Shown piece by piece: positions 1 through 64,000 of a stretch of 64,000 bases of DNA. The notes below the pieces were generated by a model. It had not been told where the DNA came from, searched no databases, and saw only the letters and a program-made list of their open reading frames with translations. A program made the translations under genes and the position numbers. Source of the stretch: Catenulispora sp. EB89 (GTDB lineage Bacteria > Actinomycetota > Actinomycetes > Streptomycetales > Catenulisporaceae); contig NZ_JBGCCU010000024.1 in assembly GCF_041261445.1 (NCBI RefSeq), forward strand, positions 62,001 through 126,000, given 5' to 3'. Each line of letters begins with the position of its first letter. Position 1 is the stretch's first letter.

Positions 1-142
1 GCCGACCATGACCCGTTTGGCTATCCCCAGAGCACTTGGCACGACCGCGATGCTATTGCCGGGCCACCCGGAAAGCACTAGCGTCCGGGCGTTTATTTCT
101 CACGGACTACTCACGCCTCACAACGCGGTGACCGCGCTCCGC

Positions 143-862
143 TCACGTTTTCCCCACGGTTTCCAGCGGCTGGAAGCGATACCCCATGCCCGGCTCGGTC
201 AGCAGCTGGCGCGGGTTGGAGGGCTCCGGCTCCAGTTTCTGCCGCAGCCGCGCCAGGTAGAAGCGGAGGTAGCTGCCCTCCGGCTCGTGCTCGGTCCCCC
301 AGACATGGGCCAGCAGCTGCTTGCTGGAGACCAGGCGGCCGGGATGGCGCAGCAGGATCTCCAGCACGGCCCACTCGGTCCGGGTCAGGCGCACCGCCTC
401 CGGCACGTCGGCCGGCGCCTCGGCGGTCCGCGTCACGGTACGGGCCGCGAGGTCGACGAGGTGGTTGCCGACGGCGATCACCGGCCCGGTGGTGTTCTCC
501 GGCTCCGAACGGCGGATCAGGGACCTGACGCGCGCCGCCAGCTCGTCCATGTCGAACGGCTTGGTGACGAAGTCGTCGGCGCCGGCGTCCAGCGCCTCCA
601 CCTTGTCCCAGGAGTCGGTGCGGCCGGACAGCACCAGGATCGGCACCGTGGTCCAGCCGCGCAGACCGTCGATGACCCGGACGCCGTCCATGTCCGGCAG
701 GCCCAGGTCCAGCACCACCAGGTCCGGGGTCCGGCGCGCGGCGGCGGCCAGCCCGGCCGCGCCATCGGCGGCGACCGTGACGTCGTAGCCGCGCGCCTGC
801 AGGTTGATGCGCACGGCCAGCAGCAGCTGCGCCTCGTCGTCGACCACCAGCAGATGCTTCAT
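143..862 (-). CDS. OmpR/KdpE-type response regulator
   Basis: A 239-residue DNA-binding response regulator. Residues 1-120 form a receiver domain with the acidic pocket (VVDDE, residues 6-10), phospho-acceptor Asp52 in VVLDLGLPD, and the conserved Lys in TKPFDMDEL. Residues about 135-235 form an OmpR/PhoB winged helix (LTRTEWAVLEILL, then the wing GMGYRF). It would be phosphorylated by the kinase encoded immediately upstream: the kinase stop and this ATG overlap as ATGA, so the two are translationally coupled. The sequence is closest in style to KdpE, regulator of the Kdp potassium pump, but no kdpFABC genes are visible, so the target is unknown. The 142 bases to the left edge show no convincing gene. 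Confidence 0.93.
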   Translation of the reverse strand: MKHLLVVDDEAQLLLAVRINLQARGYDVTVAADGAAGLAAAARRTPDLVVLDLGLPDMDGVRVIDGLRGWTTVPILVLSGRTDSWDKVEALDAGADDFVTKPFDMDELAARVRSLIRRSEPENTTGPVIAVGNHLVDLAARTVTRTAEAPADVPEAVRLTRTEWAVLEILLRHPGRLVSSKQLLAHVWGTEHEPEGSYLRFYLARLRQKLEPEPSNPRQLLTEPGMGYRFQPLETVGKT

Positions 863-2001
863 CGGGACGACGCCTCCCGCGAGCCGGACGCCGGCCGGGC
901 CGGCACCGTCACCACCATCGTGAGCCCGCCGCCCGGGGTGTCCTCGGGACGCAGCTCGCCGCCCATCGCCTCGACCAGCCCCCGGGCCAGCGCCAGGCCG
1001 AGCCCGACGCCGGCGGTGTTGTCGCGGTCGCCGAGCCGTTGGAAGGGACGGAAGACGCGCTCGTGGTCGGTGGCCGGGATGCCGGGGCCGTGGTCGATCA
1101 CGCGTATCTCCACCTTGTCGCCGTTCGGGGTGTCCGGGATGTTCGGGGTGTTCGGGATGTTCGGGGTGTGCACGCGGGTCGCCGCACCCGCGACCAGCTC
1201 GATCCGGGAAGCGGTGTGCTTGGCGGCGTTGCCGACCAGGTTCGCCAGCACGCGTTCCAGCAGCGCGCTGTCGGCCAGCGCCGGCGGCACGCCCTCCGGG
1301 TTCGCCGCGAACGTGACGCGGCCCGCGGCCGTCGGCACGTCGTCGATCGCGCGCGGGATCACCTCGTCCACCGCGACCGTCTCCACCAGCGGCTTGAGCG
1401 CGCCGGACTGCAACCGCGACATGTCCAGCAGATCCTCCACCAGCCGCGAGAGCCGGCCCAGCGAGGTCTGCGCGGCGCCGAGCAGTTCCTCGCGCTCGCC
1501 GGCGGAGAGCTCGAAGCGCGGATCGTGCAGCGTGTCCACCGAAGCCCGCGCCGCCGCCAGCGGGGCGCGCAGGTCGTGCGAGACCGCGTTGAGCAGCGCG
1601 GTCCGCATCCGGTCGGCGGCCTCCAGCTGCGCGGCCTCGGCGGCGGCCTGGGTCGCGCGCCGGAACTGCTTGCCGGAGTACTCGACCACCGAGGCCACCG
1701 TCACCGCGACGATGACGAAGGCCGAGAACGTGATCACGTCGTTGGCCACCGCGATGCGGAACGTGTGGATCGGCGAGATGAAGTAGTAGTCCAGCAGCAG
1801 CGCGGTCCACACCGCGGCCACCAGCGCCGGCACCATCCCGCAAACCCGCGAGATCGCGACCAGCGCGACCAGGTAGATGAGGACCTGGCTGCTCAGGTTC
1901 AGGCGCTCGGTGAGGGTCGTGAGCACGGCCGTCAGCAGCGGCGGCACGACCAGCGCCGCAACGAGCCCGCGCCACCCGCGCGCGCGTGCGAAGTCCGGCA
2001 T
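859..2001 (-). CDS. Membrane sensor histidine kinase, short KdpD-like
   Basis: A 380-residue histidine kinase. Several hydrophobic segments at residues 10-105 (DUF4118-like, as in the central part of KdpD) are followed by a dimerisation/phosphoacceptor region with His142 in AVSHDLRAPL, the N box LANLVGNAAKHT, G1 DHGPGIP and G2 VGLGLALARGL. Full KdpD proteins are more than 800 residues and carry an N-terminal KdpD plus Usp domain; both are absent here, so this is a stand-alone sensory/kinase half. The ATG at 2001 is chosen because GGGGAGG lies just upstream of it; an upstream ATG at 2091 would add an uncharacteristic leader. It overlaps the regulator gene by four bases. A proline/asparagine repeat loop interrupts the catalytic domain. 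Confidence 0.9.
   Translation of the reverse strand: MPDFARARGWRGLVAALVVPPLLTAVLTTLTERLNLSSQVLIYLVALVAISRVCGMVPALVAAVWTALLLDYYFISPIHTFRIAVANDVITFSAFVIVAVTVASVVEYSGKQFRRATQAAAEAAQLEAADRMRTALLNAVSHDLRAPLAAARASVDTLHDPRFELSAGEREELLGAAQTSLGRLSRLVEDLLDMSRLQSGALKPLVETVAVDEVIPRAIDDVPTAAGRVTFAANPEGVPPALADSALLERVLANLVGNAAKHTASRIELVAGAATRVHTPNIPNTPNIPDTPNGDKVEIRVIDHGPGIPATDHERVFRPFQRLGDRDNTAGVGLGLALARGLVEAMGGELRPEDTPGGGLTMVVTVPARPASGSREASSR
1123..1169 (-). repeat. 18-bp tandem repeat inside the sensor kinase gene
   Basis: Two full units and one partial unit of an 18-bp direct repeat (GTTCGGGGTGTTCGGGAT type) lie in frame in the kinase gene. On the minus strand they encode a six-residue unit TPNIP(N/D) between the N box and the G1 box of the ATP-binding domain. 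The unit length is a multiple of three, so copy-number change would alter the loop without breaking the frame. Confidence 0.85.
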
Positions 2002-2076
2002 CGGTCCTCCCCAGGCTCCTCGGCTCGCGGCTGCGCCCCGGGTCCGCACGCCCGGGATCTGGTGTGCAGCATATTG

Positions 2077-2096
2077 CGCGCGTAGTATCACGCGCG
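2077..2096. promoter_or_regulatory. Inverted repeat between divergent genes
   Basis: A perfect inverted repeat with 7-bp arms CGCGCGT and ACGCGCG around a six-base spacer lies between the kinase start (2001) and the zinc-ribbon gene (2113). Its position fits an operator serving one or both divergent promoters; which protein binds is not known. Confidence 0.45.
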
Positions 2097-2112
2097 ATCA
2101 TGCGCTTCGCAC

Positions 2113-2361
2113 GTGGGGTTGGGGGGAACCTTGGGACGCAAAGCGGCGACATTGGCGACGATCAACCGGATACCGTTCCGGTGTCAGGTCTGCCAGCTGG
2201 ATCTTTTCTTCCGGAAGCAGGTCAAGCTGCAAGTCACCGGCACGTTGTCGGGCATCGAGTGGAGCACCGCGTTGATCTGCGCCCGGTGCGGATATGTGCA
2301 CCTGTTCATGAACGACGCCATCGAGCTCTGGGCCGCCGAGGGCGGGTACCCGCAGGGCTGA
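2113..2361 (+). CDS. Small zinc-ribbon-like protein
   Basis: An 82-residue protein (76 if translation starts at the TTG at 2131, which follows a GGGGGGAA stretch closely). It contains two Cys-x-x-Cys knuckles, CQVC near residue 24 and CARC near residue 56, separated by a beta-rich stretch, which is the layout of a zinc ribbon. No enzymatic or DNA-binding motif is visible beyond this. It is transcribed divergently from the two-component pair and convergently with the VOC gene, ending only a base before that gene's stop. Function unknown; nucleic-acid or protein contact through the ribbon is a family-level guess. Confidence 0.7.
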   Translation: MGLGGTLGRKAATLATINRIPFRCQVCQLDLFFRKQVKLQVTGTLSGIEWSTALICARCGYVHLFMNDAIELWAAEGGYPQG

Positions 2362-2362
2362 G

Positions 2363-2743
2363 TCAGAGCCGGTCGGCCGGCCCGACCCGCAGCAACGCGC
2401 CGTCGGGATCGGTCACCGCGAACAGCGTCGGGCCGTACACCGCCGGGACCGGCACGTCCGGGCACTCCAGCCCGTCGTTCCGCCACTTCTCGCGCAGCTC
2501 CTCGGGCTCCTCGACCCGCAGGTACCAGCCGGAGGGGTTGGCAGCGGGCTCGATGTCGGGGTCCGGGTAGAAGTGGACCTCCGCGTCGTCGTAACGCAGG
2601 CGCAGGTACTCGTCGGCGGCGTCCACGACGGTGAAGCCCAGGAAGCAGTAGAAGGCGCGGGTCCGTTCGAGATCGGCGCTGGGCAGGATGGGGACGCAGG
2701 TTGCCACGATTCCAGCGAAACCCCTGATCGGCGCGTTGGCCAT
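2363..2743 (-). CDS. VOC-family (glyoxalase/bleomycin resistance-like) protein
   Basis: A 126-residue protein of the vicinal-oxygen-chelate superfamily. It shows paired beta-alpha-beta-beta-beta units: VPILPSADLERTRAFYCFLGF at the start (positions 16-36), a central LRLRYDDAEVHFY strand pair, and the terminal FAVTDPDGALLRVG typical of the family. Such proteins either bind a metal for isomerase or dioxygenase chemistry, or simply bind drugs such as bleomycin. The metal-ligand set cannot be assigned with certainty here, and the closest group by style is bleomycin-resistance-like. It diverges from the ROK regulator with about 130 bp between the starts. Confidence 0.85.
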   Translation of the reverse strand: MANAPIRGFAGIVATCVPILPSADLERTRAFYCFLGFTVVDAADEYLRLRYDDAEVHFYPDPDIEPAANPSGWYLRVEEPEELREKWRNDGLECPDVPVPAVYGPTLFAVTDPDGALLRVGPADRL

Positions 2744-2874
2744 GGGTTCTCACGCAGCTCTCACGGACAGCTCGTGCATCCTCACACTGTGCCAATACGC
2801 CTCGCCGATGCGCCTCGCCCCGGCACGTCGGCACCGTTGAACCGCAACCGGCGCCCAAGCCGTACTCTGCGTCC

Positions 2875-4083
2875 ATGAGCATCCGCGCAGCACGCCCGAC
2901 CACCGGGGTCACCGCGGCCACGCTCCGGGAGATGAACATCCGGACGGTGTGGTCGGTGATCGAGGGCGGCCACCCGATCTCCCGCGCCGAGATCGCCCGG
3001 CTCACCGGGATCTCGAAGCCGACGGTGTCGGTGCTGCTGGAGGAACTGCTGGCCACCGGCCTGGTGACGCAGTCCCCCGACTCGGCGCGCGACCCCTCGC
3101 ACGGCGCGGTGTTCTTCGGCCCCAAGCCGGACGGCGTGCACGCGCTGGGCCTGGACCTCGGCGCGCACCGGCTGCGCGGCGTGCTGGCCGGGCCGGGCGC
3201 GGCGATCGCGGCGCGGCAGGACGTGGACGTGCACGGCCTGGACGCCCCGCGCATGGTGACGGCGGCGGCGGAGCTGGCGCGCGAGCTGATCGCCGCGGCC
3301 GGGGTGGACGCGGCGACGGTGCGGCACGCGGTGGCCGGGGTGCCGGGCGTCGTGGACCGGCACACCGGCCGGGTCTGGCAGGCGCTGAACATCCCGGCGC
3401 TGAACGGTTTCGCGATCGCCACGGAGCTCGAGGCGGCGCTCGGCGTGCCGTCCACCGTCGAGAACGACATCGACCTCGCCGCGCTCGGCGAGAACACGCA
3501 CGGGACCGGCGCCGCCGCCGAGACCTTCGCGTTCCTGTCGGTGGGCACCGGCGTCGGCGCGGGCCTGGTGCTGCACGGACACCTGCACCGCGGGCACTCC
3601 GGCGCGGCCGGGGAGCTGGACACCGCGTTCGACGCCGAGGGGTTCGCCGCGAACGACCCCTGCGCGGCCGCGATCGTGGAGTACGCGAAGCCGTTCGCGA
3701 CTGAGCTCACGAGCGATCTCACGACCGAGTTCACGACCGATCTCACGACCGACGGGCAGCTGACGACAGAGCTGATCTTCGACCGGGCCCGAGCCGGGCA
3801 CGCGCGGGCGATCGCCGTCGTCGACGAGGTCGCGCGGCGTATCAGCGCCTACATCGGCGTGGTGGCCGCGGTCGCCGACGTCGAGCTGGTCATCCTCGGC
3901 GGCGGCATCGGGCTGAACGGCGATCTGTTACTGGAGCGGGTCGCGCAGCGCCTGCAGGAACGGCTGCCGTATCCGCCCCGCCTGGAAGTGTCAGCACTCG
4001 GCGACAGCGCGGTGCTGACCGGCGCCGCCGCCATGGCCGCCGCAGTGGCCGTCGAACAGGTGATCAGGGAGCGGACCGGCTAA
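2875..4083 (+). CDS. ROK-family transcriptional regulator
   Basis: A 402-residue ROK repressor: N-terminal winged helix (residues about 15-75, ISRAEIARLTGISKPTVSVL), then a sugar-kinase-like fold starting at LGLDLGA, with the NDIDLAALGE catalytic-loop equivalent and VELVILGGGIG near the C-terminus. ROK proteins usually carry a Cys-x-Cys-Gly-x-x-Gly-Cys zinc site after the GEIGH-like segment. Here that stretch reads GELDTAF with only one Cys nearby, so the zinc site is missing and effector binding may differ. A 12-bp repeat encodes a threonine/aspartate run directly after this region. There is no Shine-Dalgarno, and TACTCT ends six bases before ATG, so a leaderless transcript is possible. The stop overlaps the convergent membrane-protein gene. 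Confidence 0.88.
   Translation: MSIRAARPTTGVTAATLREMNIRTVWSVIEGGHPISRAEIARLTGISKPTVSVLLEELLATGLVTQSPDSARDPSHGAVFFGPKPDGVHALGLDLGAHRLRGVLAGPGAAIAARQDVDVHGLDAPRMVTAAAELARELIAAAGVDAATVRHAVAGVPGVVDRHTGRVWQALNIPALNGFAIATELEAALGVPSTVENDIDLAALGENTHGTGAAAETFAFLSVGTGVGAGLVLHGHLHRGHSGAAGELDTAFDAEGFAANDPCAAAIVEYAKPFATELTSDLTTEFTTDLTTDGQLTTELIFDRARAGHARAIAVVDEVARRISAYIGVVAAVADVELVILGGGIGLNGDLLLERVAQRLQERLPYPPRLEVSALGDSAVLTGAAAMAAAVAVEQVIRERTG
3706..3753 (+). repeat. 12-bp tandem repeat, four copies, in the ROK gene
   Basis: Four consecutive 12-bp units of CTCACGACCGAT type (one or two mismatches each) encode the tetrapeptide series LTSD-LTTE-FTTD-LTTD. The array is in frame and lies just downstream of where the ROK zinc motif would be expected. 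Confidence 0.85.
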
Positions 4084-4337
4084 CGCGGCTCGTCCCCGCC
4101 GAACACCGCGATCCCGATCACCGCCAGCGTCGCCACCGCCACCACCACCGCGCCGGCCGCACGCCAGCGCCCGGGCGCGCACGCGAGGACCAGCAGCTCC
4201 GCCGCCACCATTACCGAGCCGGCCGCCCACGGCAGCCAGCCGTGCTCGGCCGCCCGGGCGCGTGACGGTGGGGCGGCGGGGTCTGGCTCGCCGCCACTCT
4301 CGTCGGGTCCGGGGACCGGGTGGTCCGTACTGCTCAC
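4080..4337 (-). CDS. Small two-helix membrane protein
   Basis: An 85-residue protein starting at the GTG at 4337. This start removes an arginine/proline-rich leader that a more upstream start would add. The first 35 residues are acidic and proline-rich (soluble), followed by two hydrophobic segments (about residues 38-56 and 62-80) and a short charged tail. No family recognised; similar two-span proteins are common in actinobacteria. Its stop codon overlaps that of the convergent ROK gene. Confidence 0.6.
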   Translation of the reverse strand: MSSTDHPVPGPDESGGEPDPAAPPSRARAAEHGWLPWAAGSVMVAAELLVLACAPGRWRAAGAVVVAVATLAVIGIAVFGGDEPR

Positions 4338-4425
4338 TCCACTGAAGGACCCGACCGGCGGCCGGGCGACAACTCGTTGAGGTGCCGATCCTAGCCGCCG
4401 GCCGCGGTGAAGGGCGGGTCGGCCG

Positions 4426-5271
4426 TCACCCCTTCGCCGCACCGGCGAAGCGGAACGCGCCGCCCATCGCCCGCGACACGATCAGGTACAGCACCACGAC
4501 CGGCATCGAATACAGCACCGAATAGGCCGCGAGCTGCCCGTAGGCCACCGCGCCGTACTGCCCGAAGAAGGTGAAGACGGTCACCGAGGCGGGCAGCTTC
4601 TCAGGGCTCTGCAGCAGGATGAAGGGCACGAAGAAGTTGCCCCAGGCCTGGATGAAGGTGAAGATCAGCACCACCGACATGCCCGGGGCGATCAGCGGGA
4701 CCACGATGTACCGCAGCGCGGCCATCGGCGAGGCGCCGTCCACCCACGAGGCCTCCTCCAGGCTGATCGGCACGTTGTCGATGAAGCCCTTGATCAGCCA
4801 GATCGCGAACGGCAGCGAGGTGGTGGCCAGGAACACCGCGGTGGCCGGCATCGAGTCGATCAGCTGCAACCGCAGGAACAGGCCGTAGACCGGGACCATG
4901 ATCGCGGTGATCGGCAGACCGGTCGCGAACAGCACGGTGTACAGGAACGGCTTGCGGAAGCGCGTCTGGTACCGCGACAGCGGATACGCCGCCAGCGTCG
5001 CGATCACCACCGTGATCAGCGCCGAGCCCCCGCACAGCAGCAGGCCGTTCCACAACGGCCGCCACAGCATGTCCGTGTTCATCACGGCCCGGAAGTTGTC
5101 GATGCTCGGATGATCCGGCAGCTTCACCGAGGTCTGGGCCGCGCTGTCGAAGCACGACAGCACCAGCCAGATCAGCGGCGCCAGGAACGCCACCGCGATC
5201 AGGACCAGGATTCCCGTGCAGACCATGCCGGCGGCGCGGCGGCGCGGCGTGTCGATCCCCATCGTCGCCAT
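4426..5271 (-). CDS. Carbohydrate ABC transporter permease, MalG type
   Basis: A 281-residue inner-membrane permease with six predicted helices. The coupling-loop EAA motif is visible as EEASWVDGASPMAALRYIVVP (split about residues 187-207), the contact for the ATPase. It is the second permease of the importer: its start lies one base past the stop of the MalF-type gene, so the two are translationally coupled. The importer belongs to the CUT1 group for oligosaccharides. No ATPase gene is linked, as is usual in actinobacteria where one MsiK-type ATPase serves many such importers. An alternative ATG lies three codons downstream. Confidence 0.93.
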   Translation of the reverse strand: MATMGIDTPRRRAAGMVCTGILVLIAVAFLAPLIWLVLSCFDSAAQTSVKLPDHPSIDNFRAVMNTDMLWRPLWNGLLLCGGSALITVVIATLAAYPLSRYQTRFRKPFLYTVLFATGLPITAIMVPVYGLFLRLQLIDSMPATAVFLATTSLPFAIWLIKGFIDNVPISLEEASWVDGASPMAALRYIVVPLIAPGMSVVLIFTFIQAWGNFFVPFILLQSPEKLPASVTVFTFFGQYGAVAYGQLAAYSVLYSMPVVVLYLIVSRAMGGAFRFAGAAKG

Positions 5272-5272
5272 C

Positions 5273-6196
5273 TCAGGCCTCCGGTTTCAACACACGCACG
5301 TACACGAACGAGAACACCGCGCCGATCGCCAGCAGCAGCAACGAGATCGCCGTGCCGTAGCCGACCTCGGAGAACTTGAACGCCTGCTGGTACATCAGCA
5401 CCGGCAGCGTGGAGCTGGCGAAGCCCGGGCCGCCGGCGGTCATGACGTAGATCAGCGTGAACACCGACAGCGTCTGCAGGGTGATCAGCATCAGGTTGGT
5501 CACGATGGAGGGCCGGATCAGCGGCAGCACCACCGACCACAGCCGCCGCCAGCCGGTCGCGCCGTCCAGCTCGGCGGCCTCCTGCACGTCGGTCGGCACG
5601 TCGTCCAGCGCCGCGTTGTAGACCAGCATCGAGAACGCGGTGCCGCGCCAGGTGTTGGCGATGATCACGGCGAGCATCGGACTGCTGTAGAGCCAGTCCT
5701 GGGAGCCGATCCCGAGCGCCTTCGTCACCTGGTTCAGCGTCCCGTCCTGGCCGAGGAACGCGTACCAGATGAACGCGCTCACCACCTCCGGCAGCACCCA
5801 CGCCGAGACCACGATCGCCCCGACCGTCCCGCGCAGCCAGCGGTTCCGGCCGCGCATCAGCAGCGCGATGCCCAGCCCCAGCAGGTTCTGGCCGATCACC
5901 GCCGAGCCCAGGACGAACACCACGGTCAGCCAGATCCCGTTGGTGACGTTGGGATCGGAGAACAGCCGGCGGAAGTTCTCCAGCCCGACCCACTGCGGGT
6001 TCTGCGCGCCGTCGCCGGTCAGCGCGGCGTTCGTGAACGAGCTGTAGACGCTCCACAGCACCGGGCCGAGGAAGAACAGGAAGAGCATGATCAGGGCCGG
6101 CGCCAGCGGCAGGTGCCGGGTCGCGCGGGCGGCGCGGGCACGGCGGGGGGCCGTGACCCGCCCCACCGCGCCCGCGAGGTCTTCGCCGATCGCCAT
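5273..6196 (-). CDS. Carbohydrate ABC transporter permease, MalF type
   Basis: A 307-residue permease starting at ATG 6196, which overlaps the stop of the binding-protein gene as TGATG. About six hydrophobic segments are visible. LPLAPALIMLFLFF opens the first span, and the EAA loop QEAAELDGATGWRRLWSVVLP lies near residue 200. It pairs with the MalG-type permease to form the transmembrane channel for the sugar delivered by the binding lipoprotein. Upstream in-frame starts would produce a long leader overlapping the binding-protein gene and are rejected. Confidence 0.93.
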   Translation of the reverse strand: MAIGEDLAGAVGRVTAPRRARAARATRHLPLAPALIMLFLFFLGPVLWSVYSSFTNAALTGDGAQNPQWVGLENFRRLFSDPNVTNGIWLTVVFVLGSAVIGQNLLGLGIALLMRGRNRWLRGTVGAIVVSAWVLPEVVSAFIWYAFLGQDGTLNQVTKALGIGSQDWLYSSPMLAVIIANTWRGTAFSMLVYNAALDDVPTDVQEAAELDGATGWRRLWSVVLPLIRPSIVTNLMLITLQTLSVFTLIYVMTAGGPGFASSTLPVLMYQQAFKFSEVGYGTAISLLLLAIGAVFSFVYVRVLKPEA

Positions 6197-7566
6197 CAGC
6201 TGCTGCCCGCCGCCACATTGCCGGAGCCGACGATGCCCTTCAGGGTCTCCGTGTACGTCTTCATGGCGTCCGCCGGCGACGCCTGACCGGTGATCACCGC
6301 CTCGGTCGCCACCTGGATCGCGTCGGACACCTTCGGGTACTCGGCGTAGGCCGGGCGGTAGTTGGTGACCGGGACCAGGCCGGTGAAGAAGGACGTGGTG
6401 GGGTTGGAGTTCTGGTACGCGGGGTCGGAGGCCACGTCGTTGCGGACCGCGATCTGGCCGTCGGCGTCGTCGTAGGACGCGGAGTTGTCCTTGTTCAGCG
6501 CCAGCTCGATGAACTGCGCCGCCAGGTCCTTGTTCTTCGACTTCGCGGTGACCGACAGCGTCCAGCCGCCGGACATGCTGGTGGTGCCCTTGCCGCCGCC
6601 GTCCTGGGTCGGCATCGCGGCCTCGCCGAGCGCGGTGGACCAGTCGGGCCAGGGCTTGGCGCCGGTCGCCGTCCAGGTGCTGGTGACCCAGGAGCCGTCC
6701 AGGTCGATGGCGAGCTTGCTCTGCGGGAGCAGCTGCCCGCCGACCACGTTGCCGATGTTGGGGTCGAGCTCCTGCTGGGGCGGGACGGTCAGGCCGCCGC
6801 TGTAGGCGTCCTTGAGGAACTGCAGCGAGTCGCTGAAGCCCTTGCTCGGGGCGACCCACTTCTTGCTGGAGCCGTCGTACAGGGTGTCCTGCGTGCCGTA
6901 CAGCAGCATCTCGAAGCCCTGCATGGTGCTGCCCTCGCCGTCGGGCTTGCCCGAGTAGACGTTCAGCGGGATCACGCCGGGATCGTTGGCCTTGATCGCT
7001 TTAGCCGCCGTCAGGACGTCGGCCCAGGACTTCGGCTGCCACGGCACCTGAATGCCGGCTTTGGTCAGCAAGTCCTTGTTGTAGTAGAGCGCACGGGTGT
7101 CGGTGCCCATCGGGACGCCGTAGGTCTTGCCGTCCAGGCCGCGCGCCGCGGCCTTGGCCGTGTCCGGGAACTGGGACCAGTCGGCCCAGGTCGACAGGTA
7201 GGAGTCCAGCGGTGTCAGGTAGCCGGCCTGGATGTCGGAGTTGATGAGAAAGGTGTCCTCGTAGACCACGTCGGGCGCGGTGGAACTGGAGCCCATCATC
7301 AGGTCGATCTTCGTGTAGTAGTCGTTCTCGGACACGTTGATCGGGTCCAGTTTGACCGTGATGCCCGGATGCGCGGCCTCGAACTGCGCCTTCACCTTCT
7401 GCATGTGCGCGTCGACGTGGATCTCGTTGCCGAACCTCTGGTAGGCGACCTTGAGCGTTTTACCTCCGCTGCCGCCGCCGGAGGAGGACGACGAGCAGGC
7501 GGTTGCGGTCAGGGCGAGCGCGGCAGCTCCGCCGGCACACGCTATGCGTAAACTCTTAGACAACAT
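6196..7566 (-). CDS. Sugar-binding lipoprotein of ABC importer
   Basis: A 456-residue extracellular solute-binding protein (family 1). The signal peptide has a lipobox LTATAC with lipidation Cys24, followed by a serine/glycine linker. The mature part has the periplasmic-binding fold, with TAPDVVYEDTF and the YGVPMGTDTRALYYNKDLL segment typical of oligosaccharide binders. It is first in the three-gene importer operon, with an AAGGAG ribosome site five bases before ATG. It diverges from a LacI-type regulator across a 178-bp region holding an AT-rich palindrome. The substrate cannot be fixed from sequence; an oligosaccharide released by the secreted glycosidases in this window is a reasonable guess. 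Confidence 0.93.
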   Translation of the reverse strand: MLSKSLRIACAGGAAALALTATACSSSSSGGGSGGKTLKVAYQRFGNEIHVDAHMQKVKAQFEAAHPGITVKLDPINVSENDYYTKIDLMMGSSSTAPDVVYEDTFLINSDIQAGYLTPLDSYLSTWADWSQFPDTAKAAARGLDGKTYGVPMGTDTRALYYNKDLLTKAGIQVPWQPKSWADVLTAAKAIKANDPGVIPLNVYSGKPDGEGSTMQGFEMLLYGTQDTLYDGSSKKWVAPSKGFSDSLQFLKDAYSGGLTVPPQQELDPNIGNVVGGQLLPQSKLAIDLDGSWVTSTWTATGAKPWPDWSTALGEAAMPTQDGGGKGTTSMSGGWTLSVTAKSKNKDLAAQFIELALNKDNSASYDDADGQIAVRNDVASDPAYQNSNPTTSFFTGLVPVTNYRPAYAEYPKVSDAIQVATEAVITGQASPADAMKTYTETLKGIVGSGNVAAGSS

Positions 7567-7638
7567 CCTGACTCCTTCGCGACAACGTGTCCGCCGCGTG
7601 GCGCGCGGTGGAGGGAGCGGACCGAGTGGCGCCGTGCT

Positions 7639-7658
7639 TTGAGAAAACGTTATTTTCG
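7639..7658. promoter_or_regulatory. LacI-type operator-like palindrome
   Basis: TGAGAAAACGTTATTTTCG is an AT-rich imperfect palindrome with the central CG of LacI/GalR-family operators, standing out in GC-rich flanks. It lies between the divergent importer and LacI-type regulator genes, where a repressor would control both. Confidence 0.6.
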
Positions 7659-7744
7659 CGTTAATCTAGGCGCGCGGTCCGGGGCATCGTCAAGCCCTGC
7701 GAATGTCTCGATCAGGTCACGACAGGCCGTGGAGCGGATATTCC

Positions 7745-8779
7745 ATGACGAAGGCTTCAGGGCGCCGGTCCAGACGCCCGACGATGGTGGACGTCGCCCG
7801 CGAGGCCGGCGTCGCGCTGAGCACCGTGTCGAGGGTTGTCAACCACGACCCGACCGTCGGCCCGGAGTTCGCCCGCCGGGTGCAGACCGCGATAGACACG
7901 CTTGGATACCGCCCCGACGAACAGGCGCAGCAACTCCGGCGCGGCACGAGCCGCACGATCGGCGTCGCGGCCCGCGAGATGTCGGCCCGCAACCCGCTGC
8001 TGGCGGAGTTCGAGCGCGGCGCGTACGCCTCGGGCCTGACCGTGTTCGCCGCGTCCACCGCCGACGACGTCGAGCGCGAACGCACCGTGGTGCTGTCGAT
8101 GGCGCGCCGCGGCTTCGACGGCGTGGTCGTGGAGCCGATCGGCCCGGACCACTCCTACCTGGCGCCGGAGATGGCGGCCGGCCTGGCGGTGGTGGCGGTG
8201 GACCGGCCGGTGGCCGGCCCGGAGACCGACGCGGTGCTGGCGGACAACGCCGCGGGCGTGCGCATGGCGTACCGGCAGCTCGCCGCGCACGGCCACACGC
8301 GCATCGCGTACATCGGCGACCATGAGCGGATCTTCACCGGACGGGAACGCGCGGCGGCGTTCCGGGCGTGCCTGAGCGCCGACGGCCGCGCGGTGGCCGG
8401 GCTGGTGCACACCGGCGAGACCGAGCAGCGGCGGATCAGCGCGGCGCTGCGTGCGGTGCTGTCGGCCGAGGCGCCGGTGACGGCCCTGGTGACGGGGAAC
8501 GTCACGACGACGTTCGCGGTCCTGACGCACCTGGCGTCCGAGGTCCCGCCCGAACTCCGGCCGGCGCTGGTCGGATTCGACGACTTCCCGCTGGCCGGGC
8601 TGCTGGACCCGCCGGTGACGGTGATCGCGCAGGACAGCCTGGGCATGGCGCACGCCGCGCTGCACCTGATGACGGCGCGGCTGGCGGAACCGGAGCGGGC
8701 GCCGGAGACGCTGACGGTTCCGGTGCGGCTGATCGAGCGCGGGTCCGGAGAGCGGCCGCCGGCGGCCCCACCCCCCTAA
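7745..8779 (+). CDS. LacI-family transcriptional regulator
   Basis: A 344-residue repressor. The LacI helix-turn-helix and hinge are clear: TMVDVAREAGVALSTVSRVVN (residues about 12-32), then the hinge helix around RPDEQAQQLRRGTSRTIGV. The rest is a periplasmic-binding-like effector domain (DGVVVEPIG, VVAVDRPV, HTRIAYIGDHE, ALVGFDDFPLAGLLDPPVT). The ATG at 7745 is chosen over the one 14 codons upstream because it gives the normal short N-terminus. Its place next to the importer indicates local, sugar-responsive control of the importer and of itself; the inducer is unknown. Confidence 0.92.
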   Translation: MTKASGRRSRRPTMVDVAREAGVALSTVSRVVNHDPTVGPEFARRVQTAIDTLGYRPDEQAQQLRRGTSRTIGVAAREMSARNPLLAEFERGAYASGLTVFAASTADDVERERTVVLSMARRGFDGVVVEPIGPDHSYLAPEMAAGLAVVAVDRPVAGPETDAVLADNAAGVRMAYRQLAAHGHTRIAYIGDHERIFTGRERAAAFRACLSADGRAVAGLVHTGETEQRRISAALRAVLSAEAPVTALVTGNVTTTFAVLTHLASEVPPELRPALVGFDDFPLAGLLDPPVTVIAQDSLGMAHAALHLMTARLAEPERAPETLTVPVRLIERGSGERPPAAPPP

Positions 8780-8800
8780 CGGCCCCGCAGTTTCATTAGG

Positions 8801-9424
8801 ATGCCGGTCATGCCCGACGAACCCTCGGCCCCCGGCACACTCCGCCCCGGCGGCCGCACGGCCCGCACCCGCGCGGCGGCCTTACGTGCGGCCGAGGACG
8901 CGCTGATCGACACCGGCTTCGACACCCTGGACCTGGCCGACATCGCCCGCCGCGCCGACATCGGCAAGACCACGGTCTACCGCCGCTGGGGCACACCGGC
9001 CGCACTGGTCGCGGACCTGCTGATCGACATGGCCGACCAGTCCCTGCCGCGCACCGAGACGGGCACCCTGGACGGCGACCTGCTCGCCAACGCACGCCTG
9101 GTCCGCAAGACCCTGACGGAGTCGCGCTCCAGCGCACTGTTCAAGGCGGTCATCACGGCAGCCGCCAGCCACCCCGACACCGCCACCGCGCTGCACCGCT
9201 TCTACGCGACCCGGATCACGGAGTGGGCACCGTGCGTCGAGCAGGCCGCAGCGCGCGGGGAGGTGCCGCAGGGCACTGACGCGGCGGAGGTGATCCGCGC
9301 GGTGTCGGCGCCGCTGTACTACCGGTTCCTGGTCAGCGGGGACGCGCTGGATGCGGCGAGCGCCGAGCGTGCGGCGGCTGCTGCGGCTGCGGCGGCTCGG
9401 GCCGGGGTCTACGTGCGGCGGTGA
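8801..9424 (+). CDS. TetR-family transcriptional regulator
   Basis: A 207-residue regulator. The N-terminal helix-turn-helix is LDLADIARRADIGKTTVYRRWG (about residues 43-64), followed by an all-helical ligand domain of the TetR_C_11 style (YATRITEW near residue 135, SAPLYYRFLVSGD near 170). It follows the LacI gene by 21 bases on the same strand but encodes an unrelated regulator. The nearby targets are not evident. The C-terminus is alanine-rich, and its stop leads directly into a low-complexity stretch. Confidence 0.88.
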   Translation: MPVMPDEPSAPGTLRPGGRTARTRAAALRAAEDALIDTGFDTLDLADIARRADIGKTTVYRRWGTPAALVADLLIDMADQSLPRTETGTLDGDLLANARLVRKTLTESRSSALFKAVITAAASHPDTATALHRFYATRITEWAPCVEQAAARGEVPQGTDAAEVIRAVSAPLYYRFLVSGDALDAASAERAAAAAAAAARAGVYVRR

Positions 9425-9511
9425 GCATTCAGCTCACCGCTCACCGCTCGCCGTCCCAGCTCACCGCTCGCCGTCCCCGCTCCCACGCTCACGCTCGCGC
9501 TCGCCCTCATC
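9425..9511. repeat. GCTCACCGCTCGCCGT-type low-complexity repeat
   Basis: Degenerate repeats built from CTCACCGCTCGCCGT and ACGCTCACGCTCGC occupy the 3' junction of the convergent TetR and PucR-type genes and enter the last codons of the latter, where they encode the tail GERERERGSGDGER. Confidence 0.75.
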
Positions 9512-10705
9512 CTCCGCCAGCAAAGCCACGCGCCCCCGATCCACCTCGAACGCCAGGCTCAGCTCCGCGACCTGCCGCGGATCCGACAACGTCCGCCCGG
9601 TCCGCTCCTCCAGCCGCCGCAGCCGATACCGCACGGTGTTGGGGTGCACGTACAGCCGGCGCGCGGCCTCGTCGGCGGAGCCGCCGTGGTCGAGCCAGGC
9701 GCCGAAGGTGTCCAGCAGGATGGCGCGGTCCTCGGCCGACATGCCCTCCAGCCCGGCCAGGATCGCGCGGGACAGGCGCGCCATCACGTCCGGGGCGCTG
9801 GCCGCCGCCACCGACAGCGAGTCGCGGCCGAAGACCACCACCTTGCCGGGGCCGGCCGCGCCGCGCAGCGCGATGCGGGCCAGCCGCAGGGCCTGGGAGG
9901 TGCCGGTGAGATCGTCGTACAGCGGGCTGACCCCGACCCGGCCCACGCTGCCGGTGGCCAGCGCCTCGATGAGCACGTCCAGCTGGTCGGCCGGGCGCGG
10001 CAGGCTGGCCAGGCCGATCTCGACGTCGTGCAGCAGCCGCCAGGCCGAGGTGATGCTCTGCTGCTGCAGGCCCTCCTCGATCCCGCGGCTCACGCCGTGC
10101 TCGCCGGCGCCGGCCACCCGCGCGGCGATGACCACGTACGGGCCCTGGTGCGGCAGCCGCAGCGCGTCGGCGGCCTCCCACACCTGGAGCTCCGACAGGT
10201 GCCCCTCCAGCAGCGCCTGGATCAGGGCCGAGCGGCGCTGCTCCTCGCTGCGGATCCGGGCCGCGAGCTCGGTGCGGTAGCTGTCGGACATCACGTCGGT
10301 GAACCCCGACAGCCGCCGCCACAGCGCGGAGGCGGCCCGCAGCGCGACACGCGGCGCGACCTCGTCCCGCTCGGCGGCCTCGGCCAGGTGTTCCCAGATG
10401 TAGGACAGCGAGATCTGGTACGCCTCGAACACCGCCGACATCGGCACGCCTTCGGCGGCGCGCGAACGTCCGGCCACGTCAGCCGGCGCGTTGCCGTCCA
10501 GGTCCGGGTCCAGCAGCCCGTCGAAGATCACCCGATAGTGGTCGGAGACGGAGCGGTACAGGTCCGCGATCGGCACCCGTTCGGCGTACACCGGGATGAG
10601 GGCGTTGATCCGCGCGGTGACGGCGTCCGAGAACTCCTCGGTGCGCTCCAGCATGCGCGCGGCCAGCGCTCGGGCGCCGTCCTCGACCTGATCGTCGTCC
10701 CCCAC
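9461..10705 (-). CDS. PucR/CdaR-type transcriptional regulator
   Basis: A 414-residue regulator. The N-terminal half is a helical sensory region (RsbT-RD-like, ARMLERTEEFSDAVTARIN). The middle is a GGDEF-like domain without catalytic motifs (GVSPLYDDLTGTSQALRLA). The C-terminus is the PucR helix-turn-helix: ADEAARRLYVHPNTVRYRLRRLEE (around residues 343-366). Such proteins govern purine, gamma-aminobutyrate or amino-acid catabolism genes. The APC permease gene directly upstream on the same strand is the obvious local target. The last 14 residues are charged low complexity produced by DNA repeats and probably not functional. Confidence 0.88.
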   Translation of the reverse strand: MGDDDQVEDGARALAARMLERTEEFSDAVTARINALIPVYAERVPIADLYRSVSDHYRVIFDGLLDPDLDGNAPADVAGRSRAAEGVPMSAVFEAYQISLSYIWEHLAEAAERDEVAPRVALRAASALWRRLSGFTDVMSDSYRTELAARIRSEEQRRSALIQALLEGHLSELQVWEAADALRLPHQGPYVVIAARVAGAGEHGVSRGIEEGLQQQSITSAWRLLHDVEIGLASLPRPADQLDVLIEALATGSVGRVGVSPLYDDLTGTSQALRLARIALRGAAGPGKVVVFGRDSLSVAAASAPDVMARLSRAILAGLEGMSAEDRAILLDTFGAWLDHGGSADEAARRLYVHPNTVRYRLRRLEERTGRTLSDPRQVAELSLAFEVDRGRVALLAEDEGERERERGSGDGER

Positions 10706-10735
10706 AGCTACGCATCGTAGCGATCCGACTATCCC

Positions 10736-10760
10736 CCGGAATGGGTTTTCCCAGTTCCGG
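10736..10760 (-). terminator. Hairpin between permease and PucR-type genes
   Basis: CCGGAA-TGGG pairs with CCCA-TTCCGG (one bulged G, TTTT loop), giving a ten-pair stem. It lies 28 bases past the permease stop and 31 bases before the PucR-type start, both on the minus strand. It could end most permease transcripts or act as an attenuator. There is no T-run, so factor-independent termination would be weak. Confidence 0.5.
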
Positions 10761-10787
10761 GAGTTCCCATTTTGGCCGCCGCCTCGG

Positions 10788-12269
10788 TCACTGCCGACCG
10801 GGATCGGCGTCGATCAGCCAGCGTGTCGCGGCGCGCGGGCGCAGATACAGCACCCAGTACAGCGCAGCGGCGGCCGTCGCGCCGAGCGTCCAGTAAAGAT
10901 CCGAGGGCTGAGTACGCCAGAGCTCGAACAGGATGCCGAGCAGACTGCCCACGACCAGGACCGGGACCACCGGCCACAGCGGCATCCGCCACGCGCCCCT
11001 CGCCTTGTGCACGCCACGCCGCCCGACCAGCGCCGCGACCGCGACGATCAGATACAGCCCGGTCACCGCGACACCGGTGATCCCGTTGAGCGTGTCGACC
11101 GGCGCGAAGCACAGCGCGGTGCCCGGCGCACCGACCGCGAGCGTGGCGACCCACGGCGCCCCGAAGCGCACGGAGACCGTGCCGAGCGCCCGGTTCACCG
11201 GCGCCGGCCACGCCTTGTCGCGCGCCGAGGCGAACAGGATGCGCGAGTTCTGGATCACCATGACGATCGCGGCGTTGACGATGGCCGCGGCGATGCACAG
11301 CGCGACGAAGGCGCCGACAGCGGAATCGCTCCAGCCCTTGACCAGCCCGATCAGGTCGAAATTCGCCCCGGTCAGGGCACTGGCACCACCCGCACCGAGG
11401 GTGATGGCGACGGTCGGGACGACGACCACGACCGCGCCAAGACCGAGCGTCCACAGCACGGCGCGCGAGACGTTGCGCCGCGGCTCCTGGATCTCCTCGG
11501 AGAGGTAGACAGCGGTCGAGAACCCCTGCAGGGCGAACAAGGCCACGGCGAGCCCGACCATGATCGTGCCGAAGGGCAGCGCGGAGGAATGCTGCCCGTC
11601 GGACACCACCGGGTGCAGCAGGACGCCGGCGCCCTGGTGCGTGTGCGCGAAGCCGAGCACCGCCACCAGCCCGGCGGCGATCACCTCCAGCACCAGGAAG
11701 ACGCCGGTGATCCAGGCATTGGCACGCAGGTCGAAGACACCCATGACGGTCGAGGCGGCCATCACGAACGCACCGGTGTAGGCGCCGCTGACCGGGAGCG
11801 CGGGGATGGCGGCGTGCAGGTACTCACCGGTCCCGATGGCGATGATCGGCGGGATGATGAACGCCGCGACGCCGGCCAGGAAGAACGTCAGCCAGCCGGA
11901 GACCCGGCCCAGCAGCGAGCCGACCATCGCGTACTCCCCGCCGGCCGAGGGGATCAGCGTGCCGAGTTCGGAGTAGCAGAAGGCGACACCGACGCACAGC
12001 ACGCCAGCTATCGCCAGGGTGAGGGCGGTGCCGGTGCCCTGCGTGGCGAACAGGCCGGGGACGATCACGAACAGGGAGCTGGCCGGGGTCAGGCAGGAGA
12101 GGGTGAGGAGGACGGCGCCGACGAGGCCGAGGGAGCGGGCGAGCTCGGGCTTGGGCTTGGCGGGAGCGCCGGTGGCGGCGGTTTCACTCTTCGCGCTCTC
12201 GGAGCTCGAAGGGCTTTCGGAGCTTGCCGGGCTCTCCGAGGCGGAAGGCCGGGCCAAGATCTCGGTCAT
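10788..12269 (-). CDS. APC-superfamily amino-acid/amine permease
   Basis: A 493-residue integral membrane protein. A serine-rich N-terminal tail (residues 1-40) precedes about twelve hydrophobic helices. The helix-1 break LTPASSLFVIVPG and the helix-3 region SAGGEYAMVGSLLG match the APC amino-acid/polyamine/organocation family. It would import an amino acid or amine using an ion gradient. The gene lies upstream of and co-oriented with a PucR-type regulator, a pairing seen for gamma-aminobutyrate, putrescine or purine uptake. A succinate-semialdehyde dehydrogenase is encoded in the window at 46.1 kb, but the distance makes a pathway link speculative. Confidence 0.9.
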   Translation of the reverse strand: MTEILARPSASESPASSESPSSSESAKSETAATGAPAKPKPELARSLGLVGAVLLTLSCLTPASSLFVIVPGLFATQGTGTALTLAIAGVLCVGVAFCYSELGTLIPSAGGEYAMVGSLLGRVSGWLTFFLAGVAAFIIPPIIAIGTGEYLHAAIPALPVSGAYTGAFVMAASTVMGVFDLRANAWITGVFLVLEVIAAGLVAVLGFAHTHQGAGVLLHPVVSDGQHSSALPFGTIMVGLAVALFALQGFSTAVYLSEEIQEPRRNVSRAVLWTLGLGAVVVVVPTVAITLGAGGASALTGANFDLIGLVKGWSDSAVGAFVALCIAAAIVNAAIVMVIQNSRILFASARDKAWPAPVNRALGTVSVRFGAPWVATLAVGAPGTALCFAPVDTLNGITGVAVTGLYLIVAVAALVGRRGVHKARGAWRMPLWPVVPVLVVGSLLGILFELWRTQPSDLYWTLGATAAAALYWVLYLRPRAATRWLIDADPGRQ

Positions 12270-12572
12270 ACTCCGCTACCGCCTCCGTGCCTCAGGGATC
12301 CGGGTCATGAGCGACCCGTGTGTTCGGGCAATGAAAAGTGATGGACGTAACGAGCGTCAAGGGTCCCCAGCCGCGGAATCCGCAGTAAAAGCGGACATAG
12401 CGCGGCCTCCACCGGCTCGTATTCGATCAAGACCTGACACACTTCTCCCCCGACACCTCCAATCGCCATTCCATTCACAGGCCCAACCACTCCCCCGCCT
12501 TCGATCACAAGGCAACGGAAACCCGTGCCCTCGACAGAAAATCGACGCCGCGCACCGGTACCGTGGTGCGTC
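12270..12572. other. Intergenic region, no gene seen
   Basis: 303 bases between the divergent permease and PaaX-type genes. Open frames here are short and lack plausible composition. Promoters for both genes are expected, but no site could be assigned with confidence. Confidence 0.5.
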
Positions 12573-13427
12573 ATGGAGGGGTCCGAGGCACGGCCGCACG
12601 TCACCCGGCGTCGCGAAATGAACACGGTCAGCGCACGCTCGCTACTGATGACGCTGCTCGGCGAGTACGTCCTGCCGCGCGACCGGCCGCCGTGGACATC
12701 CACCCTGGTCGAGGCACTGGCCGCCGAGGGCGTCGAGGAGAAGGCAGCCCGCCAAGCCCTCGCCCGCACCTCCGCAGAAGGCTGGATCACCTCCGACCGC
12801 GTGGGCCGCCGCGTCCGCTGGACCCTGACCCCCGAAGGCCGCCACCTGCTGACCGAAGGCGCCGACCGCATCTTCACCTTCGGCCGCACCACCCCCGCGA
12901 CGCCACCCTGGGACGGCCACTGGCTGATGCTCCTGGTGACCGTCCCCGAAACCCGCCGCGACCTCCGCCACCGCCTCCGCACCCGCCTCACCTGGGCCGG
13001 CTTCGGCACCCCCGACCCCGGCATCTGGATCAACCCCAACCCCGCCCGCGAACAAGAGGCACGCGAAGTCCTGCAAGACCTGGACCTATCCCAAGGCGCA
13101 ATGTCATTCACAGCCGCCCACAGCACCATCGGCAGCCAACAGGCAATGGTCACCCGAGCCTGGAACCTCAGCACCCTGGAAGCCGACTACGAAGCCTTCG
13201 CCACCACCTTCAGCACCGCCAACCCACCCACCGACGCAGAGGCGATGCGCACCCAAACCCGCCTGGTCCACGAATGGCGCCGCTTCCCCTTCCTAGACCC
13301 CCGCCTCCCCCACGAACTCCTGCCCACAGACTGGACCGGCACCAAGGCAGTGGAGGTCTTCCACACCCGCCACGCCGAGTGGCACGCCGCCGCGCAGCGC
13401 GGGTGGGACGCGCTGGACGGCGGGTAG
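12573..13427 (+). CDS. PaaX-family transcriptional regulator
   Basis: A 284-residue regulator from the ATG at 12573; another ATG lies 15 codons on. The N-terminal winged helix is ARSLLMTLLGEYVLP followed by LVEALAAEGVEEKAARQALART and GWITSDRVGRRVRW; the PaaX central and C-terminal domains follow (DGHWLMLLVTVPETRRDLRHRL, HEWRRFPFLDPRLPHELLP). PaaX repressors bind aryl-CoA thioesters, classically phenylacetyl-CoA. The boxB-boxC benzoyl-CoA genes lie about 1.4 kb downstream on the other strand, so an aryl-CoA effector fits the neighbourhood. Control of those genes is an inference. Confidence 0.87.
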   Translation: MEGSEARPHVTRRREMNTVSARSLLMTLLGEYVLPRDRPPWTSTLVEALAAEGVEEKAARQALARTSAEGWITSDRVGRRVRWTLTPEGRHLLTEGADRIFTFGRTTPATPPWDGHWLMLLVTVPETRRDLRHRLRTRLTWAGFGTPDPGIWINPNPAREQEAREVLQDLDLSQGAMSFTAAHSTIGSQQAMVTRAWNLSTLEADYEAFATTFSTANPPTDAEAMRTQTRLVHEWRRFPFLDPRLPHELLPTDWTGTKAVEVFHTRHAEWHAAAQRGWDALDGG

Positions 13428-13439
13428 GGGCGCCACGGC

Positions 13440-14190
13440 GAGCAAGCAGCACCAAAAGACAAGCCGGCAGCACCAAGCATCGAGCCAGCAACACCAGACA
13501 GCACGCGGCCAGCGGCAAGCAGATGGCCGGCTAGCAGGCAGGCGGCGGCGAACGCCTGCGATGCAGCAAACGCGCAAGCGGCAGCTAGCCAGCAGCACCA
13601 AATGACACGCAAGCAGCCGGCGGCAAGCGCGCGGGCAGCAGCAAACCGCGGGCACCTGGCGGGCGAGCCCGCAACGACTCGCAGGCAGGCGGCGACTGGC
13701 GGGCAGCGGCTGGCGGGCAAACAAGCGAGCGGCTGCGGATAGGCAGCAGCAAGCAGGCGCAGGCGAGCGAAAAGCAGCAGGCAGGCGCAGCAGCTGCGGA
13801 ACGAGCAGGCCGCGCGGCAAGCAGACAGCAGCAACGGCCGAGCACTCATCGGCCGACAGTCGGCAACGGTCGGCGGGCAGCAGTCGGCGGCGAGCGTTTA
13901 GCAGCAGCAGGCGCACCGGCTGGCGGACGAGCAGGCCGCGCGGCAATCAGGCAAGCAGTAGCGGCCGAGCACTCAGCGGCCGGCAGGTGGCGGCGGGCAG
14001 CGGCTGGCGGGCGGCGGTCGGCGGCAGTCAGCGGCGGGCAGCGGTCCGCGGTCGGCGGGCAGCGGTCGGCGGCTAACAGCAGGCAGGCGCAGCGGCTCGC
14101 GAACGAGCGGAACGCAAGCAGGTAGCAGCGGCGAGCATGCAGGCGCGGCAAGCGAGCGCAAGGCGGCGGTCGGCGGGCAAGCGGCTGCTG
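13440..14190. repeat. Non-coding degenerate repeat island
   Basis: About 750 bases of G/C/A-rich, T-poor sequence built from GCAGCGGCTGGCGGGCAAGC-like words. Longer units recur: a roughly 80-bp block starting GCAGGCGCAGC and containing CGAGCAGGCCGCGCGGCAA and CGGCCGAGCACTCA occurs near 13781 and 13907, with a weaker third copy near 14083. Minus-strand open frames here would encode Cys/Leu/Ala/Arg runs in every frame and have no start or domain logic, so I read the block as non-coding. It separates the PaaX-type gene from the next small gene. Confidence 0.75.
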
Positions 14191-14297
14191 CTGCTGGCCA
14201 TCGTGTGTGGTGCGTCAGCGTCGGCCCCCAACGCCCGACCTACCTCCCCGCCCACCCGTTCCCTAAGCTGTCCCCACCAACACTCGGGGAGGCAGCG

Positions 14298-14810
14298 GTG
14301 GCCGGCCGCATCGTCATCAACAGGGACTCGGCCGTCATCGGCTGGTCGTCCCGCTTCGCGATCCGCATCGACGCGCGGCGGGTCGGCAAGGTGCGCAATG
14401 GCGACAGTCGGCAGTTCGAGGTGGAGCCGGGTGTTCATCGCGTGCGGGTGAGTCAGAGCGGGTTCGGCTCGCGGACGGTCGTGATCAACGTCGCCAATGG
14501 TGAGACCGTGGTTCTGCGGAGCCGTATGCGCTTTTGGGCCGGCGTCCTGACTGGCGTGGCGGGCTCCCTCATCGGCGGCAACGCTGCCTGGTTGTGGCTC
14601 GCGGGTCCGTCGGCGGCGCGGGTGGCCCTGCTCGCGCTCGGCGTGGCCGGGTTCGTCGCCGCCTCCGTGTCGAAGGCGCTGATCAGCCTGCGCCTCGATC
14701 CGGCCGTCGGCGCAGCCGACTTCGAGGACGCGCGCGTCCTTGGGCAGCCGGCCGAGGAAGAACTGGAGTTTGGCGCGACGAGCGAGATCGCCGATAAAGG
14801 GCATGTATAG
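14298..14810 (+). CDS. Small membrane protein with PEGA-like N-terminal domain
   Basis: A 170-residue protein. The GTG at 14298 is chosen because GGGGAGG sits five bases upstream; the longer frame from 14205 would add a proline-rich leader. Residues 1-70 are a small beta domain resembling PEGA folds (IDARRVGKVRNGDSRQFEV, GVHRVRVSQSGFGSRTVVI). Two hydrophobic segments follow (about 78-97 and 103-125), then an acidic tail. The beta part probably lies on one membrane face. Its job is unknown. It ends 42 bp from the convergent boxC gene. Confidence 0.7.
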   Translation: MAGRIVINRDSAVIGWSSRFAIRIDARRVGKVRNGDSRQFEVEPGVHRVRVSQSGFGSRTVVINVANGETVVLRSRMRFWAGVLTGVAGSLIGGNAAWLWLAGPSAARVALLALGVAGFVAASVSKALISLRLDPAVGAADFEDARVLGQPAEEELEFGATSEIADKGHV

Positions 14811-14852
14811 ACCCTAAGCAGATGAAACCGCGCGTTTCACTACGCCGCGCGG

Positions 14853-16535
14853 TCACACCCGCCGGCGATCGAACTCCGCCGCGACTCCGGAACCGTAGCG
14901 CGCCAGGGCCCCGCCGGGGCCCGCGGCGTTCGGGCGCACGAAGACCCAGTTCTGCCACGCGGTCAGCCGGCCGAAGATCTTCGTCTCCATGGTCTCCGGG
15001 CCGGGGAAACGCAGGTTCGCCTCCAGCCCGGTGAGCGCGTCCGGGGACAGCGCCGCGCGTTCCTGGAGCGCCACGCGGAGTTCGTCCTCGAAATCCAGAT
15101 CGTCGAGCGCGTAGGTGACCAGGCCGAGTTCCATCGCCGCGTCGGCGTTCAGCCGCTCCCCGACGTGGGCCGCTGCCTCCAGGCCGCCGTCGTGTCCGGA
15201 GAAGCGCGTCGCCAGCCGGCTCAGGCCGTTCGCCGTGGGCCAGGCCGCCAGATTCGCCGCCGTCACCACCAACACCGCGGGCTCGGCGTCCGGATCAATG
15301 TCCTCAAACACTCCGTCGAGCATGTACTGCCGGTCCGCGACGAGCGCCGTCTCGAGCAACAGCCCGGCGAAGCAGCTGCCCGGATCGATCACCGCCACCA
15401 GGCTCCGGCTGGTGACGTCCAGCCGCTTGAGCGTCCGCTTGTAGTAGTGCCGGACCTCGTTCACGAACCAGTCGTCGGCCAGCTCGGTCAGCTGCGCGTC
15501 GTAGGCCGACACCAGGTCGACCGAGCCCCGGGTCCGCAGGACCCACGTCCCGATCTCCGGCTCGTTCGTGCGCATGCGCAGGATGGCGTCGTCGAGGGCC
15601 CGGGTCAGCGCCAGCGGCCAGTAATCAGCACCCTGAGCGTGGACGTCGGTGGGCGGCGCCTCGCTCGGCCCAAGAAGGGTGAAGTCCGCGCGCCGGGCGT
15701 TCCGGTCGATCTGCACGGTCAGATACGGATAGGCCAGCGAGTCCGAGTCCGAGCCCACGACGCGCGCCAACGGCGTCAACGCGATCCCCTTCTCGGCGTC
15801 CACGCCAGTCTCAGAGCCGGCACGTCGAGCCCGCCGCGACCGACTCACCGCCTCCTCGGCAACACGCGCCACTTCCGCCGAGAAGCGCGCCGGTGTCGCG
15901 ATCGTGTCGACCAACCCCCATTCCTGCGCCGTCGCCCCGCGGAAGCCCTCGGTCTTCGTCGCGAGGACGTCCGCGCGGTCGCGACGCACGTGCCGCTTGT
16001 CCGTCAGGCGCGTCAGCCCGCCGGTGCCGGGAAGTACGCCGAGCAGCGGCACCTCCGGCAGCGACACCGTCGTGGAGCCGTCGTCGACCAGCACGATGTG
16101 CTCGCACGCCAGCGCCAGCTCGTAGCCGCCGCCGGCCGCCGGTCCGTTCACCGCGGCGATCCACGTCTGGCCGGAGTGCGCGCTCGCGTCCTCGATCCCG
16201 CACCGGGTCTCGTTGGTGAACTTGCAGAAGTTCACCTTCCACTCGTGCGAGGACTGCGCCAGCATCCTGATGTTCGCCCCGGCGCTGAACATCCGCTCCA
16301 GGCCGCCGGTCAGCACTATGGCCCGGACCTCGGGGTGCTCGAAGCGCAGGCGCTGCACGGCGTCATAGAGCTCGATGTCGACCCCGAGGTCGTAGGAGTT
16401 CAGCTTCAGCGCGTAGCCCGGCACCAGCCCGGCGTCCTCGGCGACGGCCAGGCTCAGCGTCGCGACGGCGCCGTCGATCCGCAGCGTCCAGTGCCGGTAG
16501 CGGTCCGGCGCGGTGTCGAAGTCCACGCCGGTCAT
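14853..16535 (-). CDS. boxC: Benzoyl-CoA-dihydrodiol lyase (BoxC)
   Basis: A 560-residue crotonase-superfamily enzyme of the size expected for BoxC. Known reaction: hydrolytic ring opening of 2,3-epoxybenzoyl-CoA to a C6 semialdehyde-CoA with loss of formate. The N-terminal half shows the oxyanion-hole segment FSAGANIRML and NGPAAGGGYELALACE, with SLPEVPLLGVLPGTGGLTRL further on. The second half is a degenerate repeat of the fold ending in ETKIFGRLTAWQNWVFVRPNA, characteristic of BoxC. The ATG at 16535 overlaps the boxB stop as ATGA. Together with boxB it carries out the first ring-cleavage steps of aerobic benzoate breakdown. The reductase boxA and benzoate-CoA ligase are not in this window. 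Confidence 0.93.
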   Translation of the reverse strand: MTGVDFDTAPDRYRHWTLRIDGAVATLSLAVAEDAGLVPGYALKLNSYDLGVDIELYDAVQRLRFEHPEVRAIVLTGGLERMFSAGANIRMLAQSSHEWKVNFCKFTNETRCGIEDASAHSGQTWIAAVNGPAAGGGYELALACEHIVLVDDGSTTVSLPEVPLLGVLPGTGGLTRLTDKRHVRRDRADVLATKTEGFRGATAQEWGLVDTIATPARFSAEVARVAEEAVSRSRRARRAGSETGVDAEKGIALTPLARVVGSDSDSLAYPYLTVQIDRNARRADFTLLGPSEAPPTDVHAQGADYWPLALTRALDDAILRMRTNEPEIGTWVLRTRGSVDLVSAYDAQLTELADDWFVNEVRHYYKRTLKRLDVTSRSLVAVIDPGSCFAGLLLETALVADRQYMLDGVFEDIDPDAEPAVLVVTAANLAAWPTANGLSRLATRFSGHDGGLEAAAHVGERLNADAAMELGLVTYALDDLDFEDELRVALQERAALSPDALTGLEANLRFPGPETMETKIFGRLTAWQNWVFVRPNAAGPGGALARYGSGVAAEFDRRRV

Positions 16536-17965
16536 CCGATGCCCTCCTCGGCCAGGTGCACGTAGTCGAACTCGACCGGCTGCTCGTTGATGCCGGTGCG
16601 GGGCGGGGCGATCCAGGCGGCGAAGCGTCCGGGCTCGTACTCCGGCTGCATCAGCGCAGCCACGGCCGCGCGGTCCTCCGGGGTCGGCAGCCATTCCGTG
16701 GCGCGGGCCTGCCAGGTCGCGGCGTCGAGGACTTCGCCCTCGGGGCTGAGGTGGTGTCCCGCATAGGCGCCGACCTTGCGGTGGAATCCTTCGTGGGGCA
16801 GGTACAGCCGCTGCGGGAGTCCGGCCTCGGCCAGCACCTGGTTCCAGCGCTTCACGCCGCGCGCGCAGTCGGCTGTGTACTCGTCGCGCAGGTCCAGGTT
16901 CAGGGCGTTGAGCAACGGCACCGGCCTCGCCGTCAATCGCCCTTCTTCGACCACTGTCATCGGACGTTCGGCCCCGATCAACACGTGGTCGTCATCGCGC
17001 CGGGTCTCCTGCCAGCGGCCCTTCACGCCGGCGCTGTAGTACGTGCCGGCGTTCGTGGATTGCTCCGATCCGAACAGGTCCAGCGACACCGAGAACTGAA
17101 AGTTCAGATAACGCTGGATGATCGGCAAGGGAATGGCGCCGTGCGCCAGCACGTCGTCGGTGTCGTGCTCGGCCATCCGCTCGGCGGTCCGCTCCACCAC
17201 GCGCTGCACGCCGGTCGTGCCGACGAACATGTGGTGCGCCTCTTCTTTGAGCATGAACTCGCACGTGCGGGCCAGGGGGTCGAACCCTGATTCCTTGAGC
17301 GTGCCGAGCTGGTACTTGCCGTCCCGGTCGGTGAAGTAGGTGAACATGAAGAACTGGAGCCAGTCGGTGGTGGCCTCGTTGAAGGCCCCGAGTATCCGGG
17401 GGCTGTCGTGGTCCCCGGAGTGCCGGAGCAGCAGCTGGTCCGCTTCCTCGCGTCCTTCCCTGCCGAAGAAGGCGTGGAGCAGGTAGACCATCGCCCACAG
17501 GTGCCGCCCCTCCTCGACGTTGACCTGGAAGAGGTTGCGCAGGTCGTACAGGCTCGGCGCGGTCCGGCCGAGGACGCGCTGCTGCTCGACCGAGGCCGGT
17601 TCGGTGTCGCCCTGGATGACGATCAGCCGCTGCAGCACGGCGCGGTGTTCGCCGGGGACCTGCTGCCAGGCCGGCTCGCCCTTGTGCCGTCCGAAGCCGA
17701 TGACCCGCCGCGGATCGCGTTCGGCCAGGAAGATGCCCCAGCGGTACTGCTCCATCGGGACGTGTGCGAAGTGGGCCCAGCCGTCGCGGCCCACGGCCAC
17801 CGCAGTGCGCAGATACACGTCCTTGGTGGGCAGTGCGGGGCCCAGATCGCGCCACCAGTCCAGGAACTTCGGCTGCCAGCCCTCCAGGGCCCGTTGCAGG
17901 CGCCGGTCGCCGGCCAGCCCGACGTTGTTGGGGATGCGTTCGCTGTAGTCGATCGGCGTGGGCAT
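16532..17965 (-). CDS. boxB: Benzoyl-CoA 2,3-epoxidase oxygenase subunit (BoxB)
   Basis: A 477-residue class I di-iron oxygenase. It shows two carboxylate/histidine iron-binding motifs: EEGRH (Glu151, Glu152, His155) and KEEAHHMF (Glu241 to His245), in helices as in other BoxB proteins. Known reaction: epoxidation of benzoyl-CoA to 2,3-epoxybenzoyl-CoA using electrons from BoxA. The start MPTPIDYSERIP matches the usual N-terminus, and AAGGAGG lies upstream of the ATG at 17965. It is the first gene of a boxBC operon, with a candidate promoter at 18030-18058. The protein is cytosolic. Without boxA nearby, the electron donor must be encoded elsewhere. Confidence 0.94.
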   Translation of the reverse strand: MPTPIDYSERIPNNVGLAGDRRLQRALEGWQPKFLDWWRDLGPALPTKDVYLRTAVAVGRDGWAHFAHVPMEQYRWGIFLAERDPRRVIGFGRHKGEPAWQQVPGEHRAVLQRLIVIQGDTEPASVEQQRVLGRTAPSLYDLRNLFQVNVEEGRHLWAMVYLLHAFFGREGREEADQLLLRHSGDHDSPRILGAFNEATTDWLQFFMFTYFTDRDGKYQLGTLKESGFDPLARTCEFMLKEEAHHMFVGTTGVQRVVERTAERMAEHDTDDVLAHGAIPLPIIQRYLNFQFSVSLDLFGSEQSTNAGTYYSAGVKGRWQETRRDDDHVLIGAERPMTVVEEGRLTARPVPLLNALNLDLRDEYTADCARGVKRWNQVLAEAGLPQRLYLPHEGFHRKVGAYAGHHLSPEGEVLDAATWQARATEWLPTPEDRAAVAALMQPEYEPGRFAAWIAPPRTGINEQPVEFDYVHLAEEGIG

Positions 17966-18029
17966 GCGGGCCCTCCTTGCGCTGCGCGAAGCCGCGGGCC
18001 GGGCGACGGTGTGACGCGGCCCTGCTAAC

Positions 18030-18058
18030 GTTCTACACTTCCGGCGCGGGACTGCCAA
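18030..18058 (-). promoter_or_regulatory. Candidate sigma70-type promoter for boxBC
   Basis: On the minus strand TTGGCA and TAGAAC are separated by exactly 17 bases, about 65 bases before the boxB ATG. Both hexamers are close to the vegetative consensus for GC-rich actinobacteria. Confidence 0.55.
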
Positions 18059-18129
18059 TATGCTGTCGAACATCATCGTCCACTACTATTCTCCAGATCT
18101 TTATGTTCGGGGGGACTGGGGCGGCGGCG

Positions 18130-18690
18130 ATGACGATCGTGCAGACAACGGCCAAGATCCTGGTCGCGGGCGGCTTCGGCGTGGGCAAGACCACGCTGGT
18201 CGGTACGGTGTCCGAGATCGAGCCGCTGACCACCGAGGCCGAGATGACCTCGGTCGGCCGCGGCATCGACGACACTGTCGGCGTGCCCGCGAAGACCGCG
18301 ACCACGGTCGCCTTCGACTTCGGCCGCCTGACCCTGGCCGAGGACCTGATCCTGTACCTGTTCGGCACCCCCGGCCAGGAGCGTTTCTGGTTCCTGTGGG
18401 AGGAGCTGGCCCGCGGCGCGATCGGCGCGGTGGTCCTGGCCGACGTCCGCCGCCTGGCCGACGCCTTCGCCGCGATCGACTTCTTCGAACACCGCGGCAT
18501 GCCGCACGTCGTGGCGGTGAACCAGTTCGACGGCGCCCGCAGCTACAGCGAGGACGCGCTGCGCGAGGCGCTGGCCATCCCGGCGTCCACCCCGGTGCTG
18601 ATCTGCGACGCGCGCGACCGCACCTCGACCGTGACCGTGCTGCTGGCGCTGGTCGAGCACGCGGTGAAGTGGAGCTCGGAGGAGGCGTGA
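18130..18690 (+). CDS. CvnD-type small GTPase, orphan
   Basis: A 186-residue Ras/Rab-like GTP-binding protein of the kind found as CvnD in actinobacterial conservons. P loop GGFGVGKTTL (residues about 13-22), switch II region FGTPGQERFWFLWEEL, and a NQFD motif in place of NKxD, as is usual in this group. CvnD normally works with a membrane sensor kinase (CvnA), a roadblock protein (CvnB) and a DUF742 protein (CvnC) in a membrane-associated complex. None of these is encoded nearby, so this copy is isolated. An ATG nine codons upstream (18103) is an alternative start. It diverges from boxB. Confidence 0.87.
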   Translation: MTIVQTTAKILVAGGFGVGKTTLVGTVSEIEPLTTEAEMTSVGRGIDDTVGVPAKTATTVAFDFGRLTLAEDLILYLFGTPGQERFWFLWEELARGAIGAVVLADVRRLADAFAAIDFFEHRGMPHVVAVNQFDGARSYSEDALREALAIPASTPVLICDARDRTSTVTVLLALVEHAVKWSSEEA

Positions 18691-18710
18691 CGCCGGGCGG
18701 GCCGGCGCGG

Positions 18711-18780
18711 TGCCGCGCTGCGCCGTGTCGCGCCGTGCCGCGCCGTGCCGCGCCGTGCCGCGCCGTGCCGCGCTGCCTCG
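18711..18780. repeat. 10-bp tandem repeat after the GTPase gene
   Basis: Four perfect copies of CGCCGTGCCG (18731-18770) flanked by degenerate copies begin 20 bases past the GTPase stop. No open frame uses them. A shorter direct repeat, CCGTCGCTTGA twice, follows before the glycosylase gene. Confidence 0.85.
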
Positions 18781-18859
18781 CCGCCGCGCGCCGCCTCGCA
18801 GGCGCCTCACCGTCGCTTGACCGTCGCTTGACCGGACCTTGTCGGACCCGCCGCCTACG

Positions 18860-19438
18860 ATGGACGCCGTGCAAGATCTCGTAACAGGCGAAGACGGCCT
18901 CCCCCGCTGCGGCTGGGCGGGCACCGGCGGCGACTACGCGTCGTACCACGACACCGAGTGGGGCCGCACCCTGCACGGCGACGACGCGATGTTCGAGCGC
19001 CTGAGCCTGGAGGGCTTCCAGGCCGGCCTGGCCTGGATCACCGTGCTGCGCAAGCGCGAGGCGTTCCGGACGGCCTTCCACAACTTCCAGATCGACGCGG
19101 TCGCGGCCCTGACCGAAGCCGACGTGGAACGCCTCCTGACCGACCCCGGCATCATCCGCAGCCGCGCCAAGATCGAGTCGGCCGTCAACAACGCCCGCGT
19201 GGTCCGCGAAATCCCCGGCGGCCTGGACGCCTACCTGTGGAGCTTCGCCCCCGCCACCCACCGCCGCCCCAAGACCTTCGGCGAGACCCCGACCGAAACC
19301 CCGGAGTCGAAGGCCATGGCCAAAGCCCTGAAGAAGACCGGCGTGAAGTTCATCGGCCCGACCTCCGCCTACGCCCTGATGCAGGCCACCGGCATGGTCG
19401 ACGATCACCTGAAGGGCTGCTTCCGAGCCGAGGCCTGA
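18860..19438 (+). CDS. tag: 3-methyladenine DNA glycosylase I
   Basis: A 192-residue base-excision repair enzyme that removes 3-methyladenine from DNA. It shows the family signatures RCGWA (Cys17), YHDTEWG (His30), LEGFQAGLAWITVL, and the C-terminal DDHLKGCF supplying the His and Cys of the structural zinc site. The full length matches the family. The ATG at 18860 gives the normal short N-terminus before the zinc Cys; a TTG at 18839 would add seven residues. It stands alone between a repeat tract and a tRNA gene. Confidence 0.93.
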   Translation: MDAVQDLVTGEDGLPRCGWAGTGGDYASYHDTEWGRTLHGDDAMFERLSLEGFQAGLAWITVLRKREAFRTAFHNFQIDAVAALTEADVERLLTDPGIIRSRAKIESAVNNARVVREIPGGLDAYLWSFAPATHRRPKTFGETPTETPESKAMAKALKKTGVKFIGPTSAYALMQATGMVDDHLKGCFRAEA

Positions 19439-19593
19439 AGCCGCCCCACGAACCCCGGCCCACCACCGCCACGCCCCCGCCGACCACGCCCGGAACCCCC
19501 GAACCCGACGACGCGACGCCCCGCCGGGTGGTCACCGGCGCCCCTGGAGATCTGCTAATGTTTCACCCGTCAACGCGACACCGGCAAGATCAA

Positions 19594-19666
19594 GCGCCGC
19601 TAGCTCAATAGGCAGAGCAGCGGACTCTTAATCCGCGGGTTCGGGGTTCAAGTCCCTGGCGGCGCA
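19594..19666 (+). tRNA. tRNA-Lys (CTT)
   Basis: A complete 73-base cloverleaf. The acceptor arms GCGCCGC/GCGGCGC pair perfectly with discriminator A. D stem is GCTC/GAGC. The anticodon stem GCGGA/TCCGC encloses loop CTCTTAA with anticodon CTT. The T loop is TTCAAGT on a CGGGG/CCCTG stem with one G-T pair. CCA is not encoded. A strong terminator follows 14 bases later. Confidence 0.96.
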
Positions 19667-19679
19667 CCCGTAGCAGGAC

Positions 19680-19707
19680 CCCAGCTCAGGCTTCTGAGCT
19701 GGGTTTT
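19680..19707 (+). terminator. Intrinsic terminator of tRNA-Lys
   Basis: Perfect ten-pair stem CCCAGCTCAG/CTGAGCTGGG with a four-base GCTT loop, followed by TTTT. This is the clearest factor-independent terminator in the window. Confidence 0.92.
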
Positions 19708-19798
19708 CGCATGTCAGGCCGCAGAGTCGGCGATCTTGTTCCGGCCGCCTGCACCGCGCCGTCAGCGCACTGCGACCCGCGCCCCGACGCCCTGCCCC

Positions 19799-20335
19799 TC
19801 ACCCCATCAGCTCGGCCAGGTACGCCGTCGCCGCCTCCTCATCCGGAGCAGCGATGCGCCGGAAGATGGCTATGGCCTCCCGGAGGTCGGCCAGGACGGT
19901 CTCGCCGGCGCCGGCGTGCGCCTCCACCTCGCATCGGGCCGCGCGCCTTCGAGAGCTTGCGCCTCGTCGATGGGGCTGTGCACCTCCCGCGCGAGCTCCG
20001 GCGCCCGCCGATACAGCGGTAGCGCCTCGTGCGGCCGGGCGGTGCTCGCGAAGATGCCGACGAGGCTGTTCAGCATCTCGGCCTCTCCTTGCCGGTCTCC
20101 ACGACGCGGATGAGCGCCAGCGACTGTTCGTGGAGGCGGACCGCGGCGGGGGCGTCGCCGGTCGCCAGGCTGAGGCGGCCCAGGTCGTAGCGGGCAATCG
20201 CCTCGCCGTGCGGGGTGCCGAGTTCCCGGCACAGGGCCATGACCTGCTCGTTCAGGTCGATCGCCGCCGCGTGTCCGTGGCCGCCAGGCGTACGGTTCCC
20301 AGCCCGGACAGCGCGCTTGCCTGGTCACGCCACCG
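19799..20335 (-). pseudogene. Decayed tetratricopeptide-repeat regulator remnant
   Basis: On the minus strand, pieces of one TPR protein are readable only by changing frame at least three times. In order: DQASALSGLGTVRLA; then DLNEQVMALCRELGTPHG with ARYDLGRLSLATGDAPAAV; then GEAEMLNSLVGIFAST with RPHEALPLYRRAPELARE; then ETVLADLREAIAIFRRI ending AAPDEEAATAYLAELMG and a stop at 19799. This is the C-terminal TPR region typical of SARP/AfsR-like or NB-ARC-TPR regulators. The DNA-binding and nucleotide-binding parts are absent, so it is a 5'-truncated, frameshifted pseudogene. Confidence 0.8.
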
Positions 20336-20860
20336 CCGGGCTGGCTCGTCGACGCGCCCTCGGACAGCGCGGAGCTCATCGCCGAACGCCACAACGAACC
20401 ATGGTTCGCGCAGTTCGAGGCCGCGCTGGCCGAGGAGGCGAACAGCACAACGATGGCGCAGCGGCGCGCGCTCCATTCCGGACTCGCCCCGATGACGTGG
20501 GCCCGCTGGGACGCGCGCGCCCAAGCCCACGAACAGCTCGGCGCGTGGAATCTTGAGGCGCTGGAAGCGTTTTTCGCCGTGCCGCTGGAAGCCGATCTGC
20601 TGCCCGCGCTGCGCGCCCTGACGAGCCCGGTCCTGGTGGTGGCAGGTGGTTCGGACGCGTTGTTGGGACTCAAGCCGGTCGTGGCCGTGGCTGACCTCTT
20701 CCTGCGCGGCAGGGCCATCGTGCTGGACTCAGGGCACTACCCCTGGGTCGAGCAACCCGAGGCCTTCCTTGACGAACTCGGCGCGCTCTTCACCCCGAAC
20801 CCCATCACGCCAACAGATCGGCCACAGCAGCGATCCCGCTCTCGATCGCCCGCTCGCTGA
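20321..20860 (+). pseudogene. Truncated alpha/beta-hydrolase remnant
   Basis: An open frame starting abruptly at LVTPPPGWLVDAPSDSAELI and running through TMAQRRALHSGLAPMTWARW to VLVVAGGSDALLG and VLDSGHYPWVEQPEAFLDEL. This is the C-terminal half of an alpha/beta hydrolase: the acid (Asp in GGSDALLG) and the histidine (SGHYPW) are present, but the N-terminal half with the nucleophile elbow is missing and no start codon precedes the homologous part. The first ATG (20453) lies well inside. It abuts the TPR remnant head to head and overlaps the 3' end of the convergent MocR gene. Confidence 0.75.
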
Positions 20861-22238
20861 CATTGCCGAATCCCAACACCAGCCGGGGCGGTGCGGGCTC
20901 GACCGCAGCGCGGTAATCCCCCAGCGGATACAAGCCGACCCGCCGCTCGCGGGCAGCCGCGGCCACGGCCCGCTCGTCCGCGTGCTCCGGAAGGTGGGCG
21001 ACGGCGTGGAAGCCCGCCGCCAGACCGGTTAGCTTGACGTGCGGCGCGTGCCGCTCCAGCGCGGCGATCAGCGCCGTGCGGCGGCCGGCGTAGACCGTGC
21101 GCATCCGCCGCAGGTGGCGGTCGTAGCGCCCGGATTCCAGCAAGGCCGCCAGCGCCAACTGGTTCAAGGTGGACGAGCCCCGGTCGCTGATGTGCTTCTG
21201 CTCCGCGACCGCCTCGGTCTGCGCGGACGGTGTCAGCACCCAGCCGAGCCGCACCGCCGGCGCCAGGGCCTTGCTCACCGTGCCGAGCGTGAAGACGCGG
21301 TCGGGGGCGAGCCCTTGCAGGACGCCGATGGGCTCGCGGTCGTAGCGGAACTCCGAGTCGTAGTCGTCCTCGACGATGAAGGCGTCGTTGCGGACGGCCC
21401 AGTCGACCAGAGCCTGGCGCCGCCGGGGCGCGAGCACGACGCCGGTCGGCGACTGGTGCGCCGGCGTGACGAGCACGGCCTGCGCGTCGGTGGCCGCCAG
21501 CGCCGCCACGTCGATGCCGAGGTCGTCGACCGGCACGTGCACGGTCCGCAGGCCCGACTCGGCGACGGCCCGCACGGTTTCGCTGTTCTCGACATTTCCG
21601 TACCCGGGATCTTCGAATGCGACACAGCGAACACCGGCCTGAACCAATGCCCGCGCCACGAGATTGACGCCCTGCGCGAATCCGGTGGTGACGATCAACT
21701 GCTCGGGGACAGCCGCCGCCGCGCGCACTCTGCTGGAATAGCCGGCGAGTACTTGGCGGAGTTTGATATGTCCGCGCGGGTCTCCATAATTCAGATCGGC
21801 ATTCGCGATACCGCCGCACACTTCACGGACCGCCCAGACCCAGTCGTTGCGCGGAAAACTCGCCAGATCGGGTACTCCCGCACGCAGATCCGCGAGGAGC
21901 TGCGAGGGCGCCGGAGGCGGCGCGGGCTCCGGCGGCGCAGCCGGGAAAGCACGTTCCGCGACTCTGGTGGCCGAGCCCGTCCGGCTGGTCAGATAGCCCT
22001 CCGAGAGGAGCTGGTTGTAGCAGTTCTGCACGAGCCCGCGGGACACCCCCAGCTCGCGGGCCAGTTCCCGCGACGACGGCAGGCGTTCTCCGCCGGGCAG
22101 CCGATTGCTGCGGATCGCCTCGCGCAAGGCGGTCTCCAGTTGCGACCGCAGCGGCTGTCCGCTGTCCCGATCCAACCGGACCAAGATTTCCGGGCTCAAA
22201 CCGGACCACTGGATTGCCACAAGATTGGACCTTACCAC
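20805..22238 (-). CDS. MocR/PdxR-type regulator (GntR helix-turn-helix plus aminotransferase-like domain)
   Basis: A 477-residue fusion: an N-terminal GntR winged helix (LREAIRSNRLPGGERLPSSR, ELGVSRGLVQNCYNQL) and a fold-type I aminotransferase domain. The PLP lysine lies in LGTVSKALAPAVRLGW, with DDYDSEFRYD and NYGDPRGHIKLRQVL as further family marks. MocR proteins use PLP adducts as effectors and often control a divergent neighbour, here the MFS gene. GTG 22238 is the first start; GTG 22220 is an alternative that would leave the palindrome at 22232-22246 wholly upstream. The C-terminus overlaps the hydrolase remnant. Confidence 0.9.
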   Translation of the reverse strand: MVRSNLVAIQWSGLSPEILVRLDRDSGQPLRSQLETALREAIRSNRLPGGERLPSSRELARELGVSRGLVQNCYNQLLSEGYLTSRTGSATRVAERAFPAAPPEPAPPPAPSQLLADLRAGVPDLASFPRNDWVWAVREVCGGIANADLNYGDPRGHIKLRQVLAGYSSRVRAAAAVPEQLIVTTGFAQGVNLVARALVQAGVRCVAFEDPGYGNVENSETVRAVAESGLRTVHVPVDDLGIDVAALAATDAQAVLVTPAHQSPTGVVLAPRRRQALVDWAVRNDAFIVEDDYDSEFRYDREPIGVLQGLAPDRVFTLGTVSKALAPAVRLGWVLTPSAQTEAVAEQKHISDRGSSTLNQLALAALLESGRYDRHLRRMRTVYAGRRTALIAALERHAPHVKLTGLAAGFHAVAHLPEHADERAVAAAARERRVGLYPLGDYRAAVEPAPPRLVLGFGNVSERAIESGIAAVADLLA

Positions 22239-22246
22239 CGCGGTAA
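22232..22246. promoter_or_regulatory. Operator-like palindrome between MocR and MFS genes
   Basis: Perfect inverted repeat TTACC-N5-GGTAA in the very short space between the divergent starts (22238 or 22220, and 22269). Its location suits autoregulation by the MocR-type protein and control of the exporter. Confidence 0.5.
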
Positions 22247-22268
22247 CTCGCGCTCTACCGTAAGAAAT

Positions 22269-23519
22269 ATGAGCACGCAGCTGAGCACGGCACCCGACCG
22301 GAATACAGATGTGAATGCGCTCCAGCCTCGGATCATGAGCCGACCCCTGGTTCTTGTTTTCCTGTCCCAGTTCTGCACATTGTCGAGCTTCTTTTTGCTG
22401 CTCTCAGTAACTCCGTTGTTTGCCACAGCCGCCGGCGCCGGGAGTGCCGGGGCGGGACTCGTCAACGGCGCGCTGCTGGCAGGGACCGTTGCGGCGGAAC
22501 TCGTTTCCTCCGCGGTGATGAGGCATTGTGCGAACCGGACTGTGCTTGCCGTCGGAGCCGTGCTCATGGGACTCCCGACGCTCGCTCTGCACTCCGGCAG
22601 CGCCCTGGGCGTCATCATCGCTGTCAGCTCTGTTCGCGGCTTCGGGTTCGGCCTGAGCACGGTCGTCGCGGGCGCGATGGCGGCGGAGCTGGTGCCGCCG
22701 GAGCGGCGCGGCGAAGGGTTCGGGCTCTTCGGAATGGTGGCCACGGTGCCGGCTGTCGTGGCGCTGCCGTTGGGGCTCTGGTTCGCCGGACATGTCGGCA
22801 GTTCCGTGGTGATCGTGGCCACGGCCGTCACCGGATTCGTTCCGCTGGCAGTGTTTCCGTGGCTGTCCGACGCGACCGGGTTGCGGCAGCGGCGGCAGCG
22901 GCGGCAACAACAGCGATCGACGTCTTCAGGCCCGAGACGACGTACCGGCTCCGGACAGCAGACCCTGTCGGACATCCTTCGCCAGCGGACGCAGCTGCGG
23001 CTGGGACTCATCTTCGCTGCCAGCACGATCGGTGCCGGCGTCGTCGTCTCCTTCCTTCCGCTCGCGGCCGGGATCTCCAAGAATCTGGCCGCCGCGGGCC
23101 TGCTCGCGCAGGCTCTGACGGCTGCCGTCGGCCGCTGGTGGGCCGGGCGTTCCGGTGACCGGAAAGGACATGCCCGGCTTCTGGCCCCGGCACTCGCGAT
23201 CTCCTCGTCGGCGATGGCCGCGCTGCTCTGGCCCGCGTCTCCGATAGCGGTGATCGCCGGCATGAGCGCGTTCGGCGCCGGCTTCGGGATCATCCAGAAC
23301 GCGACGTTCGCGCTCCTGATCGAGGGCGCGCCGGCCGGCGACGCCGGCGCTGCGAGCGCGCTGTGGAATCTGGCCTATGACGTCGGATACGGAGCCGGGC
23401 CGGCCGTGTTCGGACTCGTCGTCAGCCACACGGGATACCCCGCAGCGTTCGTCATGACCGGCGCGCTGATGCTCGCGGCCGTTCCGGCGGCCGGGTCCCG
23501 CTTGCGTCACATTCGCTGA
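22269..23519 (+). CDS. Major facilitator superfamily transporter
   Basis: A 416-residue MFS protein with about twelve hydrophobic helices split by a central, arginine/glutamine-rich cytoplasmic loop near residues 205-235 (RQRRQRRQQQR). SSVRGFGFGLSTVVAGAMAAELVPPERRGEGFGLFG (split about residues 118-153) is the motif-A/C-like region of drug-exporter-type families, and a second copy lies around MSAFGAGFGIIQNATF. It is likely a proton-driven exporter. It is divergent from a MocR-type regulator, which is its probable controller. No ribosome site precedes the ATG at 22269; TACCGT lies about a dozen bases upstream, so the transcript could be nearly leaderless. Confidence 0.88.
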   Translation: MSTQLSTAPDRNTDVNALQPRIMSRPLVLVFLSQFCTLSSFFLLLSVTPLFATAAGAGSAGAGLVNGALLAGTVAAELVSSAVMRHCANRTVLAVGAVLMGLPTLALHSGSALGVIIAVSSVRGFGFGLSTVVAGAMAAELVPPERRGEGFGLFGMVATVPAVVALPLGLWFAGHVGSSVVIVATAVTGFVPLAVFPWLSDATGLRQRRQRRQQQRSTSSGPRRRTGSGQQTLSDILRQRTQLRLGLIFAASTIGAGVVVSFLPLAAGISKNLAAAGLLAQALTAAVGRWWAGRSGDRKGHARLLAPALAISSSAMAALLWPASPIAVIAGMSAFGAGFGIIQNATFALLIEGAPAGDAGAASALWNLAYDVGYGAGPAVFGLVVSHTGYPAAFVMTGALMLAAVPAAGSRLRHIR

Positions 23520-23537
23520 AACGGATACAAGCTCTGG

Positions 23538-24638
23538 ATGCGACGGAAAACCGAGAGCCGCCTCGACAAGCGCATCGCCGCGGCGAAGGCGGCTTCGAAG
23601 GCCACAGAGGCGACTTCGACGACGGCTTCGACGACGGCTTCGAAGGCCACTTCGAAGTCGCTGAAGCCTGCGGAGACCGCGACGCCTGCCACGTCGACCA
23701 AAGCCGCCAAAGCCCCTAAGGCAGCCATCGCCGCGAAATCCGCCGCGCAGGACTCCGGCCAGACCGCGCGGAGGTCCGTGCGGTACTGGTTGGACGTGGC
23801 CAAGCGCACCGCGCTGGAGTGCCGCGACGACGAGCTGCTGGACCGGGCCGCCGCGCTGACGTACTACGGCTTCCTGGCGGTGTTCCCGACGCTGCTGCTC
23901 GCCATCTCCATCCTCGGCCTCCTCGGCACCTCGGAGGTCAACTCGGTCCTGAACAACGTCCAGAAGCTCGCCCCGGGCTCGGTGCGCAACGTCCTGCGCA
24001 CCGCCATCCAGCAGGTGCGGGCCGGCAGCGGCGCGGGCGGGACGCTGGCCCTGGCCGGTATCGCCGGCGCCATGTGGTCGGCGTCGGGCTACGTGGGGGC
24101 CTTCATCCGCGCGTCGACCGTGATCTACGGCGGCGTCCGCGAGAAGCGGCCGATCTGGAAGGTCCTGCCGCTGCGAATAGGTCTCACGATGCTGATGATG
24201 CTGGCCTCCATGATCAGCGTGGTCATCGTGGTGTTCACCGGCCCGCTGGCCGGGAAGACCGCCAACATCTTCGGCCTGAGCCACACCGCCGTGACGGTGT
24301 GGTCGATCCTGAAGTGGCCGGTCCTGGTGCTCCTGGTGGCCGGCATGATCGTGCTGCTGTTCTGGGCCGCCCCGGACGCGCACAGCGGCGGCTTCCGCTG
24401 GATCTCGCCAGGCAGCACGCTGGCGGTGGTGCTGTGGCTGATCCTGTCCAGCGGCTTCGCCACGTACATCGCGAACTTCGCCTCGTACAACAAGACCTAC
24501 GGCACCGTCGCCGGCGTCATCGTGTTCCTGCTGTGGTTGTGGCTGTCGAACCTGGCCATCCTGCTCGGGCTGGAGTTCAACGCCGAGTTGGCACGGGGGC
24601 AGAGTCGCGAGCCGGCGGTCGGGAGCGACGCGTCCTGA
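23538..24638 (+). CDS. YihY/BrkB-family membrane protein with Ala/Lys/Thr-rich N-tail
   Basis: A 366-residue protein. Residues 75-345 are the YihY/UPF0761 (BrkB) domain with about six helices; DRAAALTYYGFLAVFPTLL and the C-terminal YGTVAGVIVFLLWLWLSNLAILLG are diagnostic. Despite older labels as a ribonuclease, the family is an inner-membrane protein of uncertain function. The first 75 residues are unlike the family: a lysine/alanine/threonine repeat tail (KAASKATEATS, TTASKATSK) resembling histone H1 tails, likely cytoplasmic and able to touch nucleic acid or other polyanions. It starts 18 bases past the MFS stop and may be co-transcribed. Confidence 0.88.
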   Translation: MRRKTESRLDKRIAAAKAASKATEATSTTASTTASKATSKSLKPAETATPATSTKAAKAPKAAIAAKSAAQDSGQTARRSVRYWLDVAKRTALECRDDELLDRAAALTYYGFLAVFPTLLLAISILGLLGTSEVNSVLNNVQKLAPGSVRNVLRTAIQQVRAGSGAGGTLALAGIAGAMWSASGYVGAFIRASTVIYGGVREKRPIWKVLPLRIGLTMLMMLASMISVVIVVFTGPLAGKTANIFGLSHTAVTVWSILKWPVLVLLVAGMIVLLFWAAPDAHSGGFRWISPGSTLAVVLWLILSSGFATYIANFASYNKTYGTVAGVIVFLLWLWLSNLAILLGLEFNAELARGQSREPAVGSDAS

Positions 24639-24653
24639 CGCACTCAGCGGCAC

Positions 24654-25220
24654 TCACCCCGACCTCGGCCACACCGCGCCCAACACCCGCTCCGGCCAGT
24701 CGTCCGGAATCCCGTCGACCGTGACGTACCGCGCGTAGAACGCCCCGATCAGCATGCTGGTAAGCACATCAAGATCGGCCGACTCCCCGAGCTCCCCCGC
24801 CGCCAGCGCTCCGCGCAGCAGCTCCCGTCGCGGCTCGACGATGCGCGTCTTGAACAGCTCCAGCAGCTCCGGGTGCCGTGCCTCCTCCGCCAGCAGTGAG
24901 CCGAGGATGGCCATCGCCGGCATGGCGCGCAGGTTGCTGTGGAAGTTCTGCAGGATCGCCAGGGCATGATCCCGGGGCGTCGGCGCCTCCGTCGGCGGTT
25001 CCTCGACGCGCAGCGAGCCGATCACCACCGCGACCAGGTGCGCCTTGTTCCGGAAGCGGCGGCGGAGGCTGGGGACCGTGGTGCCCGCGGCGGCCGCCAC
25101 CGCCTCCAGCGACATGCGGGCGTAGCCGAGTTCGCCGAGCTGGTCGGCCGCGGCCGTCAGGATCGCCTGGTCCAGGGCCGGGTTGCGGGGGCGACCGGCT
25201 TTCGCCTGCGGAGAGCTCAT
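24654..25220 (-). CDS. TetR-family transcriptional regulator
   Basis: A 188-residue regulator with an N-terminal helix-turn-helix (MSLEAVAAAAGTTVPSLRRRF, about residues 36-56) and a C-terminal TetR_C-like helical domain (LLAEEARHPELLELFKTRIVEPRR). It is convergent with the BrkB gene and divergent from the DUF1508 gene across an AT-rich 138-bp spacer that holds GATAT/ATATC half sites. Probable autoregulation; other targets unknown. Confidence 0.88.
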   Translation of the reverse strand: MSSPQAKAGRPRNPALDQAILTAAADQLGELGYARMSLEAVAAAAGTTVPSLRRRFRNKAHLVAVVIGSLRVEEPPTEAPTPRDHALAILQNFHSNLRAMPAMAILGSLLAEEARHPELLELFKTRIVEPRRELLRGALAAGELGESADLDVLTSMLIGAFYARYVTVDGIPDDWPERVLGAVWPRSG

Positions 25221-25228
25221 TATATTCC

Positions 25229-25252
25229 GATATGCTACCGCAACGTTATATC
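25229..25252. promoter_or_regulatory. AT-rich inverted half sites upstream of TetR gene
   Basis: GATAT and ATATC flank 14 bases in a locally AT-rich block just upstream of the TetR-type ATG. This is a plausible TetR operator or promoter core; the symmetry is modest. Confidence 0.3.
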
Positions 25253-25358
25253 TCGGCGCGTGTCACGCCACGAACGGCGCAGGCCCGATGGCGGATCGCG
25301 GCTCGGTGACCGACCGTGGTCGGGACCGCGACGAAGCACCGCAGAGAGGACCCACGAC

Positions 25359-25616
25359 ATGCCCGGGAAGTTCGAGATCTACAAGGACAAGGCCGGGAAG
25401 TTCCGCTTCCGCCTCAAGGCCGGCAACGGCGAGATCATCGCCGTCGGCGAGGCGTACGAGTCGAAGGCCAGCGCGCTGCACGGCATCGAGTCGATCCGCT
25501 CCAACGCCGAGGCCGCCGCGCTGGTCGACCTGACCGACAGCATGGCGAAGCCCGGCATGGAGGCTGGGAAGCCCAGCATGAGCGCAGGTCAGAGCGGCAT
25601 GAGCCCGAAGCCGTAA
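25359..25616 (+). CDS. DUF1508 (YegP-type) small protein
   Basis: An 85-residue protein. Residues 1-50 form the DUF1508 unit: GKFEIYKDKAGKFRFRLKAG followed by NGEIIAVGEAYESKASALHGIESI, a small beta-beta-beta-alpha domain usually found as one or two copies in YegP-like proteins. Only one copy is present. The remainder is a methionine/glycine/proline-rich tail with a loosely repeated KPGM/KPSM motif. AGAGAGGA precedes the ATG. Function of the family is not established. The earlier in-frame ATG (24939) lies inside the TetR gene and is ignored. Confidence 0.85.
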   Translation: MPGKFEIYKDKAGKFRFRLKAGNGEIIAVGEAYESKASALHGIESIRSNAEAAALVDLTDSMAKPGMEAGKPSMSAGQSGMSPKP

Positions 25617-25659
25617 GCAGCGGCGGGCTTAAGCCCTTGCTACGTACACACGTTTGAGT

Positions 25660-25701
25660 GAAGCCCGCCCGGAGCCGATCACCAGGCTCCAGGCGGGCTT
25701 C
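25660..25701. terminator. Bidirectional hairpin terminator
   Basis: GAAGCCCGCC-C-GGAGCC pairs with GGCTCC-A-GGCGGGCTTC around an eight-base loop: 16 pairs with a single C/A mismatch, placed between the convergent DUF1508 and GH95-like genes. GGCGGGCTT at 25622-25630 can compete for pairing with 25661-25669, and GGGCTTAAGCCC (25624-25635) is itself a perfect palindrome. Confidence 0.75.
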
Positions 25702-25728
25702 AGCGCGTCTGTCTACCTCAGTCCCACC

Positions 25729-26112
25729 TCAGTCGTGAATGAGGTCGAACGACTCCCACGGCCCGATCGCCGTGCGGTTGGCGATCAACGGCGACGCGCC
25801 GGCGTTGTCCGCCGTCACGATGTCGTTGTTGGCGTGTGACCGGAAACTGACGCTCCCGTCGGAGTTGTTGATCAGATCGAACTCCTCCCACGGCCCGATG
25901 GCCGTCCGGTTCGCGATCAGCGGCGACGCCCCCGCGTTGTCCGCCGTCACGATGTCCCCGTTGGCGTGAGCACGAAGGCTGACACTCCCGTCAGCGTTGT
26001 TGATGAGATCGAACGTCTCCCACGTCCCCACGGCCGTCCGGTTGGCGATCAACGGCGACGCCCCGGCGTTGTCCGCCGTCACGATGTCCCCGTTCGCGTG
26101 CGCCCGAAGGCT
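25729..26112 (-). repeat. Three 132-bp fascin-like module repeats (GH95-like gene)
   Basis: Three in-frame copies of a 44-codon unit (starts at 26112, 25980 and 25848; the last is cut to 39 codons by the stop). Each reads S(L/F)R(A/S)HAN-DIVTADNAGASPLIANRTA-GWE-FDLI. Three such units make one beta-trefoil. Confidence 0.93.
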
Positions 26113-29100
26113 GATCGCCGATCCGCCGCTCCCGGCCCCCGACGCCGCCAGCGCGAACACGTGGATCGCCGGAGTCCCCGCGCTCAGTCCCCCGCCGCCG
26201 GGCAGCGTCACCGAAGCCACCGACTTCCCGGCGGTCAGCGTCACCGGCACGGAGAAGATGTTGCCGGACCCGCTGTACGTCGTGTTCCCCTGCCGGTTCT
26301 GGTAGGCCGAACTCACCGCCAGCGCACCACCGCTCGGCGGCGTCGTGGAGAACCAGTCCGACACCGTCAGGCTGTAACTCTGGGTACTGCCATCCGTGTA
26401 CGTGATCGTCCCGGATCCGGTCGCCGGACCGTAGTCGGCGGAGACCAGGAAGCCCAGCGTGCCCGACCCCGACAGGGAAATGGTCTGACCCTCAGCGACC
26501 GTGTTGTCATTGGCCCCGGCCGCCACGTTCGGGACCGTGAACGTCACCCCTGACGACGCCACCGAATCCCCCGGCCCGGCACCGGCATTGGTCAGCGCGG
26601 TCTCGGAGAAGCTGGCCCCGTTGCCGTCGAAGTTCCCGGCCGCCGTGTTGTTGTCCGCCGTGATCCCGACGTTGTTGAACGAAGCGGCCAGGTTCGGGAA
26701 CGACACAGCCGGGTCCAGACCGATCTGCACCTTGCCCAGGTGCCGCGCCGCGGTCGCCTTCGTCCCGGTCACCTGAGCGAACGGCAGCGACGTGGTCAGC
26801 GCCGAAGGCCGCTCGACCAGGTACGTCGAACCGGCCGTCACCGGCACGCTCAGCGTCCCGTTCGTGGTCGCCGCGACCACGACGGCCCCGCTCGACCCGT
26901 TCACCACCTCGGCCTGCTGGCCCGGCCAGGGATTGCGCACGGTCATCGTCTGCGTGCTGCCGGCCTGGATCGCGGCCGTGGCCAGCGTCCCGCCCTCGAC
27001 CTGCACGTCGACCTTCGTCCCGCCCTGCACCGCGACCGTCCCGGACGCGTCCCAGCCCGCAGGCCAGGCCGGAGCGAACCGCAGCGTCCCGTCGTAGTCC
27101 TGCACCAGCGCCTCGTCGACGGCCGTGGCCACCGTCGAGGACTGCTCGATGTACGGCTCGTCGCCGGTGTTGCCGTTGAACAGGTTCGCCATACCGCTGA
27201 TGTAGGCCTGATACCCCTGCGTCACCGCGTTCAGGTCCGAGGCGACCTCGCTGCCCAGCCCGAGCCGCGCCGCCTGCACCGCGTCGAAGTTCCAGTCCGG
27301 GTTCGTCTTGTTGACCCGGTCGGTGTACGTGCGCTGCGCCAACGCCGTCAGGTTGTCGCCGTTGACGACCGTGTTGTCGCCGATCAGACCGTACGGCCAG
27401 ACCGGCTCCAGCCCGATGTTCTCGCCGTTCTGCGGCTTGGCCGACGGCTGGTAGGAGTCGGCGATGATGTCGGTACCCTGCGCGTCGACGTTCGCCGCGG
27501 CGGACGCCGACGTCGGCTGCGGGTTCAGCAGCTGGGTCTTGCCCGAGTCGGTGCGGGCGTACGGCTCGATCTGCCCGAGCGCGGTGTTCAGCTGCGAGAC
27601 CAGCGACGGGTCGGAGTTCAGCTGTGTGGCGGCCTTCACCGTCGCGGAGAACAGCGCCTGGCTGGCGGCGATGTCGGTCGTCGGGTCCGTGACGGCCCAC
27701 TGCGTCTCGTGCGCGTTGGCGGTGGCGTGCAGGAAGTTGTCCGAGCCGACGCTCTGGTAGTTGAGCAGGAACGTCGCGGTCTGCTTCAGGATCGGGTAGT
27801 ACTTCTGCAGGAACGCCGCGTTACCAGTGTCCTGATACTGCTGCCAGACCCAGAGCGCGATCTCCGCGCCGCTGGTCAGCGTCAGCGCGTTGTAGCTCGG
27901 GCTGGACGCCTGCGCGCAGGAGGCGTTCTGCGTGTTGTTGCCGCCGTTGTAGAAGCCGTTTCCGTTGAACCGCATGGTCTCCGGCACGCAGGCCCCGGGC
28001 TTGCCACCCATCTGCGCGCTCGTCCAGGACTCGATGTTCGGCAGATCATTGAGATACATGTCGAAGATCGGCGTGTTGAGCGCGAAGTTGCCGGAGCTGA
28101 GGTTCGCCGCGATCTGTCCCCGCAGGTTCCACAGCCAGTACCCGGCCGGGTACCAGTCCTGTTTGTCCTGCGAGAAGTTGAACAGGTCCGCGACGCCGGC
28201 CTGGCTGCCGGGATAGGTGCCGGCATGCATCGTCGCGGCCTCGAAGTAGAGGTACAGCGTGCGCAGGTTCTCCATGTACTGCGCCGTGCCGTCCGAGGAG
28301 TTCATCTCGATCAGACCGCTGTTGGCCCAGTAGTTGTTCCACCACGACGACTGTGTGGCGAGCAGCGAGGAAGTACTGGCCGAGGCGTCGCCGCCGATGA
28401 CGGTGTTCGCGGTACTCGTCGGATCACCGCCGGTCCACTGCGGTGAGGCGACGACGATGCGGTACGACCCGTCGGAGTTGGGATTGAAACTCACCTGCAC
28501 CTGCGTGGAGTTCACCACCGACGCGGACACGTTCTGCCCGCCGGCGGTGACCGCGGCCATCGCGCCGAAGGTCTGCCCGGAGCTCCCGGTCTGCGAGTTG
28601 TCGACCCACGTCTGCGCGAGGCTGCCGACCGCACCGGAGGCGGCCGTGGACGGCGTCCGTCCGCTCCAAAGGCTCAGCGTGGCGGTCTGCCGCGCGCCGG
28701 GATTGGCGCCGGTCACGTTGACGACCAGCTCGTCCTTGCCCGCGGGCACCCACGCCTGGAGCGTCATCCCGCCCCCGGACTCGTTCAGCACCCCGTTGTA
28801 GAGGTCGAGCGATCCGGTGAAGTTCGAGGCGGAGGTCATCGCGGTGAGCCCGGGGATGTTCACCTGCCCCGGCGACAGCCGGTTCGGCATGGTGTCGCTG
28901 CGGTTGAGCTGCGCGGTGAACCCGTTCGCGGCCCACTCGGCGACCCCGAGCGAGCCGTTCCCCAGCGGCAGCGACTGCGTCGCGGCGTTGTTGGGCTGCC
29001 CCAGCGCGACGTCGGACCGCGAGACGACCCCGCCGGTGTTCAGCTGGAACGCGCCGTTCTGCCACGCGGTGGTGGTCGTGGCCGCGAGGGCCGGTGGGGC

Positions 29101-29187
29101 CAGCCCGCCCGCGATGACAGATGGCACGGCGATCATCACGGCCGCGGCAACGATGGACAAGCGAGTACGGGGATTTCGACTGGACAC
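25729..29187 (-). CDS. Secreted GH95-like glycoside hydrolase with fascin-like C-terminal module
   Basis: A 1152-residue secreted enzyme. GTG 29187 follows GGGAG and opens a signal peptide ending near APPALAA. Residues about 40-300 match the N-terminal beta-sandwich of GH95/GH65-type enzymes (SLPLGNGSLGVAEWA, then RSDTMPNR). Residues 320-740 are an (alpha/alpha)6-type catalytic region, with FNFSQDKQDWYPAGYWLWNL, NAHETQWAVTDPTTDIA (near residue 495) and GLEPVWPYGLIGD. GH95 enzymes are alpha-L-fucosidases or galactosidases; the linkage here is not provable. Residues about 830-1015 are a beta module shared with the GH3 enzyme, and 1026-1152 are three fascin-like repeats. It diverges from the GH42-related gene. 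Confidence 0.85.
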   Translation of the reverse strand: MSSRNPRTRLSIVAAAVMIAVPSVIAGGLAPPALAATTTTAWQNGAFQLNTGGVVSRSDVALGQPNNAATQSLPLGNGSLGVAEWAANGFTAQLNRSDTMPNRLSPGQVNIPGLTAMTSASNFTGSLDLYNGVLNESGGGMTLQAWVPAGKDELVVNVTGANPGARQTATLSLWSGRTPSTAASGAVGSLAQTWVDNSQTGSSGQTFGAMAAVTAGGQNVSASVVNSTQVQVSFNPNSDGSYRIVVASPQWTGGDPTSTANTVIGGDASASTSSLLATQSSWWNNYWANSGLIEMNSSDGTAQYMENLRTLYLYFEAATMHAGTYPGSQAGVADLFNFSQDKQDWYPAGYWLWNLRGQIAANLSSGNFALNTPIFDMYLNDLPNIESWTSAQMGGKPGACVPETMRFNGNGFYNGGNNTQNASCAQASSPSYNALTLTSGAEIALWVWQQYQDTGNAAFLQKYYPILKQTATFLLNYQSVGSDNFLHATANAHETQWAVTDPTTDIAASQALFSATVKAATQLNSDPSLVSQLNTALGQIEPYARTDSGKTQLLNPQPTSASAAANVDAQGTDIIADSYQPSAKPQNGENIGLEPVWPYGLIGDNTVVNGDNLTALAQRTYTDRVNKTNPDWNFDAVQAARLGLGSEVASDLNAVTQGYQAYISGMANLFNGNTGDEPYIEQSSTVATAVDEALVQDYDGTLRFAPAWPAGWDASGTVAVQGGTKVDVQVEGGTLATAAIQAGSTQTMTVRNPWPGQQAEVVNGSSGAVVVAATTNGTLSVPVTAGSTYLVERPSALTTSLPFAQVTGTKATAARHLGKVQIGLDPAVSFPNLAASFNNVGITADNNTAAGNFDGNGASFSETALTNAGAGPGDSVASSGVTFTVPNVAAGANDNTVAEGQTISLSGSGTLGFLVSADYGPATGSGTITYTDGSTQSYSLTVSDWFSTTPPSGGALAVSSAYQNRQGNTTYSGSGNIFSVPVTLTAGKSVASVTLPGGGGLSAGTPAIHVFALAASGAGSGGSAISLRAHANGDIVTADNAGASPLIANRTAVGTWETFDLINNADGSVSLRAHANGDIVTADNAGASPLIANRTAIGPWEEFDLINNSDGSVSFRSHANNDIVTADNAGASPLIANRTAIGPWESFDLIHD

Positions 29188-29545
29188 GAGCGCTCCCTGG
29201 ATGCGGCGCGTGAAGACGCCGTCACGTCGAAGACATCGGAGGTGTTGTAGCGCACGATCGGGACGGCGTCTAGGTATCAGGGGTGTTGCGCAACTTCTTA
29301 CGGCATGTCGCGACAGTTTTTTCGGTGACAGATCCAGGGGTTGCCCAGCCGCCCTGCGGCGACGGCGCGCGAGGGCCGCCGTGAGCACGCACTAGATCCA
29401 TACTTAGTCTTTACTCTTGAGGTTATTGCCATGAGAACCCTGATGTTGTTTTAGTGTTACGCATAAGTCAAGCCTCCCGCACAGGCGTTCCGCCGCCGAT
29501 TGTCTGGTTGCCGGCGCCCGGGCCCAGTCATCGGATGTATCCATC
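29188..29545. promoter_or_regulatory. Divergent promoter region of glycosidase genes
   Basis: 358 bases with no gene. It includes an AT-rich block (about 29397-29470) that probably carries the promoter of the rightward genes, and a perfect palindrome GTTGCGCAAC at 29285-29294 about 100 bases upstream of the leftward gene, a plausible operator half of LacI or ROK style. Exact promoters could not be placed. Confidence 0.45.
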
Positions 29546-31723
29546 ATGAGATTCAAGGCTCTGTCCTTCCTGGCAGCCTGCACGACAGCTGCGACAGCCT
29601 GGCTCGGCACCGCCTCCGCCGCCCCTGCCACCACCCCCGCCCAAGCCGCGGCCGCGCCGAGCCCGATGTGGGCCACCCAGCTCCAGTTCGACAACAACGG
29701 GACGGCCTGGTCCCAGGCCAGCTTCGCGGCGTTGAAGGCGAAAGGCCTGACCACGGCGGAGATCGACATGCCATGGGGCACGGTCGAGCCGTCGCAGGGC
29801 AGCTTCAGCTTCACCGAGCTCGATCAGGAACTCGCGAACGCGGCGGCCGGCGGAATCAAGCTCATACCCATCTTCTGGTACTCCGGCTGGGGCGGCAGTC
29901 CCGCGCCCTGGGTCACCGGCCGAGAGGTCGACAGCACCGGCGCGAGCAGCCCGGCGCCGGTCTGGTGGGACCCGGTCAACCAGCCCGCCTACTTCGACTA
30001 CGTCACGAAGACGGTCGCGCACATCGCCGGGAACGCCGGCTACGGCGGCAGCATCCTCGACTACGGCTTCCTCGACGCGCAGTGGGACATCAACGGCGGC
30101 GCCTCGGGCTGGGCTCAAGCCGACATCGACGAGTTCCACAACGCCTACCTGCCGAACACCTACGGCACCATCGCGGCGTTCAACACCAAATATCAGACCT
30201 CTTACGCGTCCTTCAGCGCCGTCCCGGCCGCAGCGATCGGCCAATCACTGTGGGGCGTCTACCAAGCCTTCCGGGCCTGGAGCGTGCAGGACACCTACGG
30301 CCGGCTCACCGCCGCGGTCCGTGCCGTCACCGCCTCGACACCGCTCTACTACTACTTCGGCGGGCACTTCGGGAACGCCGTCAACTACGCGAACATCCCC
30401 GACATCTTCTTCACCCTGGCCAAGCAGTACTCGGCCACGGTGATCGTGGACGCCGCGCAGTCCCCCGGCCTGACGCTGACCTTCGGCAGCCTGGCCCGCG
30501 CCTACGGAGTCCCGCTGGCGCAGGAGTGGACGGCGCCGAGCGACAGCACACAGCTCGCCGCGCAGGCGGTGCAGTGGCTGTCCAACTACGGGATGGGCCT
30601 GCCGGAAGGCGGCGGCGAGGACTTCTTCATCCACGACGGCACGCAGAAGGACGTCGTCGGCTGGCCGATCTACACCTCCTGGCTGCCGACACTGCCGACC
30701 ATCACCGGCTCCTATCCGCAGCAGCCGGTGGCCGTCTACATGGACTTCTCCCAGGCCTACGGCAACACCTCCGGCGGCGCCGTGGGCAGCATGGAGGACG
30801 CGATCACGAACCTCTGGAACGGCTACCAGGCCGGGTTCGCGGTCGTCACCAGCCAGGAGGTCGACAACGGGACCGTGAAGCTGTCGTCCTACAAGGCGGT
30901 TCTGCCGATGAACGGCACGGACGCGAACCTGAGCGCCTACCAGTCCGCGGGCGGAACGGTGCTGAGCAACGGATCGCAGCTCGCCTCGTACGCCCCGGCC
31001 TACGCGTCCCTCGCCAACAGCGGCGTGCTGCAAGTCGTACCGGACGTCGCCACGAACGGCACCAGCGCGACGGTGACGCTCGCGGACATCACCTCCGGCA
31101 CCGCCTACAACGCCGCAGTGACCTTCAGCATCGCAGGCCTCGGTATGACGCCCGGGAGCTACCACGTCGTCGATGTCAGCGGGAACGTGGTACCGCAGGC
31201 CGCCGTCAGCGGCGGGATCTGCACGGCCCCGAGCGTCCAGGCCGCGCAGCTCGTGCAGTGGAACATCGTGGCCGGGACAGCTCCCGCCGGAACCCCGGTT
31301 CCCTCGGCCTGCGGCGGCAGCGGCGGCACTCCGGTGATCAGCCTGCGGGCGCACGCGAACAACGACATCGTCACGGCGGACAACGCCGGCGCGGCGCCGC
31401 TGATCGCCAACCGCACCGCGATCGGCACCTGGGAGCAGTTCGACCTGATCTCCAACTCCGACGGGAGCGTCAGCTTCCGCGCGCACGCCAACGGCGACAT
31501 CGTCACCGCCGAGAACGCCGGCGCGGCGTCGCTGATCGCGAACCGCACCGCGATCGGGCCGTGGGAGGAGTTCGACCTCATCCACAACTCCGACGGCAGC
31601 GTCAGCTTCCGCGCTCACGCCAACGGCGACGTCGTCACCGCCGAGAACGCCGGCTCCAGCCCGCTGATCGCCAACCGCACCGCCATCGGGCCGTGGGAGG
31701 AGTTCGACCTCATCCACGACTGA
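29546..31723 (+). CDS. Secreted GH42-related glycosidase with fascin-like C-terminal module
   Basis: A 725-residue secreted protein with a signal peptide cut near GTASAAPA. Residues about 40-400 look like a clan GH-A barrel related to GH42: AEIDMPWGTVEPSQGSFSF, then KLIPIFWYSGW, and after strand 4 a DEFHNAYLPNTYGTIAAFNTKY segment that matches the GH42 layout. The usual Asn-Glu acid/base pair is not present there (LDAQWDING instead); Glu327 in LAQEWTAPS is a candidate nucleophile. Residues 430-590 contain a trimerisation-like and a beta domain. Residues 599-725 are three fascin-like repeats almost identical to those of its neighbours. The substrate is unknown; a beta-galactoside or other plant or microbial polysaccharide is possible. 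Confidence 0.75.
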   Translation: MRFKALSFLAACTTAATAWLGTASAAPATTPAQAAAAPSPMWATQLQFDNNGTAWSQASFAALKAKGLTTAEIDMPWGTVEPSQGSFSFTELDQELANAAAGGIKLIPIFWYSGWGGSPAPWVTGREVDSTGASSPAPVWWDPVNQPAYFDYVTKTVAHIAGNAGYGGSILDYGFLDAQWDINGGASGWAQADIDEFHNAYLPNTYGTIAAFNTKYQTSYASFSAVPAAAIGQSLWGVYQAFRAWSVQDTYGRLTAAVRAVTASTPLYYYFGGHFGNAVNYANIPDIFFTLAKQYSATVIVDAAQSPGLTLTFGSLARAYGVPLAQEWTAPSDSTQLAAQAVQWLSNYGMGLPEGGGEDFFIHDGTQKDVVGWPIYTSWLPTLPTITGSYPQQPVAVYMDFSQAYGNTSGGAVGSMEDAITNLWNGYQAGFAVVTSQEVDNGTVKLSSYKAVLPMNGTDANLSAYQSAGGTVLSNGSQLASYAPAYASLANSGVLQVVPDVATNGTSATVTLADITSGTAYNAAVTFSIAGLGMTPGSYHVVDVSGNVVPQAAVSGGICTAPSVQAAQLVQWNIVAGTAPAGTPVPSACGGSGGTPVISLRAHANNDIVTADNAGAAPLIANRTAIGTWEQFDLISNSDGSVSFRAHANGDIVTAENAGAASLIANRTAIGPWEEFDLIHNSDGSVSFRAHANGDVVTAENAGSSPLIANRTAIGPWEEFDLIHD
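31340..31723 (+). repeat. Three 132-bp fascin-like module repeats (GH42-related gene)
   Basis: Copies begin at 31340, 31472 and 31604, the last ending at the stop after DLIHD. Same 44-residue unit as in the neighbouring glycosidases, with long stretches of identical DNA. Confidence 0.93.
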
Positions 31724-31810
31724 GATCCGAACGCCCCCACAGCTACCAGCCCCGTCAGCACCGTCCTTTGTCCCCGCTCCAACCCCGCCACCGAGCCCGG
31801 AGTCGAGTCG

Positions 31811-34800
31811 ATGAGACGTACCACCCCCCACCGCAAGCTGCTGGCCGCGGGATCGGCCCTCGTCCTGGTCTGCGCTATCGCAGCGTCCGCGACCAGCGTC
31901 GCGGCCGCCCCCGCGAAGAGTGCCGTCCCCACACCCGCGGCCAGCAGCACGCCGATCTACCTGAACACCAGCTATCCCTTCGAAGCCCGCGCCGCGGATC
32001 TGGTCTCGCGGATGACGCTGGCCGAGAAGGCAGCACAGCTGAACACGACCAGCGCCCCGGCGATCCCGCGCCTGGGCGTCCAGCAGTACACGTATCAAGC
32101 CGAGGCCCAGCACGGCATCAACTACCTCGGCGCCGACCAGAACAGCGGCAGCGTCGCCGGCAACCCGCCGGTCGCGACCAGCTTCCCGACTAACTTCGCG
32201 TCCTCGATGTCCTGGGATCCGGCGCTGGTCTACCAGGAGACGACAGCAATCTCGGACGAGGCGCGCGGCCTGGTGGACAAGTCGCTGTTCGGCACCGGCC
32301 AGAACAACCTCGGCCCCTCGGCGAGCGACTACGGCTCGCTGACGTTCTGGGCCCCGACCGTGAACCTGGACCGGGATCCGCGCTGGGGCCGCACGGACGA
32401 GGCGTTCGGTGAGGACCCGTACCTGGTCGGGCAGATGGCCGGGGCGTTCGTGAACGGCTTCCAGGGCAACTCCATGACCGGCCAGTCGCTGAACGGCTAC
32501 CTCAAGGCCGCCGCGACCGCCAAGCACTACGCCCTGAACAACGTGGAGCAGGACCGGACGGGCATCTCCTCGAACGTCAGCGACACCGACCTGCGCGACT
32601 ACTACACCAAGCAGTTCGCGTCCCTGATCGAGAACTCGCATGTCGCGGGTCTGATGACCTCCTACAACGCGATCAACGGCACGCCCTCGGTCGCCGACAC
32701 CTACACGGCGAACCAGCTCGCGCAGCGCACGTACGGCTTCAACGGCTACGTCACCTCCGACTGCGGCGCCGTCGGCACCACCTACCGCAACTTCCCGGCC
32801 GGCCACGCGTGGGCCCCGCCGGGCTGGACCACGGACGACGGCGACACGAACGCGATCTGGACCAACACCTCCACCGGCGCGAAGATCTCCGGCGCGGCCG
32901 GCGGCGAGGCCTACTCGCTGCGCGCCGGCACGCAGGTCAACTGCGGCGGCGACGAGTTCTCTCTGCAGAACATCCAAGCTGCGATCAGCGCCGGGATCCT
33001 GTACGAGGGCGTCATCGACGCGGACCTGACGAAGCTGTTCACGATCCGCATGGAGACCGGCGAGTTCGACCCGGCGTCGCAGGTTCCTTACACCAGCATC
33101 ACCAAGGCGCAGATCCAGAGCCCGGCGCACCAGGCACTGGCGACCACCGTCGCCGACAACTCACTGGTGCTGCTGAAGAACGGCAACGTCTCGGGGACGA
33201 ACGCACCGCTGCTGCCGGCCACCGCGAGCAAGCTGAACAACGTCGTCATCCTCGGCGACATGGCGAACGCCGTGACCCTCGGCGACTACTCCGGGGCGCC
33301 GACCCTCCAGGTGACCGCGGTGCAGGGCCTGACGTCGGCGATCAAGGCGGCGAATCCGAACGCGAACATCCTGTTCGACGCGGCCGGCACCTCCAGCACC
33401 GCGACCGGCGCCGCGACGCTCAGCAGCGCGACGCAGACCGCGATCAAGAACGCGGACCTGGTCCTGCTGTTCGTCGGCACCAACCAGAACAACGCGCAGG
33501 AGGGCAACGACCGCACCACGCTGAACATGCCGGGCAACTACGACTCGCTGATCACCCAGACCACGGCGCTGGGCAACCCGAAGACCGCGCTGGTCATCCA
33601 GTCCGACGGCCCGGTGAAGATCAGCGACGTCCAGGGCAGCGTGCCTGCGATCCTGTTCAGCGGCTACAACGGCGAGAGCCAGGGCACCGCGCTGGCCGAC
33701 GTGCTGCTCGGCAAGCAGAACCCGAGCGGGCACCTGAACTTCACCTGGTACGCCGACGACTCGCAGCTCCCTGCGATGAGCAACTACGGCCTGACCCCCG
33801 GCGACACCAGCGGTCTGGGCCGGACGTACCAGTACTTCACCGGCACACCGACGTACTCGTTCGGCTACGGCCTGAGCTACTCGAACTTCAGCTACTCCGC
33901 CGCGACCGTCGACAACGCCAGCCCGAACGCCGACGGCACGGTCAACGTCTCGTTCACGGTGACCAACTCCGGGAGCAGCGCGGGAGCGACCGTCGCGCAG
34001 TTGTACGCCGGGACTCAGTTCACGGTCTCCGGTGTGCAGCTGCCGAACAAGCGGCTCGTGGGCTTCCAGAAGACGAACGTCCTGAACCCCGGAGCGTCCC
34101 AGCAGATCACCATCCCGGTGAAGATCAGCGATCTGTCACTGTGGAACGCCACGACGATGAAGTCAGTGGTCTACGACGGCACGTACAGCCTCCAGGTCGG
34201 CGCCAGTTCCTCCGACATCCGCTCGACGGTGAACGTCGCGGTGTCCGGCGCGATCACACCGAAGGTGCAGTACGTGACCGTGCAGCCGGAGAGCGTCGTC
34301 TACGACGCCGGGTCGACCATCGACCTGACCGGCAAGAACCAGTGGATCAAGGACGACACCACCGGCGTCGGATCGCAGCCGCAGGGCCGGGACATGAGCG
34401 TGACCGCGGACAACGTGGTCGAGGCGGTGAACAACGACCAGTCGTTCGTGAACCTGGCCAACGCCTCGGTCAGCTACAGCAGCAGCGACCCGACGGTCGC
34501 CACCGTCACCAGCACCGGCCAGGTCCACGCGGTCGGCGACGGCACGGCGCTGATCAGCGTGACGGTCAACGGCGTCACCGGCACCGCGCCGTTCGTGGTG
34601 CGGCACACGCTGAAGCTCGCGGCGCCGGCGCTGGTCACGACCGGTGGGAGCGGCACGGCGACCACGACGTTCGTCAACGGGGGCACCGCCGCCGAGACGA
34701 ACGTGGCCGTGGCGCTGAGCGTGCCGTCGGGCTGGAGCGCGCAGGCCACGACGCCGGCGACGTTCGCCAGCGTCGGCGGCGGGCAGTCGGTGCAGACGAC

Positions 34801-35887
34801 GTGGAAGGTGACCGCGGCTTCCGGCGCGGCGGCCGGACCGTACGCGGTGTCGGCACAGGCCACGTTGAACGGCAGCGGTCCGTACAGCGACTCCGGCACG
34901 ATGAACATCGCTTACGCCTCGCTGAACGCCGCCTTCAACAACATCGGCATCACCGAAGACGCGAACACGGCGAACGGCAACCTGGACGGCGGCGGGACGA
35001 GCTATTCGTCGCAGGCGCTGTCCGCAGCCGCCGGGATCACGCCGGGGGCGACGCTCACGCACGACGGCGCGACCATCAGCTGGCCGAACGCCGCGCCGGG
35101 GACGAACGACGACGTCGTGGCCTCCGGGCAGACGGTCCCGGTGTCCGGGTCGGGCACGACGCTGTCGGTGGTCGGCACGTCGACGTACGGGGCTTCCTCG
35201 GGGAGCGGGACCGTCATCTACACCGACGGGAGCACGCAGGACTACAGCCTGGGGTTCGCGGACTGGTGGTCCAAGACAGCGGCTCAGGGTACTGACACCA
35301 TCGCCAGCCCGACGTACATCAACGGCACCGGCGGGAAGATCACGCAGGCGGTGAACCTGTACTACGCGGCGATTCCGTTGCAGGCGGGCAAGACGGTGCA
35401 GGCCGTGGTGCTGCCGAATGTCAGCTCGGGTGCGGCGCGGAGTTCGGTGTCGATGCACATCTTCTATGTGGGGGTGTCCGGCAATACGGCGAGTTCGGTG
35501 ATCAGCCTGCGGGCCCATGCGAACAACGACATCGTGACGGCCGACAACGCCGGCGCGTCGCCGCTGATCGCGAACCGGACGGCGGTCGGGCCGTGGGAGT
35601 CCTTCGATCTGATCCACAACGCGGATGGGAGCGTCAGCTTCCGGTCGCACGCCAACAACGACATCGTGACGGCGGACAACGCCGGGGCGTCGCCGCTGAT
35701 CGCCAACCGCACGGCCATCGGACCGTGGGAGGAGTTCGACCTGATCAAGAACTCCGATGGCAGCGTCAGCTTCCGGTCCCATGCCAACAACGACATCGTG
35801 ACCGCTGACAACGCCGGGGCATCGCCGCTGATCGCCAACCGCACGGCCATCGGACCGTGGGAGGAGTTCGACCTCATCACCGACTGA
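31811..35887 (+). CDS. Large secreted GH3 glycosidase, multi-domain
   Basis: A 1358-residue secreted enzyme starting 87 bases after the previous stop, likely the same operon. A signal peptide is followed by GH3 N-domain (MTLAEKAAQL, TVNLDRDPRWGR, AKHYALNN) with nucleophile Asp317 in GYVTSDCGAV, then GH3 C-domain and fibronectin-III-like cap (SFGYGLSYSNF), a BIG2-like Ig domain (VTSTGQVHAVGDGTALI), a NEW3-like domain (VALSVPSGWSAQ), a beta module at about 1036-1215 shared with the GH95-like enzyme, and three fascin-like repeats from residue 1232. SDC rather than SDW at the nucleophile is common in beta-xylosidase-type GH3, so beta-xylosidase, arabinosidase or beta-glucosidase are the options. 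Confidence 0.92.
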   Translation: MRRTTPHRKLLAAGSALVLVCAIAASATSVAAAPAKSAVPTPAASSTPIYLNTSYPFEARAADLVSRMTLAEKAAQLNTTSAPAIPRLGVQQYTYQAEAQHGINYLGADQNSGSVAGNPPVATSFPTNFASSMSWDPALVYQETTAISDEARGLVDKSLFGTGQNNLGPSASDYGSLTFWAPTVNLDRDPRWGRTDEAFGEDPYLVGQMAGAFVNGFQGNSMTGQSLNGYLKAAATAKHYALNNVEQDRTGISSNVSDTDLRDYYTKQFASLIENSHVAGLMTSYNAINGTPSVADTYTANQLAQRTYGFNGYVTSDCGAVGTTYRNFPAGHAWAPPGWTTDDGDTNAIWTNTSTGAKISGAAGGEAYSLRAGTQVNCGGDEFSLQNIQAAISAGILYEGVIDADLTKLFTIRMETGEFDPASQVPYTSITKAQIQSPAHQALATTVADNSLVLLKNGNVSGTNAPLLPATASKLNNVVILGDMANAVTLGDYSGAPTLQVTAVQGLTSAIKAANPNANILFDAAGTSSTATGAATLSSATQTAIKNADLVLLFVGTNQNNAQEGNDRTTLNMPGNYDSLITQTTALGNPKTALVIQSDGPVKISDVQGSVPAILFSGYNGESQGTALADVLLGKQNPSGHLNFTWYADDSQLPAMSNYGLTPGDTSGLGRTYQYFTGTPTYSFGYGLSYSNFSYSAATVDNASPNADGTVNVSFTVTNSGSSAGATVAQLYAGTQFTVSGVQLPNKRLVGFQKTNVLNPGASQQITIPVKISDLSLWNATTMKSVVYDGTYSLQVGASSSDIRSTVNVAVSGAITPKVQYVTVQPESVVYDAGSTIDLTGKNQWIKDDTTGVGSQPQGRDMSVTADNVVEAVNNDQSFVNLANASVSYSSSDPTVATVTSTGQVHAVGDGTALISVTVNGVTGTAPFVVRHTLKLAAPALVTTGGSGTATTTFVNGGTAAETNVAVALSVPSGWSAQATTPATFASVGGGQSVQTTWKVTAASGAAAGPYAVSAQATLNGSGPYSDSGTMNIAYASLNAAFNNIGITEDANTANGNLDGGGTSYSSQALSAAAGITPGATLTHDGATISWPNAAPGTNDDVVASGQTVPVSGSGTTLSVVGTSTYGASSGSGTVIYTDGSTQDYSLGFADWWSKTAAQGTDTIASPTYINGTGGKITQAVNLYYAAIPLQAGKTVQAVVLPNVSSGAARSSVSMHIFYVGVSGNTASSVISLRAHANNDIVTADNAGASPLIANRTAVGPWESFDLIHNADGSVSFRSHANNDIVTADNAGASPLIANRTAIGPWEEFDLIKNSDGSVSFRSHANNDIVTADNAGASPLIANRTAIGPWEEFDLITD
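35504..35887 (+). repeat. Three 132-bp fascin-like module repeats (GH3 gene)
   Basis: Copies begin at 35504, 35636 and 35768, the last ending after DLITD. The second and third copies share more than 50 consecutive identical bases, indicating recent duplication or gene conversion. Confidence 0.93.
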
Positions 35888-35909
35888 GCCAGGGTCCGTA
35901 CCATTCCGG

Positions 35910-35946
35910 GGCTCGTGGGGTCTGCGCTGCGCAGACCCCACGAGCC
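35910..35946. terminator. Long perfect hairpin after the GH3 gene
   Basis: Two perfectly complementary 18-base arms (GGCTCGTGGGGTCTGCGC and its complement) around a single central T, 22 bases past the GH3 stop. It should end the glycosidase operon; no strong T-run follows. Confidence 0.8.
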
Positions 35947-36037
35947 TTCGACTTTGCGGCCGTAATATACGAGACAACAGGAACTAGCCGAGGAGAGCAT
36001 CGTCGCCACGCCGCCGAATCTGCGAGAAGAGGGCCGC

Positions 36038-37222
36038 TTGCGGGTCCTCCAGGTCCTGCTCGCCAGCGCCACGACCAGTCGGCCCGAGCTGGTCCGGCTC
36101 ACCGGGCTGTCCCGCGCGACGGTGTCCGTGCTGGTCGCGGACCTGATCGCGGCCGGGCTGGTGGTGGAGGAGAACGGCGGGAACGGCGGGAGCGGGGCCG
36201 TCGAGCCGGAGAACCGCTCGATGGGCCGTCCGGCGCTGCCGTTGGCGCTCAGCCGTTCCGTCGCGTACGCGATCGGCGCGGACATCGGGCACGCGCATGT
36301 GCGGGTCGCGCTGTGCGACGTGCACGGCACGCCGCTGTGGGAGACGGTCGAGGCCAAGGAGGTCGACCGCGCGCCGCACGAGACCCTCGACCTGGCCGCC
36401 GACCTGGTCCGCCGCGCGATGACCGAGTACGGCGTCCCGCGCGAGCGGGTCCTGGGCCTCGGCGCGGGCATCGCGGCCCCGGTGGACGCGGTCGGCGCGC
36501 TGTCGGCGGAGGGCATCATGCCCGGCTGGACCGGCATCCGCCCCGGCCCCGAACTCGAGCACCGCACCGGCCTGCCCACCGAGATCACGAACGACGCGAA
36601 CGCCGGCGCCCTGGCCGAGCACATGTACGGTGCCGGCCGCGACAGCGCGGACATGGTCTACATCCGCCTGTCCGCCGGCATCGGCGCCGGCGTCATCTCC
36701 GACGGCCGCCTCCAACTCGGCGCCGGCGGCCTGGCCGGCGAGATCGGGCACCTGCCGGCCGTCCACGACGGCCTGGTCTGCCGCTGCGGCAACCGCGGCT
36801 GTCTGGAAACGATCGCGAGCCCGGTGGCCGTGGCCCGCCTGCTCCAGGACAGCTGGGGCGAACCGGTGGCCCCCGCCGACCTCCCGGCCCTGCTGGCGAC
36901 CCGCACCCCGGGTACGGCACGCGTCGTGGAGGACACCGGCGAAGCGGTCGGCCGCGCCCTGGCATCCCTGGTGACACTGATGAACCCGCGCCTGATCGTG
37001 GTCGGCGGCGACCTCGCCACCATCGGCGAGCCGCTGTTCGAACCCATCCGCCGCGGCATCGCCCGCTACGCCCTGCCCTCAGCGGCGAGCCAGGTCACGG
37101 TCGTAGCCGGCCGCCTCGGCTCCGGCGCCGAAGCCCGCGGCGCGGCGGCCCGGGTACTGGCGCGGGCGCCGCAGACGCTGGCGGTGATGAGCGGGGCGGA
37201 AGCCGGAGACCTGGCGGTGTGA
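36038..37222 (+). CDS. ROK-family transcriptional regulator
   Basis: A ROK repressor of at least 394 residues. Winged helix LVRLTGLSRATVSVLVADLIAAG near the N-terminus; then IGADIGHAHVRVAL, NDANAGALAEHMYG, and the full zinc motif GEIGHLPAVHDGLVCRCGNRGCLE (split about residues 231-254), unlike the other ROK protein in this window. TTG 36038 is the first standard start, but the family's N-terminal NLREEGRLRVL pattern continues upstream in frame, where GAGGAG (35990-35995) is followed only by ATC or GTC codons. The true start is therefore uncertain. Directly downstream of the glycosidase cluster, it is the likely sugar-responsive regulator of it. Confidence 0.88.
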   Translation: MRVLQVLLASATTSRPELVRLTGLSRATVSVLVADLIAAGLVVEENGGNGGSGAVEPENRSMGRPALPLALSRSVAYAIGADIGHAHVRVALCDVHGTPLWETVEAKEVDRAPHETLDLAADLVRRAMTEYGVPRERVLGLGAGIAAPVDAVGALSAEGIMPGWTGIRPGPELEHRTGLPTEITNDANAGALAEHMYGAGRDSADMVYIRLSAGIGAGVISDGRLQLGAGGLAGEIGHLPAVHDGLVCRCGNRGCLETIASPVAVARLLQDSWGEPVAPADLPALLATRTPGTARVVEDTGEAVGRALASLVTLMNPRLIVVGGDLATIGEPLFEPIRRGIARYALPSAASQVTVVAGRLGSGAEARGAAARVLARAPQTLAVMSGAEAGDLAV

Positions 37223-37263
37223 GGTCGGCGCGGTGTGAGGTCGGCGCAGTGTGAGGTCGGCGC
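37216..37263 (+). repeat. 16-bp tandem repeat spanning the ROK stop codon
   Basis: Three consecutive units of GGTGTGAGGTCGGCGC (third with one mismatch). The first unit contains the TGA stop of the ROK gene. Confidence 0.85.
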
Positions 37264-37277
37264 GGGGTGAAGCACCG

Positions 37278-38003
37278 TCACCAGGCCACGACTCCGGCGT
37301 CGTCGAAGAATCCGCCGGTCGGTCCGTCGTCGGGCAGGGTCGCGAGGCGAATCGCGATCGCCGCGCCCTCGCGAGGCGTGCGGACCCCCTGGAAGCCGTT
37401 GAGGTCGGTGGCGGTGAAGCCGGGACAGCCGGAGTTGATCAGGATCTTGGTGCCGCTCAGTTCCTTGGCGTACTGGACCGTGACCGCGTTGAGGAAGGTC
37501 TTGGACGCCAGGTACGCGGCGGGAACCGGGCCCATGTCGAGGCCGGGCGTGGTCTGCAGGGTGAGCGAGCCGACGCTGCTGGACATGTTCACGATCCGCG
37601 GCGACGCCGAGGCGCGCAGCAGGGGCAGCATCGCGTTGGTGACGCGGATGACGCCGATCACGTTGGTCTCCACCACGCCCCGGACGGTCGCGGGGTCGAC
37701 CGTGGTGGGCGTCTGCGGAAAGCCGCCGGTGATCGCGGCGTTGTTGACCAGGACGTCGAGCCCGCCGGCGTGGTCGGCGACCAGTTCGGCCGCCGCGGCC
37801 ACGCTCGCGTCGTCCGCCACGTCGAGCGGGACGCCGAACGCGTCGGTCCCGGCCGCACGCAGCTTCTCCACCGCGGTGTCGCGGCGCTGTTGATCCCGCG
37901 CGCCGACGCCGACTCGCCAGCCGAGGGCGCCCAGGCCCGCCGCGATCTCGTATCCGATTCCCTTGTTCGCACCGGTCACCAGTGCGATCGTCTGTTCCCT
38001 CAT
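37278..38003 (-). CDS. Short-chain dehydrogenase/reductase
   Basis: A 241-residue classical SDR. Cofactor motif TGANKGIGYEI at the N-terminus (residues 10-20), NNAAITGG in the middle, and the catalytic Ser (NMSSSVGS) with YLASK. The arrangement, including the longer insertion LQTTPGLDMGPVPA before the active Tyr, resembles the carbonyl reductase-like NADP-dependent SDRs. Substrate unknown. It diverges from a LysR regulator across 105 bases that hold a LysR-type box, so it is likely the regulator's target. Confidence 0.88.
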   Translation of the reverse strand: MREQTIALVTGANKGIGYEIAAGLGALGWRVGVGARDQQRRDTAVEKLRAAGTDAFGVPLDVADDASVAAAAELVADHAGGLDVLVNNAAITGGFPQTPTTVDPATVRGVVETNVIGVIRVTNAMLPLLRASASPRIVNMSSSVGSLTLQTTPGLDMGPVPAAYLASKTFLNAVTVQYAKELSGTKILINSGCPGFTATDLNGFQGVRTPREGAAIAIRLATLPDDGPTGGFFDDAGVVAW

Positions 38004-38059
38004 GGCTTCGATCGTGGTGCGGACTCGGGTGGAGCGTCCAAGACCGACTCGGTGGCCGG

Positions 38060-38078
38060 CGATACCGCACGGATATCG
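38060..38078. promoter_or_regulatory. LysR-type box
   Basis: CGATA-N9-TATCG contains the ATA-N9-TAT (T-N11-A) core of LysR-family binding sites and lies between the divergent SDR and LysR genes. Confidence 0.6.
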
Positions 38079-38108
38079 GACGTGGTGAGCGCCGGATACG
38101 ATGACGCG

Positions 38109-38948
38109 GTGGAGACGCGGGAGCTGCGATACTTCGTCGCCGTCGCGGAGGAGCTGCACTTCGGACGCGCGGCGCAGCGGCTCGCCATGGCGCAGCCGCC
38201 GCTGTCGCGGGCGATCCAGCAGCTCGAACGGCGGCTCGGAGTGGTTCTGCTGCACCGCACTGCCCGCGCGGTCACGTTGACCGAGGCCGGATCCGTACTC
38301 CTGCAGGAGGCCCGGGCCGCGCTCGACGCGGTCGACGCCGCCGAGCGCCGCACCCGTCGCGCCGCCGTCGGACCGCCCGGCGTGGTGCTGGCCACGAAAG
38401 CCGGAGCGTCCAGCGAACTGCTGGCGAAGCTGCTGGACGCCTACGCCGCCGAGCCCGGCGCGGTCGGCGTCGAGGTGGTGCTGTGCGGGCCGGGCGAGCA
38501 GGAACGGCTGCTGCGCGACGGACGTGCCGACGTCGCCCTGCTCCAGCGGCCCTACGACACGACGGCCGGCCTCGACACCGAGGACCTGCACAGCGAACAG
38601 CAGGTCGTGGTCCTGCCCGCGGGGCACCCCCTGGCGGACCGACCCCGAATGTCGCTAGCCGAAGTCAGGACCCTGACAGGCCTGCCCCTGCCGCGCTGGC
38701 CCCGACCGGGCGGCGGCTACCCGGACGGGCCCGGCCCGCAGGTCCGCGACCACACCCAGCTGTTCCAGCTGATCGCGCTCGGACGGGCCTGCGCGGTCGT
38801 GCCCGAGTCCCTCCGAGCCCACCTGCGCGACGATCACGCGACGGTACCGGTGCCGGACGCGCCGACCGTCACGACCGTCATCGCCTGGCCGCCGCACAGC
38901 AGGTCCAAGGCCGTCGCCGACCTGGTCCGCACCGCGACACGGCGCTAG
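38109..38948 (+). CDS. LysR-family transcriptional regulator
   Basis: A 279-residue LysR regulator starting at GTG 38109, which gives the standard METRELRYFVAVAEELHFGR-type N-terminus. Helix-turn-helix RAAQRLAMAQPPLSRAIQQLE, then a periplasmic-binding-like effector domain (LLRDGRADVALLQRP, QQVVVLPAGHPLADRP). GTG codons at 38082 and 38085 are less likely because they lie next to the operator box. It is divergent from an SDR gene, its likely target. Confidence 0.88.
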   Translation: METRELRYFVAVAEELHFGRAAQRLAMAQPPLSRAIQQLERRLGVVLLHRTARAVTLTEAGSVLLQEARAALDAVDAAERRTRRAAVGPPGVVLATKAGASSELLAKLLDAYAAEPGAVGVEVVLCGPGEQERLLRDGRADVALLQRPYDTTAGLDTEDLHSEQQVVVLPAGHPLADRPRMSLAEVRTLTGLPLPRWPRPGGGYPDGPGPQVRDHTQLFQLIALGRACAVVPESLRAHLRDDHATVPVPDAPTVTTVIAWPPHSRSKAVADLVRTATRR

Positions 38949-38953
38949 CCGGA

Positions 38954-40258
38954 CTACAGCTCGTCAAGCCAATCAACCACCGCCTGGATCTCGCTGTCGT
39001 CGACGAGCAGCGCGAAGTGCTCCCCCAACGAAGCGGGGTCCGGTCGTCCACCCAGCACGCCGTAGTAGAGCTCTGCGACCGAATCCGCCCCGTTGATCCT
39101 GCGAAGCTCGGCGATCAGCCGCCGCGTCTTGTCCGCCTTGACCCGCTCGTCGCCGAGCGCCTGCGAGATGCGGATCGGCACCCTGATCTGCTTGGCCGGG
39201 TCGAACCCGTCGACCTGCCTCCAGTAAGCGTTCCAAGCCTTCGCGCGCGGGCTGAGCGGGTCCAGCGTCGGCGAGCAGAAGATCCCGTTCTCCGGTTCGT
39301 CGGCGTCCAGCGGGGCGCGCTCCATCCAGAACGGGTCCAGGCTCAGCTCCCCGCGCGCCTTGGTGTCGAAGTCCTCGCGGTACTTGTCCAGCGCGTCGGG
39401 CTGGAAGATCTCGGCGGCGTCGATGTCCGGGTCGCCGCCGAAGACCCCGTTGCTGAACAGCGCGTAGAAGCCGCCCAGGTCGCCGACGGATTCCGGGTGC
39501 CGGTACGCGAGCAGCAGGCCGGGGTCGTCGAACGGGTTCAGCGTCCCCTTCAGGTTGGAGGCCGGCGCCAGCGCGGCGACGCCCACGAGCGTGCCCCGCA
39601 CCGAGTAAGGATCCGTACTCCGGGTCGCCAGGTGCGCCGCGAACAGCGCGGCCTGGCCGCCCTGCGAGTGGCCGACGATCGCGCAGCGCTCCGACAGCGG
39701 CGGCCGGTCGGTCTGCACCGCCAGTTGCCGGGCCGCCTCGACGATGTCGAGCACGCCGCGTCCCTCCGACTCGCCGAGCAGGTAGGGATGGTTGCCGCGC
39801 GTTCCCAGCCCCTCGTAGTCGGTCATCGCCACGGCCCAGCCGGCGGCCATCAGCCCGCTGAGCAGCCGGTGCGGAGCCCGGTTGATCTTGCGGAGCAGGC
39901 CCAAACCCTCGTCGCCGGGCTCCGCGTCGACGTAGGCGTCCATGGACGGCGCGCACTTGTCGGCGCTCCCGACCGTGCCGTGCGCCCAGCTCACCACCGG
40001 CCATCCGCCGACCGGCGCGCGGCCGTCGGGGAAGGCGATCAGCCCCGAGACCGCGATCGGCTGCCCGAAGCGTGCCTTCGTCCCGCTCGTCGACTGGTAC
40101 AGCACCCGGTACATCGCGCCCGCGCCGGCGACGAACGCGTACTCCCCCGGCTCGATCGGCTCGTACCGGATCAGGTCGCCGGCGCTGCCGGTGACGTCCT
40201 TCTCGGTCTCGATGTAGAACGCGATCTCGGGTTCACGCGGCACGAAATCGTTGGCCAT
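38954..40258 (-). CDS. Lipase-family alpha/beta hydrolase
   Basis: A 434-residue hydrolase of the secretory-lipase (LIP) type. Nucleophile elbow GHSQGGQAALFAAH (about residues 200-213), and downstream YVDAEPGDEGLG and the acid-histidine region GEHFALLVDDSE close to the C-terminus. Members cleave esters of fatty acids or mycolate-like lipids, usually after secretion, but no signal peptide is visible here, so it appears cytosolic or exported by another route. It is convergent with the LysR gene. Confidence 0.82.
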   Translation of the reverse strand: MANDFVPREPEIAFYIETEKDVTGSAGDLIRYEPIEPGEYAFVAGAGAMYRVLYQSTSGTKARFGQPIAVSGLIAFPDGRAPVGGWPVVSWAHGTVGSADKCAPSMDAYVDAEPGDEGLGLLRKINRAPHRLLSGLMAAGWAVAMTDYEGLGTRGNHPYLLGESEGRGVLDIVEAARQLAVQTDRPPLSERCAIVGHSQGGQAALFAAHLATRSTDPYSVRGTLVGVAALAPASNLKGTLNPFDDPGLLLAYRHPESVGDLGGFYALFSNGVFGGDPDIDAAEIFQPDALDKYREDFDTKARGELSLDPFWMERAPLDADEPENGIFCSPTLDPLSPRAKAWNAYWRQVDGFDPAKQIRVPIRISQALGDERVKADKTRRLIAELRRINGADSVAELYYGVLGGRPDPASLGEHFALLVDDSEIQAVVDWLDEL

Positions 40259-40371
40259 GGCAGGTCCCCCTCCGGAGATCGGCAGCTCATCACAGAGCTC
40301 TGATATTCGCGATCCTCGCGACCCGCGTCGGCCGCGTCAAGAGCTCAGCGCATCCGGATGATCGCTAACAG

Positions 40372-41007
40372 TCACCGAGGGACGCGGATCGCTTCCGCGA
40401 CGAGCGAAGGCTTCCGTGGCAACGCCCCGTTCGTCTCGCTCTCCCGGAACGAATCCAGCGCGAGCGCGGCGAACCGCCGGGCCGCCAGCGTCCGGTCGGC
40501 CGGCCGGGACGCCGACAGCCCGCGGCCGGCCTGCAGGACGAGAACGAAGTCGTCCAGCACGAAGTCGTGCCGCAGCCGCCCCGCACGCTTGGCCCGCGCG
40601 GCGAGCTTTTCGAGCTCGCGCAGCAGCGAAGCACGATGCCGGGCGAACACCGGCGCCTCCGGGCTGGCCCACATGAAGGCGTCGATGAACCCCTTGTTCT
40701 GCGCGTTGAGCACGGTCAGGTGCTCGATGACCCACGCGAAGCCGCGCCACGGATCCGGGTCGGCGCATCCGTCCACCACGATCTGCCGACAGGCTCGCAG
40801 CTCGTCCGCGAACACGCCGTCGATGAGCGCCTGCTTGGTCGGAAACCGCCGGTACAGCGTCGCCGGCCCCACCCCGGCGGCCCGCGCGACTTCCCGCATC
40901 GAGGCTTCGAGACCGCGCTCGGAGAACAGCGCGCGAGCGGCCTCCACGATCCGGTCGCGGTTCTCCTGCGCGTCGGCGCGGAGCTTCTGAGTCACTTCTT
41001 CGCTCAT
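40372..41007 (-). CDS. TetR-family transcriptional regulator
   Basis: A 211-residue regulator. Helix-turn-helix ASMREVARAAGVGPATLYRRFPTK (about residues 35-58); the C-terminal part with FAWVIEHLTVLNAQNKGF and ARHRASLLRELEKLAARAKRAG matches the group controlling oxidoreductases and efflux genes. It diverges from a quinone-oxidoreductase-like gene with a perfect operator-like palindrome between them, so it likely represses that gene and itself. Confidence 0.9.
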   Translation of the reverse strand: MSEEVTQKLRADAQENRDRIVEAARALFSERGLEASMREVARAAGVGPATLYRRFPTKQALIDGVFADELRACRQIVVDGCADPDPWRGFAWVIEHLTVLNAQNKGFIDAFMWASPEAPVFARHRASLLRELEKLAARAKRAGRLRHDFVLDDFVLVLQAGRGLSASRPADRTLAARRFAALALDSFRESETNGALPRKPSLVAEAIRVPR

Positions 41008-41024
41008 CGATCTCACTTCCGCTA

Positions 41025-41044
41025 AGTGGACGCAGGCGTCCACT
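41025..41044. promoter_or_regulatory. TetR-type operator palindrome
   Basis: AGTGGACGC-AG-GCGTCCACT: perfect nine-base arms with a two-base centre, 18 bases upstream of the TetR ATG and 54 bases upstream of the reductase ATG. Confidence 0.75.
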
Positions 41045-41097
41045 ACGTTCGAATCGTAGCTGATCAGCGGCTCAAGGCAGATCAACCAGGAGGAGAG

Positions 41098-42105
41098 ATG
41101 ATGCGCGCGATCGTGATCGAGAAGTTCGGAAACCCCTCGGGGATGGCGGTCCGCGAGGTCCCGGATCCGGTGCTCGAAGCGGGCCAGGTCCTGATCGCGC
41201 CCGAGGCGGTCGGGGTCGGCGGGGTCGACGCCGTGATCCGGCGCGGAACCCTCGGCACCTTCGGGTTCGCCGAGGGCCTGATCCCCGGCAGCGAAGTGGC
41301 GGGGCCGGTCACGGCGGTCGGCGACGGCGTCGACCCGGCCTGGATCGGACGCCGCGTATGGGCGTTCACCGGGACCAGCGGGGCCTACGCCGATCTGGCC
41401 ACGGCCGACCTCGACCGCGTCACCGCGCTGCCCGACGGACTGTCCGCCGTCGACGCCGTGACGCTCGGCAGCGCGGCCCCGGTCGCCCACTTCGCGCTGG
41501 CCCACGCGCACTTCACCGCAGGTGAATCAGTGCTCATACGCGGTGCGGCCGGCAGCATCGGCATCGCGGCCGTGGAACTGGCCGCCCGCGGCGGCGCGAG
41601 CGTCGTCGCGGTCACCACCTCCGACGCCGAACGCGGGCGACGGCTGCGTGACCTCGGCGCGACGCTCGTCCTCAACCGGGCCGGACACAGGACCGGCGGC
41701 GAAAGCAGCGACAGTGCCGACAACCGCCAAGCCGACGAGACCGAATCAGACACCTTCGACGTCATCATCGACATCGTCGGCGGCGCGGCCATGCCGGACT
41801 TCATCGACCGCCTCAACCCCAACGGCCGTCTGGTGCTCGTCGGCATCGTGGCGGGCATGCCGCCGGCGGACTTCGGAATGCGGCTGCTGCAGGCGTTCCG
41901 GCAGTCGCGCTCGTTCGCGACGTTCAGCCTCGACACCGTCCCCATCGACACGTGGAACAGCGCCCGCGCCGAGCAGTTCGAGGCCGCCGCAAAGGGCGAC
42001 CTGCATCCCGTCGTCCACCACGTGATGGGACTCCATCAGGCTGCTGACGCGCACCGATTGATGGACGACGGCTCGGTCTTCGGCCGCATCGTCCTCACAC
42101 CGTGA
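41098..42105 (+). CDS. Quinone oxidoreductase-like MDR-family reductase
   Basis: A 335-residue medium-chain reductase/dehydrogenase. The catalytic N-terminal part (IPGSEVAGPVTAVGDGV) lacks zinc ligands, as in NADPH:quinone reductases. The cofactor domain has GAAGSIGIAAVELAARGGA and FDVIIDIVGGAAM. AGGAGGAGAG precedes two successive ATG codons at 41098 and 41101. Likely a one-carbonyl or quinone NADPH reductase, controlled by the divergent TetR protein and induced by electrophiles. The last 11 bases overlap the convergent Pht5-like gene. Confidence 0.88.
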   Translation: MMRAIVIEKFGNPSGMAVREVPDPVLEAGQVLIAPEAVGVGGVDAVIRRGTLGTFGFAEGLIPGSEVAGPVTAVGDGVDPAWIGRRVWAFTGTSGAYADLATADLDRVTALPDGLSAVDAVTLGSAAPVAHFALAHAHFTAGESVLIRGAAGSIGIAAVELAARGGASVVAVTTSDAERGRRLRDLGATLVLNRAGHRTGGESSDSADNRQADETESDTFDVIIDIVGGAAMPDFIDRLNPNGRLVLVGIVAGMPPADFGMRLLQAFRQSRSFATFSLDTVPIDTWNSARAEQFEAAAKGDLHPVVHHVMGLHQAADAHRLMDDGSVFGRIVLTP

Positions 42106-43087
42106 GCAGCTCGGGTACGAAGATGTCCGCGCAGGTCAGCAACCGCTCCGACAGCCCCTGCTCGTAGTGGTACCGAAGGAAGGTGTCGACGGCCTTCCGA
42201 TTGGCCTTCACGCCGTACGGCCACCAGTCGTCCCCGAACAGACTCCGGTTATCGGCGAAGAGCTTGCTGAACCAGGGCGTCATGACCCCCATGTGCTGCT
42301 TCGCCGCCTCGTCGAGGTACCTGCGCGCGGTCAGATCCTTCGCCTCGCAGAAGGCACGGTAGACGGCGCGCACCACGTCAGCGTTCTGAGCCACCTCGGC
42401 TCGGATCGCGACGATGTGCATCGGCGGGAAGATCCCGGTACGCCGAAAATAGTCCCGCTCCACGACGTCGTAGTCGGGGAAGAGCCGCGCCGTCGCCGAG
42501 GACCCCTCCAACACGGACCGCGGCACATCGACCGAGATCAACGCGTCGATCTCCCCGGTCTCCAGCATCGCACCCAAGGTCGCACCCTCGGGTGCGCGAC
42601 GGACATCGACCCCGGCGGGCACCGGCTGCGGAAGCCAGTCGAACGCCGGGATCGGGTGGTTGGTCCCGCCGACGACCCACCGGCACTGCTCCGGCGTGAC
42701 GCCGTACTCCTCGGCCAGGATGCCCTTCATCCACACGCCGGGGTCGTGTCCGTACAAGGCGAACTCGCCGATGGTCCGCCCCGCGAGGTCCTGCGGCGTG
42801 CGGATGCCGGCGGCCGAGTTCACGAACACCGCCGAGTGCCGGAAGTTGCGGTTCGGCAGGATCGGCAGCGCCAGGTACCGCGGGTCGTCGGGGTCGAAGG
42901 TGCGCAGGAAGTAGGTGAGTCCGAGCTCTGCGACGTCGTAGCGTCCTTCGATCATGTCCCGGAAGATGTCCGAGACCAGCGGCGCCGTCTCGAACGTCGC
43001 GTCCACGCCGTCGATCCCGACCCGGCCGTCGAACAGCGCCAGCGTGTGCTCATAGGTGTACGAGGCGATCCTCAGCGCCGTGCTCAT
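42095..43087 (-). CDS. Pht5/4,5-dihydroxyphthalate decarboxylase-like binding-fold protein
   Basis: A 330-residue protein of the family annotated as 4,5-dihydroxyphthalate decarboxylase, which shares the type 2 periplasmic-binding fold. Recognisable segments: LRIASYTYEHTLALFDGRV, DVAELGLTYFLRTF, IPNRNFRHS-like LPILPNRNFRHSAVFVN, QDLAGRTIGEFALYGHDP. No signal peptide is seen, which favours a cytosolic enzyme over a transporter component. Pht5 proteins decarboxylate aromatic o-dihydroxy diacids; the true substrate here is unknown. An aromatic role would fit the boxBC genes elsewhere in the window, but they are 25 kb apart. Confidence 0.8.
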   Translation of the reverse strand: MSTALRIASYTYEHTLALFDGRVGIDGVDATFETAPLVSDIFRDMIEGRYDVAELGLTYFLRTFDPDDPRYLALPILPNRNFRHSAVFVNSAAGIRTPQDLAGRTIGEFALYGHDPGVWMKGILAEEYGVTPEQCRWVVGGTNHPIPAFDWLPQPVPAGVDVRRAPEGATLGAMLETGEIDALISVDVPRSVLEGSSATARLFPDYDVVERDYFRRTGIFPPMHIVAIRAEVAQNADVVRAVYRAFCEAKDLTARRYLDEAAKQHMGVMTPWFSKLFADNRSLFGDDWWPYGVKANRKAVDTFLRYHYEQGLSERLLTCADIFVPELLTV

Positions 43088-43331
43088 GTTTGTCCCTCCG
43101 CGTCCGAGCTTCCGCTTCTGGTTCCGGTCCGATTTCCGTGAATGATCGTTCCAAACGCGGCGACATCATCGTCGCGGCCGCGGTCGATGGCTTCGAGGGA
43201 GTGCGCCGGAACATGGCGCTGTTGCACGGAAATGCTGCTCCAACGCGTCGCCTTCGGCGTGGCGGACGCGGCCGGACTCGCCGACGGCGTCCGCGCGATT
43301 CTCCGGTGAGCGCCGACCGATCAGCGCGTGA

Positions 43332-44018
43332 TCAGGTGAGCTGTACGCCGCCGTCGATGACCAGGTCCTGACCGTTGATCCCGGTGTTGGTGAGCAGGAA
43401 CTCCACGGCCCCGGCCACCTCGTCCATGGTGACCAGCCGGCCGATCGGCGTCCGGGGCACGCTCGGGTGGTTCTCGTAGTCGCGCCACTTGGGGCTGTCC
43501 CCCACCACGGCCGGGTGGATGGCGTTGACGCGGTGCGGCGCGATCTCGATCGCGAGCGTCCGGGCCAGTCCCGAGACGCCCTGGTTGATGACCGTCACCA
43601 TCGTCGAACCCGGATACGGCTTGTCCTTGGCCACGCCGCCGAACAGCACCACCGACGCGCCCGGCTGGAACCGCGGACGCAGCACCCGCACCGCCTCGGC
43701 GTAACCGACCAGCTTGATCGTCACCACCCGGACCGCGGCCTCGACGTCGAACGCGGCCAGCGTGTTCGGCGTCTGCTCGATGCCGGCGATGACGAGGTTG
43801 TCCACTTCCTCGACACCGGCCAGGGCCTGCGCGATCCCCGCCGGCTCGGACAGATCGAGGGCCAGGCCCCGGGCCACGCCCTTGATCCGGCCCGCCGCCT
43901 CCTCGGCCCGCGCGAGGTCCCGGCTGGTGATGACGAGTTCGTCCCCGCGATCGGCCAGACGCTGGGCGATGACCTGCCCGAGCCCGCCGGTGCCGCCGAT
44001 GACTATGGTGTTCGCCAT
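43332..44018 (-). CDS. SDR-family protein without the catalytic tyrosine
   Basis: A 228-residue Rossmann protein. Cofactor motif IGGTGGLGQVIAQRL at the N-terminus, and the SDR C-terminal signature NGQDLVIDGGVQLT. At the position of the Tyr-x-x-x-Lys pair the sequence is TMVTVINQGVSGL, with neither residue present, so ordinary SDR catalysis is not expected; a binding or regulatory role, or a shifted active site, is possible. The ATG at 44018 follows GAAGAGGG; the earlier ATG adds 18 polar residues. Confidence 0.8.
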   Translation of the reverse strand: MANTIVIGGTGGLGQVIAQRLADRGDELVITSRDLARAEEAAGRIKGVARGLALDLSEPAGIAQALAGVEEVDNLVIAGIEQTPNTLAAFDVEAAVRVVTIKLVGYAEAVRVLRPRFQPGASVVLFGGVAKDKPYPGSTMVTVINQGVSGLARTLAIEIAPHRVNAIHPAVVGDSPKWRDYENHPSVPRTPIGRLVTMDEVAGAVEFLLTNTGINGQDLVIDGGVQLT

Positions 44019-44104
44019 TCTTGACCCTCTTCCGTGCCTCACGGCCGTTGTCGAATACTCCGTGTCCGTCAACGCCGGCCGTCAGCGTCCTGCTTCCCGA
44101 AACC

Positions 44105-44500
44105 TCAACTCGCTGATTCTCCGCCGAGCTCCGCGGCGACCGCCGCGAGCGCGTCGCCGTCGGCGATGCCGAGCCGCCGCGTGGTGGCCGCGAAGGACCG
44201 CGCCGCCTCGGTCAGGAGGCGGCGGGTGTCGGCGGCGGTGCGGTCGTCGGCGTCGCGCGGGGTGCGGGGCGCGACCACCGTGCCGGTCCGCACGCGGCTG
44301 GTGACCAGACTGCCGGCCTCCAGCTCGCGGTAGGCCCGCGCCACGGTGTTCACGGCCAGGCCGAGATCCCCGGCCAGCTGCCGGATCGGCGGCAGCCGGG
44401 TGCCCGGCGGCAGCGCCCCGGAGCCGATCATCGCCGCCACCTGGGCCCGGATCTGTTCGTAGGGCGGGACGGGGCTGGCGTCGTCGAGCTCGACGATCAT
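44105..44500 (-). CDS. GntR-family regulator, YtrA type
   Basis: A 131-residue regulator. The N-terminal winged helix is VPPYEQIRAQVAAMIGSGALPPGTRLP, then QLAGDLGLAVNTVARAYRELEAGSLV, followed by a short C-terminal helical extension rather than a ligand domain, which is typical of YtrA-type GntR proteins that control membrane proteins or ABC transporters. Its ATG overlaps the stop of the membrane-protein gene as ATGA, so it is the second gene of a two-gene operon. The inverted repeat at 45338-45361 is the likely binding site. Confidence 0.9.
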   Translation of the reverse strand: MIVELDDASPVPPYEQIRAQVAAMIGSGALPPGTRLPPIRQLAGDLGLAVNTVARAYRELEAGSLVTSRVRTGTVVAPRTPRDADDRTAADTRRLLTEAARSFAATTRRLGIADGDALAAVAAELGGESAS

Positions 44501-45330
44501 GCGGGTCCCGGGGCGGCCTGCCCGGAACCGGAGCCGCGCGGGGGCGAGGGCCAGTAGGCCAGGATCCGTCCGAGAACCGGGAAGCCGACGACGAACAGGG
44601 CGTCGAAGATCCCTGTCACGTGGTTGTGCAGCAGGACGTCGGCCGCCACCAGTTGGGACGCGACGCACGAGCCGACCAGCACCATCCCGGCCGCGGCGAG
44701 CACGTGCAGCGAGCGGGAGCGGATCGCGTCGTCGGCGGCCATCCGGTCCGGCTCGGCCAGCGGCTGCGGACGGCGCAGAACGTGGCGTTGCGCCGCGAGC
44801 GCGACGGCGCCGACGCCGAGTCCGACGACCGTCCAGGTCATCATGGCCCTGATATCGCCCTCGGGGTGGGAGCCGCGGCGGGCGAAGCAGAAGACGGCGT
44901 TCAACACGCACAGGACCATAGCCGCCGGTACAGCCCACCGTCCGGCCCACGGCAGATAGTCGGCAGCGCGGCGGGACGCCAGCGACGCCGACGTACGCGG
45001 CCCGCGATCCAGGTGCGCGACCCGGAGTTCGGCGACGGCGGCGCCGGCGAACCAGCCGGCCAGCGCCCACTGGAACTCCACGCCGTAGGTCCCGGTGGCG
45101 GCGAACGTGGCCAGCACACCGACCGTGAACCCGGCGGCGCGCCACCTCCGGGTGATCGCCCGATAGGCGATGATCTGGTTCCCGTTCCCGACGGTCACCC
45201 GCAGCGAGTGCAGGCGGGCGAACTCCTCGACGCGGCGGCGCGGAACCGGACCCACGGCCGCGTACACAGTCATGAGCAGCAATACGGCCAGGCCCAGTAC
45301 GAGCACGGCGATGAAGGACGACGGCAGCAT
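44497..45330 (-). CDS. Multi-span membrane protein paired with GntR regulator
   Basis: A 277-residue membrane protein with about six to seven hydrophobic segments (the first, SFIAVLVLGLAVLLLMTVYA, at the N-terminus; others near 70-90, 95-110, 130-150, 165-185, 220-240). It resembles uncharacterised DUF1648-like/actinobacterial membrane proteins linked to YtrA regulators, but no firm family is visible. ATG 45330 is preferred; TTG 45339 would place the start within the operator arm. First gene of the operon. Confidence 0.75.
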   Translation of the reverse strand: MLPSSFIAVLVLGLAVLLLMTVYAAVGPVPRRRVEEFARLHSLRVTVGNGNQIIAYRAITRRWRAAGFTVGVLATFAATGTYGVEFQWALAGWFAGAAVAELRVAHLDRGPRTSASLASRRAADYLPWAGRWAVPAAMVLCVLNAVFCFARRGSHPEGDIRAMMTWTVVGLGVGAVALAAQRHVLRRPQPLAEPDRMAADDAIRSRSLHVLAAAGMVLVGSCVASQLVAADVLLHNHVTGIFDALFVVGFPVLGRILAYWPSPPRGSGSGQAAPGPA

Positions 45331-45337
45331 GCTGGTC

Positions 45338-45361
45338 AATGTAGCGAGACATTGCTACATT
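45338..45361. promoter_or_regulatory. GntR-type operator inverted repeat
   Basis: AATGTAGC-N8-GCTACATT: perfect eight-base arms directly upstream of the membrane-protein gene of the GntR operon. AT content is raised, and TACATT may double as a -10 element. Arms and spacing suit a YtrA-type dimer. Confidence 0.72.
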
Positions 45362-45407
45362 GTCCACGCCGAGAACGACTCGGCCCGGATGCCATCAGGG
45401 GGTAGGC

Positions 45408-46040
45408 ATGACACGGACACAGACGCGGTGGGTGAGCGACGAGGTCTGGGCGGAACTGGATCCGAACGCCGGGAACATGAGCCGCACGCAACGCCGGCGG
45501 GCGCTCGCGGCGGCCTCGGCGGCGGTCGCCCTGTTGATCGCCGGCTTCACGATCGACCGCTCCGGCGTGGTCCGGGCGCACGTCGACTACTCCGCCGATT
45601 CCGCCAACTCCGGCGCGGCCTCGCCGAAGACGAAGTTCTTCACTCGGCAGGTCGCGGTACAGAACAACGGCTGGACCACGGTCCACGTGACCGGCGTCGG
45701 CAAGGACGGCCCCGGCCTGCACCTCGTCCAACCCGGAGGCCCGGAAGGGCTCCCGAAGGACCTGGAGCTCCAGGGCAATACAGCGGTGCCGTTCGACCTG
45801 CGTCCGGGCCAGATCGCGATCGTCGAGGTCGCCTATCAGATCACTGACTGCGCCGCGGTCCCGTCGGACTCGTTCCCGGTGACGCTGCGCGTCGACCGGC
45901 CGTGGGGGACGCAGACGGTCGACATCTCGCTGCCGCTGACGCCCGCGCCCGGGACCCCCAACGGGCTCGTGCCCGAGTCGGCGATGGTCGGGTGGCAGAA
46001 GGCGATGGCCGACGACGTCTGCAACCCGCGCCAGTTCTGA
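45408..46040 (+). CDS. Single-span membrane-anchored protein, unknown function
   Basis: A 210-residue protein. After a 40-residue charged N-terminus, residues about 44-60 form one hydrophobic helix (LAAASAAVALLIAGFTI), and the remainder is outside the membrane. The extracellular part has a beta-rich repeat-like layout (VDYSADSANSGAASPKTKFF, NNGWTTVHVTGVG, LRPGQIAIVEVAYQITDCA) suggesting an Ig-like or NEW3-like fold with a pair of Cys near the end. No family recognised. The ATG at 45408 follows GGGGGTAGG. Confidence 0.7.
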   Translation: MTRTQTRWVSDEVWAELDPNAGNMSRTQRRRALAAASAAVALLIAGFTIDRSGVVRAHVDYSADSANSGAASPKTKFFTRQVAVQNNGWTTVHVTGVGKDGPGLHLVQPGGPEGLPKDLELQGNTAVPFDLRPGQIAIVEVAYQITDCAAVPSDSFPVTLRVDRPWGTQTVDISLPLTPAPGTPNGLVPESAMVGWQKAMADDVCNPRQF

Positions 46041-46135
46041 ACCGCGCGACTTGTAAGCCGAAGCGCTTCTGAGCCGCGCCGTTTCCGAGCCCCACGACTG
46101 GAGACATCGCAACTAGAACGAGTTACAGTTCGGCC

Positions 46136-47689
46136 ATGAGTCTGCCGCCGTCAGTCACCTCTGAACTGCTCGCGAAGCTCACCGGCATGGTCGTCTCCAC
46201 CAGCGGTCGCACATACGCGGTGACCGAGGTCTACACCGGCGACAAGGTCGTGGACCTCCCGCAGTCCGACCCCGCAGACGTCCAGACCGCCTACGCCGCA
46301 GCCCGAACGGCGCAGGCGGTCTGGGCTTCCTGGCCCCTCAAGCGCCGCGTCGGCGTGATGAAGCGGTTCCACGCGCTGCTGTTGGAGCGGGGCCTCATCG
46401 TCGCGGACCTGATGCAGGTCGAGACCGGCAAGGCCCGGCGCATGGCCTTCGAAGAGACCTGCGACGTCCTGATGGTCACCAGCCACTACATCAAGGCGGC
46501 GCCGCGGATCCTCAAGGAGCGCAAGCACGGCGGGGTGGTGCCGCTGGTCTCCACCTCGACCGAGGTCCGGATCCCCAAGGGCGTCATAGGGCTGATATCC
46601 CCGTGGAACTTCCCGTTCGCGACCAGCCTGTCGGACGCGATGCCCGCGCTGATCGCCGGGAACGGCGTCGTGCTGAAGCCGGACAACAAGTCCACGCTGA
46701 ACGTCGCCTACGGGGTCGGCCTGCTCTCCGAGGCCGGGATGCCGGCCGGGCTGGTGCAGATCGTCTGCGGTGAGGGCCCTGACATCGGCGCGGCGCTGAT
46801 CGAGGGCGCCGACTACGTCATGTTCACCGGCTCCACCGCGACCGGCCGGATCATCGGGGCCCAGGCCGGGCAGCGCCTGATCGGCTGCACGCTCGAACTC
46901 GGCGGCAAGAACCCGCTGATCGTGCTCGACGACGCGGATCTGGACGAGGTGATCGCGGGCACGGTCACGGCCACGTTCCTGAACACCGGACAGGCCTGCA
47001 TGCACATCGAGCGGATCTACGTCTCCGAGCGCCGCCGGGAGGAGTTCACCAAGCGGTTCGTCCAGGCCGTGCAGGCGATCCGGGTCGCGGCCGCCTACGA
47101 CTTCTCACCGGACATGGGCTCGCTGGTGTCGGTGCCGCAGCGCGAACGCGTGCAGTCGCACGTGGACGACGCGGTCGCGAAGGGTGCGACCGTGCTGACC
47201 GGCGGCAAGGCGCGGCCGGACCTGGGCCCGGCGTTCTTCGAGCCGACCGTGCTCACCGACGTCACCCCGGACATGACGCTGGCCACGGCCGAGACGTTCG
47301 GTCCGGTCACCGCGATCTACCCCTACTCCTCGGTCGACGCGGCCGTGGCGATGGCCAACGACACCGAGTACGGCCTGAACGCCAGCGTGTGGGGCGGCGA
47401 CCGGAAGGCCGCCGAGGCCGTCGGGCGCCGGATCGAGGCCGGCAACATCAACGTCAACGACGGCCTGGCCGCGTCCTACGCGTCGAAGAAGAGCACGTCC
47501 GGCGGCTTCAAGGCGTCCGGGGTCGGCAGCCGGCACGGGGACGCCGGGATGCTGAAGTACACGGACGTGCAGAACGTGGCCGTGCTGAAGCGGCAGGTGC
47601 TGACGAACCCGCCGGACACCGACTGGACCAAGCAGGTCGACAAGACCATCAAGGGCCTGCGATTCATGCGGAAGCTGGGGATCCGCTGA
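46136..47689 (+). CDS. Succinate-semialdehyde dehydrogenase
   Basis: A 517-residue aldehyde dehydrogenase that oxidises succinate semialdehyde to succinate with NAD(P)+. Family marks: ISPWNFPFATSLSDAMPALIAGN, FTGSTATGRIIGAQA, catalytic Glu in LELGGKNPLI and catalytic Cys in LNTGQACMHIERIY. The sequence style is that of GabD2 of mycobacteria and actinobacteria, with the extra C-terminal segment. Cytosolic. It would drain 4-aminobutyrate or aromatic-derived intermediates into the citric acid cycle. TTACAGT ends a few bases before the ATG and no ribosome site is seen, so leaderless expression is likely. Confidence 0.92.
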   Translation: MSLPPSVTSELLAKLTGMVVSTSGRTYAVTEVYTGDKVVDLPQSDPADVQTAYAAARTAQAVWASWPLKRRVGVMKRFHALLLERGLIVADLMQVETGKARRMAFEETCDVLMVTSHYIKAAPRILKERKHGGVVPLVSTSTEVRIPKGVIGLISPWNFPFATSLSDAMPALIAGNGVVLKPDNKSTLNVAYGVGLLSEAGMPAGLVQIVCGEGPDIGAALIEGADYVMFTGSTATGRIIGAQAGQRLIGCTLELGGKNPLIVLDDADLDEVIAGTVTATFLNTGQACMHIERIYVSERRREEFTKRFVQAVQAIRVAAAYDFSPDMGSLVSVPQRERVQSHVDDAVAKGATVLTGGKARPDLGPAFFEPTVLTDVTPDMTLATAETFGPVTAIYPYSSVDAAVAMANDTEYGLNASVWGGDRKAAEAVGRRIEAGNINVNDGLAASYASKKSTSGGFKASGVGSRHGDAGMLKYTDVQNVAVLKRQVLTNPPDTDWTKQVDKTIKGLRFMRKLGIR

Positions 47690-47808
47690 CCGAGCCCGGT
47701 CTCCCTCAACGTGCCGCCTCACGTGCACTATGGTCGTCGTGTCTGCCGCGACGCCGACCGATGAGACGGGCCTCCTCGGTGCGCCGCGCCTGAGGGGAGC
47801 GGTCGGGG

Positions 47809-49491
47809 ATGGAACAGCTGACGGCTGATGATCCGCGATGGATCGGGCAGTACCGGTTGCTGCGGCGGCTGGGCGCCGGCGGGATGGGCCTGGTCTACCT
47901 CGGACGGACCGCCGGGGGCCGGACGGTGGCCGTCAAGCGGGTGCACGCGGACTACGCCAACGACCACGAGTTCCGTGAGCGCTTCCGGCAGGAGGTGGCC
48001 GCGGCGCGGCGGGTCGGCGGACGCTGGACGGCGCCGGTGTTCGACGCCGACACCGAGGGGCCGCAGCCGTGGGTCGCGACCGGGTACGTCGCCGGACCCT
48101 CGTTGCAGGCGGCGGTGAAGGAGTTCGGTCCGTTGCCGTCGGCCTCGGTGCGCGCGCTGGGAGCCGGCTTGGCGGAGGCGTTGGACGCCGTGCACAAGCT
48201 CGGGCTCGTGCACCGGGACGTCAAGCCGTCGAACGTCCTGCTCGCGCTCGACGGGCCCCGGCTCATCGACTTCGGCATCACCCGCGCGCTGGACGCCGCG
48301 GTACAGCTCACCCGGACCGGCCTGCTCGTCGGCTCGCCGGGGTACCTGTCGCCGGAGCAGGCGCAGGGCACGGCGGCCGGACCGGCCAGCGACGTGTTCT
48401 CGCTCGGTGCGGTGCTGGCCTTCGCGGCGGCCGGGACGTCGCCGTTCGGCGAGAAGCTGCCGGTGGCGACGCTGCTGTACCGGGTGCTTCATGAGGACCC
48501 TGATCTGAGCCGGGTCGCCCCGGAACTGCGTCCGCTCGTCGCGGCGTGCCTGGCGAAGGATCCCGCAGCGCGCCCGACACTCGACCAGCTGCGCATGGGC
48601 TTGGAGGCCGGCGGGGACCGTGTGCGGCTCGGCGCCGAAGGCTGGCTGCCCCCGGCCATCTCGGCGTCGGTCGGCCGGCTGGCCGTGGAGCTGCTGGACC
48701 TCGACTCCGACCCCGCGGCCGACCCGGCGCAAGCCGATCCCTCCGCACAGGCCCCGACCCGGACGCTTCCGCCACGGCAGCCGGCGGTCAACGATTCGAT
48801 CCGGATGGCGGAAGCGAACCAGGTGCCGCCACAGGGTTTCCTGGCACCTGACTACCAGCGTGGATACCAAGGGCAGCCGTCCTTCACCCACCCGCCGACC
48901 GAAGCCCCGCCGACCGCGATGGCGACGATGACCAGCCCGGCCTTTCCCGCGTGGCGGAACCCGCCGCCACCGCCGAGCCCCAAGCGGCGCGGGCCGCTCA
49001 TCGCGGCGCTCGGCGCCGGCGCGGTGGTCGTCGTGGCGGCCGTCGTCGTCGCCGTGTCGCAGTCTTCGTCCTCTGACACGACGTCGCAGTACGGCGGCGG
49101 GAGTGCGCCGACCTCGAACGCCCAGACCGGAAAACAGGTCACGACGGGATCCGCGGGCGGCGCGGTCCCCAGCGGCTACCTGGGAACATGGCAGGGCACG
49201 GTGAGCGGATCGCAGCTCCCTTATCCGCTGCCGATGACCGTCACCGTGGCTCAGGGACGCGTGGGCGACCCGGTCGGCACCGTCACCAATGACGGCGGCA
49301 ACGGTCAGATGTGCACGATCAGGACGTCGCTGGTGTCCGCCAGTGCCAGCCGTATGGTGCTGCGCTACGTGCCGGGCACCGCCAGCTCCGGCTGCGTACC
49401 GATCATGGCGGACGAGATCTACACGCTGAACCAGAACGGCTCCCTGCAGATGAGCGTCAGCGGATATCTCGCGGAATTGAACCGGCAGTAA
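47809..49491 (+). CDS. Membrane Ser/Thr protein kinase with extracellular domain
   Basis: A 560-residue Hanks-type kinase. Residues 12-270 are the kinase: GAGGMGLVYLG, VAVKRVH, HRDVKPSNVLL, IDFGITRAL, then GSPGYLSPEQAQG. A proline-rich cytosolic linker precedes a single transmembrane helix near residue 405 (ALGAGAVVVVAAVVVAVS). The external part (about 445-560) is a small beta domain with two Cys (CTIRT and SGCVP) that probably senses a ligand. No PASTA repeats. GGGGAG lies before the ATG. No phosphatase or substrate gene is next to it. Confidence 0.92.
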   Translation: MEQLTADDPRWIGQYRLLRRLGAGGMGLVYLGRTAGGRTVAVKRVHADYANDHEFRERFRQEVAAARRVGGRWTAPVFDADTEGPQPWVATGYVAGPSLQAAVKEFGPLPSASVRALGAGLAEALDAVHKLGLVHRDVKPSNVLLALDGPRLIDFGITRALDAAVQLTRTGLLVGSPGYLSPEQAQGTAAGPASDVFSLGAVLAFAAAGTSPFGEKLPVATLLYRVLHEDPDLSRVAPELRPLVAACLAKDPAARPTLDQLRMGLEAGGDRVRLGAEGWLPPAISASVGRLAVELLDLDSDPAADPAQADPSAQAPTRTLPPRQPAVNDSIRMAEANQVPPQGFLAPDYQRGYQGQPSFTHPPTEAPPTAMATMTSPAFPAWRNPPPPPSPKRRGPLIAALGAGAVVVVAAVVVAVSQSSSSDTTSQYGGGSAPTSNAQTGKQVTTGSAGGAVPSGYLGTWQGTVSGSQLPYPLPMTVTVAQGRVGDPVGTVTNDGGNGQMCTIRTSLVSASASRMVLRYVPGTASSGCVPIMADEIYTLNQNGSLQMSVSGYLAELNRQ

Positions 49492-49557
49492 CCCCGCGTC
49501 ACAGCATCCTGACTTCCACCCCTTGCTCATCGGCTGACTGTCTGTTAAATGCCTATT

Positions 49558-49579
49558 ACAACGTTGTTGGCAACGTTGT
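49558..49579. promoter_or_regulatory. Tandem AACGTT palindromes upstream of GH31 gene
   Basis: Two copies of the ten-base palindrome ACAACGTTGT (the second with one change), 12 bases apart, lie 28 bases before the GH31 ATG. Central CG and symmetry are like LacI-family operators and like the site at 7644-7653. Confidence 0.55.
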
Positions 49580-49607
49580 CAAAGCCCCCGGATGGAGCTG
49601 ATCAGGC

Positions 49608-52600
49608 ATGCAACGAAGAGCCCGGCTGGCGGTCACCGTCAGCCTCCTCGCCCTCGCGGGTGCGGCCCTGTACTCGCCGGCCGCCGCCACCGCGGCCGGC
49701 TCCGGCGGAAAAGCCCAGGCCACAGCCGCATCGACCGCGGTCACCGACGGCAGCGCCCGGTTCGAAGTACTCACTCCCACGTTGATCCGCATGGAGTACG
49801 CCGGGGACAACAAGTTCCAGGATGCTGCGACTTTCAACGCTGTAAACCGCTCGTTTCCGTCCGTACCGTTCACGACGTCGGTCAGCGGCGGTTTCCGCGT
49901 GATCAGCACCGGTTCCGTGACGCTTCGGTACAAGGAGGGCAGCGGGCCGTTCACCGCTGCCAACACCTCGGTCACGGTCTCGGGCACCAACGCGACCGCC
50001 GCGCCGTCGTTCCCGTCCTACTGCGTGTTCGGTACCGCGTGCGAGGCCGAGGACGGCTTGCTCAGCTGGGGCGCGATGGCCGCCTACGACCACAACAACC
50101 ACACCGGGTCCGGCTTCGTCGCGGGCTTCAACCAGGTGCACAGCGAGGTCCAGCAGGACGTCTCGGCCGTGCCGTCGAGCGGGTCGTACCAACTCAGCGT
50201 CCGCTACGCCAACGCCCAGGGCGGCGACGGCCAGAGCATCACCCGGACGCTGTCGACCACCGTCAACGGCGCGCCGGGACCGACGCTCAGCATGCCGGTC
50301 ACCGGTTCGTGGGACACCTGGTCCACGGTTTCGGTGCCGGTCACGCTGAACGCCGGCGTCAACACCATCGGCATCGTGCAGAACGCCTCCGACAGCGCCA
50401 ACGTGAACCTGGACAGCCTGGCCGTCACCGCCTCCGGCGCCGGCTACCCCGCACCCGGGGCCTCCAGCGCGCTGCTGACCACCGCCTACGGCGCCGGCCC
50501 CACCGACACCCTCGGCGGCTGGTCCAGCTCGCTGGACAACCAGAACCCGGCCACCGCGACAGAGCGGCCGGGGATCCTGGACCGCGACGGCTGGTACCTG
50601 CTGGACGACTCGCGCTCGGCGCTGTTGAACGCGAACGGCACCGTCACCGACCGGCCCGGCCACGGCGGTCAGCCGTATCAGGACGGGTACTTCTTCGGGT
50701 ACGGGACCAACTACAAGCAGGGACTGTCCGACCTCAATGCCCTGACTGGCAACACGAACCTGCTCCCGGAATCCGCTTACGGCGTCTGGTATTCGCGCTA
50801 CTACGCCTACAGCACGTCCGACTACGAGAACACGCTGCTGCCGACCTTCCGCAGCACGTTCACGCCGCTGGACTGGCTGGTCATCGACACCGACTGGAAG
50901 TCGCCGAACCAGTGGGACGGCTGGAACTGGAACAACTCCCTGTTCCCTGATCCCAACGCCTTCATGAGCTGGACGCAACAGCAGGGGTTGGAGACGGCGC
51001 TCAACATCCACACCGCCATCTCCGGATCGGACCCGCAGTTCGCCGGCGCGAACAGCACGGCCGGCGGCCTGTCCCCGGACGTCACGCGCTCCGGCGACTA
51101 CGAGTTCGACTGGTCGAACCCGAACCAGCTGGCGGCGTACTTCAACCTGCACAAGCCGTTCGAGCAGCAGGGCGTGCGCGAGTGGTGGCTGGACTACTGC
51201 GGCGGCTGCGGCAACTCCACCGCGAGCGACCCGCACGTCGCCCCGGGCAACTTCATCAACCAGGCCTATGCCCAGGACGGCACAGCGCGCGGGCTGCGCG
51301 GCTTCTCCTTCGGCCGCATCGGCTCCTCCTCGCAGGCCGGGGACAACGGCAACTACGCGCTCGGGCCGTGGTCCGAGCGGCGCAACACCATGCAGTTCAC
51401 CGGGGACACCGAGGCCACCTGGGCCATGATGGCGCTGGAGGCGCAGTTCGCCGGGGACGAGGCCGCGGCCGGGATCTCCAACGTCAGCAACGACATCGGC
51501 AGCTTCCACGGCAACCACCTGGCCGACGACATGTACGCGCGGTGGGTGCAGCTCGGCACCTTCCAGCCGGTCGACCGGCTGCACTCCGACCACGGCGACC
51601 GGCTGCCCTGGAACTACGGCGCGGCCGCAGACGCCAGCGCCGAGCGGTTCCTGCGGCTGCGGGAGGCGCTGGTGCCGTACACGTACACGCTGGCCGCGCA
51701 GGCGAACACCACCGGCGTGCCGATCATCAGGCCCCTGTATCTCGACTATCCGTCGAACAACGAGGCGTACACCTTCAAGCAGGAGTACCTGTACGGCGAC
51801 AACGTGCTCGTCGCTCCCATCACCAGCGCCAGCGACGCGAACGGAAACGGTTCCGTGAGCGCCTGGATCCCGCCGGGCACCTGGACCGACTACTTCACCG
51901 GGACCAGCTACACCGGCCCGACCACCGTCACCATCACCGACCCGCTCTCGCAGATGCCGGTGCTGATCAAGAGCGGCGGCATCATGCCGCAGCGCACCAA
52001 CTACGTGCCCGACGCCAACTCCTCGCCGCTGACGCAGGTCACGCTGTCCGTCGCGGCCGGGGCGGACGGCTCGTTCCCGCTCTACCAGGACGCCGGCGAG
52101 GGCAACGGCTACCAGAGCGGCCAGTCCACCACCACGCCGATCTCCTGGAGCGACGCGTCCCGGACGCTGACCATCGGCGCCGACACCGGCGGCTTCAGCG
52201 GCGCGGCGACTCAGCGCTCGTACACGCTGCGGCTGTCGAACACGGTCGCGCCGACCGCGGTGTTCGTCGACGGCACGCAGGTGCCGGAGACCGCGTGGGC
52301 GTACAACCCGAGCCTGCGGACGACGACCGTCACCACCGGCGCGCTGCCGGTCGGCTCCTCGCACACGATCAGCCTGACCGGGAGCGCCACGGCCAACCCG
52401 ACGAGCGGGGAGGTGATCGGCGACGCGGGCCTGTGCCTGGACACCCGCGGCGGCACGACGACCAACGGCACGGCGATGCAGCTGTACACGTGCAACCACG
52501 GCACTGCGCAGCAGTTCACCTACACGGCCAACGGCACCACCGGCGGCGCGCTGCAGGTGCTGGGGAAGTGCGTGGACGCGGCCAACGCCGGTACCGCGAG

Positions 52601-53174
52601 CGGGACGGCCATCCAGCTCTACGACTGCAACACCACCGGGTCGCAGAACTGGGTCGCGCAGAGCAACGGCGAGTTGGTGAACCCGCAGTCGGGGCGCTGC
52701 CTCACGGTGCCCGGCGGGAACACCACTCCGGGTGCGGTCCAGCTGCAACTGCAGGACTGCAACGCGGGCGCAGCGCAGGTGTGGAAGCTGCCGCCGGGGC
52801 CGGTGAACGGGCCTGGCGGACTGTGCGTGGACGTGGCGGGCGCCGATCCGTCGTACGCGACCAGCGTGCAGCTGTGGACGTGCAACCAGACGGACGCGCA
52901 GCGGTGGTCCACGCCGGGCGACCAGACGATCCGCGTGTTCGGGAAGTGCCTCGACGTGAACTACGGCGGGACGGCGAACGGGACGGCGGTGCAGCTGTAC
53001 GACTGCAACGGGAGCGGTTCGCAGACCTGGGTGACGCAGGCGAACGGGTCGCTGCTGAACCCGCAGTCGGGGCGGTGCCTGGACGATCCGAACAACAGTG
53101 AGAAGGCAGGGGATCTGCTGCAGATCTACGACTGCGACAACACGTCGGCGCAGGTGTTCAGCCTGGGCGGCTGA
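49608..53174 (+). CDS. Secreted GH31 glycosidase with CBM and ricin-type lectin repeats
   Basis: A 1188-residue secreted enzyme with a signal peptide ending near AAATAAGS. The GH31 beta-sandwich (ARFEVLTPTLIRMEYAGDNKF) is interrupted by a CBM35-like carbohydrate-binding insert (about 130-280, EAEDGLLSWGAM). The catalytic barrel has nucleophile Asp529 in REWWLDYCGG and acid/base Asp600 in FTGDTEATW, typical of alpha-glucosidase or alpha-xylosidase. Residues 930-1188 are two ricin-B/CBM13 beta-trefoils with repeated QxW-like QLYDCN and SGRCL motifs. The extra domains suggest attack on bound polysaccharide. It follows a kinase gene but is not obviously co-transcribed with it. Confidence 0.92.
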   Translation: MQRRARLAVTVSLLALAGAALYSPAAATAAGSGGKAQATAASTAVTDGSARFEVLTPTLIRMEYAGDNKFQDAATFNAVNRSFPSVPFTTSVSGGFRVISTGSVTLRYKEGSGPFTAANTSVTVSGTNATAAPSFPSYCVFGTACEAEDGLLSWGAMAAYDHNNHTGSGFVAGFNQVHSEVQQDVSAVPSSGSYQLSVRYANAQGGDGQSITRTLSTTVNGAPGPTLSMPVTGSWDTWSTVSVPVTLNAGVNTIGIVQNASDSANVNLDSLAVTASGAGYPAPGASSALLTTAYGAGPTDTLGGWSSSLDNQNPATATERPGILDRDGWYLLDDSRSALLNANGTVTDRPGHGGQPYQDGYFFGYGTNYKQGLSDLNALTGNTNLLPESAYGVWYSRYYAYSTSDYENTLLPTFRSTFTPLDWLVIDTDWKSPNQWDGWNWNNSLFPDPNAFMSWTQQQGLETALNIHTAISGSDPQFAGANSTAGGLSPDVTRSGDYEFDWSNPNQLAAYFNLHKPFEQQGVREWWLDYCGGCGNSTASDPHVAPGNFINQAYAQDGTARGLRGFSFGRIGSSSQAGDNGNYALGPWSERRNTMQFTGDTEATWAMMALEAQFAGDEAAAGISNVSNDIGSFHGNHLADDMYARWVQLGTFQPVDRLHSDHGDRLPWNYGAAADASAERFLRLREALVPYTYTLAAQANTTGVPIIRPLYLDYPSNNEAYTFKQEYLYGDNVLVAPITSASDANGNGSVSAWIPPGTWTDYFTGTSYTGPTTVTITDPLSQMPVLIKSGGIMPQRTNYVPDANSSPLTQVTLSVAAGADGSFPLYQDAGEGNGYQSGQSTTTPISWSDASRTLTIGADTGGFSGAATQRSYTLRLSNTVAPTAVFVDGTQVPETAWAYNPSLRTTTVTTGALPVGSSHTISLTGSATANPTSGEVIGDAGLCLDTRGGTTTNGTAMQLYTCNHGTAQQFTYTANGTTGGALQVLGKCVDAANAGTASGTAIQLYDCNTTGSQNWVAQSNGELVNPQSGRCLTVPGGNTTPGAVQLQLQDCNAGAAQVWKLPPGPVNGPGGLCVDVAGADPSYATSVQLWTCNQTDAQRWSTPGDQTIRVFGKCLDVNYGGTANGTAVQLYDCNGSGSQTWVTQANGSLLNPQSGRCLDDPNNSEKAGDLLQIYDCDNTSAQVFSLGG

Positions 53175-53298
53175 GCCAGGCGGTTCGGTCTCCTGGCCGC
53201 GGCGGGACGTCGGTCGGCGTCCCGCCGCGGCACCGATGAGTTTCGGCGGGTCGAGCCGTCTGAGTGGACGACAACGTGCTCGACCAGAGGAGAATCCG

Positions 53299-53835
53299 AT
53301 GCGCAAGGTGGTTCTGACCCAGTTCCTGTCCGCCGACGGCGTGGCCGAGGCCGCGGACACGTTCCTGACCGGGTGGGACGACGTGGTCGACGGCCGCGGT
53401 ACCGAGATCATCGCCACGCAGGACGCCGTCATCTTCGGCCGTGGCACCTATGACGAGTGGGTCGGGTTCTGGCCGGGCAGCGACATCGAGCCGTTCGCCA
53501 CGTTCATCAACAAGGTCCCCAAGTACGTCGCCACCTCCACACCGCTGGCGGCCCAGTGGGACAACGCCTCCGCGATCGACGGGGAGTTGGTGCCGTTCGT
53601 GCAGGACCTCAAGAACTCTGTCGGCGGCGACATCGGGGTCCACGGCAGCATCTCGGTCGCGCAGGCGCTGCTCACGGCGGGGGTGATCGACGAGATGCGG
53701 TTCGCGGTCGTGCCGGTGATCGCGGGACGGGGGCGCCGGCTGCTGGACGGGCTGCCGGAGATCCGCCTGGAGCTGATCCAGAGCGTGGCGACGCCGGCCG
53801 GGTTCCTGCTGACCGACTACCGCATCGCGCGGTAG
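53299..53835 (+). CDS. Dihydrofolate-reductase-fold protein (RibD C-terminal family)
   Basis: A 178-residue protein of the RibD C-terminal/DHFR superfamily: MRKVVLTQFLSADGVAEA, then DAVIFGRGTYDEWVGFWPG and GDIGVHGSISVAQALLTAGVIDEM. Family members are mostly of unknown biological role, and this one lacks a deaminase partner. AGAGGAGA precedes the ATG at 53299; the earlier in-frame start lies inside the GH31 gene. The MerR gene follows 79 bases later and may be functionally tied to it. Confidence 0.87.
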   Translation: MRKVVLTQFLSADGVAEAADTFLTGWDDVVDGRGTEIIATQDAVIFGRGTYDEWVGFWPGSDIEPFATFINKVPKYVATSTPLAAQWDNASAIDGELVPFVQDLKNSVGGDIGVHGSISVAQALLTAGVIDEMRFAVVPVIAGRGRRLLDGLPEIRLELIQSVATPAGFLLTDYRIAR

Positions 53836-53843
53836 CCGCCGGC

Positions 53844-53874
53844 TTGACCTTCACCTTGGGGACAGCCTCATGGT
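53844..53874 (+). promoter_or_regulatory. MerR-type promoter with 19-bp spacer
   Basis: TTGACC and CATGGT are separated by 19 bases with an imperfect inverted CCTTCACC/GGGGACAG spacer. Overlong spacing of this kind is the hallmark of promoters activated by MerR proteins through DNA twisting. It lies about 40 bases before the MerR-type start. Confidence 0.5.
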
Positions 53875-53914
53875 CGAATCACCGGGTGGACCGCCCGGAA
53901 CGAGGGAGACGACC

Positions 53915-54730
53915 ATGGAGCTTCTCACGATCGGCGCGTTCGCACGCCTGACCCGCCTGTCGCCCAAGGCCCTGCGCCTCTACGACGAGTTGCGAGTCCT
54001 GTGCCCGGTGCACATCGACCCGGACACCGGCTACCGCTGGTACTCGCCGGACCAGGCCGGGCGGGCACAGCGGGTGGCGCAGCTGCGGCAGCTGGACATG
54101 CCGCTGGCGCGCATCAGGCAGGTCGTCGAGCTGCCGCCGGAAGCGCTGGCCGAAGCGCTCGTCGCGTACTGGGACAAGCAGCGGCAGGGCTTCCACGCCA
54201 AGCAGGAACTGGTCGTCTTCCTCGTCAACCAGCTGACCGGAAAGGAAACGACCATGTACGAGGTGTCCGTCCGCACCGTCCCCGCCCGAACCCTGCTCAG
54301 CACCACCGAAACCCTCACCGCCGACCAGATCGGAGCCTTCGCCACTCCCCTGTTCGCCCTGTTCGGCGGCCCCACGATCCCGCGCCCGCAAGGCCAGGCG
54401 GGCCTGCCGTTCCTGCGCTACCACAACGACATCAGCAACGACAGCGACGGACTCGTCGAGTTCTGCTGCCCGGTCGAAGCCGCCGCCGTCGAGGAGATCA
54501 CCAGCCGGTACCCCGACATGACGCCGAGCACGGAGGAAGCCGGCCGCGAAGCCTTCATCAGCGTGCCGAAGGCGAACATGATGACCACCCTCGGCTTCGA
54601 ATCGCTCCGGCGCTGGCTCGCCGACCACGACGAGCACGCGGACTCGCGGCCACGGCAGATCTTCCTTCGGGACCCGGCCACCGCCGGCGACGCGGACACC
54701 GTTTATGAGTGGGCGATCGGGCTGCGCTGA
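53915..54730 (+). CDS. MerR-family regulator with GyrI-like effector domain
   Basis: A 271-residue protein. Residues 1-75 are the MerR DNA-binding domain (ELLTIGAFARLTRLSPKALRLYDE, then IDPDTGYRWYSPDQA). A dimerisation helix follows, and residues 117-271 form a GyrI-like small-molecule binding domain (MYEVSVRTVPARTLLSTTET, YEWAIGLR at the end), as in BmrR-type drug sensors. It follows the DHFR-fold gene on the same strand. GAGGGAG precedes the ATG at 53915. Confidence 0.9.
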   Translation: MELLTIGAFARLTRLSPKALRLYDELRVLCPVHIDPDTGYRWYSPDQAGRAQRVAQLRQLDMPLARIRQVVELPPEALAEALVAYWDKQRQGFHAKQELVVFLVNQLTGKETTMYEVSVRTVPARTLLSTTETLTADQIGAFATPLFALFGGPTIPRPQGQAGLPFLRYHNDISNDSDGLVEFCCPVEAAAVEEITSRYPDMTPSTEEAGREAFISVPKANMMTTLGFESLRRWLADHDEHADSRPRQIFLRDPATAGDADTVYEWAIGLR

Positions 54731-54779
54731 TCGGGAGCGGTCGGCGGAGGGCCGCGCTGATCGGGAGCCGGTCCGGTCC

Positions 54780-54867
54780 GCGGCGTGGCGGCGTGGCGGC
54801 GTGGCGGCGTGGCGGCGTGGCGGCGTGGCGGCGTGGCGGCGTGGCGGCGTGGCGGCGTGGCGGCGTG
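54780..54867. repeat. 8-bp tandem repeat, 11 copies
   Basis: Eleven consecutive copies of GCGGCGTG, starting 50 bases past the MerR stop. Because eight is not a multiple of three, every frame reads through as the same eight-residue peptide cycle (AAWRRGGV-like), which explains long spurious open frames on both strands. Confidence 0.92.
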
Positions 54868-54927
54868 TTCGGGGCCGGGGTACGACCCGGCCCCGAACGC
54901 CCGTGCGGAGCATGAGAAACTTTTCAC

Positions 54928-55512
54928 ATGTTGCGCCCGAACCTCGGAACCCGCCGAACCCGCAGGTCGCTCGCCGTGATCGCGGCCATCGCGCTGACCT
55001 TCGGGCTCGCCGCGTGCGGCAGCTCGGGCTCCAAGAACACGGATGGCCTCGGCACCACCGGCGCCTTCGCCCCCAAGGACCGCAAGCCCCTCCCCGTGCT
55101 CTCCGGCACCACCCTCGACGGCGCCAAGCTCGACCTGAGCGCGTACAAGGGCAAGGTCGTCGTCATGAACATCTGGGCCTCCTGGTGCGACAGCTGCCAG
55201 GCCGAGGCCCCGTACCTGGAGCGCACCTACGAGGCCTTCAAATCCCAGGGCGTGCAGTTCGTGGGCATCGACGCCCGGGACAACGACGGCCAGGGCCAGG
55301 CCTTCGTCAAGCAGCAGCAGATCACCTACCCGAACCTGGTCGACGGCGACGACTCGGCGCTGCTCAGCAAGCTCGCCGGCATCGTCTCGCTGGGCTCGGT
55401 GCCCTCCACGCTCATCATCGACCGCAACGGCGCGCTGGCGTGGCGGGCGCTGATGCCGGTGACGTACAGCGAGCTGTCGGCGGCGCTGGCACCGGTCGTC
55501 GCAGAGACCTGA
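54928..55512 (+). CDS. TlpA-like thioredoxin-fold lipoprotein
   Basis: A 194-residue exported thiol-disulfide protein. Signal peptide with lipobox LAAC, lipidation Cys30; thioredoxin fold with WASWCDSC (Cys87 and Cys90) and the cis-Pro segment SVPSTLIID. Located outside the membrane, where it would reduce disulfides or help cytochrome c or other protein maturation. The C-D-S-C active site differs from the more usual C-x-P-C. The region before the ATG lacks a ribosome site, and the 8-bp repeat ends 60 bases upstream. Confidence 0.9.
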   Translation: MLRPNLGTRRTRRSLAVIAAIALTFGLAACGSSGSKNTDGLGTTGAFAPKDRKPLPVLSGTTLDGAKLDLSAYKGKVVVMNIWASWCDSCQAEAPYLERTYEAFKSQGVQFVGIDARDNDGQGQAFVKQQQITYPNLVDGDDSALLSKLAGIVSLGSVPSTLIIDRNGALAWRALMPVTYSELSAALAPVVAET

Positions 55513-55538
55513 GATCAGACCTGAGATTGAGGAGATCG

Positions 55539-56129
55539 GTGAACCGCTTCGTCCTGACCGGAGCGCCCGGGTCGGGCAAGACCGCGATCCTGCGGCAGCT
55601 TGAGCTCGACGGGCCCGAAGCCCTCGGCGCGGGCAGCGTGGGTGGCGTGGGTGGCATGGTCGGCGTCGTCGAGGAGGCCGCGACCGACGTCATCGCGTTG
55701 GCGCAGGCTCAGGGCGTCGACGAACCGTGGCAGCAGCCTGATTTCCCCGAGACGATCGCCGCGCTGCAACGCCGGCGCCAGCTCACCGCCGACTGCATCC
55801 GCGGCGACGGGCCGGTCTTCTTCGACCGCTCCCCGGTCTGCACGTACGCGCTGGCCCAGTTCCTCGGCCACCCCGTCGGCCCCGTGCTGGCCGCCGAGCT
55901 CGACCGCGTCCGCGCCGAGCACGTCTACGAACGCGGCGTGTTCTTCGTCGTCGGCCAGGGTTTCCTCACGCCGACCCCGGCCCGGCGCATCACGCCGGAG
56001 GACGCGGCGCGGTTCGAGGAACTGCACGCGAAGGTCTACCGCTCCCTCGGCTACGAGCTGATCATGGTCGAGCCCGGACCGCTCGCCGTCCGCGCCGGCT
56101 TCGTCCGCGCGCGAGCATCGACCACGTAG
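55539..56129 (+). CDS. AAA-type P-loop protein (AAA_28-like)
   Basis: A 196-residue P-loop NTPase: Walker A GAPGSGKTAIL (residues about 8-18), Walker-B-like VFFDRSPVCTY, and GVFFVVGQGFL before the C-terminal helix. Proteins of this size in the AAA_28 group are thought to act as small-molecule or nucleotide kinases, but a substrate is not assigned. Start GTG 55539 follows GGAGATCG by a few bases. It begins 26 bases after the TlpA-like stop and may share its transcript. Confidence 0.8.
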   Translation: MNRFVLTGAPGSGKTAILRQLELDGPEALGAGSVGGVGGMVGVVEEAATDVIALAQAQGVDEPWQQPDFPETIAALQRRRQLTADCIRGDGPVFFDRSPVCTYALAQFLGHPVGPVLAAELDRVRAEHVYERGVFFVVGQGFLTPTPARRITPEDAARFEELHAKVYRSLGYELIMVEPGPLAVRAGFVRARASTT

Positions 56130-56188
56130 CCGAGATGGCGGTATTTCTACTGTCCCCGCCGTCGGCCGTCCATCCGTAACGTGCGTTC

Positions 56189-58054
56189 ATGGACGCCCGG
56201 CTGACAACTCGCCTACTGGCCGACGGGGACGTGGCCGCGCATCGCGCCGCCCTTCAGGAGCTCGAAGCCCTCGCCCGGGAGCATCCCGAGCAGCGGCAGC
56301 CCGTCGCCGACGCCGTGTGCCGCTACCTGCGCGAGCCGGCGGGGCCGGCGGCGGCCGGGCAGCAGGCCGTCGCGCTGCTGGCGGTGCTGGCGCACCAGCA
56401 TCCTGATACCGAGGCGTCCGGCTCCGCCTGCGAGGCCGGCTGCGAACACTGCCTCGACCTGGAGCTGGACACCGCGGTCCTGCCGGACGTCGACTTCGGC
56501 GGCTGCCGACTCGGCGACGTCAGCTTCACCGACACCCACTTCCGCGGCACCTCAATCTTCGCCCGGACCCGCTTCGCCGACACGGCGCTGTTCCAGCGGT
56601 CGGTCTTCGAAGGCGACGCGTCCTTCGCCGGCGCGCGGTTCAATCGCGAGGCCGACTTCGGGCGGACCAGGTTCCGGGCCGACGCCGACTTCTCGCGCGT
56701 GCGCTTCCAGAGCATCGCCTGGTTCGGCCGGGGCGAGGAGATGCTGAACGAGGACGACGAGGCCTGGGAGGAGGTCGAGAGCCGCCGGCCGCCGGCATGG
56801 GGCGAGCTCAACGAGGACGATCCGCGGTGGCCGATGGCCAGGCTGGTCGACGAGTACCAGTCCTGGGAGGAGGGCGGCGACGGGACGCGGTTCAACCACG
56901 GCGTGTCGTTCGCCGACGCGACGTTCGCGATGGAGGCGTGGTTCTGGAAGGCGCGCTTCGGCAGCACGGTGTCGTTCCAGCGCTGCGAGTTCGGCGGACG
57001 CGTGAACCTGATCCAGCCCGCGGTCGACCTCACCGGCGCCCGGCTCACCGCGGACGCCAGGGCACGCGGACAGGAGTGGCCGGAAGGGCAGGACTGGCCG
57101 CTCGGCTGGGCGACGGCATCAGATCTCGAAGACGACGGCGCGGCGCTGGTCGTGCTCGACGAGTCGCTGCGGCCGTACCACCGCCACCTCGCCGACCCCG
57201 ACCCCGACGTCCGGCTCGCTGGCCTGCACATCCTCGGCGAGCTCGGCGACGCCGACGCGGATCTCAGGGAACGGATAGCCGACGCGGTGTGCGCGTACCT
57301 GCGCACGCCGCTGGCGTTCGACGTGACGATCGACGTCTTCGACCTCACCCCCGCACAGTTCGCCGAGCTGCGCGCCCGCCGCACCGCCCAACGCCTGCTC
57401 ACCGACCGCACGCGCCCCGGCACCGGCCGTCCGCTCTGGGAGGACATCCACCTCCAGCTCTCCGGCGCCACCCTGATCGACTTCGACGCCGGCGGCTGCC
57501 GCCTGGCCGGCGGCGACTTCGCCGGCGCGCAGTTCTACGGGACCACGACCTTCGCGGGCGCGACCTTCGGCGGCGAGAAGCCCACCTACGGCACCGAGAT
57601 CATGTTCGCCCTGACCTCCGGCGGCCAGCAGGGCCGCGCCACGTTCCACGGCCCCGCGGACTTCACCGGCGTCCCGGTCGGGCGGTCCGGCCTCATGCGC
57701 TGCCGCTTCCACACCGACGGCGCGGTCCGCGCCTCCGGCACCGACCAGGACCTGGTCAGGCTGCTGCTGGCGGCGCGGCTCGACGCCGAGCCGGCGCAGG
57801 TGACCGCCGACGTTCGCAGGGCACTGCGGTCGGACGCGATCGGCCGGAACGTGGAGTACGGCCAGGTGCCGGGGCCGCCGGACGCACCGTGGGAGGCGCG
57901 CACCGGGCTGAAGGTCAGCGGAACGGACGTGCTGCTGGCGGATGTGGTGGGACGGCTCGACAGGGCGGACAGGTTTCCGGAGCTGAGCGATGAGCAGTGG
58001 GAGGCGGCCACCGGGGCTATCAAGGCTCTGTTAAAGGCGCTGGAGGCTGACTAG
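56189..58054 (+). CDS. Pentapeptide-repeat-like protein with internal duplication
   Basis: A 621-residue soluble protein made of two similar halves. Each half has a helical HEAT-like unit (VADAVCRYLREP near residue 40; IADAVCAYLRTP near 375) followed by pentapeptide-like A(D/N)LxF strands: FGGCRLGDVSFTDTHFRGTS and RTRFADTALFQRSVFEGDAS in the first, GGCRLAGGDFAGAQFYGTTT in the second. A Cys trio (Cys81, Cys85, Cys88) sits between helices and first repeats. Acidic linkers follow each half. Known pentapeptide proteins mimic DNA or act as scaffolds; the role here is unknown. TAACGT is six bases before the ATG, so it may be leaderless. Confidence 0.8.
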   Translation: MDARLTTRLLADGDVAAHRAALQELEALAREHPEQRQPVADAVCRYLREPAGPAAAGQQAVALLAVLAHQHPDTEASGSACEAGCEHCLDLELDTAVLPDVDFGGCRLGDVSFTDTHFRGTSIFARTRFADTALFQRSVFEGDASFAGARFNREADFGRTRFRADADFSRVRFQSIAWFGRGEEMLNEDDEAWEEVESRRPPAWGELNEDDPRWPMARLVDEYQSWEEGGDGTRFNHGVSFADATFAMEAWFWKARFGSTVSFQRCEFGGRVNLIQPAVDLTGARLTADARARGQEWPEGQDWPLGWATASDLEDDGAALVVLDESLRPYHRHLADPDPDVRLAGLHILGELGDADADLRERIADAVCAYLRTPLAFDVTIDVFDLTPAQFAELRARRTAQRLLTDRTRPGTGRPLWEDIHLQLSGATLIDFDAGGCRLAGGDFAGAQFYGTTTFAGATFGGEKPTYGTEIMFALTSGGQQGRATFHGPADFTGVPVGRSGLMRCRFHTDGAVRASGTDQDLVRLLLAARLDAEPAQVTADVRRALRSDAIGRNVEYGQVPGPPDAPWEARTGLKVSGTDVLLADVVGRLDRADRFPELSDEQWEAATGAIKALLKALEAD

Positions 58055-58086
58055 CCGCCGCACGATTCGCCAGCTGACCAATCGCA

Positions 58087-59325
58087 TCAGAACCACGTCG
58101 GCGCGAAGGGCTGCCCGGCCGTCTTGAACATCCGGTCGGCGACCCCCAACGCTCCCGGCGTCTCCTCCGCCACCAGGTTCGCCGCCGCCAACAACGACGG
58201 CGCGTAGCCGCCCAACAGCAGCGATCCGAGGCTCTGCACCGGGAGTGACAGGTCCGGGCTCTCCGTCGTGCGCCTCACCGTCGCGCCGTCCGGGCCCGCT
58301 TCGAGGGCGTAGACGCCGTCGGCGTAGCCGTCCTTGTCGTGGACGGCCAGCACGAGCCTGGCCTCATGGCCGTAGGTGCGCGCCGACAGCGCCGCCTCGG
58401 CGTCCAGGATGCGCAGCCACAGCGTGTCGTAGCGATCCGCCTGCCAGGCGGCGCGCGGGTCGGTCATGAACAGGCGCCAGGTGTCATCGCTCGGCTGGAG
58501 GTCCACCTCGACGCGGACGATCCAGTCCTGCTCCCAGAGGAACTGCATCAGGCGGGCCCAGATCGCGGGGGTCTCGGCCAGGACCGAGGCGTTGAGTGTC
58601 ATGTTCTTCGTGAAGCCGACGTTCTCGGGCGCGCGTTCGGCCGAGTAGCTCGCGTAGCCGCGGGCGACGCCGTCGTCGTCGCGGCAGACCGCGAACAACG
58701 TGCTCTTGTCGACAGGCTGGCCCTCCGCCTGGAGCAGTCCGGCGCTGTAGCGCCACCACTGTGGCGACCGCTCGATCGCGCCGGGAGTCGTCGCGCGTAT
58801 CCGGTCGTAGACGGAGGGCATCTCCTCGCACCAGCACTCGGCGCTCACCAACTCCACGGTGCCGGGCAGCGGCGCCAGCAGGCCGGCCGTGCGAGCGTCG
58901 ATGCGGGTCCTGACCTCCTCGGTCGCGCGGCCGTAGCCGAACCGGCCGTAGATCGGCCACTCCGAGGGGATCAGGATCGAGGCGGCCTCGCCGCGCTCCG
59001 CCGACTGCCGCAGGCCGCGCGTCATCAGCTCTTTGAGGATGCCGCGGCGGCGGTGCGTCTGCTGCACGGTGACCGCGGTGACGGCACCCACGCCGAGCGG
59101 CGCGCCGCCGGGCACCGTCAGCTCGGTGTGGAACGTGCCATGCGTACCGACCACCAGCTCGCCGTCGAACGCACCGAGCACCCGCCCCTGGCCGAGCTCC
59201 TGCTCCCACAAGGTCCGGCGCACGCCGTCGCTGCCGCGCTGGTCGAAGTGGAAGAAGCCGACGCTGACCGCGTCGGACCACGCGGGGAACCCGGCGTCGG
59301 AGATGGACTTGATCTCGATGGTCAT
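58087..59325 (-). CDS. Eis-type GNAT N-acetyltransferase
   Basis: A 412-residue acetyltransferase of the Eis family, the usual length. The central GNAT core holds the acetyl-CoA site VTVQQTHRRRGILKELM and the Eis-typical IPSEWPIYGRFGYGRA, and the end VADRMFKTAGQPFAPTWF supplies the C-terminal carboxylate used as a base in Eis. Family enzymes acetylate amines of aminoglycosides, peptides or proteins. Natural substrate unknown. It is convergent with the pentapeptide gene. Confidence 0.93.
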   Translation of the reverse strand: MTIEIKSISDAGFPAWSDAVSVGFFHFDQRGSDGVRRTLWEQELGQGRVLGAFDGELVVGTHGTFHTELTVPGGAPLGVGAVTAVTVQQTHRRRGILKELMTRGLRQSAERGEAASILIPSEWPIYGRFGYGRATEEVRTRIDARTAGLLAPLPGTVELVSAECWCEEMPSVYDRIRATTPGAIERSPQWWRYSAGLLQAEGQPVDKSTLFAVCRDDDGVARGYASYSAERAPENVGFTKNMTLNASVLAETPAIWARLMQFLWEQDWIVRVEVDLQPSDDTWRLFMTDPRAAWQADRYDTLWLRILDAEAALSARTYGHEARLVLAVHDKDGYADGVYALEAGPDGATVRRTTESPDLSLPVQSLGSLLLGGYAPSLLAAANLVAEETPGALGVADRMFKTAGQPFAPTWF

Positions 59326-59445
59326 GCGGTGATCCTCCCTGGAGACCGTTCCATGATCCCCCAGAGACGGCGGCCCCCGCTCGGAATTTGGAGCCGGGGC
59401 CTGGATCCGTATCTGTATCTGTATCTGTCGGAAGTCAGCCGGACC

Positions 59446-60198
59446 TCAGCAGGAGATGTTGCCCGGGCCGACGTCGGTGCCGAGCATGGCGACGTACTTC
59501 CTGTAGAGACTGACGCGGTCGTTGCGCTCGTCAGGGTTCTTACCGGTGCACTCGAGCTCGCCGTTGAAGCTCCGGATGGTCTCGCCGAAGCCCTTGCCCT
59601 GGACCATGGAGTCGTGCGAGGTCCGCGCCCCGGCCCCGGGCTGCGAGTTCCAGAACCACAGGCCGGTCTTCCAGGCCACGGTGGGATCCTTCTCGACCTT
59701 GTAGGGGTCGTGGAGCAGGTCGATGTGCAGGGCGTCGCCCGCCGCCTTGTAGTTGTAGTTCCAGCTCAGCTGTGTCGGACCGCGGCCGTAGTAGCCCGAC
59801 TGGCCCGCGGGGCAGCCGTAAGGCTGGCCGTGGTCACAGTAGTGCGGGTAGTTGGCGGTGTTCTGCTCCACGACGTACTTCAGGCCGCCGGTCTCGTGGC
59901 TGACGTTGGCCAGGAACGCGGCGGCTTCCCGCTTCTTGACGCTCTCGCCGCCGGTGTTCGCAAAGCCCGGGTACGCCGAGAGCGCGGCGGTCAGCCCTTG
60001 GTAGGTATAGAAGGAGTTCCGACCTGGGAACATCTTGTCGAACTGCGCCTGCGAGACGACGAACCCGGAGCCCTTGGCCGCGGCCGAGGCGGGCACAGCG
60101 GCAGAGGCGGAGGCCGTCGGCGCGATCGGTCCGCCGAGGAGACTCACGAAAACGGCCGCGGCCGCTGCGGCGGCCTTGAGAATGCGATGGGATGGCAT
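59446..60198 (-). CDS. Secreted GH19 chitinase
   Basis: A 250-residue secreted chitinase. Signal peptide ending near PTASASA; single GH19 catalytic domain with SHETGG (Glu102) and the second acid Glu111 nine residues later, the spacing seen in Streptomyces ChiC-type enzymes, plus YYGRGPTQLSWNYNYKAAG. No chitin-binding module is fused. It hydrolyses chitin beta-1,4 bonds with inversion and can attack fungal walls. It diverges from the CarD-like gene. Confidence 0.94.
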   Translation of the reverse strand: MPSHRILKAAAAAAAVFVSLLGGPIAPTASASAAVPASAAAKGSGFVVSQAQFDKMFPGRNSFYTYQGLTAALSAYPGFANTGGESVKKREAAAFLANVSHETGGLKYVVEQNTANYPHYCDHGQPYGCPAGQSGYYGRGPTQLSWNYNYKAAGDALHIDLLHDPYKVEKDPTVAWKTGLWFWNSQPGAGARTSHDSMVQGKGFGETIRSFNGELECTGKNPDERNDRVSLYRKYVAMLGTDVGPGNISC

Positions 60199-60377
60199 GC
60201 GTCCATGCTCTCGTCATGCCTTGCCAATGTCTTGATCGACACGCCGCAAGGCCGCCGCTGCGACAGCAGCCTGATTTCGGAGTACGCATACCGATGGCAA
60301 TGCGGGTACTAATACCGGCGCCACCGCCATGATCCGCCACCTAGAGTCGAGCATCCTCAACCGCGAAAGGACCGCCC

Positions 60378-60917
60378 ATGACCGACGTCGCCCTGGACCT
60401 CGCCGAGGGCAGTGCTCTCATCGCGATGGCGTTGGGTCCGGAATCCGGCGTCGTGCGCGTCCAGGGGCGGACGGTGCGGGACGGACTCGACTACGTCGTG
60501 GTGCACAACGACGCCACGACGATGAGCATCCCGCTCGGCGAGGCCGACGCGCTGCTGCGGATGCCGGTGTCCTGGGAGCAGGCCGAGCGGTGGCTGGAGC
60601 GGCTGCGCGACACCGAGCCGGCCGACGACGTGCGCGCCTGGACGGAGCGCTTCGCGGAGTACGAGGCCGCGCTGGTGTCGAGCGTGGACGACGAGTTCGT
60701 GGAGCTGCTGCGCCGGCTCTACGCGTCGCCGTACGCGTCCTCGCGCGGCGAGCTGCGCCTCATCTGGGCCTTCGAGCGGATGGTCGTCGAGGAGATCGCC
60801 CTGGTGCTCGGTGTGGACGCCGAAGATCTGGTCGACGAGTTGCACGCGCTGCACAGCACGCACGGGACGTTCGCCCCCTCGGCGTCGCAGCGCCTGGACG
60901 GGCCGGTCCGGCGCTGA
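60378..60917 (+). CDS. Divergent CarD-like protein
   Basis: A 179-residue protein. It was first read as unknown, but the layout matches CarD/CdnL RNA-polymerase-binding proteins: an N-terminal beta domain (GVVRVQGRTVRDGLDYVVV, then MSIPLGEADALL) like the Tudor-like polymerase-binding part, followed by helices with a conserved Trp (DDVRAWTERFAEYEAALVS, FVELLRRLYAS) and RGELRLIWAFERMVVEEIA. Canonical CarD opens with a KVGDTVVYPHHG segment, which is absent here. This is a distant paralogue at best, possibly a transcription factor that tunes promoter opening. AAAGGA precedes the ATG. Confidence 0.6.
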   Translation: MTDVALDLAEGSALIAMALGPESGVVRVQGRTVRDGLDYVVVHNDATTMSIPLGEADALLRMPVSWEQAERWLERLRDTEPADDVRAWTERFAEYEAALVSSVDDEFVELLRRLYASPYASSRGELRLIWAFERMVVEEIALVLGVDAEDLVDELHALHSTHGTFAPSASQRLDGPVRR

Positions 60918-60976
60918 CCCCGGTCGGGACCGTCCGGTGCCGACCCTCCTCAACCCTCCCGCCTCCTCAGCCCTCC

Positions 60977-61780
60977 TCAACCCTGCTCGGTCTGGTCAGC
61001 CAGCAGCTCCAAATCCTCCGCGCTCAGCGTCACCGTCTTGACCAGCTCCCGGATCAGGTTCACGCTCAGCGTCGACCCGACCGGCTCCCCCACCTCGTCC
61101 CGCATCAGCCCGCGCACGCCCCGGCGGTGCAGGCGCTCGCGCACCTCCTCGACGGTGTTCGCGACCGTGCGGAAGTTCCAGGCCTTGGTGGTGTACGGCG
61201 AGGCGTTCGCCGTCTGCGCGGTGTCCTCCCAGGTCAGCGGGAGCGGGAAGGTCTCCTGGCCCTCCAGGTAGCGCCGGGCCAGCGCGGTCAGGACCAGCCG
61301 CTCCTGCGCCGACAGCTCGTACACCGTCTCCGGGTCGACCGTCGGCGCCTTCGTCGTGGAGCGGGGGTGGTGGTCGTCGTCGTCCACCAGGCGAACCTCA
61401 ACAAGGTGGGAGCGCTGCTTCGAGGAGTTGATGACCAGCGGGGTGTATCCGGGTTCGATGACGCGCCGGTGGCCCTTGAGCATCAGCGAGCCGTTGGGCA
61501 GCTCGATCGGCAGCTGCCCGGTATTCGTCAGCCACCAGCCGCCGTCCGGGCCGGTGCAGGTGAACACGCCGTGCCGGCGGCTGACCGTCGGGTCGTCGAC
61601 GCCGACCGGGACGTGCACGTCCTCCCGGTCGCGCCCGAACAGCAGCGTGTACCTGCGCGCCGGCACCGCGTAGCCGCCTTCGGGGCCGAGCACGAAGATC
61701 GTGCCGGGCGGCGCCGACGGGACGCTCTCGGACGGGCTGCCGGGCGGCAGCATGCGCGGGGGGAAGTGGGCGTTCGGCAT
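60977..61780 (-). CDS. FHA-domain protein
   Basis: A 267-residue cytosolic protein. Residues about 25-115 are an FHA domain (YTLLFGRDREDVHVPV, PTVSRRHGVFTC, then LTNTGQLPIELPNGS), which binds phosphothreonine. The C-terminal part is a winged-helix-like region with LSAQERLVLTALARRYL and ANTVEEVRERLHRRG. FHA partners of this kind are usually substrates or readers of Ser/Thr kinases; a kinase gene starts about 120 bases away. Convergent with the CarD-like gene, divergent from the kinase. Confidence 0.88.
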   Translation of the reverse strand: MPNAHFPPRMLPPGSPSESVPSAPPGTIFVLGPEGGYAVPARRYTLLFGRDREDVHVPVGVDDPTVSRRHGVFTCTGPDGGWWLTNTGQLPIELPNGSLMLKGHRRVIEPGYTPLVINSSKQRSHLVEVRLVDDDDHHPRSTTKAPTVDPETVYELSAQERLVLTALARRYLEGQETFPLPLTWEDTAQTANASPYTTKAWNFRTVANTVEEVRERLHRRGVRGLMRDEVGEPVGSTLSVNLIRELVKTVTLSAEDLELLADQTEQG

Positions 61781-61897
61781 GGTCAGGGTGCCTCCGTTCA
61801 GCTGTCCGTCAGTGTATGAGGGTGCGCAGAGGACCGGTCCTTAATGATCAAAGCAAATTGCACGGCCACGGAGTGCTCGATAACCTACCGACCGTGA

Positions 61898-63679
61898 GTG
61901 CACCCAGCGGACGGCGCGCCGATGGATGAGGAAGTCGCCGAACCGCTCGGGCCGGGCGACCCCCGCGAGATAGGCCAGTTCACCATCATCGGCCTGCTCG
62001 GCACCGGTGGCATGGGTGAGGTGTACCTCGGCACCCGCGACGGACGGTACGTCGCCGTCAAGCGCGTCAAGCCCCGCCTGGTCTCCGGCGAGCGGTTCAA
62101 CCGCGAGGTCGCGATCCTGCACCGGGTGCCCTTCGGCGTCGCGCCGTCGCTGCTCGCCAGCGACAACACCGCGCCGGAGCCGTGGTTCGCCACCGAGTAC
62201 GTGCCGGGCCTCACCGTGGACGACGCGATCCGCTCCTTCGGCCCGCTGACCGCCGGGGAACTGTGGCTGCTGCTGGCCGAGACCGCCGCGCATCTCCAGG
62301 TCGTGCACGACGCCGGGATCGTGCACCGCGATCTGAAGCCGGCCAACATCATGCTGGTGCGCGACGGCGTGAAGCTCATCGACTTCGGCATCGCGCTGGC
62401 CGACGACCAGTCCCGGCTGACGCGCAGCGGCGCGAGCTCCGGGACGCGCGGGTTCACGGCCCCGGAGCAGGAATCCGGGGACCGGGAGGTCTCGGCGCCG
62501 GCCGACGTGTACTCGCTGGCCGCCACGCTGACCTACGCGGCCTCGGCCCGGCTGCCCGGCCTGGTCCTGGACATCGGGCCGATCCGGGCGCTGGACGCCG
62601 ATCTGGCGGCCGTCATCGAACCCTGTTTCGCCGCCGACCCCCAGGCCCGGCCGACGGCCGCCGACCTGGTCGCCGCTGCCCGGGAGCACGCGGACGCCAC
62701 GAGCACGTCCTGGCCGTCGGAGGCGATGGAGCGGATAGCCCGGCGGCGGGACTTCGCCGCGACGCCGGTGAGCGTGATCGACACGGTGGTCCCGCCGGAT
62801 CAGGACATTGACACCGCCGAGCCGGAGGCCGGTCCGACGCGGTCGCTGGCCGATACGAAGAAGGCGGCGACGGCGACGCGTCGGCGTTATCTCGTGCCGC
62901 TGGCGGCGATCGCGACGCTGTGCGCGCTGGTGGCCGGAGTGCTCGCGGTGCTGTCCTCGCACCAGAAATCCGGGTCGCACCCGATTTCGGCGGCGTCCGG
63001 GGCGGGCATCGTGCCGGTGGCCGGGGAGCTGTCGCCGTCCGCGGGGCGTACCGGCGGCACCGGCGGCACCGGCACGGCCACGGGCTCCGGCCGGCCGACG
63101 ACTCCGGGAGCGACCACGTCCGGCGCGGGTACGCAGCCGAGCGGGCCCTCGTCGAACGCGGCCGGCGGGCCGGGTCCGCAGCCCACCTCGGCGGTCGGCT
63201 CCACGCCGGGCTCGTCGCCGAAGGGCGGCGCCAGCTCGCCGGGGCGGCCGGTCGGCAGCACCACCGGGCCGGGCAGCACGCCGAGTTCCGCGCCGCCGCC
63301 GAAGTCCGGGCCGACGCCCACCGCGTCGTCGATTCCGGGCATCAACAGCGCCGACGACCCAGCGCGCGTTCCGAATTCCGAGGCGGACGTTGACGTGGCG
63401 TTCGGTGACGCGGCGTGCTCGGCGTGGCTGGACTCCGACGGCTCCGGCAACCTCGCGGGAGTGCTGAACACCTCGTGGACCCAGTCCTGCGTCGCCGAGA
63501 TCATCCGCAGCGACGGGTTGGCCTACACCTTCAGCGCCTCTCAATACGCTGAGAAGACGAACTTTCTGCCCGACCAGGGCTACTCGATGCAGATCTGTGT
63601 CTGGCACGCGGACCAGAAGAGCGGACAGGCGTGCTCGCCGCAGTTCGCGATGAGCGGCACCACGCCGGTCCAGAAGTAG
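61898..63679 (+). CDS. Membrane Ser/Thr protein kinase with secreted tail
   Basis: A 593-residue Hanks-type kinase (585 if ATG 61922 is the start). Kinase domain about residues 25-280: GTGGMGEVYLG, VAVKRVK, HRDLKPANIML, IDFGIALA, TRGFTAPEQES. One transmembrane segment lies near residue 335 (LVPLAAIATLCALVAGVLAVL). The outside part begins with a long Gly/Ser/Thr/Pro-rich linker and ends in a Cys-containing globular domain (residues about 490-593: CSAWLDSDGSG, SCVAEIIRS, MQICVWHADQ, QACSPQF). It is the neighbour of an FHA protein, its plausible substrate. Confidence 0.92.
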   Translation: MHPADGAPMDEEVAEPLGPGDPREIGQFTIIGLLGTGGMGEVYLGTRDGRYVAVKRVKPRLVSGERFNREVAILHRVPFGVAPSLLASDNTAPEPWFATEYVPGLTVDDAIRSFGPLTAGELWLLLAETAAHLQVVHDAGIVHRDLKPANIMLVRDGVKLIDFGIALADDQSRLTRSGASSGTRGFTAPEQESGDREVSAPADVYSLAATLTYAASARLPGLVLDIGPIRALDADLAAVIEPCFAADPQARPTAADLVAAAREHADATSTSWPSEAMERIARRRDFAATPVSVIDTVVPPDQDIDTAEPEAGPTRSLADTKKAATATRRRYLVPLAAIATLCALVAGVLAVLSSHQKSGSHPISAASGAGIVPVAGELSPSAGRTGGTGGTGTATGSGRPTTPGATTSGAGTQPSGPSSNAAGGPGPQPTSAVGSTPGSSPKGGASSPGRPVGSTTGPGSTPSSAPPPKSGPTPTASSIPGINSADDPARVPNSEADVDVAFGDAACSAWLDSDGSGNLAGVLNTSWTQSCVAEIIRSDGLAYTFSASQYAEKTNFLPDQGYSMQICVWHADQKSGQACSPQFAMSGTTPVQK

Positions 63680-63687
63680 GCGTCCGG

Positions 63688-64000
63688 TCAGCTCTGCTCG
63701 TTCGCCTCGGCCGCGACCAGGGCGTCGACGTCGGCCTGGGTCTCGGCCCGGGCCTGGAACTGAAGGCCCACGCTGAAGCCCAGGTCGCCGCCGCCCCCGA
63801 GCGACTGGACCACCGCCGCCGCATCCGGGTCCTGACACGAGAGGTTCTTCGGGCGACCGACCGGAAGCTCGGCGGTCATCTCGCACTGGCCGGCCGGTTG
63901 TCGGCCGACGGTGACCCTGGCCGTCACGTCGACGACGACCGCATCGGTCGGCGCCGAAGCCACGACGCTGTTGACGGATACGGTGCATGTACTGTCCGAG
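63688..64000 (-). CDS. Partial protein, right edge of window
   Basis: The C-terminal 103 residues of a minus-strand gene that runs off the right edge. A Cys-rich beta-type sequence (CTVSVNSVVASAP, GQCEMTAELPVGRPKNL, CQDPDAAAV) ends in an acidic AlaGlu-rich tail. Composition and cysteines suggest an exported protein or domain. No family is recognised. The frame continues open beyond 63963, so an internal GTG there is not the true start. Confidence 0.55.
   Translation of the reverse strand, partial: SDSTCTVSVNSVVASAPTDAVVVDVTARVTVGRQPAGQCEMTAELPVGRPKNLSCQDPDAAAVVQSLGGGGDLGFSVGLQFQARAETQADVDALVAAEANEQS

Follow-up and report, generated by a model that had tools for sequence, protein, structure and literature searches.

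A CBM92-type beta-trefoil module on three neighbouring glycosidases of Catenulispora as a candidate glucan anchor

Why do three different glycosidases, encoded next to one another, end in the same small module? The question is raised by a stretch of 64,000 nucleotides (the window, that is, the whole stretch of DNA analysed) of Catenulispora sp. EB89, a soil actinomycete. The genome is 11.9 Mb in 70 contigs and the window lies within contig 24. A first-pass annotation had described the module as a fascin-like tag, spread or homogenised between the enzymes at the DNA level. Judged by its sequence and its predicted fold, the module is explained by a known family, CBM92, and not by a new kind of tag. 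We think it probable that it is a three-lobed glucan grip that anchors glycosidases, that it has been inherited with each enzyme and that its units have been drawn together.

The three enzymes and their common C-terminus

Translation of three open reading frames, at 25729-29388 on the minus strand and at 29546-31723 and 31811-35887 on the plus strand, gives proteins that each end in three units of 44 residues. The positions first given for the triplicated regions (25729-26112, 31340-31723 and 35504-35887) proved exact by translation, stop codons being part of those ranges, and the 132-nt spacing was also recovered by repeat finding in the window. The enzyme names proposed earlier were backed by Pfam, with matches to the GH95 catalytic domain (7.7e-10) and to GH42 (6.2e-06), both weak and partial, and to GH3 (3.5e-44).

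The GH95-like enzyme, assigned from its Pfam match and from PDB relatives that are GH95-type proteins, corresponds to an ORF of 1219 aa with a signal-peptide-like N-terminal part; its true start is probably downstream of the GTG at 29388. Its module occupies 25732-26112 (minus strand), with units at 25981-26112, 25849-25980 and 25732-25848. The GH42/GH35-like enzyme (725 aa) has weak PDB relatives among the GH35/GH42 beta-galactosidases, a signal-peptide-like N-terminus and a module at 31340-31720 (plus strand; units 31340-31471, 31472-31603 and 31604-31720). The GH3 enzyme (1358 aa), whose closest solved relatives in a PDB search are beta-xylosidases, contains Fn3-like, Big_2 and NPCBM-associated domains and ends in a module at 35504-35884 (plus strand; units 35504-35635, 35636-35767 and 35768-35884). 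Signal-peptide-like N-terminal stretches were recognised by eye in all three proteins. None of the three contains an LPxTG motif and thus the trefoil tail is the only evident anchor of these secreted enzymes.

The GH95-like and GH3 enzymes have a second domain in common, directly before the trefoil (26119-26694, minus strand, and 34919-35497, plus strand; about 190 aa, 44% identical). No other Pfam family has its best-matching stretch inside this domain at E<=1, and its PDB matches, Azi28 and AziU2, are weak (E 0.005). A gene for a ROK-family regulator adjoins the cluster at 36038-37222 (plus strand), as its homologues do in related genomes; in two of these (G002 and G003) the ROK gene follows GH95, with neither GH42 nor a close GH3 in between. 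In five related genomes (G001, G002, G003, G008 and G009) an SGNH/GDSL hydrolase bearing the module lies beside GH95 (L043:8242-9861, minus; L044:7638-9275, minus; L045:11027-12637, plus; L046:9310-11022, minus; L047:9558-11279, plus). This hydrolase has no match in the window at E<=1e-3, and a GDSL protein encoded elsewhere in the same genome (L015) is 67% identical to it. A trefoil of another kind occurs in a further glycosidase of the window, the GH31 enzyme encoded at 49608-53174 (plus strand; 1188 aa), which has CBM6/35-like and ricin-type beta-trefoil domains.

Sequence relationship and predicted fold of the module

The module comprises 127 aa in three 44-aa units, and its sole strong matches in the PDB are 7zoh and 7zoi, two CBM92 domains of Chitinophaga pinensis. 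Their E-values were 2e-14 and 6.2e-12 by phmmer and 6.7e-20 and 8.2e-16 in a profile search, the next-best matches being far weaker (0.0092 and 0.00084, respectively). Local alignment with 7zoh gave 40 identical residues out of 96 (41.7%). In structure alignments identity was 35% over 122 residues with 7zoh and 29% over 123 with 7zoi, both lower than the overall identity of at least 37% given by the authors for members within the family (PMC11039641).

CBM92 was characterised in 2024 by Hao et al. (PMC11039641; PDB 7zoh, 7zoi, 7zon, 7zoo and 7zop). Each of its three subdomains has a WExF motif with an Arg close by; the Trp provides the stacking surface for glucose, which the Glu holds in place, and domains that have lost the Trp bind less strongly (PMC11039641). 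The module shares with this family a length of about 125-150 aa, three tandem subdomains with a terminal WExF in each and an Arg nearby, a beta-trefoil fold and an occurrence on diverse CAZymes (PMC11039641). The pocket residues R, W, E and F are present in all nine units of the window and, across seven genomes of the genus, in 66 of the 66 units that make up 22 cluster modules. Of the 138 units in 46 further modules, 119 retain the R, 128 the W, 136 the E and all 138 the F. The residue two positions before the Trp is Gly in the window modules, whereas CBM92 has Asp or Asn there, as in 7zoh; consequently, one contact differs from 7zoh. Pfam's own name for the domain is PF25490, DUF7910. In two scans of related proteins, with 33 members each, every member matched this model in its module at E<=1e-5, and the window proteins score 33.1-34.5 bits, just short of its cutoff of 35.

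A model of the module built on a diverse alignment of 52 rows reached a pLDDT of 97.0 and a pTM of 0.89. A narrow alignment of 28 close modules gave a pLDDT of 43, so that the good fold comes from the diverse alignment only. The predicted fold is the beta-trefoil that the first-pass annotation had expected of three units. In a Foldseek search its best match was CBM92-A (7zoi, 2.3e-11), and the first nine rows were all CBM92 chains. VIA-align placed it on CBM92-B (7zoh) with Z 23.4, at 0.9 A over 122 residues. The same method gave Z 21.4 at 1.1 A and about 23% identity for fascin, only 2 Z units below CBM92. The earlier term fascin-like is thus apt for the fold and fails for the nearest relative, CBM92 being closer both by sequence and by Z. 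Fascin itself is made of four trefoils and bundles actin. Its Pfam model, PF06268, gave no hit at E<=1 in any of the three window proteins, and one other protein of the genome scores 20.5 bits against it, below the cutoff of 23.1.

Other carbohydrate-binding and anchoring families were considered. The ricin-type model PF14200 gave 15.2 bits for the GH42-like enzyme, below its cutoff of 25.6, and was not reported for the GH95-like and GH3 enzymes. In CBM13 the acidic pocket residue comes from another strand than the loop of the aromatic residue, whereas in CBM92 the Trp and Glu are adjacent in WExF (PMC11039641). The conserved Trp and Glu of the module are arranged in the latter way and we rejected a ricin-type/CBM13 trefoil, with which the module has only its fold in common. 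No dockerin model of Pfam or NCBIfam matched the three proteins at E<=1, and nothing points to an assembly of the enzymes beyond a likely common ligand; the dockerin-like purpose first suggested is not supported.

Putative ligand and spread of the module

All three modules sit on carbohydrate-active enzymes, as CBM92 almost always does, and their sequences are best read as a shared sugar-binding tag that probably gives each enzyme three glucose or beta-glucan sites. The CBM92 domains tested so far prefer glucans with beta-1,6-linked glucose, although some members naturally lack certain WExF sites (PMC11039641). We hypothesize that the Trp-Glu-Arg pocket of each lobe would grip one terminal glucosyl unit of a beta-glucan. 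The module, itself non-catalytic, could then hold the enzymes by avidity, with as many as three weak contacts, to surfaces rich in glucan, for instance mixed plant litter or the walls of fungi, lichens or oomycetes. The enzymes held there, none of them a glucanase by family, would trim side chains in proximity to each other; from their families we infer that fucose, galactose and xylose or arabinose side chains are the substrates of the set. If this is right, the module offers a testable guess of function (beta-glucan, three sites) for DUF7910, which is found on many actinomycete enzymes, and adds to CBM92 partner families whose own substrate is unlikely to be the binding target. The GH95-like, GH42/35-like and GH3 partners are unnamed in the available text of PMC11039641. 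According to that text the 12 domains tested came from Bacteroidota, a myxobacterium and an archaeon, with no actinomycete among them, and the authors had already noted members in Terrabacteria. CBM92 has also been tabulated in Planotetraspora (PMC11431748). A literature search on fascin-like, CBM92 and Catenulispora carbohydrate-binding proteins, with subscription journals mostly outside its scope, gave no paper on this locus among those listed.

The module could instead be a lectin of the CBM92 fold with a changed ligand, binding the plant substrate of its own enzymes, for example xyloglucan or another polysaccharide rich in side chains, and not beta-1,6-glucan. We regard this as unlikely, although the enzyme families of the cluster (GH95, GH35/42-like, a GH3 near beta-xylosidases, and the SGNH/GDSL hydrolase of the relatives) would suit the trimming of Fuc-Gal-Xyl side chains. 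Side chains of this kind are those of xyloglucan. One member of CBM92, lacking WExF, binds carrageenan (PMC11039641), which sets a precedent for a change of ligand within the family. However, the conservation of the glucose-pocket residues in every unit of the 22 cluster modules argues against such a change here, and the range of enzymes that bear the module fits poorly with one enzyme-specific substrate.

This range was examined in the same genome and beyond it. Three more genes with the module lie elsewhere in this genome, outside the window, and two of them encode an ArabFuran-catalytic protein and the GDSL hydrolase. The third (L013:2873-4903, plus strand) encodes six units, or two trefoils, in a protein that by eye resembles an S53 sedolisin-type peptidase; its only Pfam matches at E<=0.001 are to the module and, overlapping with this, to FRG1, the preceding domain receiving no name. 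The nine copies counted earlier therefore hold for the window, while genome-wide six genes carry 22 units with the W[EQ]xF motif. The ArabFuran-catalytic protein (L014:2816-4798, minus strand) has six units, the first and last of which lack the pocket Trp. Of ten genomes of the genus, nine, among them that of the window, have module matches at E<=1e-6. At E<=1e-8 matches were found in 23 of 197 genomes of the order, a set drawn from a larger group and including the nine of the genus.

In a wider scan of genome contigs, 237 stretches encode a relative of the module. The best 80 of these were kept and 66 were used for partner counts, once 12 loci from Catenulispora and two that are truncated (L117 and L120) had been set aside; the counts lean to close relatives. 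Among the first 33 of the 66 the partners were GH95 catalytic (13), GDSL hydrolase (5), ArabFuran (3) and GH3 (1). Among the second 33 they were GH3 (5), GH99 (4), glucose/sorbosone dehydrogenase (3), GH25 (2), GH5 (2) and ArabFuran (1). With 237 matching stretches and many partner families, the module is a generic domain. A generic domain with unrelated partners and no sugar or wall binding was the case that the first-pass annotation had set against its own proposal. The wide spread and the varied partners are indeed found, but the characterised CBM92 relatives contradict the part about binding. The ArabFuran-catalytic, GH99, GH25 and dehydrogenase-type partners are those that weigh against an enzyme-specific substrate.

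One of the roles first suggested for the tag, attachment of the enzymes to a glycan of the mycelium that produces them, suits a tail common to several enzymes and forming their only evident anchor; we nevertheless find it quite improbable, since the domain is taxonomically scattered and two relatives among the best 80 of the 237 stretches are labelled Rubrivivax and Rhizobacter, which would share no surface glycan with actinomycetes.

Inheritance and internal symmetry

We return to the CBM92-type glucan anchor and to how three enzymes came to carry it. The modules of the window are 86-92% identical in protein sequence, and a third alternative is that their repeats recombine between the three genes, protein similarity following from copying at the DNA level. 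We compared the nine units with 500 sets recoded at random with local codon usage. The longest in-register identical run between different genes is 38 nt, within what recoding produces (mean 33 nt, 95% limit 42), whereas a run of 53 nt between units 2 and 3 of the GH3 module, the longest overall, lies beyond it. The long identical DNA reported earlier is thus out of the ordinary inside the GH3 module and not between genes. Averaged over all 36 unit pairs, run length (22.0 nt, against at most 20.8 recoded) and DNA identity (0.835, against at most 0.814) exceed all 500 recodings, and these averages, which favour copying, take in nine within-module pairs and are also lifted by plain shared descent.

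Silent codons allow a comparison across genomes. Among 22 modules from seven genomes, modules of different genes have a silent-codon identity of 0.641 in the same genome (26 pairs) and 0.643 in different genomes (154 pairs), little above the value of about 0.616 given by codon usage alone. Modules of the same gene in different genomes have 0.692 (51 pairs). These tests were run without the modules of G005 and G006 and without genes outside the cluster; the GH95 gene of G004 is split, with the catalytic part on one contig and the module on another (L048 and L049), and their fusion there is assumed. The expectation in the first-pass annotation that the copies would be more alike within the locus than between genomes is overall not borne out by these figures. 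On the DNA tree of the modules the gene label changes four times, with a minimum of three, and the genome label 17 times. Moreover, AU tests reject a single clade for the six modules of G000 (the window's genome) and its sister G004 (p 0.004), for the eight of G008 and G009 (p 0.010) and for the four of G001 (p 0.0006). Modules are thus inherited mainly by gene.

A weak local effect of copying in the window's own genome is possible. Its three gene pairs have silent identities of 0.726, 0.719 and 0.664, on average 0.703, where comparisons with different genes of other lineages average 0.658 (sd 0.063); for G004 the two averages are 0.700 and 0.639. However, six and five of 22 cross-lineage values, respectively, are as high, and no such excess is present in G001, G008 and G009. 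For all three gene pairs, silent identity is a little higher within genomes than between them, the difference being 0.015-0.028. The slight excess in the window's lineage weakens the statement that modules are inherited by gene only. The GH3 modules of G008 and G009 stand beside GH42 modules on the DNA tree, as an exchange between these genes would have it, but GH3 as a single clade is not rejected (p 0.377), the protein tree groups the five GH3 modules with one from Actinacidiphila acididurans (support 85/94), and we did not retain this candidate. Taken as the general explanation, copying between the genes appears very unlikely to us.

In the reading that we favour, the module would have been fused to the enzymes ahead of the radiation of the genus and then passed on with each of them. 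Species that possess the GH95, GH42 and GH3 enzymes share 90-98% identity in the catalytic parts, with the module present on each, and a GH3 enzyme of Actinacidiphila acididurans (81% identical) also bears it; the fusions are consequently older than the genus.

What remains most interesting is the internal symmetry of the module, which is mildly unusual. Mean identity between units is 85.5% in the GH95-like, 81.2% in the GH42-like and 88.9% in the GH3 enzyme, far above that in 46 other actinomycete modules hand-picked for diversity out of 61 extracted (mean 64.6%, module means 51-82%). Even so, three of the 46 are as high as the least symmetric GH module of the cluster, and a second GH95-like paralogue in G009 (L053) has a unit identity of 0.846. 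The units of the other modules have distinct position signatures, 137 of 138 being assigned to their own position in a test that included the unit itself, and in the cluster modules positional identity is blurred, chiefly in the first and second units.

Silent sites point the same way. Units of one module share 0.712 of them, against 0.654 for units at different positions of the same gene in other genomes. In a lineage-collapsed permutation the observed value was reached in 5 of 2000 runs, and the difference is positive in 18 of 22 modules and in 10 of 13 lineage-by-gene cells. These figures agree with, and modestly support, recombination now and then between tandem units. Homogenisation, as first proposed, thus finds little footing between the enzymes, where similarity mainly follows the gene, and a modest one inside the module. 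A similar within-module excess is seen in 40 other modules (0.722 against 0.662, the codon usage of those species being uncontrolled), and we discarded DNA-level symmetry as a special mark of this locus. Only the symmetry at the protein level is therefore out of the ordinary, and the silent excess may be a property of the family. We propose that the tandem units of each module would be drawn towards one sequence while the three pockets are kept intact.

It is tempting to go one step further, to a reading that we hold doubtful but possible: in Catenulispora-type genomes, a trivalent glucan grip would be kept near threefold-symmetric by recombination among its own units, and would keep a whole group of enzymes that trim side chains together on a surface which none of them breaks down. 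If true, the module would be a community tether and not an enzyme-specific binding module, and a natural counterpart of the designed symmetric trefoils. Two of these, ThreeFoil and Symfoil, are among the better structural matches of the module and are likewise threefold-symmetric in sequence; they differ from it in being designed and only 12-20% identical, and the symmetry of the window module is natural and incomplete. Moreover, the modules form a natural series, their unit identities spanning about 51% to about 92%, in which the reasons for the loss or retention of symmetry by trefoils can be studied.

The protein tree unites the cluster-type modules (97/96) and sets them off from five modules of lower symmetry, among them modules on GH95 relatives of other genera. 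The symmetric type could have replaced an older one on GH95, or homogenised units could merely look alike.
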